From NCBI RefSeq assembly GCF_040954835.1, contig NW_027168383.1, positions 497,501 through 561,500 on the forward strand: 64,000 nucleotides of DNA, given 5' to 3'. This DNA is from Lepisosteus oculatus. Taxonomy: Eukaryota; Chordata; Actinopteri; Semionotiformes; Lepisosteidae. Made by a program: the position numbers and the translations under genes. Below, piece after piece: positions 1 through 64,000 of this stretch. The notes beneath the pieces are model-generated. The model saw only the letters and a program-made list of their open reading frames with translations, was not told the DNA's origin and did no database searches. Position 1 is the stretch's first letter. The number at the start of each line of letters is the position of its first letter.

Positions 1-185
1 ATTCTCTGTTGTGTATCTCTTTGTTTGGTGCACAATTTATATTAATAAATGTATCTAGTGTATTGAACCCCTGTGTGTGCGTTGTTAGTTGTTCTGACGA
101 TTGATTTTCTAAAAGCCCCAACTAACAACCTCGTGATTACTGCTACAATAAATAATTGTCTCAGTAAACCCATCAAACCATTACA
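1..185 (+). repeat. 3' part of the family-B 5' LTR
   Basis: Matches the last part of the LTR at 45,221-46,600, including the AATAAA-type signal in TTAATAAATGTATC and the terminal CTACA-like end (here TTACA). It is cut off by the window start. It is shorter than the 46 kb copy by about 95 bases just after the first 25 bases, so LTR length varies within the family. Confidence 0.85.
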
Positions 186-190
186 TTTAA

Positions 191-208
191 TGGCGTCCCT
201 GGGTGGGC
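191..208 (+). promoter_or_regulatory. Primer-binding site for tRNA-Asn (family B)
   Basis: TGGCGTCCCTGGGTGGGC lies five bases after the LTR end. It is the exact complement of the 3' end of tRNA-Asn including CCA, as seen in the tRNA-Asn gene at 63,027-63,100 (ending CCCACCCAGGGACG). An identical site lies at 46,606-46,623 in the second copy. Confidence 0.85.
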
Positions 209-458
209 GAGTTTAGAATGAAATGAGAATCAGTCGCACAGAATAACTGATGTTGCTGTGAGTTCAAGTTCAGCACAGCACCGCGGCTTCTATACACGAA
301 TACCGGGTGTGCTGATAACTGCGTAAAGAAATCCCCCTGTTTTCTAGCGTTTAGTGTAACGTGTGCTGATTGGAAATCCATCTGCTCAGGTGTCTAGATT
401 CCATACTGTATTTTGGAAAAAGAAAAAAAAAAGTAATACTCTTAAAGTTTCTCTGACG

Positions 459-1864
459 TGTAGCGGTGAGGCTTATTAATAGAAAGAATTAAGTGTTCTG
501 AGCCTTCCCAAATGAGGCCCCATTTCTCTGTTCATCTCTGTGGTGCAGCCACAGAGAAACTATTCATGCAAGATGTTTTCTTTTGATAAGGACAGCTCCC
601 AAAGGGGGATGCACTTAGCTAAGCCTGGCTATCATGATCAATGGTCATCCATTGGCACCTATCTGTCTAGGGAGTGCCAGTTGGACATCTGGACTGCATT
701 ACTAAGTGTCAGGAGTAAGTGACTCATATCTCACCTTGATCAACCAATCAGGGACTGGTAGGGCCGAGTAACCCACATGGGACTCTGATGCCCATGGAAC
801 TTTCAGCCAATCAATGAGCTGAAGTTCCTCCAGGTAAAAACAGGCAACACAGAGAGCCTGGAGATTCAGATTCAGAAGGGAAGATTCAACAAGATTCAGA
901 TTCAGATTCAGATTCAACAATTCTAAAGGGAATTCAAAGGAGAATCCCAAGGGCAGGACATTCTCGCAGCGCGCCTCCTGACCATCCTGAGACTCAGCCC
1001 GGACAACCATGGAACGGCCAGTATGTCCGAGTGCCAGAACCTTCCTTTGTTCTAAGAGTCTAGAGTGGAGGTTGCCAGAGAGTAACCAGCAGCAGGCCTT
1101 GTGAACAGGTCGGAACTGTGGACAGCTGAATCACTATTCAGAACTAGCTCTTCATCAGGAACGAACCGGTCCTCTTCCTGACTTGCTGGGACCCACAGTC
1201 ATCTTTTCTCCTGTGCACAAACTTTGCTAGTTAAAGCCAACAGTGAGCATCAGCAGCGCACCGTCGCAAGCCGCACAGCACAGCCTGGCACGGAGCCAGA
1301 GAGCGCGGATTGGACAGCAACAGCCTGCAACTGTTTCTTTGAGTCCGCAGGAGATCTGAATCCCCAAAGATTGGATGAGTATTCAACTTCAATGCATTAC
1401 AGCTCGAGAATTCAATTGTTATCCCAACCAGTTGATATCAATTTAATTCCTAAGAGTTATGTACTTGTTTTGAGTATCTAATGTAGAAGTTGTAACCAAG
1501 TTCATTTATGAAACGGTCTTAATGAATGATATACTGAACGTATGTCCTCTTGATATGTGTAACACTTTGTAACTGATTGAATATATACCTTTTGTATTCT
1601 GATAACCCTCTCGATAAGATCTGTTAGGTTTATATGCATATTCTATGTATTAATAAATGTATGCTCGTGTATTAGTACCTGTGTGTGTGCGTTGTTTGAG
1701 TTATATCGCATGGTTGGATTCTAAAGCCATCAAAAGAATCAACTTTGTGATTTACTGCTACAATTAATAATTGTCTCAGTAAATGCCCAAACCCTGCAGA
1801 ACTGGTGCCTTCAGAGAGCCACTATGATTACATATTTGGCGTCCCTGAACCGGTTTTCCCTACA
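459..1864 (+). repeat. Family-A 5' LTR (1,406 bp)
   Basis: Starts TGTAGCGG and ends CCCTACA, giving short inverted ends TGTAG/CTACA. It holds two CCAAT boxes (CCAATCAGGG near 744 and CCAATCAATG near 808), a GATTCAGATTC-type short tandem repeat near 865-920, and a polyadenylation-type AATAAA near 1651. The last 35 bases contain one unit of the primer-binding-site-like repeat that continues into the leader. Small open frames inside the LTR recur in both LTRs and are not genes. Confidence 0.93.
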
Positions 1865-1922
1865 TTATTTGGCGTCCCTGAACGGCTATGAATCACTACA
1901 CATTTGGCGTCCCTGGCACGGG
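1829..1922 (+). promoter_or_regulatory. Three reiterated PBS-like units at the LTR/leader border
   Basis: TGGCGTCCCTG occurs at 1837, 1870 and 1905, each preceded four to five bases earlier by a TACA end (1829-1832, 1861-1864, 1897-1900). Each looks like an LTR end followed by a primer-binding site for tRNA-Asn. Only the third extends the match by another base (TGGCGTCCCTGG), so it or the second was probably the working site. In this provirus the LTR ends at the second TACA. In the solo LTR at 60,714-62,197 it ends at the third. Confidence 0.8.
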
Positions 1923-2162
1923 CGTGGCAAGACTGAAATGAGTCAACCAAGCGGAATAATTCATATAAAACGCCGCGGGTTTCATACACGACAATACAGT
2001 GTGCTGAAAGCCAAAAGAAAAAGTTCCCCTTGCTCTTTAAGCAGTGCTTGATTGTTTTGTGATCTTTTGCGATCTACCGGGTTGATTGCATACTTGATCT
2101 TGTGGTTTTCTGTGGTAAAACTGTGATTTCGTACTTAAAAGTAATACTCTTTAAGTTTAACG

Positions 2163-5100
2163 ATGGTTGCTAAAAGGTCTGAATTCGAGTCGCTATTAAG
2201 CACTCTCTCTAGCAGCGACAGGTCTGACCACGATCTCTTCCATATCTCCGTCAGCGGAGAAGCTAGTAGAATAAATCTCCATTCTCTGAGAGAGCTAGCG
2301 AAGGACATAGAGAGATTTGACCCCGCAGTGTCAGAGAATAATATCGAGAGTTATATTCAGGACCTCAGGTATAACCTGCAGTACCTGCCAAACGCCACAG
2401 AACAGGAGAAAGTGTTTCTGGTCAGGAAAACTACCAGCAGAGCTGTACATGAGTGGATGGCTAGGCAGATGAAAGAAGTCTGTAATGACTTTGAGCAGCT
2501 TTGTCAAGCACTTATCGAAGAATACAGTGCGTTTATTGACCCGTCTGCTGCGATAGCCGCCGCTCTTAACATTAAGCACGAGAGAGCAGAGTCCCCTCGT
2601 GAATATTACGAGAGACTTAGACGAACTTATTTTGCAGGGCGAAATGATGAGGGTTGCGAAGAGAACACACATTTCAAGGGTTTATTCATTGCGAATCTCC
2701 ACCCGTCAGTCAGAAAAATGATCTTAATGCATACAGATGCACAGACCATGAAAATGACTGATATTAAGAGATTCGTGCAGAAAGCCTGGGAGTATGATGT
2801 CCAAAGTCGCTCTGAGCAAAAAGCTGCTAAAGCGACTGTGTTCGCCGTCAGAGCCAGCAGGGTTAATTCCCCCCTGCTCGAAGGAGCACAGGCTCCTGAG
2901 CTGGCTAAGCCCCGTTCCAAAGGCACACAGGACCGCACCCAGCGTCCTAAGTGCCATGAGAACACCGGGGGAGGGAAAGGGCTAGAAAAGGCTGAACAAA
3001 AAGCCGCCCGCCTGGCCAGGCTTGAACAAGCTTTATTAGGACAGGGACAACCGCTCCCCAAGGCTGCCGGAAGCGTGAATGAGCTGATACTCTCCACTGG
3101 AGGAGGCGGAGACCCGCCCCCTCTCCCTCCCTCAGTCTATTTGATTGAGCGGAAGGGTTCCTGCCTGGATGAATTCAGCCACTCCCAAGTGAGTGCTGAC
3201 TCCACCCCTGAAGTCACAGAGCAGGCAGTAAAACACAGAGGAAAAGCAGGAAGCTTTTACCTCAAGGCTGCCATGGGAGATGTCTTACACAGTGAGACAC
3301 TGATTGACACTGAGGTTGAGAGGTGTTTGATGTCACACGGCAAGCTCAAACGGGTAGAAAAAGAAAAGGGCATGCGACTCAGAGAGGAACCTTTGGTGGA
3401 TCACCAGAAAGGCAAAGTGTGGAAACAGGTCAAGGCTCCTAAGCCTTCTGTACAGAAGAAAAGGGGGGCCAAGAGGCAGACTGTGCTCACACAGTGCCCA
3501 CCGAACACAGAAGCCTATGTGGAGATTCCTTCTGTTCCCTCTGGACAAGAAATACAAATATTTTCTTGTTCCCCGAATATACAGGGAAGTCGTGTCCCGG
3601 CCGAGGTCCCAACAGCCTCCCTGCCACAGGAGCGGTGCTCCAAGCAGCCGCCTGATCCACCAGGTAAAGCACACCCCTTTTACATCCCTAAAGAGGAGCA
3701 GATCTCCCCACCTGGCGATGAAAAGGAGCTTTCCCTGTGTACCCTGGCACCCAAGAGGGGTCAGGACCACCACCCTGCAGTGGTGGAAGGGATCCAGATG
3801 GCAGGAGAGCAGGTTGGTGATGTAGCCCTCACCCTTAGCCCTGAGAGGTCCTCTATTAGTGAGGATCTGCTTGAGCAGCTGTCACAGGGCCACCGCCAGG
3901 TGCCCCTGGTGCAACATTCACAGGTTAGACAGGAGGTCCAGCTGGACTCTGAGACTACTGCGCTGTGGACACACCTGATCCCAGATGCCGATTCCCTCTG
4001 CTTTGACCCAGGGAACCTGCAGTCAGGTAACATTATTTCTCACAACTACCAGGTAGTGAGTGAGACTGACCTGATTGTTCCTGCCTCAACGGCAGGGTTT
4101 CCAACACACCCAGTCCAACAGAAGGGACAGGGAATGAAAGCCGAGCCGGTTTTCTTACAGCCACCAGCTCAGTCTGTCAGTCTGAGTCTGATCAACAGTG
4201 GTTCAGCCAGACTGGAGCTGGATGGTCAAGTCACCCGCCTGCCAGTGCAGGACATCGCAAAGAGGGGTGTCAGAATCCCCGCCTGCACTGACATGGGCCT
4301 GGTGAGTGATAGTAAGTTCAAGGACAGTGAACTAGCTATCCCAGTGCTGGGGCAGCTCCCTGAACCCCTAGCGAGGGAAAGGGGGAGCGAGCAGGTGTCC
4401 TACACCCACGCCCAGCGAACGATTGTAAACATGCCGATAGAGGGATTCCTCAATCAGGAAGTGTGCAGGGTGGACCTGAACAGTGAGAATGGGGTAACAA
4501 TCCCAGATCACTCAGGTGCTCCAGATGACCACTCAGCCGAGGGTCAGGCATGCTCCACCGCTGCACCGCCCCCTGCAGGGTTCCTAGAGCACAGGCATGA
4601 ACAAATCGAAAAAGCAAATGTCCTGGAAAAGGAGGAGCAGCATCAGCAGCTGCATCAGATCTCCACAGATTTCCAGGATGTTGGTGCCCAAGATGCCACA
4701 TGGCATACTGAGAAAGACACCATGTACACGCTGCGCCAGCTTAGAAAGGCAACAGTCACTCAGAAGGAGATGACTGGGATCAGCCACCCGAAAAGACTTT
4801 TGGGAGGACTGATTGCTGCCGCCACTGTTGCACGTTTGCTATTTCTGGTAGGTTTGTGTGCTACTGGCACTCTCCCCCTGACTGCCCCAAGAAGGCAGGT
4901 GTCAGAGATGCCAGAGGGTAGTGACAGACTGTATCGACAGCAGCAAAAGTTGGAAAGCTTAGGGAAAACCCTACAGGCAACTTCCTATGCAACAGGGTTA
5001 AACCTTATTCCCCAAACAGTGGACATGATTGTTGGTGTTATACAGTGGGTTTATGCTTGTGTGCAACAGGCCAGAATGTTGACACAAGACCTGTTAAGGG

Positions 5101-5384
5101 AGCTTAGTGCCACTGTAGCCAGTCTAGCCATGGCACAAATCCCAACCCACTTGATTCCACTCTTCTCAGTAGAGGAGTATGTGACATTAACCCCATCGCT
5201 CATAGCTCACCCAGAAGGCAATCCAAGATTGAATTCAGTTCCAAATCTTGAGATGGGTATGGCTACCAAAGCTATCCATTGGCTGAGTCTAAATGATTCA
5301 CCAATGAAGGGTGTAAAGCTACTGACGAGCAGAGGGATGTTAATGAACCCCACGAAGAGCAGGTGGGAAGTAAATGGCTGGTAA
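2163..5384 (+). CDS. Family-A gag-like polyprotein with env-like tail (fossil element)
   Basis: A 1,073-codon frame on the plus strand. Residues about 1-230 match the family-B Gag: an N-terminal [17 protein letters not shown], then a capsid-like core with [27 protein letters not shown] and [21 protein letters not shown] proline- and charge-rich linker follows, then a protease-like remnant near residues 350-400. The C-terminal 200 residues hold [20 protein letters not shown], a hydrophobic run that could be a fusion-peptide-like or membrane segment, followed by helical sequence of envelope transmembrane type (inference). The coiled-coil part of family-B Gag is not present. The start is chosen because it aligns with the family-B gag start MAAKMSEVESL. 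The frame is still open, fitting a young non-autonomous element. Confidence 0.75.
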
Positions 5385-6135
5385 GCACACCACATTTAAC
5401 TGACACTATGACTTGTGACAGGCATGATACAGCTACCGCAATGCAGCTACCTAATCAAACAGTTTTCCTGCAAGTTCCCAAGGAGGCCATAGTACAGCTT
5501 GGACTTAACACTGTACGGTCTGGAACCAGACAATATAAGACCAAACTTGAGGTCGTGGATGCCTTCAGGTGCCACACTATTGAATTGGATAGAAATCCAA
5601 GAAACAGTAAGTCCTGAAGAGGTACAGGTAGTTGAGTTTGCTTTAATGGAACAAACCTCCAAACCACCCTAGCAGATACCCAACACAGGTGTTGTGGTTT
5701 ATCGGGGGGGCTGGGAACAGGAACCGTTGTTATTGTAACACTACTGCCAGGTAGCTGGATCATGACTGACAGTGTACTCTGAATGATGTACTCTCACATC
5801 AAGATGTACTCTGGGTAGCATGAATGAGTCAAAGGTAGCATGTCAAAAGAAAGGAAGTGACTTCTCCCCAAATATCTACTACAGAGGTATCAGATATTGA
5901 CAGTGAACTTCCTGATGTGTACTCCTAGACTTAGATAATGTCTCCTACCGTGTTTATACATACTCCAGATGTTATTCATCCTGTTTGTATCCAATGCTGG
6001 TTCCGGTATGAATTCTCGAGGAGTAATGTAGACATTTAAGATTAATGTTCTAATGGCAAGGGACATCACTTAACTCTGTTTTGTTTTGAAGGCAACAATG
6101 CCTCGGGACCTCGTGGCCTTCAAAAAGGGGGGATA
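5385..6135 (+). other. Family-A 3' noncoding region and polypurine tract
   Basis: Lies between the long frame and the 3' LTR. It ends in the purine run AAAAAGGGGGGATA (6122-6135) directly before the TGTAGC of the 3' LTR, the expected plus-strand primer. No further credible gene is seen. Confidence 0.7.
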
Positions 6136-7541
6136 TGTAGCGGTGAGGCTTATTAATAGAAAGAATTAAGTGTTCTGAGCCTTCCCAAATGAGGCCCCAT
6201 TTCTCTGTTCATCTCTGTGGTGCAGCCACAGAGAAACTATTCATGCAAGATGTTTTCTTTTGATAAGGACAGCTCCCAAAGGGGGATGCACTTAGCTAAG
6301 CCTGGCTATCATGATCAATGGTCATCCATTGGCGCCTATCTGTCTAGGGAGTGCCAGTTGGACATCTGGACTGCATTACTAAGTGTCAGGAGTAAGTGAC
6401 TCATATCTCACCTTGATCAACCAATCAGGGACTGGTAGGGCCGAGTAACCCACATGGGACTCTGATGCCCATGGAACTTTCAGCCAATCAATGAGCTGAA
6501 GTTCCTCCAGGTAAAAACAGGCAACACAGAGAGCCTGGAGATTCAGATTCAGAAGGGAAGATTCAACAAGATTCAGATTCAGATTCAGATTCAACAATTC
6601 TAAAGGGAATTCAAAGGAGAATCCCAAGGGCAGGACATTCTCGCAGCGCGCCTCCTGACCATCCTGAGACTCAGCCCGGACAACCATGGAACGGCCAGTA
6701 TGTCCGAGTGCCAGAACCTTCCTTTGTTCTAAGAGTCTAGAGTGGAGGTTGCCAGAGAGTAACCAGCAGCAGGCCTTGTGAATAGGTCGGAACTGTGGAC
6801 AGCTGAATCACTATTCAGAACTAGCTCTTCATCAGGAACGAACCGGTCCTCTTCCTGACTTGCTGGGACCCACAGTCATCTTTTCTCCTGTGCACAAACT
6901 TTGCTAGTTAAAGCCAACAGTGAGCATCAGCAGCGCACCGTCGCAAGCCGCACAGCACAGCCTGGCACGGAGCCAGAGAGCGCGGATTGGACAGCAACAG
7001 CCTGCAACTGTTTCTTTGAGTCCGCAGGAGATCTGAATCCCCAAAGATTGGATGAGTATTCAACTTCAATGCATTACAGCTCGAGAATTCAATTGTTATC
7101 CCAACCAGTTGATATCAATTTAATTCCTAAGAGTTATGTACTTGTTTTGAGTATCTAATGTAGAAGTTGTAACCAAGTTCATTTATGAAACGGTCTTAAT
7201 GAATGATATACTGAACGTATGTCCTCTTGATATGTGTAACACTTTGTAACTGATTGAATATATACCTTTTGTATTCTGATAACCCTCTCGATAAGATCTG
7301 TTAGGTTTATATGCATATTCTATGTATTAATAAATGTATCCTCGTGTATTAGTACCTGTGTGTGTGCGTTGTTTGAGTTATATCGCATGGTTGGATTCTA
7401 AAGCCATCAAAAGAATCAACTTTGTGATTTATTGCTACAATTAATAATTGTCTCAGTAAATGCCCAAACCCTGCAGAACTGGTGCCTTCAGAGAGCCACT
7501 ATGATTACATATTTGGCGTCCCTGAACCGGTTTTCCCTACA
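6136..7541 (+). repeat. Family-A 3' LTR (1,406 bp)
   Basis: Near-identical to 459-1864 (about four differences seen by eye). Ends CCCTACA at 7541, followed by the GACG target duplication and then by the resumed family-B leader and gag. Confidence 0.93.
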
Positions 7542-7547
7542 GACGTA

Positions 7548-9290
7548 ATGACAATGGCTGCTAAAATGTCTGAAGTGGAGTCGCTTATAAGTACTATTTC
7601 TAGCGACGACAATCCTGGTTACTGGAGTGGTATCGAAAAGTTGAACTTTGATGATATTGAGAAGCTGCAAGTAGATTTAGTAGCTAAGGTAGCGAACCAG
7701 CTTAACACAGGAGGGTCTGTGAAAGCAGTTCTGGTCCTATCGAGTTTCACCTTAAATCTAGCTAAACAGCTGGAACTGTCTTTGTCCGAGCTGACAAAGT
7801 TTCAAAAGCTTCAGGGAACGCTAGAAAGATATAAGGCGGAGCGAGTTGAGTTGTTGGATATAATCAGAGAAAAGAGAGTGAAAAATGAGGAAAGTGAAGA
7901 CTGACTCAGGGAAGTTTTAGGTAAATTAGATGACTTGTCTGCTAGAGAAACTGCGGCTGAGGTAGCTAGGAGAGACCTGGAAGCGAGCTTGAAAGAAAAA
8001 GAAAAAGAAATTGAGAGTTTAAATGAGCTCAGCCAGGAAAGGCAAAAGGAGTCAGATGCTGCCGTACTGGAAGCAAAATAGACTAGATCCCACTTGCATG
8101 CCAGCCCACCTAGCAGCCCGGAGCGCTCACACAGCGCGCCGGGAGGAGGTTTCTCCCGGCCAGGGTCTGTGGTCGGATCGGCATGGGGGAGATCGCCGAG
8201 TCCTGCGCGAAACGCAAGGGCGAGTCAGTTCAGGCATAGACCCCCTGCTCCTGATCACGGCCGTCTCCCTGCCCGCGGAGAAACCGTAAAAATTAACCTC
8301 CACTCCCTGAGGCAGTTAGCCAAAGATGTAGAAAGGTTTGACCCGTCAGTGTCAGGGAATAATGTGGAGACCTACATCGATGAGCTGAGATATACTTTGC
8401 AGTTTATGCCCGAAGCGTCCGAACAGGAAAAGGCTATGTTAGTAAGGAAAACTACCAGCCGAGCGGTCCACGAGTGGATGTCTAGACAAGGACCGGAGGT
8501 CTGTAATAGCTTTGAGGAGCTGTGTCAGGCAATGTTCGGAGAATTTTCGGCTTTTATCGATCCCATAGCTGCCGTGGCCGCTGTGCACCATATTAAGCAC
8601 GAAAAAGCTGAAGCCCCTCGCGACTATTATCAGAGGCTTAGGCGCACTTATTTTGCTGGGCGGAATGAAGAGGGTTGCGAAGAGAACGTGAATTTCAAAG
8701 GTTTATTCATTGCTAATCTGCATCCCTCAGTCAGGAAAATGATTGTGATGCACACTGATGCAAAAGCGATGAAAATGTCTGACATTAGAAGGTTGGCTCA
8801 AAAAGCCTGGGGAGCTGAAGTCTCTGCTTCCTCAGAGCAAAAACCTGCTAAAACGGCCGTGTTCGCCACTAAAGCCAGCAGGGTTGACGACTCGCCTCAG
8901 CTCGAGGCAGCTGAGGTTCCTGAGCTCGCTAAGCCCCGTCGCAAAATAGGCAGGCAGGACCGCACTAAGCGTCAGAGCCGCCGTGAGCGCTACGGGGAAG
9001 GCAAGGGCTCAGGCAGAGCCTATCATAAGACTGGACGAAGGGAGTCAACTGCAGCCCGCCTGGCCAGGCTTGAACAAGCCCTGCCTGAGAGATCAGGACA
9101 GGGTAAACCTTCCGCACCGAATGCCGGAAGTGTGAATGAGCTTAGGGGGACCACGCCCCTTCTCACTGGAGGAGGCGGGGATCCGTCCCAAGCCCCTCCC
9201 TCAGTCTATCTGATTGGGTGGGAGGGTTCCTGCCTGGAAGAAGGCTGTGACTCTGAGTTGGGCGCTGACCCACAATCCTACAATTCTTAG
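7548..9290 (+). pseudogene. Family-B gag region (fossil)
   Basis: Begins MTMAAKMSEVESLISTISSDD immediately after the nested element. A leucine- and charge-rich predicted coiled coil follows (about 7650-8090), then a basic linker, then the capsid-like core shared with family [56 protein letters not shown] and [21 protein letters not shown] basic Arg/Lys-rich tail could bind nucleic acid. No CCHC zinc knuckle is seen. The region is broken. Confidence 0.8.
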
Positions 9291-9299
9291 GGAATCTCA

Positions 9300-9800
9300 G
9301 CCAGAAAGGCAAAGCAAGGCGTATTTATATCAAGGTTTCTCTTGAAAACGTCTTAGATAGAGAAGCACTGATTGACACTGGGGCTGAAATTAGTTTGATG
9401 TCAGCCGATCTACTCAGCGAGCTCAAACGAGTAGCGAAAGGAAAAGGCATCAGACTTAAGGTAGAACCGTGTAAGATAGATATTTCCAGCTATACCCAGG
9501 ATCATGCCAGGATCACACACCGAGTGTGGGTGGCACTTAGGTTCGGGCCAATGAACGTGGTGCATCCTGTTTACATCTCTAGGTTTAAAACAGAGCCACT
9601 ACTCATTGGCCAAGACCTGCTTGACAGGCTGGAGCCTCTGGTGGACTGCCAGCGTGGAAAATTGTGGGCTCAGGTCAAAAACCCTAAGCCTGTTGCACAG
9701 CAAAAAGGGGGATTCAGTGGTTATGCTGTGATCACACAGTGCCCACTGAACACTATAGCTGAGTTGGAGGTTCCTCCTGGTTCCTCTGGACGAGAATAAA
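9300..9800 (+). pseudogene. Family-B protease region (fossil)
   Basis: Contains ALIDTGAEISLMS, the aspartic-protease active-site pattern (D-T/S-G), followed by a downstream LLIGQDLLD segment typical of retropepsins. It lies between gag and pol as in retroviruses. Part of a broken element. Confidence 0.75.
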
Positions 9801-10239
9801 TGTCTCTTCTTGCTTTCCAAAACTACAGGGAAGTCCTGCCCAGGCCAGCACTCCCACGGTCTCCCAACTACAGGAGCAGTGCTCCAAGCAGCTGCTTGAC
9901 CCGCCAGGTAAAGCACACCCCCTTTTCATCCCTGAAGAAGAGTGGATCTCCCTGTCCGGTAATGAATGGGAGTCCTTTCTGTGCACCCTGGTACCTCAGG
10001 GGGTCCAGGACTACCACCCCATGGTGGTGGGAGGGGGTCCAGGTGGCAGAAGTGCAGGTTGATGATGTAATTCTTAGCCTCAGCTCTGAGAAGTCCATAA
10101 TCAGTGAAGGTCTGTTCGAGGACCTGTCGCGAAGCTGTCAGGTGACCCTGGTGACGCAGTCACAGGTTCTGTGGTGGGCACCCCCATCTCATAAGTCCAT
10201 TTGGAGCAAAGGAAGCTGTGTAGCTTCCATCTCCATCGG

Positions 10240-13200
10240 AAAAAGGAAGTTTGCTCACTACTTCCTATTGGAAGTACCTATTGGTTCGACTGGGCGCCCA
10301 GCTGGACACAGTAAACAGTGTGCTGTGGACACGGGTGGACCCAGATGCCCACTCTCTAAGCGGTGACCCCGAGAACATTCGGTCAGGTCAGACGATTCCT
10401 CAGGCCTGCCAGGTAGTAAACGAATCGGACCTGATCGTTCCTGCGTCAACAGCAGGGTTTCCAGTACGCCTTGTCCTAAAGAAGGGACAGAGAATGGACG
10501 CTGAGATGGTTTTCTTCCAACCATCAGCTCAGTTTATCAGACTGAACCTAGCAGTCTGTTGTACCCCCAGACTGGAACGGAATGGCCGAGCCACCTGCCT
10601 GTTGGTGCAGAACATAGCAAAACAAGATGTCAAAATCCCTGCTCGCACTGACATGGAACTGGTAATTGACAATGGTTTCTATGATTTCGAACTAGCCATC
10701 CCAGTACTGGGGCAGCTCCCTGGTCCCTTGGCCAGGGAGGGGGGAACCGAGCAGGTGTACTACACCTACCCCCGGCGGATGATTGCAATTATGCCAATAG
10801 AGGGATTCTGCAACCAGGAGGTGTGCAGGGTGGACCTTAGCGATAAGGATGAGATGGTTGTGTACACAGTACACGCAGGTGTTCCGATGGACCACTCAGC
10901 CGAGAGTACGACCCGGGATACCGCCATGCCGTCAAAAGCGGGGTTCCTAGAGCAGGTACAGGAACAGGTTGGCAAGGCAGATGCCCTGGAAACGGAAAGC
11001 CAGCGTCAGCAGCTGCGTCAGAATTTCCAGGATTTCCGGGAAGTGTTTGCACGGGACGCCTATGACTGCGGGGTGACGGATTTGAACACAGTGCGCATTC
11101 CAACGGCCCCTGGCGCCCGCCCAACCTATGTCAGGCAGTATCGCATTCCCCTCACGGCATACGAGTCCATAAAGCAGACGTTGGATGCTCTACTAGAGCG
11201 TCAGATCATAAGGGAGTGTAACTCCACTTATAACTCCCCACTGTGGCCGGTGCTGAAACCCAATGGTAAATGGCGTCTGACCATTGACTACCGGCAGCTG
11301 AATAAACAGGTTCCTTTGTCACGATGGCCAATGATCTACCTAGATCAGGAGTTATTCAAGGTGACAACAGCGAAATATTTCACCACAGTGGATGTGGCCA
11401 ATGGGTTCTGGACCCTTAAGGTAGAACCAACAGACCAGTACAAACTGGCCTTTTCCTTTGGAAACAGGCAGTTCACCTGGAATCGATGCCCCTTTGGGTA
11501 TTCCAACTCCCCAGCGGAGTTCAACATATTTCTGCACAAAGCCATGAGTCATGCAGCCGCCAGGGGCAACCTGGTCTATGTGGACGATATTCTGATGAGG
11601 AGTCAGACCTGGGAAGAACACATGGCCGAGATCAGGCATGTGTTGACCCAGCTCTCCTGTGCAGGGGCCAAACTGTCCCTGGCTAAGGGACAGTGGTGTA
11701 GGACCCAAGTGGAGTACGTGGGACTGTTGGTTGGAGCCCAAGGCATACAGCCACAGTCCAGCAGAGTCCAAGCTATCCAGAATATGAAGTCGCCCACTAA
11801 CCTGTCTGAACTGCGCAGCTTTCTGGGAGTATGTAATTATTCCCAGCAGTTCATTGAGGATTACGCTGAAATAGCAAGGCCCCTCCACAAGCTGTTGCAG
11901 AAAGACGTGCCCTTTGAGTGGGGGCCTTCCCCAGAACAGGCTGTGATGGAGCTGAAGCGCAGACTCGGTAGTGCGCCGAGCTTGGCCTACCCTGACAAAA
12001 ATAAGGTCTTCTACCTTGAAGCAGGGTTCTCAGAGCACTGCCTTGGGGCTGCTCTGAGTCAGGAATATAACCAAGAGCGAAGGGTGGTGGCATATGCCAG
12101 TCGAGCCCTGAGCCCAGTGGAGCAAAAGTTCTTGGACTGCGAGAAGGCCCTGTTGTCTACGGTCTGGTCGGTAGAACACTTCCGTAGTTATGTTGGGGGA
12201 CAAAAGATCATCATCGAAACCTGCCACCAACCTGTGACATTCCTGCATAGCCAGAGACTGAAAGCGGGCAGGGTGTCAAATAGCAGGATTGTGGCATGAA
12301 TGATGGCCCTACAAGGCTATGAGATAGAGGTACGTTATGCACAGAGCAAGAAAATGTACCTGGGACAGGGCCTGGCTTTGGGCCAAGTGTGTCACGGCTG
12401 TGACACTGACATGGAAGCTCCAGAAACAATTCCCGCTGCTGAGCTACCGAACAATCATCGGTACTACGATGAGAACGTGGGCCAGGGCTTACCCATGGCC
12501 TATGTTGACGGTTGCTCTTTTCGCCACGAACAGCAGGTGCTAGCAGGGGTAGGAGTAGTCTGGCAAGACAATACTCCCTGTGGGCCGACCCGCTATAAGC
12601 TAGGACCAAAGACTAGTCAGTATGCGGAAGTAGCTGGGGTGCTGATCACCCTCCAGCAGGCCCTGACACATGGCCTTAAACAGTTTGTCATCTGTAGTGA
12701 CTCGAACTACGCCCGACATAGCTTCGTGTCTCACGTTCCGTATTGGAAGGGTAACGGCATGAAAAATGCCCGGGGCAAGGAAGTAAAGAACAAAGAGTTG
12801 TTCCTGGCCAGTGACAAGCTCACGACCGAGGCTGGAATGATGGTTTACTGGAGGAAGGTGAAGGGACACTCCCAGGTGAAGGGACCCGACAAAGACGGGA
12901 ATGATGAGGCCGACCGGTTGGCCAAATCTGGTGCCTTAGAGGGTGAACCCTGGCAGTTCCAGCAGGAATGGCTACCCCCAGAATTCGTGGCTGAGGTCAA
13001 GGCGGTCACCCGAAGCAGGGCTAGACAGGATGTCGGAGCTGACCCTCAATCTGTAGTGCTTGGGTCACAGGGTTTTAACACCGATCTTGCGGAAATGCAG
13101 AAACAGGACCCAGCAATTGGGCAAATGTATCAGCATATCGCTGACCCAGTGCGTCAACCTCTTTCGGAGCAGGTGCTGAGCCAGTCTCTGGAGCTGAAGG

Positions 13201-14399
13201 AGCTGGCAGAGGTGAAAGACAACCTAAAAATTATAAAGGGGTTGTTGGTTTGTGTACCAGTTGCACAAGGTGTCCCAAAGTGGGTAGTTCCCCACTGTCA
13301 TCGGGGGGTCATGATCCAACACGCTCATGACGAACCCTGTGGGGGTCACCGGGGAATCAAGGCTACATACGACACTATCCAGCAGGTGGCATTCTGGCCT
13401 CACATGGGCCAAGACATCGCCGCGTATGTAAAGGGGTGTCTGACGTGTAGCCAGTTCCAACCATCACGGCCCTTGCACCGTGCACCACTCCAGAAAAAGG
13501 GCATGACATTCACCTGGTCCAATCTTCAAATGGATTGGGTGGGGCCGCTGGTGAGGTCATCCAGAGGGAACAAATATTTCCTCACTGTTACGTGTGCATT
13601 CACAAAATGGATTGAGTGCCTCCCAGCACCCAACGACACGGCAGAGACAACTGCAGTGCTGTTGGTGAACCATGTGTTCAGTCGATGGGGATTCCCCCTG
13701 ACCGTGGTCTCGGATCGGGGAACCCATTTCACAGCTACAGTAATGGCAACCCTGTGGAATATGCTTGGGGTCAAGACCCAGTTGCATATCTCCTACCACC
13801 CTCAATCCTCGGGCCAGGCAGAAAGGGCAAACCGAATGGTGGTTAGTATGCTCAAAAAGTTTGTCTCCAACAGCAGTAGGGACTGAGACATTAAGCTGCC
13901 CCTGGTTCTGATGGCCATCCGAGGTAAGCCCCATTGCTCTACGGGGGTCCCACCTTTTGAGATGATGACAGGTCGGAAGATGACTCTTCCCCTACACTGT
14001 CTTTATGGGGTGGAGGACCTGAGCACGACGGGGGCTGCTACGGCCCATCAGTATGTGTCAGACCTGCGAGCACATCTGCAGGCAACCTTTGCTTTTGCCC
14101 AGAACAATCTGGGAAGGAGTGCAGAGGGTAGGAAAGCATACTATGACCGAAAGGCAGTTAACCAGGAACTCCAAGTAGGAGACAAGGTCCTGTACTTCCA
14201 ATTTGCCAAACCCACAGGGGTGGCCCGGAAGTTCTTACCCAGTTGGACAGGACCCCACGAGATTGTCGATAAGGTATCACCGGTAGCTTATCGAATTCAG
14301 ATTGAGAAGGGAAGGCAATCTCTGGTCTACAAGTGGGTGCATCGCAACCACCTCCGGTTGTATCGCCCACCTCAAATGGCGCCGGAGAACACAGAATAG
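10240..14399 (+). pseudogene. Family-B pol region: RT, tether, RNase H, integrase (fossil)
   Basis: Reverse transcriptase at about 11,030-11,900, with NSPLWPVLKPNGKWRLTIDY and the catalytic YVDD near 11,578. Next comes a segment (about 11,940-12,290) homologous to an RNase H fold but lacking the usual acidic signature, matching the tether or connection domain of retroviruses. A second, retrovirus-type RNase H follows (about 12,480-12,960; [32 protein letters not shown]). Integrase has an HHCC zinc finger (about 13,320-13,450), a catalytic core with D, D and E in [15 protein letters not shown] and SGQAERANR, and a C-terminal SH3-like part (about 14,100-14,399). Dual RNase H is a hallmark of retroviruses and a few allied lineages. 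The region is broken at several points. Confidence 0.85.
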
Positions 14400-14540
14400 G
14401 GTTAAACGTCCAAACCCGATCAAAGAGGGGGGTGCCCCTTTGTAGCTGCAGGTAGTTAGGTACTGTACTGTAGGTCCTGCTAGGAAAATATATTCAAAAT
14501 TATAGTGGAACTGTACCATGTGCCTCATCTATGTTCCAGA

Positions 14541-14687
14541 ATGGGAATCCTAAAACTGCCAGGGCTGGTCCTGACAGTACTGTGGATCGCCTCGACACAG
14601 CCCCTTGAAGTTGTGGAACCTGGTCCTCCTACCGGCATAGTCCTGCAGGAAACCATAGTCCTCTCCATGGAAATCTTTATGGTACAA
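14541..14687 (+). pseudogene. Start of a family-B env-like frame (fossil)
   Basis: MGILKLPGLVLTVLWIAS resembles a signal peptide (short n-region, leucine-rich core, small residues at the end). It lies downstream of integrase, where env starts in retroviruses. The sequence runs into the LINE 3' end after about 50 codons. The env assignment is inference from position and signal-like sequence. Confidence 0.45.
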
Positions 14688-14887
14688 TCTTTTTTTTTTC
14701 TTATAAAATATACTTTATTCCGAAAAAAAACACATCTCAAAGGGAAACGTCTCACACGATAACACTCCACAAAATTAAAACATCGGCGGAACGGCGGTGA
14801 TTGTCTGTTATCAATCCTTGCAAGGGTGGGCGGATTTGCGCTATTATGAGAGTCCCTCCAAACCCTACCGCTTGCTGTAAACCATTA

Positions 14888-15236
14888 ATCCCTGTACAGG
14901 GTCCATAGGCCTTTCCAGTGCTCCTTTGCCGTGGGGAAACCCCATTTAGCAACGTCGCGCTTCATCCTCCTCCTGAGGTCCGCCAGGATCCTCTCTTCCA
15001 GCTCCCTCGCTCCCCACTTGTTGTTGTGCCGGATGAGATTGTTTCTCGCGTCCCACAGGCCTTTCTTTGTGAGGGACAGCAGCAGCCACATCAGGAACTG
15101 CGTCCCCCTGTCCAGTCCGGTAGGTGCCAGCCCCAGCAGAATGTACTGGTAGCTGAGCACCGCATTCGTTTCCAGGAGTTGCATTATGTTGTCCATTCTG
15201 CCCCACACCGCCTTGGCGAAGGGGCAGCTCCTTCAC
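14888..15236 (-). pseudogene. LINE ORF2 C-terminal fragment
   Basis: The minus strand encodes about 107 residues (NIMQLLETNAVLSYQYILLG through EERILADLRRRMKRDVAKWG to WKGLWTLYRD) that resemble the extreme C-terminus of L1/Tx1-type ORF2 proteins: a helical tail ending in a W..LY motif. It is the same kind of tail as in the LINE at 32.6-37.7 kb (ENYYLRDLWREGREEAENLW), but diverged. The endonuclease and RT parts are absent. Confidence 0.5.
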
Positions 15237-15291
15237 TTTATTAAGATACTGAAGAAAGATGTGGAGACGGGGGTTTGAATTTAATCCTTTC

Positions 15292-15655
15292 TGTAGGGGG
15301 TTTAGACTTTCAAGTCACAAACTGGGGTTTATGGCAGGAAAGGGGGGTTAACTGATAAGGATTGCAGATGCAAGCTAGGAACCCCCCTGGGTGTAATGTT
15401 AAACTGACCATTTGTCCAGAACATCGTAAACTGGCCAAATACCATGAACCCCCCTCTTTACCATCAGACCGAGTGACGTCAGAAACGGAGAAGAAAACAC
15501 TATATACCCCAAAAGTTTGTAACAGTACGGGGAACAATACTTCGGTTTTGTTGTTTCTTGCGGGAAACAAGACTTCGGCTTTATTGTTCCTTGCATGCAA
15601 TAAACTCATCTGTTTTACTTCATCTCGGGATCAAGAACCTTATTTCTTCTGTTAC
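15292..15655 (+). repeat. Possible solo LTR of another retrovirus-like family
   Basis: Begins TGTAGGGGGTTTAGAC and ends near TTCTGTTACAACA. It has a TATA-like CTATATACCCC near 15,500, then GCAATAAACTC (polyadenylation type) and CATCTCGGGATCAAGAACC, the usual order U3-R-U5. No clean target duplication was identified, so the ends are approximate. Confidence 0.45.
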
Positions 15656-15777
15656 AACAACCAGAACTATAACAGTCCTTAACACTTAACTACACCATTC
15701 CAAACTAACACTAAAGAAACACTAGTATATACTGGTATAACAAATATAACCAAACATAATCATTAACTGAGCAGTCA

Positions 15778-16690
15778 CTGGGAGCAAATCTCCTTCCCGT
15801 CCACAAAGGCCCTCGCTCCCACAAAGTAGGCTCTCCTCCCCTCTCTTCTGGCAGCTTCAACCTGGGGCCACAGCTGGTTCCTGGTGCTCCTGTCCGCGGC
15901 AGACAGGTCCTCTGCAAACCTCAGTTTGTTCCCATTCAAATACTCATTCCCCCTCGCCGCTCGCCACAGCATGTCCCTCGCCGTCCTCTTGGTGAACTGT
16001 ATTATAATCGATCTGGGGCGCACTTGCTCAGACATGTTCGCTCTCCCGAGCCTGTGAACAAAGTCAAAGGCCGATATTACGTCCTCCTGGTCCGGCAGGG
16101 TCCTTTTACAGATACCCTTCACTGTTGCAACAAGGTCCTTATCACGTTCCTCTTTAACTCCAAATAATTTTAAATTCCATCATCGACGGTATCTATCTAC
16201 ATCGTTCACTTTCAATTCAAGTTCTTTAATATGCTTTTCTTGTTTGGTATTTACTTGTTTAAGAACTTTTACTTCACTCTTTAAGTCTTCAACCTCTTTA
16301 AACACACAGTCCATGGACTTTTTAAGACTTTCGATTGCGACTGTATTAGATCAAATCATTTCCTTCAGCTCACCCATGCTCTGTGCCATCATGTTGAAGA
16401 TGTTGGTCTGGAGCTCCTCCAGCGTCAGCTCGCCCCTTCCTCTCTTGGCTGCCGGGGTTTTCACAGGTGTGCTGGGCAGGGACTCCGGCTCTTCCTCTGG
16501 CAGCTGAGTCTCACTTGAGCGCATCTCAAGCACTCTTTCCACGTCCCCTCCAGCTGCTTCACTTTTCCCTTTAGTTGCCATCAATTTTCTTGTAGTGCTA
16601 TACATATACGATTGAGGTTTCTTAGACTTCTCCTTCGAAGACCCAGCACTCTCTTTTCTTTTCCCAGTGTTACTCATATCGAAATTCTTA
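15778..16690 (-). pseudogene. LINE ORF1 (L1 ORF1p-like) pseudogene
   Basis: The minus strand encodes MSNTGKRKESAGSSKEKSKK, a charged linker, a coiled-coil-like heptad region (KSEVKVLKQVNTKQEKHIKE), then an RRM/CTD-like part with FDFVHRLGR, RPRSIIIQF, ARDMLWRAARG and LRFAEDLSAADR, which are hallmarks of L1 ORF1p (FxRxHR.., RP..I..F.., ..F..DLS). L1 ORF1p is a trimeric RNA chaperone that coats the LINE RNA. In-frame stops interrupt it, one after GELKEMI and one before WNLKLFG. It cannot make a full protein. Confidence 0.7.
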
Positions 16691-16880
16691 AACCTAAAAA
16701 AAATCGTTTTTTTTTCTTTCAATTATAACTGAAGTTTAAACAAGTAGTGTTAAGTCCTTATTTTTCTGTAGTCAAAAAAAGCAAAAATTAACATTCAGGT
16801 CATGAAAAACTCAAAAAAAATCCTCAACCACTAAACTTTACCTCCCACCTGAGCGCCATCTTGAACGCCCCTACCACCAG

Positions 16881-17484
16881 AGAATGCTCACGATTTCGGA
16901 AGCTGTCTCCGGGACGTGCTGATTCCACACATCCTGAATAAATCATGATATTGTTAGTTGCTGTAGCTAGACGTTCAAATGAGTTTCATGGCCAGATGGA
17001 CTGTTTCCTCCAGCGGTATAGTATTGCAGTGAGACAGCACGATGCCTGCAAGACTATGTCACGCTAAACGCCACAGATTGTGTTTGTCCGTTCATGTCAG
17101 TTGTCCTGCAGCCACGGGAAGTGGGACACAAACATGCCGCAATGCTTTCAAGACGTTAGGATTTGTTTGTGCAACATCCGAGAAGAGTACTTGTGGCTTG
17201 AATGTGAACTGTACGTGCCCGCCCCCTTTCCTCTGTAGTGCATGAGTTCCTCCCGGCATGCCCTTCGTCATTGTTCTGTCATCTTGTATTTAAAGGGTTG
17301 TATTTCTGCTGCTGAAAAGAATCAACGGGTTTCTTTGTTCCCAACGGAGCCCTTGTCTGTCATGAAATTCTTCAAAACCTCAAGCTAGAAGAAGACGACA
17401 AATATGAAGCGTTACAGCAATGACATGCCATGAGACGATTGATAACGATTTCCATAGGATCCCCGCGGTTGCCTGGCAACCGTC
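16881..17484. other. U4 upstream region (duplicated, inverted copy at 27.7-28.25 kb)
   Basis: No protein gene. The sequence is shared in inverted orientation with 27,656-28,250 and includes the likely U4 promoter. The 67-codon open frames here recur only because the DNA is duplicated. Confidence 0.7.
17247..17263 (+). promoter_or_regulatory. Candidate SPH/ZNF143 (distal enhancer) site of U4
   Basis: TTCCTCCCGGCATGCCC about 230 bp upstream of the U4 start resembles the SPH/Staf element (TTCCCRGCATGCC) of vertebrate snRNA distal enhancers, at the expected distance. The same sequence precedes the inverted U4 at 27.5 kb. Functional use is inference. Confidence 0.5.
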
Positions 17485-17629
17485 AGCTTTGCGCAGTGGC
17501 AGTATCGTAGCCTGTGAGGTTTAGCCGAGGCGGGATTATTGCTAGTTGAAAACTTTTCCCAATACCCCGCTTCCGCCGGTTTGCAATACAATCGGCGAAA
17601 GCAATTTTTGACAGTCTCGTTAGAGACTG
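17485..17629 (+). ncRNA. U4 spliceosomal snRNA
   Basis: Starts AGCTTTGCGCAGTGGCAGTA as in vertebrate U4. It contains the U6-pairing stem regions (GATTATTGCTAGTTGAAAAC), the central 5' stem-loop, the Sm site in GCAATTTTTGACAG and the terminal hairpin ending GAGACTG, for a total of 145 nt. U4 base-pairs with U6 to keep it inactive until spliceosome activation. Relative to the other two intact copies it differs at a few positions. It is followed by the conserved flank GAGCAAGGTGTTTAAAGACA, which is broken 63 bp downstream by a DNA transposon. Probably transcribable; promoter function is unproven. Confidence 0.9.
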
Positions 17630-17692
17630 AGCAAGGTGTTTAAAGACAGATTTGGTCATGGTGACATCATGGTAGAAAGAAGCGAGCTTGTT

Positions 17693-18221
17693 CCCAGTGG
17701 GCATTGATTCGTCGAATATACGTATATTTACGGTGAAATTACGGCTATACGTATATATACGTCGCCTCGAAGTATAATCAACGTCGAATTGCAACCGTAA
17801 AATTGACGACATTAACAAACGCATATATAACGTCGAAAACACATCTAACACAGTGCCTGAGGCTTTTTACTGTATGTATCGTGTGTGCCGCAACTAGGAG
17901 TATACGGCACTCTGCACAGTGTACGAAGTAAATTATTTTCGCAGCAAATAATTTACACGTGTATAATAAATATAGTAAATATAATAAATTAATTACTGCG
18001 AAAATAATTTACTTTGTACACTGTGCAGAGTGCCGTATACTCCTAATTGCGGCACACACGATACATACAGTAAAAAGCCTCAGGCACTGTGTTAGATGTT
18101 TTTTCGACGTTATATATGCGTTTATTCATGTCGTCGATTTTACGGTTGCAATTCGACGTTGATTATACGTCGAGGCGACGTATATATACGTATAGCCGTA
18201 ATTTCGCCGAATCAATGCCCA
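17693..18221. repeat. Long palindrome (two about 255-bp arms)
   Basis: The left arm (from CCCAGTGGGCATTGATTCG) is repeated as its reverse complement ending CGAATCAATGCCCA, with the centre near 17,957 around TACACGTGTATAATAAATAT. Arms share GTATACGGCACTCTGCACAG and GCCTCAGGCACTGTGTTAGA. Palindromic open frames here (up to 122 codons) are artefacts. Confidence 0.85.
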
Positions 18222-20156
18222 CAGCTTGGCATACAAGGGTTTTGCTGAGGGGGTCTTGCCACCTGCCTGAAAAAAAACAGTAAAATGTTTGAGTGCCTAT
18301 AGAGTTTCTATTTTTATTTTCTTGACAAAAGTCCCCCATCAGTGCGCGGTGCCCGAGGAAAAATCTGTAGGGGGGCGTCTGAAATTCTGAGGGGGGAGTG
18401 ATATTTCGGTTGAAACGGAGCTGTACGGTGCAGCTACCCAAATGAAATCTCGCAGCTATGCCATTGATTAGTGCTTCATGATAGAAGATAACGACTAGCA
18501 ATCTGGTATTTGCGATGAAGTTCAGTTTCACATTTTTCGTCACTCTCAAGGTTTGTATTGCCTGGAGCGAAAAGTACCATAAGCGTTCATTTTTGCAGCT
18601 ACATGGACGTTCTGAATCGTTAAGAAAAAAATGTTGTAAAACCAACAGAAAGCACAGACTGCTATAACTAGTCCTAGTTATATAACGATTTTAAGTATAA
18701 TGATAAACTACTGCAAGGAATCGGTCCACCTGAGCAAACAGGATCGTAATGTTGACACTCAATAATATGTGCAGTTCCTGGACGGATAGCCCTCCTGCCC
18801 ATCAAACAGACTGAGTGACTGTTCGTGTCATTTAGTGTTGTCTGACCATTGACAAAGTACAACTATTTTTTTAGGGTGCAAATTAAGTTAGGTAAAACTT
18901 TTTGCCCAAAACTGAAGGGGCGACATTCCCCCCTCCCCCCGTGATGCCAGGCCTGTCCCCATCCTATTCCATAATGTCATTATATATAATACCATACAAC
19001 AGTGACCGATCCTTACTTATTGCATGCGTTAAAATTGCACATCAGCTCATAGCAGCGATGTATTATCAATGTTAAATTTCAACCATAATATCGACAACAT
19101 TAATAAACGCATACGTTGAGAAAATATCGAACCCAGCATATTTTCCGGTTATATACCACAATGCATTGCTAGTATTCGTTGGTCACCATTTTGGACACGT
19201 TTTTCAAACGTAGAAGTATATCCGAAAATATCTCAGCAATCCTCTTTTGACGAGTAAGTATGAACAATAATAATACTATCTGAATACATACAGATCTTTC
19301 TTAATATTATTTTGATTAAAATAGTATGTGAATAAGCAAAAAAATGGCACATAATATAGTGTGAATGGGGAAGATGACACAAAATTGTTTTGCCGTTTCT
19401 CTTATTCTTATTCTATGTTGTACTTTCAAACTTTGGGTACTCTTTAATTAGGACAGACTTTATTGCTCAACTGCTATGATGCAAGCCAAATTCTATACAT
19501 TTATTTCAGCTTTGAGCTTAGTAAACCGTTCATTTTTTAGATTATACTAAAGAAGATATTAATCATCATTTATTTGGGAAGTAATATTATATAATTTTCT
19601 CCTAGCTGCAGTGCTGAAGTCCCACCCTACATCAACAGAAAAAGAAATAAAGGAGCACGCAATGTGTTACTTGAAGAATGCATATGCAAGGCAGGGGGCC
19701 AAGAGATCTGGACTCTGAAAATAATAGGTTTTTGGTTCTAACTGTTAGGACAATTAGACAGGGTTTGCAAATAGTGGACAAAAATCGTCTTAACTTCCAT
19801 TGTAATATTTTATATTTTATGTAATATTTTTTTCTTGGAAATATAGAAGTTGTACATTTTAAAATGTATATTTGAATCAAAATGTGGTTTTGAGTTAGTG
19901 TGTTAATGTAATTAGTTTTGTGTTTGTCATTACTATACTGTATATTGCCATGTTACCAGAATTTGTAGCTGAAGTTTAAGACTAGTTGTGTTTTTATGAT
20001 TATTGCCCATATGTTGATTGTTGATTGATTGTATACAATGTATAATTTGAAATACATATGTTTCAGGTGTGAATGTGTATTTTCAGAATACATTTCTAAA
20101 CCTAATCATTGGCTTGTTTTACTTGTTTCTACACCTATAAAATCTATCTTTGATGT

Positions 20157-20400
20157 ATAATAGACCTCTACCCATATACGTATAATAGACCTCTAATGTT
20201 ATCCGTATAATAGACCTCTAACCATATACGTATAATAGACCTCTAAAGTTATACGTATAATAGACCTCTAACCATATACGTATAATAGACCTCTAAAGTT
20301 ATCCGGAACTCCAACCATATATGTATAATAGTCCTCTAAATTTATCCGTATAATAGAACTCCAACCATTTATGTATAATGAACGTCTAAATATAGACGTA
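20157..20400. repeat. Tandem repeats within transposon copy 1
   Basis: About eight degenerate units of roughly 24-28 bp around GTATAATAGACCTCTAA followed by CCATATAC or AGTTATCC. Mirrored at 41,700-42,005 in copy 2. Confidence 0.8.
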
Positions 20401-20520
20401 TAATTGACGTTTAACTTTAGACGTATATTAGAATTTCATTCTAGACGAATTGTAGACCACATTTAGACGTCTAAGATATGCGTTTAATGGACGTATATTA
20501 TACGTCTTTTGCCCAATGGG

Positions 20521-21040
20521 TTACATCTCAACAGAAACGCTCTTTAGCTCTTTCAGCGTTATGCAGAGAACATCGTCTGTCGAGATCACTTTTGAGTCAG
20601 CGCGAAACGCCGTGTGCTGTCAGTTTGATTTCATATTGCTCGTAGCGGCGCCCGGCTTTTGTCTGTCAAACGTTAGGTTGCGCTTCTTCATGCTGCATCG
20701 TCGGCATGAGTGGAGCTTTATAAACGTCTGTACTTACTGCGCCCCATAAGAAATCGTTTGTCCCCGTTCAAAAGAGATTGTGCGATGTCCTGCAGCAAAC
20801 CTTTGACAGTTTGAAAAGAGGAATTTATTCTGCTTCCTGTGCGTGCAGTAGTTACAAAGTTGAACGCCTTTACACGATCTGCTGCAGTTTTCAGTGGGCG
20901 GGCTTTGTCAAATGGCTTGGAAAAACGCACTGTGTTTCGGCTCGGGAAACATCATGAGCAGTGTCCTGCATGTTTTCTGTGTATAGCTGTCTTTTAACGC
21001 ATACAGAATTCATTCGAAATCATTGATTTCTCCAATTAAC
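20521..21040 (+). repeat. U4 3'-flank unit, copy 1 (no protein gene)
   Basis: A conserved non-coding block (from TTACATCTCAACAGAAACG to GAAATCATTGATTTCTCC) that directly continues the U4 3' flank beyond the transposon. Copies lie at 26,905-27,450 (-), 38,384-38,760 (+), 41,065-41,593 (-) and in part at 42,795-43,118 (-). Open frames of 60-99 codons recur with it but show no protein family. Confidence 0.75.
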
Positions 21041-21059
21041 AAGGGTCCCTTAAAGGATG

Positions 21060-31090: not shown

Positions 31091-31673
31091 TGCTCCCCTT
31101 TACCCATCAGTCGGGGTCTCCTCCTAATCCCCGTCTCACCTGTAACAATCAATGACGAGGCCCCCCTGTCCGTGAGATTTAGTACTCGCGCAAGAGACCG
31201 GGGGCAGAGCGCGAACGCGGTCCCCCGCCCCCCACAAAGTGCGCGCTCCGGGTTCCCTCTCGGGGCCCTGCAACACAGCGGAAGGGCAGCGAGAAGGAGC
31301 CTCTTGCTCTGACGCCGCAAGGCCACAAGAGGGCGGAGGCGCCGCGCGCCCGGCCGACGTGTTGGACCGGTGCGCTTTACGTGCTGAAATAAACACGCGA
31401 AAGCCCCGAAATGTTTCCAGAGTGCTGTGCACTGGAGGTTTTTCTCTGGTGAAGACTTGCCTGGTGCTCCTCCGTGCAGATTGTTTGTCCTCCTCCAGTG
31501 CGGGACGAGCCAACACAAGGGAGCGCATTCGCCAACATCCAGGCATGCAATGCGATTTGGAAAGCAGCTCCTTTCCAAAGAGTTGCACACGAACGATCCT
31601 TCAGTCCCGCTCGGGGGGCACGGAACCCCCGCCACACACAGCTTCTAGTAGCGAGTCAGGCGCCAGGGCTTTC

Positions 31674-31793
31674 GCTTATGGCCACACCACCCTGAACACG
31701 CCCGATCTCGTCTGATGTCGGAAGCTAAGCAGCGTCGGGCCTGGTTAGTACTTGGATGGGAGACTGCCTGGGAATACCAGGTGCTGTAAGCTT
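31674..31793 (+). rRNA. 5S rRNA gene, copy 2
   Basis: 120 nt, differing from copy 1 at two positions seen by eye (GCTTATGG for GCTTACGG, GATGTCGG for GATCTCGG). The latter lies just ahead of the A box. The internal promoter is otherwise the same and TTTT follows. Possibly functional. Confidence 0.9.
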
Positions 31794-32429
31794 TTGCTCT
31801 CCTGGCCAGCAGGGGTCGCCGTTGGTGCCGTAGGCTTTGGGAGGAAAACCTGCAGGATGGAAAGGTGATCTATAGCCTCATCTCTAGAGATGTTTTGTTG
31901 CTGTGGCATGTGTGTGACCCATATTCAAAGAAAAAAAACCCGTCTGTAAAACGAATATCGAAGCTGCCTCTAAATCTGCAAATGAAGATGAGTCGATAAA
32001 CCACTCGTTTTTCGTATAACTAGACATATATTCATTTGTTACCGATTTCATTCATTGAGCACGGATACAATAGAGGTACAGCCATTCACTGTTTGACATG
32101 TCTGCACTGGTACAGAACCGAGCAATCAGAAAACGGGTGAAACTGTCTTTAGACTCAGCATACAGTACCGAGGCCCCCCATGACCAAATAAAGGCTAACC
32201 TCGATAATCAGCCTAAAGAACGCAGACTACAGCAAAACGACTGACTTTGAAAAGGGAATGAACGTCCGGAAGGAGTAGTGGAACTAGCTTGAGATGCTTC
32301 TCCGGACCCCTAACTAAAAGCCAGCGAGAACCAGCAGCGGCGTCCACTCCTGTCGAACCGGGATCCTTCCGCAGCCACGCAGCTCGTGGTGTCCTAACCC
32401 TCCCGTATCTGATTTTGGACCAAGCACAT

Positions 32430-32554
32430 CAGGGGAGAGCGCGGACGCAGTCCCCCACTACCAGAAATTATGCAGTCGAGATTCCCTTATTTGGGGAATT
32501 CGCAGGGGTCAGCACAGCCGGAGTGCAATGGCCGAGCCTCGCCCTGGGTGAACC
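32430..32554 (-). pseudogene. U1 snRNA 3' part (nt 40-164), split by a LINE
   Basis: Corresponds to nucleotides 40-164 of U1, with the same Sm-site variant as the complete copy. It breaks at GGTTCACCCAGGG, where the 3' end of the LINE is joined. The matching 5' piece is at 37,672-37,700. Confidence 0.92.
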
Positions 32555-32765
32555 GATTTCGATTTTTCGATTTTTAAGAACTTTATTTTCTTTTCACAAT
32601 AAAATACAGGACATCACAAATCAGAAAGCTTTACATTAATATACATACTTAAAACAGTATATATGATCACATCTCATTACATTTTGACACGGTAACAGTT
32701 ACATAGTAACAATTTATTTTTTTCTGGTGCAAATCACATTCTTTACTTAAACATGATAATGTTTT

Positions 32766-35700
32766 TCACAGTCTCTTGAGATATTGACCTATGCTCTCTA
32801 TTTCCCACAGATTTTCTGCTTCCTCCCTCCCTTCTCTCCACAGATCTCTGAGGTAATAGTTCTCTCGGGTGATGAACAGGGCCAGGCTACCTGCTGCCTT
32901 GACTGGGACCTCGATGCCTTTGAACAGCCCCATGTTCCTCACTCTCCACAGGGCGTCTTTCCCACTGTTCACCACGGCCCAGATCCTGTCAAACACGTCA
33001 GGAGGAAGTTTGACAGGAGAGATGCCGTATATGACGAAAGCAGCGGTCAGGGTAAATTGGGGCGAGAGAGCCTGCAACCAATCTTCAAACTGTGCCCAGA
33101 AGGCCTTAGCAAAAAAACAGGACCACAGGAGATGGGTCACAGTCTCCTCCTCGCCGCAGCCCACCCTAACGCAGCGAGGCCCCTACGGTACAAGAAAGTT
33201 CGTACCGGTAAGCACTGGTGGACGACACTCCAGGCTAAATCTCTGTGAATGTTGCACAGAAACTTAGAGGATGTGTGTTTCCACACCTTCCTTGTTTGGG
33301 CTGATGTTAAAATGCCCACAGGGGTCTGCCTATTATTCTGGGGTGCAACGAAATCTTCCAGTTTTTGGACGCTGACATCTCGGAAGGGAATATGGCCAAT
33401 TGGGTGAGATCTTAGAAAACTTTTAACTGTCCCATAAATTGCAGGGCATGTGTCAGAGAGTGGGACGTCCAGCTTGGGTCTGACACCCCACACTCTGAAC
33501 ACCTCCCTACCTACCCAGAGCCTGGAAAAATAAGTCCAGGTACGCGCTGCAGGTGCTGTTGCAAAGCCTCTCAGCACAGAGGCCAGGAAAATGCACAGCA
33601 GCTTCGTAGCAATATCTGGGACAGACTTCCCCCCTGAGGGTAGCGGCCTGTACATTATTTCCCTTCTGAGTCTTTCCTGCTTCCCACCCCATAGAAATTG
33701 AAACATCAATCTCCTCAGCACCGCCGCAACACGGTGTGGGATTGGGAAGGTAGAAGCCAGAAAATTCAAGACAGACAAGAGCTCGGCTTTGATGACCAGC
33801 ACCTTCCCTGTCATGGTGAGGTCTCGGTCCTTCCATTGCATCAGTTTTTTGTTTAAGATTGGCAATTTGTTCTGCCAATTTACTGTTCCCATCTCTTCTC
33901 CAAAATACACCCCCAGGACCTTAATTCTCTTCTCTTGCAGCCTGAGATCATGTCCTTCTATTGGCTCCCTCCAGTTCTGATAAAAAATCTCACTCTTAGA
34001 TTTGTTAATTTTTGCGGAGGAAGCCAAAGAGAAACGATCACAGCACTGCAGAGCTCTGCTAATTGAGGCATTGTCAGAGAGGAGCAGGGTGACGTCATCC
34101 ATGTATAGAGATGTCTTTACCTCTCCTCCCCCACTTCCAGGCACTGGTATCCCATTAATGGCCTGATCCTGGCGCAAGGCACAGGCTAAGGGCTCCATAG
34201 CCAAAACGAATAACAAGGGGGATAATGGGCAGCCCTGCCTCACCCCTGAACAGACTTCAAAGGGGCGTGATCTATTGCCATTAACCATTACTCTGCTGTT
34301 GCTACCTGTGTACAGCAGGTTAATCCACTTTCTCATGATGGGGCCAAACTTCATGTGCTCAAGTACCGATGTTAAGTACTGCCGGTTTAGGTGGTCAAAG
34401 GCCTTTTCTAGGTCTACACCTAAAATGCACAGAGGGAGGGAGCGATCCTCTGAGTACAGACAGACATCCCTCAACAAGGCCAGGTTGTCGCTCATCAGGC
34501 GTCCTGCTATCCCACAAGTCTGTTCTTTCCCTACCAGTGAGGCCACTACATTTTGTAGGCGCAGGATCTTAGCGTCCACGCCTAAGAGGCTGAGGGGTCT
34601 CCAGTTCTTTATGTCATTCTTTGCTCCTTTCTTAAACAAGAGAGAGATAGTGCCTTCTCTTAAGGAGTCAGGCAGCTATTCTGTCTTATAGCTTTCCTCG
34701 AATAGGAGCAGTAGCGGATCCTGAAACAGATCCCAAAAGGTGCAATAAAATTCTTTAGGCAGCCCGTCAGCACCCGAAGTTTTCCCCTTCTGTAAGCTCT
34801 CCATAGCCTGTCTCAGCTCTTCTACTGTCAAATCCCTCTCAAGTACTTCCCTATCTTCTTCACTCAAAACGTTTTCTAGCTTTGAGGTAAAAAAATGAAT
34901 TTCTTCATCCTTTACCTCTGTAGAGCTGTACAGTCTTGAGTAGAAGGCCTCGCTGCAGGAGAGGATAGTACTCGGCTCTGTTCTCTCTCGTCCCTCCTCA
35001 ACAACACTTTCCATGACAGACTTGGAGCCTACCACTTTCCTGAAAAAGAGGCGAGTACACTTCTCATTTTCTTCCAAGAACTGCACTCTGCTTCTTAACA
35101 GCACTCCTCGACTACTTTCTTCGGCTATGCTCCGGATGTCCTTTTTTAAAAGGGTGATATCCTCGAGCACATCGAAGCCACTGTGCAGCATTGTGTAGAG
35201 ACGCTGCAGCTGCCTCTGTTTCCTGGCTAGCACTCCTCTCCGTCTGGCAGCAGCCTTCCTTCCCTCAGCCATGAAAAAGGCCTTTGTCCTCATCTTCACC
35301 TCCTCCCACCACTCTCCTACTGACCCGTACAGACACTGCAAGGACAGCCACTGTGATAGTTTCTCCTTGTAGCGGGATACTACCCCCTCGTTCTCTAGCA
35401 GCTTTGTGTTGAGTTTCCAGAGGCCTGGGCCAAAGACAGTCCCGCCCTGGAGTTCCACTCTACACCCTAAAGCCTGATGATCTGAGAAGAAGACAGGCTG
35501 AAGAGTGACCCCAACAACTTTCACTCTCTCTGAGACAAAGCAATAGTCAATTCTGGAGCTGCTATTCCTCCCTGACCATGTACATCCTGCTGTTGTGGGA
35601 TATATACATCTATATGTGTCTGAGAGTTTAAAGTCTTGAACTAAGTTTTGCAGGGCCAGTGAGCTGGAATCCAATTTTATCGGAGAGCTAGACTGCCTGT

Positions 35701-36151
35701 CTTTGTGCTCTAAGATACAATTAAAATCCCCTCCCACTATCACGTCTGTGCTACTTAACAATAGGGGAGAGAGTGCCTTGAGTAGCTCCACCCTTCCTCC
35801 CACGTCAGTAGGACAATACACATTGATTAGCCGCAGGTTAACGGTCCCCCATTCCACATCCACACACAGCAACCTGCCATCTATGACCCTCTGAATACTT
35901 TTCAATTTGAAAGCCCATCCTTTGAAAAGAATGGCCACGCCAGAGGCTCTGTTGTTATTGTCCCCTGACCAAACAGAAGGCCCTTTATCCCACCTATCTT
36001 CAAAGCTTTTATACCTCTCTTGATAGGCTAAAGCACACTCCTGCAACATCAACACATCTCCCTCTCTCTGCTGGAGGTAATCAAAGACACACTGGCATTT
36101 AACTCTGTCATTGATACCTCTGGTGTTAAGAGAAATTATGTTTAGAGCCAT
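32766..36151 (-). pseudogene. LINE ORF2: APE endonuclease and reverse transcriptase
   Basis: About 1,128 residues. The AP-like endonuclease comes first (MALNIISLNTRGINDR, LMLQECALAY, LINVYCPTD, IVGGDFNCIL, TWSGRNSSSRIDYCFVS, FFSDHQAL). Then comes RT (LFKKGAKNDIKNWRPLSLL, LGVDLEKAFDHLNRQYL, SGVRQGCPLSPLLFVLAMEP, LYMDDVTLLL). A C-terminal region has a cysteine/histidine motif (CGEEETVTHLLWSC) and a helical tail. It nicks the target and primes reverse transcription there. An in-frame TAG follows ESYKTE (near 34,676) between the endonuclease and RT, and a frameshift lies near 33,160 before the C-terminal motif, so it is inactive. An upstream methionine at 36,190 is a less likely start because it overlaps ORF1. 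Confidence 0.88.
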
Positions 36152-36177
36152 ATTACATAAGAAAGTGGAACCAGTCT

Positions 36178-37604
36178 TTACAAAACACATTTCTCTTCGG
36201 TCTCACCTGTTACCTTCTTCTTTTTCTTTTTCTTCTTACCAATTTCCTGCCAGCCATCCTCTGAATGAGCCTTCATCAGGGTGGCAGCAGTAAAAGCGTT
36301 CACCGAGTCCATTTCAAGGAAGGGGGTAGAAGGAGGGGTGGAGGGGTTCCAGCTGTCCCCATCGCCATGCTCTCCTTCCTCCTCGCTCGGGGAGAAAACA
36401 GAGTCATTTTTCCTTTTCCTCAAGTCCAGCTCCTGGGAGCACTGAGGGGAAAGGGGTGCAGCCGATGCACCAGTCTCCTCTTCCCCCTCACCCACCAGCT
36501 GTTGCAGATCCTCCGTGACGGACTGGATGGAGGAGAGGAGGGCATCTGTAGCACTTGTAGAGTCTGAGAAAAGCAGCTCCGCTGAATCCTGGGTATCGTC
36601 GCTGGACCCGCTCCACCGGGGGGCCCCACACTGGCCCTCGTTCTGAGGAGCAGGAGTGGGGGAGGGGTCCTCGCTGTTCTCTGGGGTTTTCAAACCCTCG
36701 TGCTTGTCTGGTGCAGTCTGCGGTTGTGGGAGCGTAGTGGATTTCTCTTCCACCGGCCCCGGAGCCACAGCAGGACTGATCCTGGCTGGAGGCTGAGACT
36801 CTTTGTCCAACAAGGGTTCTTTGTTTGACTTGTTGTTTGCTTTGGCTTTTCGGGCCGGTTTGGCTGAAACAAGCACTGCCTCATCCTTTCTCATTTTGAG
36901 TTTATTGGCGTAGGTGTGAGGGCAGTTCTTAAAAACGTGTCCTTTCCGAGCCACATAAATTGCACTTTGGCAGCATTGAACAGTCAGAGGCTAAATGTCC
37001 CTGTTTGCCACAGGTCTTGCAGCATTTCACAGTGCAGGACGATGCCAGGTGTCCCACAGCACCACAGCGCCGACACACCTTTGGTTGTCCCACATAAAAA
37101 ACATAGCCATTGCAGGCGCCCAGCCGGATTGTAGAGGGCAGGTGCCTTAAGCCTCCATTTACATTGTCCGGTAGCAAGCGAACCTCGAATTTCCTTGCTC
37201 CTGTTTTTATACCGTCAACATCTCTAACCTCAGTTCCATGGTGGACGGTGCAGTACTGCTTAAGCCAGGTGTGAATGTCCTCCGTCTTTGCCAGTTCCGA
37301 GAACATAACAACATGCACCGTTTTCCTCTCTCTCTGTGTCAGAGGCTGCAAGCTGATCTTCTCAAGGGCAGGAACTTTCCCTCTTTTTGCCTCAAACACA
37401 TCCATGCATTGTTCAAACAGAGAATAGGTAGCAAAAAACCTCAAATGCTTTCTGACCTGGGAGAGCGAAGATGAAATCCAAGTGCCGAGGTTCAAAGCCA
37501 AGTTCCTTCTGTAACACTTTTCTGCTGAACTGCATACGATCCATGAAGAGGTCATCCAAAAGCTCAAAACGTACAGCATTCTTGCGGGATCCAAAGGTTG
37601 CCAT
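36178..37604 (-). pseudogene. LINE ORF1: RNA-binding protein with CCHC knuckles
   Basis: Starts MATFGSRKNAVRFELLDDLF. Central sequence GYVFYVGQPKVCRRCGAVGH is followed by CKTCGKQGHLASDC and a third knuckle CNLCG...GHVFKNCPH, that is, three zinc knuckles of Tx1-type ORF1. The C-terminal half is Pro/Ser/Glu-rich and ends in a lysine run. Frames change near 37,420 and again inside the third knuckle near 36,935, so two frameshifts are visible. Confidence 0.82.
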
Positions 37605-37671
37605 CTCAAACTGCAAAACAAACACTGCTTCCACAAAACAAGAAAACAATCCAACTACTCCAACTACAGGC

Positions 37672-37700
37672 TGATCAAGGTATCTCCCCTGCCAGGTAAG
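37672..37700 (-). pseudogene. U1 snRNA 5' fragment (nt 4-32)
   Basis: The 29-base piece including CTTACCTGGCAGGGGAGATA matches U1 nt 4-32. On its 5' side the sequence switches to the promoter-proximal part of the U5 repeat unit (GCCTGCGGCTCTCGG on the minus strand), so this U1 has also lost its own promoter. Confidence 0.85.
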
Positions 37701-37835
37701 CCGAGAGCCGCAGGCGATGAGCCCGGAGCTGAACGGGCCCCACTGGCTCGTTTGTAAGGCCAGGTGCATTGCCAACCACGACCGGCAGGGCAGAGGCCTT
37801 GAAGGCGGCCTGGGCTCCTGCAGCTGTCCAGCCAC

Positions 37836-37951
37836 GCACTCTGGTTTCTCTTCATCTCGTACAAATCTTTTGCCTTTTACTAAAGATTTCCATGGAGAGG
37901 AGCATGAATGAGTTCCACACAATTTTTGTGCTTCCCTGCCTTCGGGTGAGG
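37836..37951 (+). ncRNA. U5 spliceosomal snRNA, plus-strand copy
   Basis: About 116 nt beginning GCACTCTGGTTTCTCTTCAT. It has the invariant loop I with GCCTTTTACTAAAGATTTCC, an Sm site CAATTTTTGTG and a 3' stem with TGCCTTCGGGTGAGGC. Loop I holds the exon ends during splicing. It lies head-on to the U1 fragment and upstream of U4 at 38,179. One base in the loop-stem flank (CTTTTGCC for CTTTCGCC) differs from most array copies. The ends are set by alignment to vertebrate U5, so they may be off by a few bases. Confidence 0.85.
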
Positions 37952-38178
37952 CGCAGCTGGGCTGGTCAAAGAGAGAAAACAAAACCGCTCACAATCGCTC
38001 TTATTACGGCGACTGTGGCCGTCTGCTCTGCGAGTCCTCGGTCTCCGCCTGTCTGATTGGCGCTCTTTTCTTTGGGGGGCGGGAAGTGTCCGGCCGCAAA
38101 TATGAAGCATTACAGCAACGACATGCCATGAGACGATAACGATTTCCATAGGATCCCCGCGGTTGCCTGGCAACCGTC

Positions 38179-38323
38179 AGCTTTGCGCAGTGGCAGTATC
38201 GTAGCCTGTGAGGTTTAGCCGATGCGCGATTATTGCTAGTTGAAAACTTTTCCCAATACCCCGCTTCCGCCGGTTTGCAATACAATCGGCGAAAGCAATT
38301 CTTGACAGTCTCGTCAGAGACTG
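38179..38323 (+). ncRNA. U4 spliceosomal snRNA, third copy
   Basis: 145 nt with the same landmarks as the other two. Differences include GATGCGCGATTATT where the others read GAGGCG, and CAATTCTTGAC at the Sm site in place of CAATTTTTGAC. The Sm change could reduce core assembly. The upstream region matches only to about GCAAATATGAAGC (38,095), beyond which it is U5-unit sequence, so its distal promoter differs from those of the other copies. Confidence 0.85.
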
Positions 38324-38383
38324 AGCAAGGTGTTTAAAGACAGATTTTGTCATGGTAACATCATGGTAGAAAGAAACAAGCTT

Positions 38384-38760
38384 GTTACGTCTCAACAGAA
38401 ACACTCTTTAGCTCTTTCAGCGTTATGCAGAGAACAGCGTCTGTCGAGATCACTTTTGAGTCAGCGCGAAACGCCGTGTGCTGTCAGTTTGATTTCATAT
38501 TGCTCGTAGCGGCGCCCGGCTTTTGTCTGTCAAACGTTAGGTTGCCCTTCTTCATGCTGCATCGTCGGCATGAGTGGAGCTTTTTAAACGTCTGTACTTA
38601 CTGCGCCTCATAAGAAATCGTTTGTCCCCGTTCAAAACAGATTGTGCGATGTCCTGCAGCGTTCGCAAAGCAAACCTTTGACAGTTTGAAAGAGGAATTT
38701 ATTCTGCTTCCTGTGCGTGCAGTAGTTACAAAGTTGAACGTCTTTACACGATCTGCCGCA
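38384..38760 (+). repeat. U4 3'-flank unit, copy 3
   Basis: Uninterrupted continuation of the U4 flank (GTTACGTCTCAACAGAAACA onward), a second witness of the transposon empty site. It switches to U5-unit sequence near 38,768. No gene. Confidence 0.75.
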
Positions 38761-39076
38761 GATTTTACAAACGAGCCAGTGGGGCCCGTTCAGCTCGGGG
38801 CTCATCGCCTGCGGCTCACGGTTTGCGAGCGTGCCCAATCCGTGCGATAACTCGGAAAACACCCGGCCACACTGTGGCGGAAACGACGCACTCTGGGAAG
38901 CCGCTATGCAGGCAAGGTCCCAAGATCCCTGCGGCCGGACACTTCCCGCCCCCCAAAGAAAAGAGCGCCAATCAGACGGCCGGAGACCGAGGACTCGCGG
39001 AGCAGACGGCCACAATCACCATTACAAGAGCGATTGCGAACGTGCTTGTTTTCTCTCTTTGACCAACCCAGCTGCG

Positions 39077-39192
39077 CCCCACCCGAAGGCAGAGAAGCAC
39101 AAAAATTGCATGGAACTCATTCATGCGCCTCTCCACGGAAATCTTTAGTAAAAGGCGAAAGATTCGTATGAGACGAAGAGAAACCAGAGTGC
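39077..39192 (-). ncRNA. U5 snRNA, array copy 1
   Basis: Minus strand: GCACTCTGGTTTCTCTTCGT start, loop I GCCTTTTAC, Sm site CAATTTTTGTG. The stem around loop I has CATACGAATC where the other copies have GTACAAATC, a minor variant. Confidence 0.85.
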
Positions 39193-39399
39193 GTGGCTGC
39201 ACAGCTGCAGGAGCCCAGGCCGCCTTCAAAGCCTCTGCGCTGCCGGTCATGGTTGGCAATGCACCTGGCCTTACAAACTAGCCAGTGGGGCCCGTTCAGC
39301 TCCGGGCTCATCGCCTGCGGCTCTCAGCTTGCGGCCGTGCCCAATCCGTGCGATAAGTCGGAAAACACCCAGCCACACTGTGCCGGAAACGACGCACTC

Positions 39400-39424
39400 T
39401 GGGAAGCCGCTATGAAAAGCGAGG
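39400..39424 (-). promoter_or_regulatory. Candidate U5 distal enhancer (one per array unit)
   Basis: On the minus strand, the SPH-like TTCCCAGAGTGCG lies about 205-215 bp upstream of the U5 start. In the other units (near 39,920 and 40,430) the octamer-like CTTTGCAT is next to it. This spacing is typical of vertebrate snRNA genes. Confidence 0.5.
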
Positions 39425-39584
39425 TCCCAAGATCCCCTGCGGCCGGACACTTCCCGCCCCCCAAAGAAAAGAGCGCCAATCAGACGGCCGGAGACCGAGG
39501 ACTCGCGGAGCGGACGGCCACAATCACCATTACAAGAGCGATTGCGAACGTGCTTGTTTTCTCTCTTTGACCAGCCCAGCTGCC

Positions 39585-39700
39585 CGCCACCCGAAAGCAG
39601 GGAAGCACAAAAACTGCAGGGAACTCGTTTGTGCTCCTCTCCATGGAAATTTTTAGTAAAAGGCGAAAGATTTGTACGAGATGAAGAGAAACCAAAGTGC
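39585..39700 (-). ncRNA. U5 snRNA, array copy 2 (diverged)
   Basis: Loop I is intact. The start reads GCACTTTGGTTTC, the stem shows TAAAAATTTCC in place of TAAAGATTTCC, and the Sm site reads CAGTTTTTGTG in place of CAATTTTTGTG. The Sm change suggests reduced function. Confidence 0.8.
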
Positions 39701-40092
39701 GTGGCTGCACAGCTGCAGGAGCCCAGGCCGCCTTCAAGGCCTCTGCCCTGCCGGTCGTGGTTGGCAATACACCTGGCCTTACAAACGAGCCAGTGGGGCC
39801 CGTTCAGCTCCGGGCTCATCGCCTGCGGCTCACGGCTTGCGAGCGTGCCCAATCCGTGCGATAACTCGGAAAACACCCGGCCACACTGTGCCGGAAACGA
39901 CGCACTCTGGGAAGCCGCTATGCAAAGCGAGGTCCCAAGATCCCCTGCGACCGGACACTTCCCGCCCCCCAAAGAAAAGAGCGCCAATCAGACGGCCGGA
40001 GACCGAGGACTCGCGGAGCAGACGGCCACAATCACCATTACAAGAGCGATTGCGAGCGTTTTTGTTTTCTCTCTTTGACCAGCCCAGCTGTG

Positions 40093-40208
40093 CCCCACCC
40101 GAAAGCAGAGAAGCACAAATATTGCATGGAACTCATTCATGCTTCTCTCCGCGGGAATCTTTAGTAAAAGGCGAAAGATTTGTACGAAATGAAGAGAAAC
40201 CAGAGTGC
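40093..40208 (-). ncRNA. U5 snRNA, array copy 3
   Basis: Start GCACTCTGGTTTCTCTTCAT with intact loop I. The stem variant CATTTCGTACAAATC is followed by GATTCCCGCGGAGAG (GATTTCCGTGGAGAG is usual). The Sm site reads CAATATTTGTG in place of CAATTTTTGTG. Confidence 0.8.
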
Positions 40209-40600
40209 GTGGCTGCACAGCTGCAGGAGCCCAGTCCGCCTTCAAAGCCTCTGCGCTGCCGGTCGTGGTTTGCAATGCACCTGGCCTTACAAACGAGCCA
40301 GTGGGGCCCGTTCAGCTCCGGGCTCATCGCCTGCGGCTCACGGCTTGCGAGCGTGCCCAATCCGTGCGATAACTCGGAAAACACCCGGCCACACTGTGCC
40401 GGAAACGACGCACTCTGGGAAGCCGCTATGCAAAGCGAGGTCCCAAGATCCCCTGCGGCCGGACACTTCCCACCCCCCAAAGAAAAGAGCGCCAATCAGA
40501 CGGCCGGAGACCGAGGACTCGCGGAGCAGACTGCCACAATCGCCATAACAAGACCGATTGCAAGCGTTTTTGTTTTCTCTCTTTGACCAGCCAGGGTGCG

Positions 40601-40716
40601 CCCCACCCGAAGGCAGGGAAGCACAAAAATTGCATGGAACTCATTCATGCTCCTCTCCACGGAAATCTTTAGTAAAAGGTGAAAGATTTGTACGAGATGA
40701 AGAGAAACCAGAGTGC
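40601..40716 (-). ncRNA. U5 snRNA, array copy 4
   Basis: Start GCACTCTGGTTTC, loop I GCCTTTTACTAAAG (CACCTTTTAC, one stem change just before the loop) and consensus-like Sm site CAATTTTTGTG. One of the better-preserved copies. Its upstream enhancer is cut: the unit ends at 40,924, where tRNA-Ser-flank sequence begins. Confidence 0.82.
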
Positions 40717-40924
40717 GTGGCTGCACAGCTGCAGGAGCCCAGACCGCCTTCAAAGCCTCTGCGCTGCCGGTCGTGGTTGGCAATGCACCTGGCCTTACAA
40801 ACTAGCCAGTGGGGCCCGTTCAGCCCCGGGCTCATCGCCTGCGGCTCTCGGCTTGTGGGCGTGCCCAATCCGTGCGATAACTCGGAAAACACCCGGCCAC
40901 ACTGTGTCGGAAACAACGCACTGT

Positions 40925-41593
40925 AAGGCACCTTGAAGCGTGCACCTCCAACATTCTTCTTTGCACATCTGTGAAAGGTAAACTCTTGAGCAAACTCTGA
41001 ACCAGCTCTAAGGAAACTAATCCGATTAGACGTTACTTTGACTCATCCTTTAAGGGACCCTTGATAATTGGAGAAATCAATGATTTCGAATGAATTCTGT
41101 ATGCGTCAAAAGACAGCTATACACAGAAAACATGCAGGACACTGCTCATGATGTTTCCCGAGCCGAAACACAGTGCGTTTTTCCAAGCCATCTGACAAAG
41201 CCCGCCCACTGAAAACTGCAGCAGATCGTGTAAAGACGTTCAACTTTGTAACTACTGCACGCACAGGAAGCAGAATAAATTCCTCTTTTCAAACTGTCAA
41301 AGGTTTGCTTTGCGAACGCTGCAGGACATCGCAAAATCTCTTTTGAACGGGGACAAACGATTTCTTATGGGGCGCAGTAAGTACAGACGTTTAAAAAGCT
41401 CCACTCATGTCGACGATGCAGCATGAAGAAGCGCAACCTAACGTTTGACAGACAAAAGCCGGGCGCCGCTACGAGCAATATGAAATCAAACTGACAGCAC
41501 ACGGCGTTTCGCGCTGACTCAAAAGTGACCTCGACAGACGCTGTTCTCTGCATAACACTGAAAGAGCTAAAGAGCGTTTCTGTTGAGACGTAA
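40925..41593 (-). repeat. Inverted copy of tRNA-Ser flank plus U4 3'-flank unit
   Basis: Reverse complement of 20,521-21,180 in one piece, showing that the U4-flank and tRNA-Ser-flank order was established before the inversion. No gene. Confidence 0.78.
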
Positions 41594-43961
41594 CCCAGTG
41601 GGCAAAAGACGTATAATATACGTCTATTAAACGCATACCTTAGACGTCTGAATGTGGTCTGCAATTCGTCTAGAATGAAATTCTAATATACGTCTATTGT
41701 TATACGTCAATTATACGTCTATGATTAGATGTTCATTATACGTAAATGGTTGGAGTTCTATTATACGGATAAATTTAGAGGACTATTATACATATATGGT
41801 AGGAGTTCCGGATAACTTTAGAGGACTATTCTACGTATATGGTTGGAGGTCTATTATACGGATAACTTTAGAGGTCTATTATACGTATATGGGTAGAGGT
41901 CTATTATACGGATAACTTTAGAGGTCTATTATATGTATATGGTTAGAGGTCTATTATACGGATAACTTTAGAGGTCTATTATACGTATATGGGTAGAGGT
42001 CTATTATACATCAAAGTTAGGTTTTACAGGTGTAGAAACTAGTAAATCAACCCAATGATTTGGTTTAGAAATTTATTCTGAAAATACACATTCACACCTG
42101 AAAAATATGTATTTCAAATTATACATTGTATACAATCAATCAACAATCAACATATGGGCAATAATCATAAAAAACACAACTAGTCTTAAACTTCAGCTAC
42201 AAATTCTGGTAATATGGCAATATACAGTATAGTAACGGCAAACACAAACTAATTACATTAACACACTAACTCAAATCCACATTTTGATTCAAATATACAT
42301 TTTAAAATGTACAACTTCTATATTTCCAAGAAAAAAAATATTACAATGGAAGTTAAGACGATTTTTGTCCACTATTTGCAAACCCTGTGTAATTGTCCTA
42401 ACAGTTAGAACCAAAAACCTAGTATTTTCAGTGTCCAGATCTCCTGGCCCCCTGCCTTGCATATGCATTCTTCAAGTAACACATTGCGTGCTCCTTTATT
42501 TCTTTTTCTGCTGATTTAGGGCGGGACTTCAGCACCGCAGCTAGGAGAAAATTATATAATATTACTTCCCAAATTAATGATGATTAATATCTTCTTTAGT
42601 ATAATCTAAAAAATGAACGGTTTACTAAGCTCAAAGCTGAAATAAATGTATAAAATTTGGCTTGCATCATAGAAGTTGAGCAATAAAGTCTGTCCTAATT
42701 AAAGAGTACCCAAAGTTTGAAAGTACAACATAGAATAAGAATAGAGAAACGGCAAAACGATTTAGTGTCATCTTCCCCATTCACACCATTCCCCATTTCG
42801 AATGAATTCTGTATGCGTTAAAAGACAGCTATACACAGAAAACATGCAGGACACTGCTCACGATGTTTGCCGAGCCGAAACACAGTGCGTTTTTCCAAGC
42901 CATTTGACAACGCCCGCCCACTGAAAACTGCAGCAGATCGTGTAAAGACGTTCAACTTTGTAACTACTGCACGCACAGGAAGCAGAATAAATTCCTCTTT
43001 TCAAACTGTCAAAGGTTTGCTTTGCGAACGCTGCAGGACATCGCACAACCTCTTTTGAACGGGGACAAACGATTTCTTATGGGGCGCAGTAAGTACAGAT
43101 GTTTAAAAAGCTCCACTATTTTTATGTGCCATTTTTTGCTTATTCACTTACTATTTTAATCAAAATAATATTAAGAAAGATCTGTATGTATTCAGATAGT
43201 ATTATTATTGTTCATACTTACTCGTCAAAAGAGGATTGCTGAGATATTTGCGGATATACTTCTACGTTTGAAAAACGTGTCCAAAATGGTGACCAACGAA
43301 TACTAGCAATGCATTGTGGTATATAACCGGAAAATATGCTGGGTTCGATATTTTCTCAACGTATGCGTTTATTAATGTTGTCGATATTATGGTTGAAATT
43401 TAACATTGATAATACATCGTGGCTATGTGCCCCCTGCTATGAGCTGATTTGCAATTTTAACGCATGCAGTTAGTAAGGATCAGTCACTGTTGTATGGTAT
43501 TATATACAGTATAATGACATTATGGAATAGGATGGGGACAGGCCTGGCATCACGGGGGGAGGGAGGAATGTCGCCCCTTCAGTTTTGGGCAAAAAGATGT
43601 ACCTAACTTACCTAGGAGTATACGGCACTCTGCACAGTGTACGAAGTAATTTTCGCAGTAATTAATTTATTATATTTACTATATTTATTATACACGTGTA
43701 AATTAATTACTGCGAAAATAATTTACTTCGTACACTGTGCAGAGTGCCGTATACTCCTAGTTGCGGCACACACGATACATACAGTAAAAAGCCTCAGGCA
43801 CTGTGTTAGATGTGTTTTCGACGTTATATATGCGTTTATTAATGTCGTCGATTTTACGGTTGCAATTCGACTTTGATTATACGTCGAGGCGACGTATATA
43901 TACGTATAGCCGTATTTTCGCCGTGAATATACGTATATTCGACGAATCAGTGCCCACTGGG
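41594..43961 (-). mobile_element. Non-autonomous palindromic DNA transposon (copy 2, inverted)
   Basis: Begins CCCAGTGGGCAAAAGACG and ends GCCCACTGGG, flanked by TAA on both sides. It has the same components as copy 1 in reverse order: tandem CTATTATACG units (41,700-42,005), a middle region and a hairpin (about 43,610-43,961). A 324-bp piece of the U4 3'-flank unit is embedded at 42,795-43,118. No transposase frame. Confidence 0.8.
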
Positions 43962-44628
43962 TAAACTCTTCAGCAAACTCTGAACCAGCTCTAAGGAAAC
44001 TAATCCGATTAGACGTTACTTTGACTCATCTTTTTACGCTAGGGTTAGGGTTAGCATTCCCACGCTACTTAGACACTTTGTTTACGCTCAGTGCTTGATT
44101 TTGGGAACTTCAGGACGAGTGGGAATTTTCTCCTATCTGTCAATTCTGTTTTGTTTTGGAGACTCTTGGCTGCCTATGTTGTACAGTGCAGCGTGAAGGA
44201 AACATTTTCCAAAACTGTGTCAGCTCAAAAGTTGTAAGAAAACCTCTCCAGCTGCTTTAACTCTCTTCATTTTTGTCATTTAATGTGACACTCGATGTAT
44301 AACTGGAGCCTCACATATGCAAATGGTGAGGCTCCAGTTCGACACCCAGTTCAATACCACTTTACAGTAAATGACAAAAGCATGGCAGACTGTGCCGGAC
44401 CGGCAGATTACTTCCGCTTATTTTTACCATATTAAACAATGGAAATCCAACCACTTGCATTTGTGACACTTGATTTTGGCTGCACCTAAGACACTCTTAA
44501 ATCTTCAAACACATTTCTCTTCTCCCGCAACACTCTTGTCTGTCGGCGCTATGTGGCAGCGTTGCATGACAACCCATCTCACCACGGAAAGGAACCTAAC
44601 AGCTTTGGTAAGAGAGGAGAAAAGGACC
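43962..44628. repeat. Duplicated spacer, inverted copy at 50,820-51,440
   Basis: Includes GCTAGGGTTAGGGTTAGC near 44,040 and a short inverted repeat CTGGAGCCTCACATATGCAA / GTGAGGCTCCAG near 44,305-44,336. The same DNA is present inverted at 50.8-51.4 kb and in part at 53.8-54.05 kb. No gene. Confidence 0.7.
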
Positions 44629-44702
44629 TGGCCCGTACGCGGCTCAAACCCACAACCTTGGCGTTACTAGCACCACCATCTAACCAACTGAGCTAACCGA
44701 CC
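44629..44702 (-). tRNA. tRNA-Ile-like gene carrying a Thr anticodon (AGT)
   Basis: The minus-strand 74-nt sequence GGTCGGTTAGCTCAGTTGG...GTACGGGCCA is plainly tRNA-Ile in body, but the anticodon loop reads CTAGTAA (AGT) instead of CTAATAA (AAT). The A box is intact, the B box is GGTTTGAGCC, and CCTTTTCTCC follows as terminator. The D-stem (TAGATGG) and T-stem show further changes with one T-stem mismatch. It could be an anticodon-shift tRNA or a decaying pseudogene. Confidence 0.7.
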
Positions 44703-44849
44703 TCACAACAGTGGTCCTCTCTGTGCTGCAAAAAATCAAGCTCAGGGAATTTCTTTTGTCCTTTGAATAGAAAGCCGTGTAATTCAGTGTACGGGCTTTC
44801 TCGTGCAGTTTCATAGTTCTTGTAACCCAAATCCTACACTGGCCTGAAG

Positions 44850-45215
44850 TGCCCCCCCATTTCACAGCATTTTTCAGCTGATTTAAAATGTACCTAAAGG
44901 AGAAGCATTATTGAAGACCATCAATTACCAAGAGCTTTTGTCAAAGGTTTTGGTGGTCATTTTTAATGACCACAGAGCACTATGACCTCGGTTTTACATC
45001 TCATCCAAAAGACAGCGCCCTTTTTCCAACACAGCTTCTCCGTCACTATATTGGGACATTGGGACCCGTACAGACCTCAGAGTGAGCGCCCATTAACACC
45101 ACTTCCATCTGGAAGCTTTGTTTTTCCCTGTAGCTCACCCTCATCCTGGTACTGACCTGGCTCACACCTGCTTAGCTTCAGTGGGGTTTCAGTTGCGAGT
45201 TGCAAAAGTTGGGAT
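44850..45215 (-). mobile_element. 5S-derived SINE, inverted copy
   Basis: Reverse complement of the 22.1-22.5 kb SINE, with TGGTCATTTTTAATGACCAC and the 5S-like head CACCTGCTTAGCTTCAGTGG. Next to its tRNA-Ile-like partner, as in the other two cassettes. Confidence 0.75.
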
Positions 45216-45220
45216 ACAAG

Positions 45221-46600
45221 TGTAGCGGCAATGCTTGTTAATAAGACAGAATTAAGCGTTGGTATGCTGTCCTAAATGAAGCCCCATCTCACCCCCCATC
45301 TCTGTGGTGCAGCCACAGAGAAAGTATTCATGCAGACTGATTTAAGTTGTTTTCTTTTGATAGGGAACAGCTCCCAGACAGGGATGCACTTAGCTAAGCC
45401 TGGCTATCATGATCAATGGTCATCCATTGGCGCCTATCTGTCTAGGGAGTGCTGAATGGACATCTGGACTGCATTCTTAAGTGTCAAGAGTAAGTGACTT
45501 ATATCTCACCTTGACCAACCAATCAGGGACTGGCAGGGTGTGGTAATACCACGTGGGTCTCCAATGCCCGCAAAACTCTCAACCAATCAGCACACATCTG
45601 TGTCTTGGTCAAAAAGGGAGCGCAAGCTCAGATCGGGGCTCTCCTTGGCCATTTTCGCGCATCCTCAGAGACAATCACGTGACAACTGCTGTTGTCTGCA
45701 TAGGGACTTGGACTTTGTTCTAAGCGCGAGGCCAAGCATCCCGTACGTACTCAGAATTCTACTAACGTGAATGCTCCGTTTGATCAACGGCAGCCTACAG
45801 TTGGACCCTCGTCGACAACCTGAATAGCTTATTCAGAAGCAGCGCTGGACCGGGAACGAACCAGTTTCTTCCCAGGCAAAAGAGTGACTTGTGAGGACTC
45901 GCGGTCACACTCTGTGCATAGAGACTTTCTACTAGCCAGCCGGACTGCTGGTAGATCCCCTCGGAGCAACGACTGCCCTGCGCGCCGCAGTCAGATTCCT
46001 CCGCCCGTCCTACTCCGAGCTGCACCTTGACTGGTTGGCTGGTAGCCAGAGGACGCCGACACAACGCCCATTGGACAACCGCTGGAACAGAGGCTGCAAC
46101 AGAGCTTGTCAGCTGGTTTGGTGTTCGTGCCGGGAAATTCCAAATCCATACACAGTGGATAAGTTAACCCCATGTTCTACATTGCGTCTCGAGAATTCAA
46201 TTGTACCTCAACACAAGTTGTTATCAATTTAATTCATGAGTAATGTATTTACTTCCGAGTTTAGAGTAACAATGGGTAATAACACTGATTAGCGATTTGG
46301 TAACCGAACGATATATATTGACATATATTCTCTGTTGTGTATCTCTTTGTGTTTGCATCTCTTCGAGATTATATATCTTGTATATTGATAACCCTCACAG
46401 TAAGGTCTGCCGCTCGTATCCAGGCAGACTAGTATATGTTTGGTGCACAATTTATATTAATAAATGTATCTCGTGTATTGAACCCGTGTGTGTGCGTTGT
46501 TAGTTGTTCTGGCGATTGATTTTCTAAAAGCCCCAACGAACAACCTCGTGATTACTGCTACAATTAATAAGTGTCTCAGTAAACCCATCAAACCACTACA
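45221..46600 (+). repeat. Family-B 5' LTR, second copy (1,380 bp)
   Basis: Starts TGTAGCGGCAATGC and ends CACTACA. It holds CCAATCAGGGACTGG and CCAATCAGCAC CCAAT boxes, a block shared with family A (GATCAATGGTCATCCATTGG), and TTAATAAATGTATC near its 3' end. It abuts the SINE at its left; no target duplication can be tested because the 3' end of the element is lost. Confidence 0.9.
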
Positions 46601-46605
46601 TTTAA

Positions 46606-46623
46606 TGGCGTCCCTGGGTGGGC
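46606..46623 (+). promoter_or_regulatory. Primer-binding site for tRNA-Asn (family B, copy 2)
   Basis: TGGCGTCCCTGGGTGGGC, identical to 191-208, five bases after the LTR. Confidence 0.85.
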
Positions 46624-46873
46624 GAGTTTAGAATGAAATGAGACTCAATCGTACAGAATAACTGATGTTGCTGTGAGTTCAAGTTCAGCACAGCACCGTG
46701 GCTTTTATACGCGAATACCGGGTGTGCTGATAACTGCGTAAAGAAATCCCCCTGTTTTCTAGCGTTTAGTGTAACGTGTGCTGATTGGAAATCCATCTGC
46801 TCGGGTGTTTAGATTCCATACTGTATTTTGGTAAAAGGAAAAAAAGTAATACTCTTAAAGTTTCTCTGACGTA

Positions 46874-47945
46874 ATGACAATGGCTGCTAAAATGTCTGAA
46901 GTGGAGTCGCTTATAAGTACTATTTCTAGCGACGACAATCCTGGTTACTGGAGCAGTATCGAAAAGTTGAACTTTGATGATATTGAGAAGCTGCAAGTAG
47001 ATTTAGTAGCTAAGGTAGCGAACCAGCTTAACACAGGAGGGTCTGTGAACGCAGTTCAGGTCCTATCTAGTTTCGCCTTAAATCTAGCTAAACAGCTGGA
47101 ACTGTCTTTGTCCGAGCTGACAAAGTTTCAAACGCTTCAGGGAAAGCTAGAAAGATATAAGGCGGAGCGAGTTGAGTTGTTGGATATAATCAGAGAAAAG
47201 AGAGTGAAAAGTGAGGAAAGTGAAGACAGACTCAGGGAAGTTTTAGGTAAATTAGATGACCTGTCTGCTAGAGAAACTGCGGCTGAGGTAGCTAGGAGAG
47301 ACCTAGAAGCGAGCTTGAAAGAAAAAGAAAAAGAAATTGAGAGTTTAAATGAGCTCAGCCAGGAAAGGCAAAAGGAGTTAGATGCTGCCGTACTGGAAGC
47401 AAAACAGGCTAGATCCCACTTACATGCCAGCCCACCTAGCAGCCCGGAGCGCTCACCCAGGAGGTTTCTCCCGGCCAGGGTCTGTGGTCGGATCGGCATG
47501 GGGGAGATCGCCGAGTCCTGCGCGAGACGCAAGGGCGATTCAATTCAGGCATAGACCCCCTGCTCCTGATCACGGCCGTCTCCCTGCCCACGGAGAAACT
47601 GTAAAAATTAACCTCCACTCCCTGAGGCAGTTAGCCAAAGATGTAGAAAGGTTTGACCCGACAGTGTCAGGGAATAATGTGGAGACCTACATTGATGAGC
47701 TGAGATATACTTTGCAGTTTATGCCCGAAGCGTCCGAACAGGAAAAGGCTATGTTAGTAAGGAAAACTACCAGCCGAGCGGTCCACGAGTGGATGTCTAG
47801 ACAAGGACCTGAGGTCTGTAATAGCTTTGAGGAGCTGTGTCAGGCAATGATCGGAGAATTTTCGGCTTTTATAGATCCCATATCTGCCGTGGCCACAGCG
47901 CACCATATTAAGCACGAAAAAGCTGAAGCCCCTCGCGACTATTAC
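46874..47945 (+). pseudogene. Family-B gag fragment, second copy (fossil)
   Basis: Preserves the uninterrupted leader-to-gag junction where family A inserted in the first copy. It encodes the N-terminal part, the coiled coil and the start of the capsid-like core ([31 protein letters not shown]). The element ends abruptly at about 47,945 in AT-rich unrelated sequence; no pol, env or 3' LTR follows. Broken. Confidence 0.85.
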
Positions 47946-48124
47946 CCCTATTATATAATATTTTACTATTATATAACTTGTAAAATATTACCCCCGGTCC
48001 ATTCTCTTCCAAAAGTGAGAAACACCTGTTTTCTACATTTTGTCTGTTTTAAAACCATATCTCTTTAAACCAAACCAAGAGTTTGTCTTTTGCACTGATA
48101 TTCTGATTCATTTCAATTTCAAAG

Positions 48125-48690
48125 AAAAAAAAAAACATTATCTTCCAAAGCATCATAAAATTGTCCATTCTTCCAGACTCTACTTCTCTCTTGTAGTAGT
48201 ACAGCAGACCTTTCCAGGTGAGCAGATCACAGAGTCCGAAATATGCTTCCTCCATCAAGCAAAGTACCTGAACATGACTCGGTCTTCATAAAAGCGCCCC
48301 TGTAATAAAGAAATTAAATCCAAAATCAAGAGGGCAGTTGCCTACTGAAGTTCAAGAAGTCATCAATTTTAACCTAGCAACACATTAAAGGCTGCATCTA
48401 TACAAGTACGATTCTAGAAATGCTCACCAGATTACGTTTTAAGAAAGAACTGCGCCTCAGGTTCCGCCGAGATCTTAACTCGGATGGCAGGATTCAGAGT
48501 CCGGAGTGCGGACTGATGGCGCACGGAGGGTCCACATACTGTGGATCCCTCAGTTTTCTTCCGCGTGTTTAAACCGCCAGCGTGTGGCTCTCCTGTCCCC
48601 GTGACCTCATTGCTCTGCTCTCGCCTCTGTGCAGCCGAGCCCGACTCATGGTAAAGTGGAAAAAAATATGCCCTCAACGTGGGATTTACT
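48125..48690 (-). repeat. Duplicate of 26,030-26,590 (gene-remnant upstream region)
   Basis: Matches closely, including the tRNA-Gln-like relic. The minus-strand frame LLTWKGLLYYYKREVESGR is shared by both copies but is short and unassigned. A diverged relative of the left edge occurs at 60,440-60,590. Confidence 0.65.
48459..48533 (-). pseudogene. tRNA-Gln(CTG)-derived relic, second copy
   Basis: Same 3' half and same missing D arm as at 26,364-26,438, with a few base changes. Confidence 0.55.
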
Positions 48691-49101
48691 CTGGATCGAG
48701 GATAGATGTCACCTTTTTATCGTTGAACAGGATGTATGTGATGTGGCGACTAGGTTCAATTTTGTATCCTTTTAAAAGATTAAGGACTGGGGTGAGCGGG
48801 ATTTATCACCCTTTCAGCTAAGAACCCGACGTGAGCACCGTTTAAGCTGCATAGACTCGGTCGTTTAACTCTTCTCCATTAGCAGGGTTAAGGTTAAAGA
48901 AAAAAAACATTGCTGACTTCTTTTTTTTTGCCAGCCGCGAGCGCTGATTAGCGAGGTTTGTATTTCATGTTTTGCAAGTTGCATCCATTTTAAGAAAAAC
49001 AAGTCGTTCAAGACAGGAAATGAATACTTGCATTTAATTAAGTCTAGGCGTATGCGGTTGTCCATAATGACCAGTTCTGTTCGAGAACACAGCACAAAAA
49101 A

Positions 49102-49175
49102 AGGCACCGCTGGGATTCGGACCCAGGATTTCTTGTTTACTAGACAGGCGCTTTAACCAACTAAGCCACGGCGCC
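49102..49175 (-). tRNA. tRNA-Thr(AGT)
   Basis: Minus-strand 74 nt, GGCGCCGTGGCTTAGTTGG...CCCAGCGGTGCCT, anticodon loop CTAGTAA (AGT). The A box is perfect. The B box reads GGTCCGAATCC (one change). A run of seven Ts follows directly as terminator. The acceptor pairs fully apart from a G-T. Confidence 0.9.
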
Positions 49176-49554
49176 CCGGGAGTACTGTTTTTTTGCAGCC
49201 ACTTGGACACACCACTCAGACACATCTGCATTCGGTGTGTGCTCCGCCTGCTCGCTGAGCAAGTTGCCACCTTTACATACAATAGCAACATCGACACCAA
49301 GAGAAAGGATGACAAATGGCTTTTATCTGGAACTTTTCATGTCCAAGGAGCTCAATGTGCTTTCTGTGTACAACAGGGCCACTGAACTCCACACTGGCCA
49401 CTGAACCACAGCAGTGGCTTGCTGGCTTGACATCTCCCAAGGAAAATGTTGAAATCGCATGTGGAACAGGAAAAGGACCCTCGAGTACGAGGGAAAAAAA
49501 AGAAAAAGATCACCTGGAGCGTGCCAACCCGTGTCTGGACAGCCCAGTTTCATT

Positions 49555-49636
49555 GACGAGGTGGCCGAGTGGTTAAGGCGATGGACTGCTAATCCATTGT
49601 GCTCTGCACGCATGGGTTCGAATCCCATCCTCGGCG
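49555..49636 (+). tRNA. tRNA-Ser(GCT)
   Basis: 82 nt with long variable arm, GACGAGGTGGCCGAGTGG start, anticodon GCT in CTGCTAA, and perfect B box GGTTCGAATCC. The 3' acceptor strand ends CCTCGGC rather than CCTCGTC, giving one mismatch at position 2 of the stem. Otherwise canonical. Confidence 0.9.
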
Positions 49637-49750
49637 CTCTCTATGTCTGACACGTGTGCCTGTTAGATGTTGGCCCTCCTTCTGTTTGCTCCAGTACTAG
49701 AGCTGTACATTTTCTAGCGGTGGCTGAACATGGTATAGTAGGCTAACGTC

Positions 49751-49879
49751 GGTATCGAGCAGTGGCAGTAACAGTATTTACGTGCCGCTGCTGCCAAGTG
49801 GCTCTGGGTTGAGACCGCATTTTCACTTACTTGCAGCACAAACGGAGAAAGCGATTTTTGACAGTCTCTCGAGAGACTG
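49751..49879 (+). pseudogene. Diverged U4 snRNA relic
   Basis: GAGCAGTGGCAGTA at the start, then GCGATTTTTGACAGTCTCTC and GAGAGACTG at the end match U4, and the following GCTAGGTGTTTAGGGATAGA matches the U4 3' flank. The middle (U6-pairing) section is replaced by unrelated sequence, so it cannot work as U4. Confidence 0.65.
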
Positions 49880-50597
49880 CGCTAGGTGTTTAGGGATAGA
49901 CTTTGTCAGTTCCCCCTGGGATGATGGCCTCTCAAATAGTTTGTGATTCCTCTAGACGTTTATACAGTAGAAGCCTGCTTCGTGGCTTAAATCCAAGCTA
50001 AGGAAACGAGTTAGAGGTCTGATGCAGAACTGCACTGTATGTGTGAGGAAAGCTGCCCCCTTCTGTTCCATGTCGACCGAACAGAGGACTGTAAAGGATA
50101 CGACCAAGAAACTTTAGGATGCTGGTTGGAATCCAGCTCCAAAGAAGCCCCTTTGGGTGTTATGTCATGAAAAAGTAAGAACAGAGAATCTCCCTTTGAT
50201 CAAAAGCGCAACAGAACTGTTTTCCGTGGAGCAGGTTTCAGACCCGTAGACCTGTTTTATTTGTATGGCGTTCGTAAGCGCGCAAAACAAGGACAATTCC
50301 TGCGTCTAACACGAATGTAAATGCTTTTGAAAGTGCAGTGTGGTGCAGCTTGTAAAATCCTTGTCCACATTTGTGGTTTGTTGATGTTTTTTTTCTGTCT
50401 GCCAAAGTTGCATTTTGACATCCGGACGGTGAGACTTTATCATTTGAACGTGAAGCCAGCCTTAAACCCTCTGAGGCGTGTCTGTCTGCCGGCATGTATC
50501 TTGTGAAAGGTATTTTTTTTTAACGGAGAGCGACTTTAAAAAGGTTTCCGCAGACACCTCGCACTCCGGAGGAGGAATGCGGCGGTGGCGAGCTCAC

Positions 50598-50680
50598 TGT
50601 AGTTGTGGCCGAGTAGTTAAGGCGATGGACTTGAAATCCATTGGGGACTCCCCGCTCAGGTTCGAATCCTGCTGACTACG
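50598..50680 (+). tRNA. tRNA-Ser(TGA)
   Basis: Same body as the 21.7 kb tRNA-Ser but with anticodon TGA (CTTGAAA) and consensus B box GGTTCGAATCC. It has one extra T before the variable arm (83 nt in all) and GAGTAGTT in place of GAGTGGTT in the D loop. No near T run. Confidence 0.82.
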
Positions 50681-50819
50681 GCGTCTGCTGCACGTCGCCT
50701 TGTGCCTGTGTGGCAAAGGCGAAGTGCCGCTTCTCCTTTCCTGGTACTATAAAAATGCTACATCGCTTGGTCCTGCTTCCATGGAAAGCAGTTCTTCAGG
50801 TAATTCTACTCTCTTACCA

Positions 50820-51440
50820 AAGCTGTTAGGTTCCTTTCCGTGGTGAGATGGGTTGTCATGCAACGCTTCCACATAGTGCCGACAGACAAGTGTGTTGCGG
50901 GAGAAGAGAAAAGTGTTAGAAGATTTAAGAGTTTCTTAGGTGGAGCCAAAATCAAGTGTCACAAATGCAAGTGGGAAGATTTCCAATGTTTAATATGGTC
51001 AAAATAAGCGGAAGTTATCTGCTGGTCCGGCACAGTTTGCCATGCTTTTGTCATATACTGTAAAGTGGTGTCGAACTGGGTGTCGAACTGGAGCCGCACC
51101 ATTTGCATATGTGAGGCTCCAGTTATACATCGAGTGTCACATTAAATGACAAAAATGAAGAGAGTTGTAGCAGCTGGAGAGGTTTTCTTACAACTCTTGA
51201 GCTGACACAGTTTTGGAAAATGTTTCCTTCACGCTGCACTGTACAACATAGGCAGCCAAGAGTCTCCAAAACAAAACAGAATGGACAGATAGGAGAAAAT
51301 TCCCACTCGTCCTGAAGTTCCCAAAATCCAGCACTGAGCGTAAACAAAGTGTCTAAGTAGCGTGGTAATGCTAACCCTAACCCTAGCTGGAGTTTGAGCA
51401 ATCCAGCACTGAGCGTAAAAAGATGAGTCAAAGTTACGTC
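50820..51440. repeat. Inverted copy of 43,975-44,610
   Basis: Long spacer shared in opposite orientation, including CTAACCCTAACCCTAGC near 51,372. No gene. Confidence 0.7.
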
Positions 51441-52069
51441 TAATCGGATTAGTTTCCTTAGAGCTGGTTCAGAGTTTGCTCAAGAGTTTACCTTTCACAG
51501 ATGCGCAAAGAAGAATGTTGGGGGTGCACGCTTCAAGGCGCCTTACAGCTGTAGGGAGTGATTCGAGACGATTCGTGGCGTGTGCTCGTTCCCATGTACC
51601 GTACGCCCCGGGGTGCAGTGCTAGGATGACGTACAATACCACTTGGGCACGTAACGGCGTTATGTGCAGGGTTTTCGTTTGTTCGTTTTGTTTTGCTCTG
51701 CTTTGCTTTGTTTTGCTTTCCATCGCGTTGGTAAGAGCGTAAATAAAAATGCGATTCCTGCGTCTACCACTAATGTAAGAGCTATTTCAAGTGCGACGTG
51801 GTGCGGCTTTTCAAATGCTTGTGGGCATTTCTCTGTTGTTGATTCTTTTTTTGTGTGTAACAAAGTGGCATTTTCATGTCCGGACGGGGAGACTTTATCA
51901 TTCCGACATGAAGCCAGCCTTAAACCCTCTGAGGCGTGTCTGTCTGCCGGCACGTATTTTGTCAAAGGTATTATTTTTTTTTAACGGAGAGCGACTTTGA
52001 AAAGGTTTCCGCAGCCACGTCGCATTCCGTGTTAGATTAAAGGAGGAATGCGGCGATGGTGAACTTGCT

Positions 52070-52151
52070 GTAGTCGTGGCCGAGTGGTTAAGGCGATGGA
52101 CTCGAAATCCGTTGGGGACTCCCCATGCAGGTTCAAATCTTGCCGACTACG
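52070..52151 (+). tRNA. tRNA-Ser(CGA)
   Basis: 82 nt, anticodon CGA (CTCGAAA), body as the other tRNA-Ser genes. The anticodon stem has one mismatch (TCCGT opposite ATGGA), and the B box GGTTCAAATCT departs at two positions. It may be weakly expressed or decaying. It is preceded by the long flank shared with the 21.7 kb gene. Confidence 0.78.
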
Positions 52152-52873
52152 GCGTCTGCCGCACGTCTCCTTGTGCCTGCGCGGCAAAGGTGAAGTGCCG
52201 CTTCTCCTTCCCTGGTACTATAAAAACACTAAATAGCTTGGCCCCGCTGCCATGGAAATGAGTTCTTCAGATAACCACACATCTTGCGTTCGCACCTCTG
52301 GTGTTCTACTTATGCCTTTGAAAACCTAATGAATAAAACTGAAAGAACCGACACAATATGTAGGTGCTCGTAAAGCATGCATTAAAGAACTGTTAACAGC
52401 AAGGGTTTCAGTGGGTTAACTGAGGAGAAGGCGTGATCGCTAATTGTTGACTTTTTATTTTATGTTAGAAACACTCTTACTGTGCATGACGTGCAACAAA
52501 TTTAGCCACAGAAATTGCATCACGCTTTCATGTATGCTATTGCAGACACCAACGTTGCCTAGATAGAAAACCGAAATAGCCGTGGGTTTGCTTGCTGGTC
52601 TGAAGGATCTCTCTTCGAATCTCTATCATTTGTCAATGGAAGTAAAAGGTGCTGCAATCTGATACGTTCAGAATCAAACCCGCAGCTGTTGTTCGACTTT
52701 ATTTCTTGACTAATTACAACTGAGTGTCGCATGAGCAGTTACGTAAACTTGTCTGATATATTTGAACACAAATGCCGTTCTTCAATTAAAACTAACAGTA
52801 CATTGTCAGGGACATTCAGTTCTATACAAACAAGAGACAGACAAGAGAACATTTAGTATATAATAGACAGAAA
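52152..52873. other. Spacer with interspersed repeat, no gene
   Basis: 52,610-52,860 is related to 59,570-59,940 (shared CATTGTCAGGGACATTCAG / AATTGTCAGGGACATTCAG). No coding frame of interest. Confidence 0.6.
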
Positions 52874-52897
52874 GAGGTTCGAATCCTGCCGACTACG
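52874..52897 (+). pseudogene. 3' fragment of a tRNA-Ser gene
   Basis: AGGTTCGAATCCTGCCGACT plus TACG is the T arm and acceptor 3' strand of tRNA-Ser. The rest was replaced by the repeat to its left. The downstream flank (to tRNA-Gly at 53,111) matches that after the 21.7 kb tRNA-Ser. Confidence 0.75.
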
Positions 52898-53110
52898 TTG
52901 TCCACCTCCTGTCGTTGTGTTTCGGCGCAAGCAAAGAAGCGCCCCTGTTCGGTGTTCCTGGTGGTTTTAAAATGCCAAATTGCTTGTACCCGCTCCCTTG
53001 CAAATAAGTTCTTCAGCGTCCGCGAATGGCATTTTACAGCTGGAAGCAGATGTCGACGCTTTTTGCACAGAGCACCAAAAAAGCGTCTTTTTTGAAGGCC
53101 CGGGTTCTGA

Positions 53111-53181
53111 GCATTGGTGGTTCAGTGGTAGAATTCTCGCCTGCCACGCGGGAGGCTCGGCTTTGATTCCCCGCCAATGCA
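53111..53181 (+). tRNA. tRNA-Gly(GCC), second copy, diverged T arm
   Basis: 71 nt. Acceptor and anticodon arm as in the first copy, but the T arm reads GCTTTGATTCCCC instead of GGTTCGATTCCCG, weakening B box and stem. A TTTT run follows. Possibly a pseudogene. Confidence 0.75.
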
Positions 53182-53194
53182 GTGGCTTTTGCAG

Positions 53195-53600
53195 CTAGCT
53201 GCTCCATCACTTGCATCCCCTTGCAACTCGCAACTGAAAACCCACTGAAGCTAAGCAGGTGTGAGCCAGGTCAGTACCCGGATGAGGGTGAGCTACAGGG
53301 AAAAACAAAGCTTCCAGCTGGAAGCGGTGTTAATGGTGCCGGCGGTGGGGCGCTCACCCTGAGGTCTGTGCGGGTCCCAATGCCCCAGCATAGTGACGGA
53401 GACACTGTGTTGTAAAAGGGCGCTGTCTTTTGGATGAGATGTAAAACCGAGGTCACATCGCTCTGTGGTCATTAAAAATGACCACCAAAACCTTTGACAA
53501 AAGCTCTTGGTAATTGATCGTCTTCAATAATGCTTCTCCTTTAGGTACATTTTAAATCAGCTGAAAAATTCTGTGAAATGGGGGGCACTTCAGGCCAGTG
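53195..53600 (+). mobile_element. 5S-derived SINE, third cassette copy
   Basis: Same order as at 22 kb: tRNA-Gly, SINE, spacer, tRNA-Ile. CCACTGAAGCTAAGCAGGTG head and GACCACCAAAACCTTTGAC body. Confidence 0.75.
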
Positions 53601-53737
53601 TAGGATTTGGGTTACAAGAACCATGAAACTGCATGAGAAAGCCCGTACACTGAATTACACGGCTTTCTATTCAAAGGAGGGCAAAAGAAATTCCCTGAGT
53701 TCGATTTTTTGCAGCACAGAGAGAACCACTGTCGTGA

Positions 53738-53811
53738 GGCCGGTTAGCTCAGTTGGTTAGAGCATGGTGCTAATAACGCCAAAGTCACGGGTTCGTGCCC
53801 CGTACTGGCCA
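53738..53811 (+). tRNA. tRNA-Ile(AAT), second copy
   Basis: 74 nt, GGCCGGTTAGCTCAGTTGG start, anticodon AAT. The B box GGTTCGTGCCC is one base off at the key A. CCTTTTCTCC terminator downstream. The acceptor 3' strand reads ACTGGCC versus ACGGGCC. Confidence 0.85.
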
Positions 53812-54129
53812 GGTCCTTTTCTCCTCTCTTACCAAAGCTGTTAGGTTCCTTTCCGTGGTGAGAGGGGTTGTCATGCAACGCTGCCACATAGTGCCGACAG
53901 ACAATTAAATGACAAAAATGAAGAGAGTTAAAGCAGCTGGAGAGGTTCTCTTACAACTTTTGAGCTGACACAGTTTTGGAAAATAATTCCTTCACGCTGC
54001 AGTGTACCATATAGGCAGCCAAGAGTCTCCAAAACAAAACAGAATTGACAGTCATATAATGTCCATTAACCCCGGTTTTAAACGCAGCATCATGTCTGCC
54101 ATCATAAGAATATGAGTCCAATATTTTAG

Positions 54130-54800
54130 AATATAGTCAGAATGACTTCTAACCTTAGCTGTGGTGTCTTTAATCCCTATTGCTCAATGCATGGTGTACG
54201 TACTGCATACATGTGTCTTGAGAATGAGGAATGGGCCCCTGAGACAGTCATTTGCCTGTTTCACAAATGATCGTATTTTACTAGAGATTCTGTTTGGGAT
54301 TCAGATGTGCATTCGGACAGCAATCCCTTTCAAGAAATGATATGTTCTGGATGAGGTCAAAGGTGCTAGAACACTGTATTTAGGATGTGTTTGCAGTGAT
54401 TGTGTGTCTCCTGCTTCAACGCAGTGATATATAGATGTGCTCCTGTAATTTATTGGTACATGCCCAGGGCAGTAAGTAGTCTGAGGATTTATTTCCAGAC
54501 GGCATAGAGCAGTGAAGCACTTCTACTTAAATTATTACATTATACACAATTTGAGTTCATTTTAAAAAGTAAAAGGTAATGAAAGGAATGCATTTTCATA
54601 AGAAAGATAATACCGATATGCATGTGATAATCTTCCTTATATCATGTAGTGCGTCATTTGGACACTTTGTGGGCTTGAAATACAAAGAAAATCATGTTCT
54701 ATGGTACAAGATAAATACAAAACTTAATCATTTATTTTAATTAGATTTGTTTATAAAGCATAAGCAATCATTTATTACATTAATATATGTGAAAATGACA
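54130..54800 (-). repeat. Inverted copies of the 22.7-24.8 kb repeats
   Basis: The two repeat families described at 22,720-24,800 reappear here on the opposite strand. No gene. Confidence 0.7.
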
Positions 54801-55404
54801 TTTTAGCACCATAATATTACATACAGGTCTCTAGCTTCAACACAGTGATATATATATATATGCTCAGTGATTTATTGGTACATGCCCAGGGCAATAATCA
54901 GAATTAGTATTTATTTCCATACGGGCTACAGGTAATGTTGCGAAATACTTCAACACACTGGATCGCAGATTTAGACCCCCTGCACTCTTACTCCTTAAAA
55001 ACCAAAGAAATGAAGATATGTAGCAATCACATTGTAACAGGGGTGACAGTGACTTAATGCTTATACTACTGGACTTCTGGTACCTTTAGGGTACGGTGTT
55101 CCCTGAAGGGCTCTCAAACCCCGCATTTCAGATGCCTAGCTGTATTGCTGATGTGTTGCACCTCAGAATCACTTTTAAACCTTACCTCTGGTATCTTTAA
55201 TCCCTATTGCTCAACGCATGGTGAAAGTATTGCATAAATGTGTCTGAAAATGAGCAATGGGCACCTGAGAGACTCATTTGCCTGTTTCACAAATGATCAT
55301 ATTTGACTAGAGATTCTGTTTGGGATTCAGTTGTGCATTCTGACAGCAATCTCTTTCAAAAAATGATTTTACCTTATCGCGGCTTTGCCCTTCTTGCCTT
55401 TTTG

Positions 55405-55484
55405 GACAATATCTCCATCTTGTGGTCGTTGTTGGTAATGTCTAGACAATATCTCCATCTTGTGGTCGTTGTTGGTAATGTTTT
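55405..55484 (+). repeat. Two direct copies of a 40-bp unit
   Basis: GACAATATCTCCATCTTGTG + GTCGTTGTTGGTAATGTCTA occurs twice in a row. The same doublet is at 59,292-59,371, so the doublet itself was spread as part of a longer repeat beginning near 55,300 / 59,195. Confidence 0.85.
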
Positions 55485-58400
55485 CTTATGCCCTTTTTTT
55501 ATTTCAATTCTCTATTAGATGATTCTAGAATCTCTACAATAGAGTTGAAAACATCAGTTTTATAGCAGACAATATGACATTATTTATAGTCCAATTAGAA
55601 ATTTATTACCCTGTTTTTAACATAATAACAAATTAAAACTAAATTTGGAACACCAGGGAACATAAAAAATGATTTTTAGGAAAACCATGAGGTTCTCTGT
55701 GTCCGATGCCTGCAAGGGGAGAAAGCTAGAATCCTTTGATTTTTCCAAATTTGAAAATAAACATCATATAACAACAGCTTTCATTCCTAGGAGTGAAAAA
55801 CAACCATTTTTGAAGACATATTAGTTTCTAAAACACTACAATAAAGTTAAAAACATCCATTTTATATTACATTATTTTTTGTGAAATAATTAAATTGGCT
55901 TATTTCTCTCACATTAAATTGGCTACAAATGCAAGAATTCAACCAGATATTCTTGTAAAATGTATAATGTTGCATTGCAGTTAGTTAATGTAGTTAGTCC
56001 ATAGTCAGCAATCTAAACTTTATTGTTAAGCTTTAATGATTGATGTTGTACCAGTAACCTTTAGAAATACTATAGTACTTCACAAATGCTTTGTGTGTTT
56101 GGAAACCTTTTGAGTAAAAGCCTTATAAAAATAGGTTTAGTTTTTACAGGACATCACAAAGAAATAGGATGGTATAATTCTTATAATTGCTTAGTGATTG
56201 TATTTGGAAGATTATGCACTAAACAGACTTCAGGAATGCCAGTGGATCATTGTGCTATTTGGAATTATTCCAAAAATCAAGTGACCTCTTTGCTGTAGTA
56301 TTTTTAGTATTATTTATTTAGTATTAATAAAGAATAGATTTATTAAAGTCGTGCGATGTGCAAGCGGGATATGTAAAATAATTTAAAATAAAGTTTTTTA
56401 TTATTGTTATAGAGAAACATGATCAGATTTTCCCTGGTTCAGAAACAAAACGATTAAAATCTGTAATCTTTCCACTTGTATGTCATCAGACATTAACGAG
56501 TACAACCCCCCTCTCTGCCGGAGTGCTGGCTGTGACGAATTAAACCAATTTCACAGGTGTTTTCAAAGTAGGAAGTACAGTGTTAACTAGTAGATGGCCT
56601 CCTCAATGAAATCGCTTCAACATGCTAATGCGTTGGTGTAACAGTCCGGGCGTGGCAAGCTTCCAATGTCAACTCGACTCGATTGGAAGACAATGAACGT
56701 ATTTTAGCCCTAAATGAATTAATAGCAAACATGGTTTACATAAAAGACATTTTTCCAAGAAAGTTTATAATAATACAATCTATAGTTGAAATCTGAGCCT
56801 AAATATAAAGAAAAAAGCATTTTCAGAGAGCAATCACGCTGTGTTTATGTAGAAAAAGCGATTAGGTTTATGAGCAATCTAATTACCTATTCGCTTAAAA
56901 CGCTATATAAAATAAAGTTTATTTAAAGATGAATGATAAGTGTCGCAGTTTTAATAATTTTCGTAGTAGGGCTTGGACAGATTCCAAGTGCATTTTTGCA
57001 ATTTACGTTGCATTGTCCAATGTGATGTTGTAATACAGTTTAGAATACAGTAAGTCTAAACTGTATCAGCTTTATTTATGGGTTGCAATTTAGAAAAAGT
57101 CAAAAACCGCACTCAAAATCCAATTTAGAGCTTTCTGGCAAGAGGAGACACCCAAATTATAATGTAACATGCCACTGTTTGTGCATGAACAAAGTTATAC
57201 TGCAATTTTCCTTAGATACGCGATTAAAAAAAATAATTTTTTTGAATCCCCGGCCAAACACATTCCATAAGAATCAGCGCTTTTATACAGTATATCGCCT
57301 TTAAACACGCGTTTACGATTTAAATCAAAACTCGATTCAAATCAATATAAATGTTTATTTTGTAACGCATAGGTGACTATTCATTGTTATTAAAAAGACG
57401 TAAATTCGATCATGTTGTGATATTTAGAAATATAAATTTGTTTTGATGCGAGTGAGGTTTTATTTAATCTCTGACCAAGGGAAATGTTTCATTTTTTCAA
57501 AGAAATGTTTGTTAAAAATTAAAGTCATAGTTCCATGAGATTCAACCACAGACCATGTGACATAGGAGTCAGGAACCTAACCCACAGCACCACCAGCGCA
57601 GTCACATGCTGAGGGCTGAAAAAGCACTACAGAAACATTATCGACTATAAAATAATGTAATTAGGCACAGAAGAAGTTTACAGCACAGTACAATAATAAA
57701 TGCTGACCATGACTTTAGAAGCATAAATTACCTTACACTCAATTTAAACACAAGCTGTCTTTAGCCCTCTAAGCTGGTTCATACAGAAATGTAGAGAACC
57801 AGGCTCAGAACACACAGCTTCATTAGCGAATACATATGCAGAACAACTAGAGAAGATGTTTTACAGAGGATGGATTTTTAGAAACATCCCATCAGTGACA
57901 TCACTGAAGTCAACTCCTAGGTAACTGTCGTGTGGATAGTTTCACAAGAATCAGACAAAGGTTTAAGCATCGCTTATTTTAGATAAAACTGCAAAAAAAC
58001 AACAACAACCCATAATGTACTTCTTTGCGGCTCTGTTTGCCCAAATCATATATTCACAACGTGAAATTAGAAAATAGTATTACGTAACCAAAAACCGCAA
58101 TATGGAAACAGAACCTGTGTAATTGTTGACAGATGATGTACTCGTAACATTTTTACAAGACGAACTACAACATTTAAAAAATGACTTGTATGTACTTGAT
58201 ATCTCTAATCAATCCACTGCACTGCATTAAAACAAAACAAAAACTAAAACGCCCTGGGCATACCGTTTCGCGCTTCTTATCAGTTGCTCAAAAGCAATTT
58301 GACCGTATGAAATGCATAATATAAACCTAGAAACATATACGTGAGGAGTATTTACGTAGTATCGGTGTCAAGACATACCTCTCAAATACTGTAAATCAAG

Positions 58401-58641
58401 TTAAAAATATCTCAAGACCGATTCTGGTCATAATGAAACCATGTTTCGTGTATGTTTTCTTTAAAGTACCGAGACCAGCCATATACTGTATGTTTATGTT
58501 CCAAAATTAATATCGTTTATGGCCTTCACACGCGTTGCATTACGCTCCTATTCTTTTTATGCTCAGGCACTAAGATTTCCCTTCAGTGGTAAAATTCCAT
58601 ATAAATATTCAATACTTAAACGGGCACAGTTAAGACATTAA

Positions 58642-58642
<1 letters not shown>

Positions 58643-58672
<30 letters not shown>
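58643..58672. repeat. Microsatellite (ATATAC)n
   Basis: About five units of ATATAC. Confidence 0.85.
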
Positions 58673-59026
58673 AACTGTATACAGTACAGTTTGCATACGG
58701 TAATATGTTTATGTTCCTAAATCAATCTCTTTTATGAGCATGTGAAAGGCATGGTGAATCGATTCTCAAAAATTACTGTACTTTGCATGATTGGAAAAAA
58801 ATGCGTGATTGCGAAATGCTGTGGTGTTACTTTTACAAAGAAGGTCAGTGAAAGAAATAATGTGGACCAGGGCAATACTTTGAGTTTACAGCTTGTCCAA
58901 GGTCATTTATTATTAATACTATTAGTAATATCTTCATTAAAGACTTTGATGGCTACAGCTCAAACATGAGAAGTTGAGCTTTATTAGCTCCACCTTGCGG
59001 AAATTCCGGATACTATTATTTTGCTA

Positions 59027-59072
59027 GCGGTATTTACCGGTAACTCGCGGTATTTACCGGTAACTCGCGGTA
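59027..59072. repeat. 20-bp tandem repeat, 2.3 copies
   Basis: GCGGTATTTACCGGTAACTC twice plus GCGGTA. Each unit contains the near-palindromes ATTTACCGGTAA and TTACCGGTAA. Confidence 0.8.
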
Positions 59073-59291
59073 GACTGCGTACAGCGTACCGGAAAATAAT
59101 GCAGTATCGCCCGCACATTTTGAATGGCTGCATCTGTAGCAATCATATTGTAGCAGACACTCATTTGCCTGTTTCACAAATGATCATATTTTACTAGAGA
59201 TTCTGTTTGGGATACGGATGTGCATTCTGACACCAATCTCTTACAAAAAATGATTTTACCTTATCGCGGCTTTGCCCTTCTTGCCTCTTTG

Positions 59292-59371
59292 GACAATATC
59301 TCCATCTTGTGGTCGTTGTTGGTAATGTCTAGACAATATCTCCATCTTGTGGTCGTTGTTGGTAATGTCTT
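59292..59371 (+). repeat. Second site of the 40-bp doublet
   Basis: Same two-unit structure as 55,405-55,484, followed here by a LINE-like tail. Confidence 0.85.
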
Positions 59372-59375
59372 CTTA

Positions 59376-59530
59376 TAGATAGATACTTTATTGATCCCGT
59401 GAGGGAAATTGCAGTGCAACAGCAGCTTAACACACACAACACAGCCACAGTGTAACGAATTATATAATAATAGTACAATACTGTATATATACTGTATATA
59501 TATATATGAAACAGAAATAGAAACAGAAAC
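59376..59530 (-). mobile_element. 3' end of an L2/CR1-type LINE or derived SINE
   Basis: TAGATAGATACTTTATTGAT followed by CCCGTGAGGGAAATTGCAGT is a widespread fish repeat tail with a short (TCTA)n end on the minus strand. Family assignment is tentative. Confidence 0.45.
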
Positions 59531-59559
59531 AGGAATCGCTTACTCACCTGGAGAATCTC

Positions 59560-60270
59560 TGTAGGAATATATAGCATTTATCAATGGAAATAAAAGCTGC
59601 TTTAATACAGTGCATGTTCAAACTCAAACCCTCAGCTGCTGTTCTTGTTTGTTTTGGGACAAATTGCAACTGAGCATCGCATGAACCGTTACGTACCCTC
59701 ATCTGTTAGGGAATTTCAAGGGAGGAGTTAGGTCAGAATGGGTAGGCTGCAAAACAACAAGTAAAGATTTATTCCAAGATGAAACGTTGTGGCGGTTTTC
59801 TTATCTTTTCAGCATGGACTAAACTTTTACGTGTTCCTTATATGCTATATGTGTATCTATTAGCACCAATGTCGTTCTTAAAAACTAACATGAAATTGTC
59901 AGGGACATTCAGCTATATACAAAGACGAGACAGACAAAGTAATAATTCTGTATTAACGTGGCCTACATATTGACGCAATGATCGAACTAACTGACATGTT
60001 CTGATTCAGATCCCCTGCAGTTCATGCCAATTAGAACAATAGCAATGCTGAGTCCTCCCCACCCTACCGAGCACAAATTCAGCTGCTCTCCAGTTCTGTT
60101 CTGCATGTTTTTTCATTGCAATTGAGCTCGGAGCTGGAGATGATCTCCATACAGTTCTGTGTTCACTAGCCCGCACTTGCGTGCTAATTTACGGGTTGTG
60201 GCAAATGCTTTTCTATAGTTCATATACATGACGGCAACCTGTTACCGAGGAACCTGAGAGGTTTAAAAGC
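59560..60270. other. Repeat-derived spacer, no gene
   Basis: 59,570-59,940 is related to 52,610-52,860. 59,779-59,830 holds a diverged GAAACGTTGTG...TTCAGCATGG motif also seen at 63,165-63,205 and 60,680-60,713. No gene. Confidence 0.55.
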
Positions 60271-60274
60271 CTCA

Positions 60275-60347
60275 TGAGCCAGGCAGGACTCGAACCTACA
60301 ATCTTCTGATCCGAAGTCAGACGCGTTATCCATTACGCCACTGGCCC
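60275..60347 (-). tRNA. tRNA-Arg(TCG)
   Basis: Minus-strand 73 nt, GGGCCAGTGGCGTAATGGAT start, anticodon loop CTTCGGA (TCG), B box GGTTCGAGTCC. The acceptor GGGCCAG pairs with CTGGCTC with one G-T. The body resembles vertebrate tRNA-Arg(ACG) more than typical TCG genes. TTTT terminator follows seven bases downstream. Confidence 0.9.
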
Positions 60348-60639
60348 ATAGGACATGCACTTGCACTCCACCACAGAGAGCTCTACACTGCTACTAGTAG
60401 TACACTTCCCCATCTAAATTTTCACAGCAAGAAACTTGTGTTTCCTACTATTTTTATCAGGTTTAAAATATCATCTCCTTAAAACAGAAAAAGTGTTGAT
60501 GTGTCGTGCTGAAATTCCGATTGATTTTGAATTCAAAGAAAAAAGGTTTTCTTCCAAAACACCATGAAATTGTCACATCTTGCAGACAATAGGTGTATTC
60601 CATGTTGAAAAGAGAAGAAAGAAAACCATGGAGCCTTTA

Positions 60640-62270
60640 ACAGGTGTGAGGCTTCTTCAGGTGTGAGAAGACCTCACAGTCGAAACGCTGTGGTTCCATT
60701 CTTCTCTTTTCAGTGTAGTGATTCATAGCCGTTCAGGGACCCCAAATATGTAAGAAAACCGGTTCAGGGACGCCAAATATGTAATCATAGTGGCTCTCTG
60801 AAGGCACCAGTTCTGTAGGGTTTGGGCATTTACTGAGACAATTATTAATAGTAGCAGTAAATCACAAAGTTGATTCTTTTGATGGCTTTAGAGTCCAACC
60901 ATGCGACATAACTCAAACAACGCACACACACAGGTACTAATACACGAGGATACATTTATTAATACATAGAATATGCATATAAAACTAACAGATCTTATCG
61001 AGAGGGTTATCAGAATACAAAAGGTATATATTCAGTCAGTTACGAAGTGTTACACATATCAAGAGGACATACGTTCAGTATATCATTCATTAAGACCGTT
61101 TCGTAAATGAACTTAGTTATAACTTCTACATTAGATACTCAAACAAGTACATAACTCTTAGGAATTAAATTGATATCAACTGGTTGGGATAACAATTGAA
61201 TTCTCGAGCTGTAATGCATTGAAGTTAAATACTCATCCAATCTTTGGGGATTCAGATCTCCTGCGGGCACAAAGAAACAGTTGCAGGCTGTTGCTGTCCA
61301 ATCCGCGCTCTCTGGCTCAGTGCCAGGCTGTGCTGTGCGGCTTGCGACGGTGCGCTGCTGATGCTCACTGACCGGCTAGTTAGTGTTGGCTTTAACTAGC
61401 AAAGTTTGTGCACAGGACAAAAGATGACTGTGGGTCCCAGCAAGTCAGGAAGAGGACCGGTTCGTTCCTAATGAAGAGCTAGTTCTGAATAGTGATTCAG
61501 CTTTCCACAGTTCCGACCTGTTCACGAGGCCTGCTGCTGGTTACTCTCTGGCAACCTCCACTCTAGACTCTTAGAACAAAGGAAAGTTCTGGCACTCAGA
61601 CACACTGGCCGTTCCGTGGTTGTCCGGGCTGAGTCTCAGGATGGTCAGGAGGCGCGCTGCGAGGATGTCCTGCCCTTGGGAGCCTTCTGCTCCTGGGCCG
61701 TCCTGCCCTGGAATTCTCCTTTGAATTCCCTTTAGAACAGTCCACAGAATCCTCTCCAGAATCCCTTCTGAATCTTGTTGAATCTCACTGAATCTCTCAG
61801 GCTCTCTGTGTTGCCTGTTTTTACCTGGAGGAACTTCAGCTCATTGATTGGCTGAAAGTTCCATGGGCATCAGAGTTCCACGTGGGTTACTCGGCCCTAC
61901 CAGTCCCTGATTGGTTGATCAAGGTGAGATATGAGTCACTTACTCCTGACACTTAGTAATGCAGTCCAGATGTCCAACTGGCACTCCCTAGACAGATAGG
62001 CGCCAATGGATGACCATTGATCATGATAGCCAGGCTTAGCTAAGTGCATCCCCCTTTGGGAGCTGTCCTAGGACCTTAAATCACCCTGGGAATAGTCTCT
62101 CTGTGGCTGCACCACAGAGATGAACAGAGAAATGGGGCCTCATTTGGGAAGCTCGGAAACACTTAATTCTGCCTTATTAATAAGCCTCGCCGCTACATCA
62201 GCATGCAATAAACCTATTACTTGTTCCTTTGCAGCCGAGGCATGCTGACGTAGCTACCCAGCTGAACATC
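60640..62270 (+). repeat. Interspersed repeat split by the solo LTR
   Basis: The repeat CACAGTCGAAACGCTGTGG...CTTTTCAG continues after the LTR as CATGCAATAAACCTATTAC and TTGCAGCCGAGGCATGCTGA. The unbroken form is at 63,160-63,260. Confidence 0.75.
60714..62197 (-). repeat. Family-A-type solo LTR (1,484 bp) with longer 3' end
   Basis: Minus-strand LTR from TGTAGCGGCGAGGC (62,197) to the end CACTACA (60,714), flanked by the 4-bp target duplication TCAG (60,710-60,713 and 62,198-62,201). Compared with the 1,406-bp LTRs it carries one additional PBS-like unit at its 3' end (TTTGGGGTCCCTGAACGG), which in the family-A provirus lies outside the LTR. It is several per cent diverged, so older. The LTR-LTR recombination that removed the interior is the usual route. 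Confidence 0.9.
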
Positions 62271-62711
62271 TTGCAGACTCTACAGTACTTCTCTCCTGTA
62301 GAAGTAAAGCAGGGCTTGCTGGGTGAGCTTTTGCTCCGGTAAATTAGGTCACGTGTCATGTTAAATCACTTCTTCTAAACACAACATTTGCTGGTGCTAG
62401 CTTTCCCCATGAAAAGAGACATTTCCCTTACAGTACATGACATATCGTTTTTATTCTATCAATAAGTATAGAAATTAAACAAAAGAAAAAATGGTGTCGC
62501 CAAAGAATGCACAGCTCTGTCGCCTTGGGGAGGTGTCAAGGGCATTGAGCTCCTTGGACATGAAAAGTGCCCGATAAATGCCATTTCTCATCATTTCTCT
62601 TGGCGTCAGTTCTGCTATTAAATGGGACGGAGGCAACGGGCTCAGAGAGCAGGTTAAGTGCACACCGAACGCAGATGTGTCCAAGTGTCTGTAAAAGCGC
62701 GGTGCTCCGCT

Positions 62712-62785
62712 GGCGCTGTTCCCTAGTGGCTTAAAGTGCCTGCCTAGTAAGCAGGCGATCCTGGGTCTGAATACCAGCGGTGCCT
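62712..62785 (+). pseudogene. tRNA-Thr(AGT)-derived relic
   Basis: Acceptor, anticodon arm (CTAGTAA) and T arm resemble tRNA-Thr, but the D arm (TTCCCTAGTGGCTT) and B box (GGTCTGAATAC) are changed and no T run follows. The left flank (62,505-62,700) is related, inverted, to that of tRNA-Thr at 49.1 kb, so it is an old segmental duplicate. Confidence 0.65.
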
Positions 62786-63026
62786 CTCTCCGTGTCTTGT
62801 TGTGCCGAATGTCTCATTTCAGACAAACGTACAGCTTGGTTCAGTTTAATGCAAGAATTCATTTCCTTTCTGGAATAACTTGTTTTTGAAGAAATCCATA
62901 CAGCTTGTGAAAGATGAAATCCATTTCTTGGTTGTCAGTGGAAAAAGATTGCCGGCTGCAAGAAGCGCAAGTGATTGTTTTCTTTGACCATAAACCTGCA
63001 AATGTAGGGAGTACAAGCGGCCGTCA

Positions 63027-63038
63027 GTCTCTGTGGCA

Positions 63039-63093
<55 letters not shown>

Positions 63094-63100
63094 AGGGACG
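63027..63100 (+). tRNA. tRNA-Asn(GTT)
   Basis: 74 nt, GTCTCTGTGGCACAATCGG start, anticodon GTT in CTGTTAA, B box GGTTCAAGCCC, end CCCAGGGACG, TTTTT terminator 10 bases on. The A box has GGCACAATCGG for GGCGCAATCGG. Its 3' 15 bases plus CCA are the exact complement of the family-B primer-binding site. Confidence 0.93.
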
Positions 63101-63924
63101 TATGTCTCCGTTTTTCCAATGTAAACATCATCACCGCTAAAGAAGATGGCGCAGAAGGCTCCACAGTCGAAACGTTGTGCTTCTTTTCTTTTCTTTTCAG
63201 CATGGAGTAAACCTTTGCTTGATCCTTTGCAGCCTACGCATGCTGACACAGCTACCTTTCTCTTAACGCGCCTCAATCATTATTCACCAAAACCATCAGC
63301 AGAATGTGTCGCCTTTGTGGTGATGTCACTCCTCTGCTTCACAAATGTCCTTAGTGACGGACCATTTCTTTCTGCCATTTTTCCGGAGCGGTTATTGATT
63401 GCTCCATCATTTCCCTCATACTTTCCATCCCTAGATTGAAAAAAAAAAACAGAAACAGGCTGACAGGACGACAATCAAATTGCAAAAACTCATCAAAGCA
63501 CTCGATAGAGTATTTGAATCCACAAGTAGCTACGAGCAACTTTGTCCTGGCTTGCATGAAAGTCGGAAAATGTCAAAAAGAAAAAGATGGTGGCTTTTTC
63601 ATATCTGTTCTTTTATTTTTAGTTCGTTGGCTCATCTGTCCATTGTCCTCCTGCCTGGCTCTTGACCTGTGACTGTCTGAACGCACACATTAGACTTTCA
63701 GGCGGGGGATTTGTCCTGAGCCTCTGTGAAAGACCCACCCACCCCCATAAATAACTGCTCTAGAAACACATGAATGCAAAACTAAACCACAGCTTAAAGA
63801 GGAGCTCCAACTCAGTGCCATACTAATGTAAACGATGTAATACTAAGACATGTTCTTATGGATTTGTCTTACCTTGAGATATGTAATTGGATTTCAGGAT
63901 TAACTTCCTCATTCAATGTACTGG
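63101..63924. other. Repeat-derived spacer, no gene
   Basis: 63,160-63,260 is the unbroken form of the repeat hit by the solo LTR. The remainder has no recognised gene; open frames are under 100 codons. Confidence 0.55.
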
Positions 63925-64000
63925 TGATTCTTTGCCTGGTCAGTACCTGGGTGGGAGACCTCCAGCGAACAATTAAGCTTGCTGCTGGAAGTGGTGTTAA
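63925..64000 (+). mobile_element. 5S-derived SINE, start only
   Basis: CCTGGTCAGTACCTGGGTGG and GCTGGAAGTGGTGTTAA match the 5S-like head of the SINE at 22.1 kb. Cut by the window end. Confidence 0.6.

Follow-up and report, generated by a model that had tools for sequence, protein, structure and literature searches.

In the 64,000-nucleotide stretch of gar DNA analysed here (the window), a LINE interrupts a U1 small nuclear RNA (snRNA) gene and shares its orientation (Table 1). By blastn against the intact U1 gene of the window, which served as our yardstick, U1 nucleotides (nt) 40-164 lie directly 3′ of the LINE and nt 4-32 directly 5′ of it, nt 33-39 (7 bases) are missing at the insertion, and target duplication is absent in this copy. 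The LINE ends in ...TTCTTAAAAATCGAAAAATCGAAATC and is followed by U1 GGTTCACCC. Its tail is a short AAAAATCG repeat instead of poly(A), and a G at the junction can be assigned to either tail or U1, which leaves the boundary uncertain by one base. The alignment agrees with the initial annotation, which had placed the LINE inside U1 with these flanks, seven lost bases, no duplication and a 3′ tail lacking poly(A). One U1 gene accounts for 164 of the 64,000 window bases, giving a chance of about 0.3% per random insertion, an estimate that carries less weight than the genome-wide junction counts given below.

Table 1. Features of the interrupted U1 gene, the LINE and their surroundings (window coordinates)
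Feature	Position	Strand	Basis
U1 nt 40-164, 3′ side of split gene	32430..32554	-	blastn 122/125 to intact U1; Rfam RF00003 match 32430-32589
U1 nt 4-32, 5′ side of split gene	37672..37700	-	blastn 29/29 to intact U1
Intact U1 gene, uninterrupted comparison	29703..29866	-	Rfam RF00003, 169.3 bits
LINE, 5,117 bp, full length	32555..37671	-	U1 alignment bounds; identical 5′ and 3′ ends in other copies
3′ tail (AAAAATCG)2AAATC, then U1 GGTTCACCC	32555..32575	-	sequence; tail length differs between copies
ORF2: endonuclease 34679-36151, reverse transcriptase 33140-34675, C-terminal part 32766-33182	32766..36151	-	Pfam, frames, alignment
ORF1: ZCCHC3-type RNA-binding domain and CCHC zinc knuckles, three frames	36181..37604	-	Pfam, frames
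5′ UTR, 67 nt, from U1 nt 32 to ORF1 start	37605..37671	-	sequence
U5 repeat unit joined to U1 nt 4	37698..38098		92-93% to four U5 units
U5 gene within fused unit	37836-37949	+	Rfam RF00020
Segmental duplicate of 28604-29827 (5S, U1 3′ side and flank)	31314..32554		96.8% over 1,242 aligned positions

Outward from position 37698, the U1 5′ fragment gives way to a U5 repeat unit whose four closest counterparts lie within 38930-40854. The unit is joined to U1 nt 4 through a common CTT, a 3-nt microhomology, and neither U1 nt 1-3 nor a U1 promoter is present upstream of nt 4 at this locus. Of the split gene as initially annotated, the U1 fragments on both sides stand, but a U5 unit rather than the U1 promoter lies upstream of nt 4. 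The same block of U5, U1 nt 4-32, LINE and U1 is common to 16 of 20 fetched genomic regions; the compared copies are nearly identical, and several form opposite-strand pairs on a single contig. Once formed, the block was amplified by segmental duplication, so that a large number of the near-identical copies do not represent separate insertions.

The window LINE is not intact, both of its ORFs being disrupted. ORF2 encodes Exo_endo_phos (Pfam, 7.7e-15) and RVT_1 (2e-31) domains in one reading frame, now broken by an in-frame stop, and further carries a frameshift near 33140-33182 and a short in-frame deletion relative to related proteins. ORF1 contains RBD_ZCCHC3_2nd (3.3e-24) and zf-CCHC (4.4e-07) domains, and the L1 ORF1 domain was absent from Pfam scans of two of its three frame pieces. 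An ORF1 with CCHC zinc knuckles is typical of the Tx1 clade, in contrast to the L1 ORF1 fold, and the domain content of the window ORF1 fits this type. The endonuclease is of the apurinic type (EEP), not restriction-like, as described for target-specific Tx1 elements (PMC4640811). The label Tx1-like given in the initial annotation is consistent with the domain content of both proteins, and membership of the Tx1 clade is tentative. A reverse transcriptase tree of 105 sequences, none of them labelled as Tx1, Keno, Mutsu or Dewa, places the window ORF2 in a 22-row group with a 17-row sister group (SH-aLRT 88), which includes the Danio rerio 'pol-like protein' P0069 (37% identical to the window ORF2). 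P0069 may be one of the published zebrafish families and a Tx1-clade element. More distant searches yielded 15 PDB matches, mostly L1 ORF2 proteins, L1-type endonucleases and R2 proteins and uninformative on the target, and 12 weak ORF2 relatives on GTDB genome contigs, four of which (L001, L002, L003 and L005) were scanned and had no Rfam match. IMG/VR contigs gave no ORF2 relative; one U1 pattern there returned two stretches with no Rfam match at the gathering score, and another returned none.

Genome-wide in gar, 598 sites match a pattern from the LINE 3′ end. Tail-to-U1 junction patterns, ungapped with three mismatches allowed and liable to overlook U1 that has diverged or been deleted, match 324 sites (314, plus 10 with another tail), and a 48-letter pattern spanning the LINE 3′ UTR, a one-repeat tail and U1 matches 244; reversed-pattern controls for the junctions and the control for the 48-letter pattern matched none. 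A query made from the LINE 3′ end with no U1 letters was scored on the best 40 of 850 candidates, 30 of them with DNA. U1 nt 40 or 41 directly follows the LINE in 29 of these 30 best-matching loci, a set that includes the window itself and in which many others duplicate one block, and the remaining locus enters the U1 3′ flank. Three tail lengths precede the same U1 base among the copies.

Relatives in three further fishes also adjoin U1. Proteins from the goby Mugilogobius chulae (P0160), the reedfish Erpetoichthys calabaricus (P0167) and the platyfish Xiphophorus maculatus (P0030) carry the U1-derived peptides YLPGRGDTMITKVV, LTWQGRYL and ILTWQGR, respectively, at or near their N termini, evidence that covers the U1 5′ side only, as protein, and in which gene prediction could have fused exons. 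Single five-letter matches to U1 peptides were set aside as noise, as shuffling 174 proteins yields about 25 of them. The platyfish protein and the gar copy L072, described next, begin near the same ORF2 position, which may be a coincidence.

Two gar copies differ from the amplified block. In L069, 54 nt of U1 upstream DNA (87%) and U1 nt 2-32 precede the LINE, and U1 nt 40-164 follow it. In L072 (copy 2), a 5′-truncated LINE that starts at its nt 2562 is preceded by U1 nt 1-57, themselves preceded by 434 nt of DNA from upstream of U1, and again runs into U1 nt 40-164, with a target duplication of 13-18 bp. The 3′ junction at U1 nt 40 is common to the window block, L069 and L072, with the element in U1-sense orientation and tails that differ; the 5′ end differs in L072, so that two kinds of 5′ junction are seen. 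By its junction sequences, L072 is an insertion independent of the window block. Insertions whose independence is certain number only two, far fewer than the junction matches. The U5 junction had been considered as a mark of the insertion event and was dropped, given the U1 DNA upstream in L069 and L072.

These copies bear on two other accounts of the locus. The element might have no target specificity at all, a single chance insertion in one U1 gene having been multiplied by segmental duplication and homogenization of small-RNA clusters. The shared U5 block, with its near-identical copies and opposite-strand pairs, would fit such a history, but the junctions of L072, in which the 3′ site is unchanged, the 5′ end is different and the target is duplicated, contradict it; the three tail lengths, the U1 upstream DNA retained in L069 and the presence of U1 beside relatives in three further species also count against it, and we consider it highly improbable. 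Alternatively, the U1 5′ fragment could have arrived with the RNA, either as a U1-promoter transcript of U1 nt 1-32 plus LINE or by template switching, with the 5′ end then joined to the U5 unit. The microhomology at U1 nt 4 would suit this origin, and chimeric LINE-1/RNA insertions are described in mammals (PMC13174262). However, the U5 fusion is present in the amplified block only, and U1 upstream DNA precedes the U1 5′ side in both L069 and L072, which makes that side pre-existing target DNA there; an RNA-borne fragment is accordingly very doubtful.

A more serious alternative is that U1 is favoured but not exclusive, with a large share of copies elsewhere, such as on the 60-Mb contig C14, on which many of the LINE 3′ ends among the matches listed fall. 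LINE 3′-end matches exceed junction matches by 274, a figure to be read as roughly 270 because the patterns differ and the sets are not nested; the excess could consist of ends located elsewhere, of ends that have diverged or no longer have U1, or of parts of rearranged units. On contigs C2-C12, 9 of 11 LINE 3′ ends that match with one mismatch or none have no perfect junction among the matches listed, perfect junctions being the only kind looked up. Against this, all 30 best-matching loci from the U1-free query are within or beside U1 (29 directly, 1 with a deletion), and the ungapped junction patterns are blind to diverged or deleted U1. The flanks of other copies, which the initial annotation had singled out as the check on targeting, speak for U1 at the loci that were read and leave a surplus in the pattern counts; we regard loose specificity as possible but rather unlikely.

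The window LINE is very probably a member of a multicopy family that lands in the U1 snRNA gene, most likely through a nick at nt 39/40 or 40/41 followed by target-primed reverse transcription, with the block duplicated later. The proposal in the initial annotation that the LINE may target U1, a question which by that account a single copy was unable to settle, gains support from the 29 of 30 loci, the 324 junctions, the independent copy L072 and the three other fishes. In the mechanism that we propose, the endonuclease would nick the antisense strand at the position facing U1 nt 39/40 (or 40/41), and the freed 3′ end would serve as primer for the reverse transcription of a LINE RNA that terminates in the short AAAAATCG repeat. 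The second strand would be cut at a variable site, after nt 32 in full-length copies, with the loss of 7 nt, and near nt 52-57 in the 5′-truncated copy, with the duplication of 13-18 nt. The element would presumably be transcribed from U1 promoters. At the window locus, a later rearrangement joined U1 nt 4 to the U5 unit, and the block was then copied repeatedly by segmental duplication. On a broader reading, about which we are evenly divided, an old U1-specific LINE lineage exists in ray-finned fishes (reedfish, gar, goby and platyfish), which has remained faithful to the region encoding U1 stem-loop I as R2 has to 28S, and which in gar abuts U1 at hundreds of sites, where it helps to break and rearrange splicing-RNA gene clusters.

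Related LINEs that target U2, 5S and tRNA loci are already known, and our results suggest U1 as a new target; a U1-targeting LINE was not found in the literature searched, Repbase being outside that search. LINEs with fixed landing sites serve as models for integration that does little harm, and they could become tools for inserting DNA site-specifically. One that targets U1 would extend the known targets to a highly conserved gene and would let the switches of related enzymes among U2, 5S, tRNA loci and U1 be compared. A close parallel, compared by description only, is Keno, a Tx1-clade LINE in U2 snRNA genes that likewise pairs an APE-type endonuclease with one site of a multicopy animal snRNA gene (PMC4640811, PMC3706591). 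The target differs, however: Rfam finds no U2 gene in the window, and the copies whose flanks were read are within or beside U1, not U2. Mutsu, in 5S rRNA genes, and Dewa, in the tRNA-Leu spacer, are described as fish target-specific elements at multicopy small-RNA loci (PMC3706591); these too, compared by description, have targets other than U1. U1 genes do host a specific fish transposon, Dada-U1 (PMC3706591, PMC8869645), but this is described as a DDE DNA transposon that inserts further along U1, at GCGAAT/GCGAAC, where a 6-bp duplication is proposed, whereas the insert at nt 39/40 in gar is a LINE whose EEP and reverse transcriptase proteins are unlike a DDE transposase. Utopia and R2, site-specific LINEs described as having a 3′ junction that is precise and a 5′ junction that varies (PMC4640811), resemble the gar LINE in these junctions; they use a restriction-like endonuclease at U2 or 28S targets, in contrast to the EEP endonuclease and U1 target of the gar element.

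The second U1 gene of the window is split by a 5,117-bp LINE lying in the U1 sense orientation. Alignment to the window's intact U1 gene, whose numbering is used here, confirms what the initial annotation had proposed for this one copy: U1 nt 40–164 lie on one side, nt 4–32 on the other, and seven bases (nt 33–39) are lost, which we take to encode the loop of stem-loop I. The LINE comprises a 67-nt 5′ UTR, an ORF1 with a ZCCHC3-type RNA-binding domain and CCHC knuckles, an ORF2 with EEP endonuclease and reverse transcriptase, and a tail of AAAAATCG repeats. The window copy carries one stop, a short deletion and frameshifts; stop-to-stop frames in other copies reach 1,156 residues, so this damage is not common to all.

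Features of the interrupted U1 gene and its surroundings (window coordinates)
Feature	Position	Strand	Remark
Intact U1 gene	29703-29866	-	whole gene, reference for the split one
U1 nt 40-164 of the split gene	32430-32554	-	alignment to intact U1
LINE	32555-37671	-	5,117 bp
U1 nt 4-32 of the split gene	37672-37700	-	alignment to intact U1
U5 repeat unit	37698-38098		fused to U1 nt 4

The flanks of other copies bear on whether U1 is targeted. A query of the LINE 3′ end without U1 letters (window 32555-32955) yielded 850 candidates, of which 40 were scored. Among the 30 scored places with DNA, which are the closest copies and include the window itself, U1 nt 40 or 41 directly follows the LINE in 29; in the remaining one (L028), the LINE runs into the U1 3′ flank. 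Pattern counts across the whole genome (1,200,105,466 bases in 813 contigs) gave 598 LINE 3′ ends (35-letter pattern) and 314 tail/U1 junctions (30-letter pattern), each with as many as 3 mismatches allowed; a further 10 junctions had another tail. A single 48-letter pattern spanning 3′ UTR, one-repeat tail and U1 matched 244 times, and its places listed on contigs C1 and C4 also appear among the 314. Reversed-pattern controls returned no match in the whole genome for any of the four patterns. Direct comparison shows eight differences between the window's intact U1 and the junction pattern, which keeps this gene out of the count. On contig C1, 13 junctions share one strand within about 157 kb, at spacings of 6.7–21 kb, and one of the other-tail type is also present.

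Counting against U1 targeting, LINE 3′-end matches outnumber junction matches by 274. These counts come from different, non-nested patterns, so the true number outside U1 does not follow from the difference; for example, the listing of LINE ends with one mismatch or none does not include the C1 junctions. A comparison of such low-mismatch ends that took in C2–C12, stopping short of C13 and later contigs, found a perfect junction at 2 of 11 and none at 9. Contig C14 carries many LINE 3′ ends that deviate from the pattern by a single mismatch, and some of these form inverted pairs separated by about 3.3 kb.

Shared junctions could reflect either one duplicated insertion or repeated insertion at the same site, and both occur. 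In the window, the U1 5′ piece is joined not to a U1 promoter but to a U5 unit (92–93% identity with four other nearby units) through CTT, a 3-nt microhomology, and the U1 3′ half with its flank is a 96.8% duplicate of the adjoining 5S/U1 segment. Full regions were read for 20 places. In 16 of these (L053–L068), the U5 unit, U1 nt 4–32 and the LINE 5′ end recur as one block, which is a single insertion multiplied by duplication. L069, which lies on a 60-Mb contig, instead holds a full-length LINE preceded by 54 nt of U1 upstream DNA (87% identical) plus U1 nt 2–32 and followed by U1 nt 40–164. L072 contains two copies: one starts at LINE nt 2562, with U1 nt 1–57 and, ahead of these, 434 nt of U1 upstream DNA on its 5′ side and U1 nt 40–164 on its 3′ side, so that 13–18 U1 bases are duplicated, with 5 bases at the join common to U1 and LINE; the other ends in U1 nt 40–145, its 5′ end lying beyond the region read. 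In L070 and L071, LINE 4277-5107 is followed by U1 nt 40–88, and no U1 was seen upstream of the LINE in the regions as read. The tail occurs in three lengths, all abutting the same U1 base. The L069 and L072 junctions and the tail lengths, set beside the L053–L068 block, establish at least two certainly separate insertions at a common 3′ site, and possibly more than two. A tree of 33 LINE 3′ parts (19 different), drawn from the best-matching copies, has short branches that fit a young family, although homogenisation would look alike.

The LINE may insert in U1 by target-primed reverse transcription from a nick at a constant position: the shared 3′ base, variable 5′ end, sense orientation, tail repeats and L072 duplication are the expected traces of this process. 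In this scheme the nicking and priming steps, and the element's use of U1 promoters, are inferred.

Since the short 5′ UTR puts ORF1 near U1, predicted proteins of relatives might hold translated U1 at their N termini. The best ORF1 match, an Atractosteus spatula protein representing 13 member sequences, shows 97% identity over 64% of the query region, which points to a gar as the probable host. Two of 174 fetched proteins match translated gar U1 exactly over 8 residues: P0160 (Mugilogobius chulae) and P0167 (Erpetoichthys calabaricus). P0160 (SNSYLPGRGDTMITKVVH) fits U1 in a single frame, beginning immediately ahead of nt 1 and extending to about nt 43–46, with a few differences from gar U1, and its ORF1 starts some 19 residues further on; P0167 has U1 to about nt 27, followed by more residues and ORF1. 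A third U1-like peptide among the 174, ILTWQGR in P0030 (Xiphophorus maculatus), represents altered U1 before a 5′-truncated ORF2. Pfam confirmed ORF1 or RT domains in all three, which are known as proteins and on the 5′ side alone, where exon joining could be an alternative source of the U1 peptide. The other 19 of 21 ORF1-search hits lack such a U1 peptide; many of those inspected start at or inside ORF1, making such hits uninformative on U1. In two cases only, the truncated L072 copy (5075-5135, LINE-sense) and P0030, the sequence after U1 sets in at about the same place in ORF2 (SSRG motif).

An RT tree was built from 105 sequences: the window's own and those of 104 database proteins with 800 residues or more, shorter ones being excluded. 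In it, the window's ORF2 falls within a 21-row group (SH-aLRT 99) that, with P0058, is sister (SH-aLRT 88) to 17 rows including a zebrafish 'pol-like protein'. Tx1 clade membership is likely, in a tree free of sequences labelled Tx1, Keno, Mutsu or Dewa. As described in passages of PMC3706591, PMC4640811 and PMC8869645, among known relatives Keno targets U2, Mutsu 5S and Dewa a tRNA-Leu spacer, and U1 is already on record as a target of the DNA transposon Dada-U1. No U1-targeting LINE was found in the literature searched, and we rate U1 as a new target specificity for a known kind of element.

Across window 16545-44034, small-RNA gene clusters recur as a mosaic of segmental duplicates, both direct and inverted; U5 units of about 508 bp form a tandem array (38765-40922). 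In the genome, several LINE/U1 copies form opposite-strand pairs on the same contig, about 7–13 kb apart. A 99.7% direct repeat (459-1864 versus 6136-7541) and reverse transcriptase, RNase H and integrase domains at 10224-13883 suggest a putative LTR-type element.
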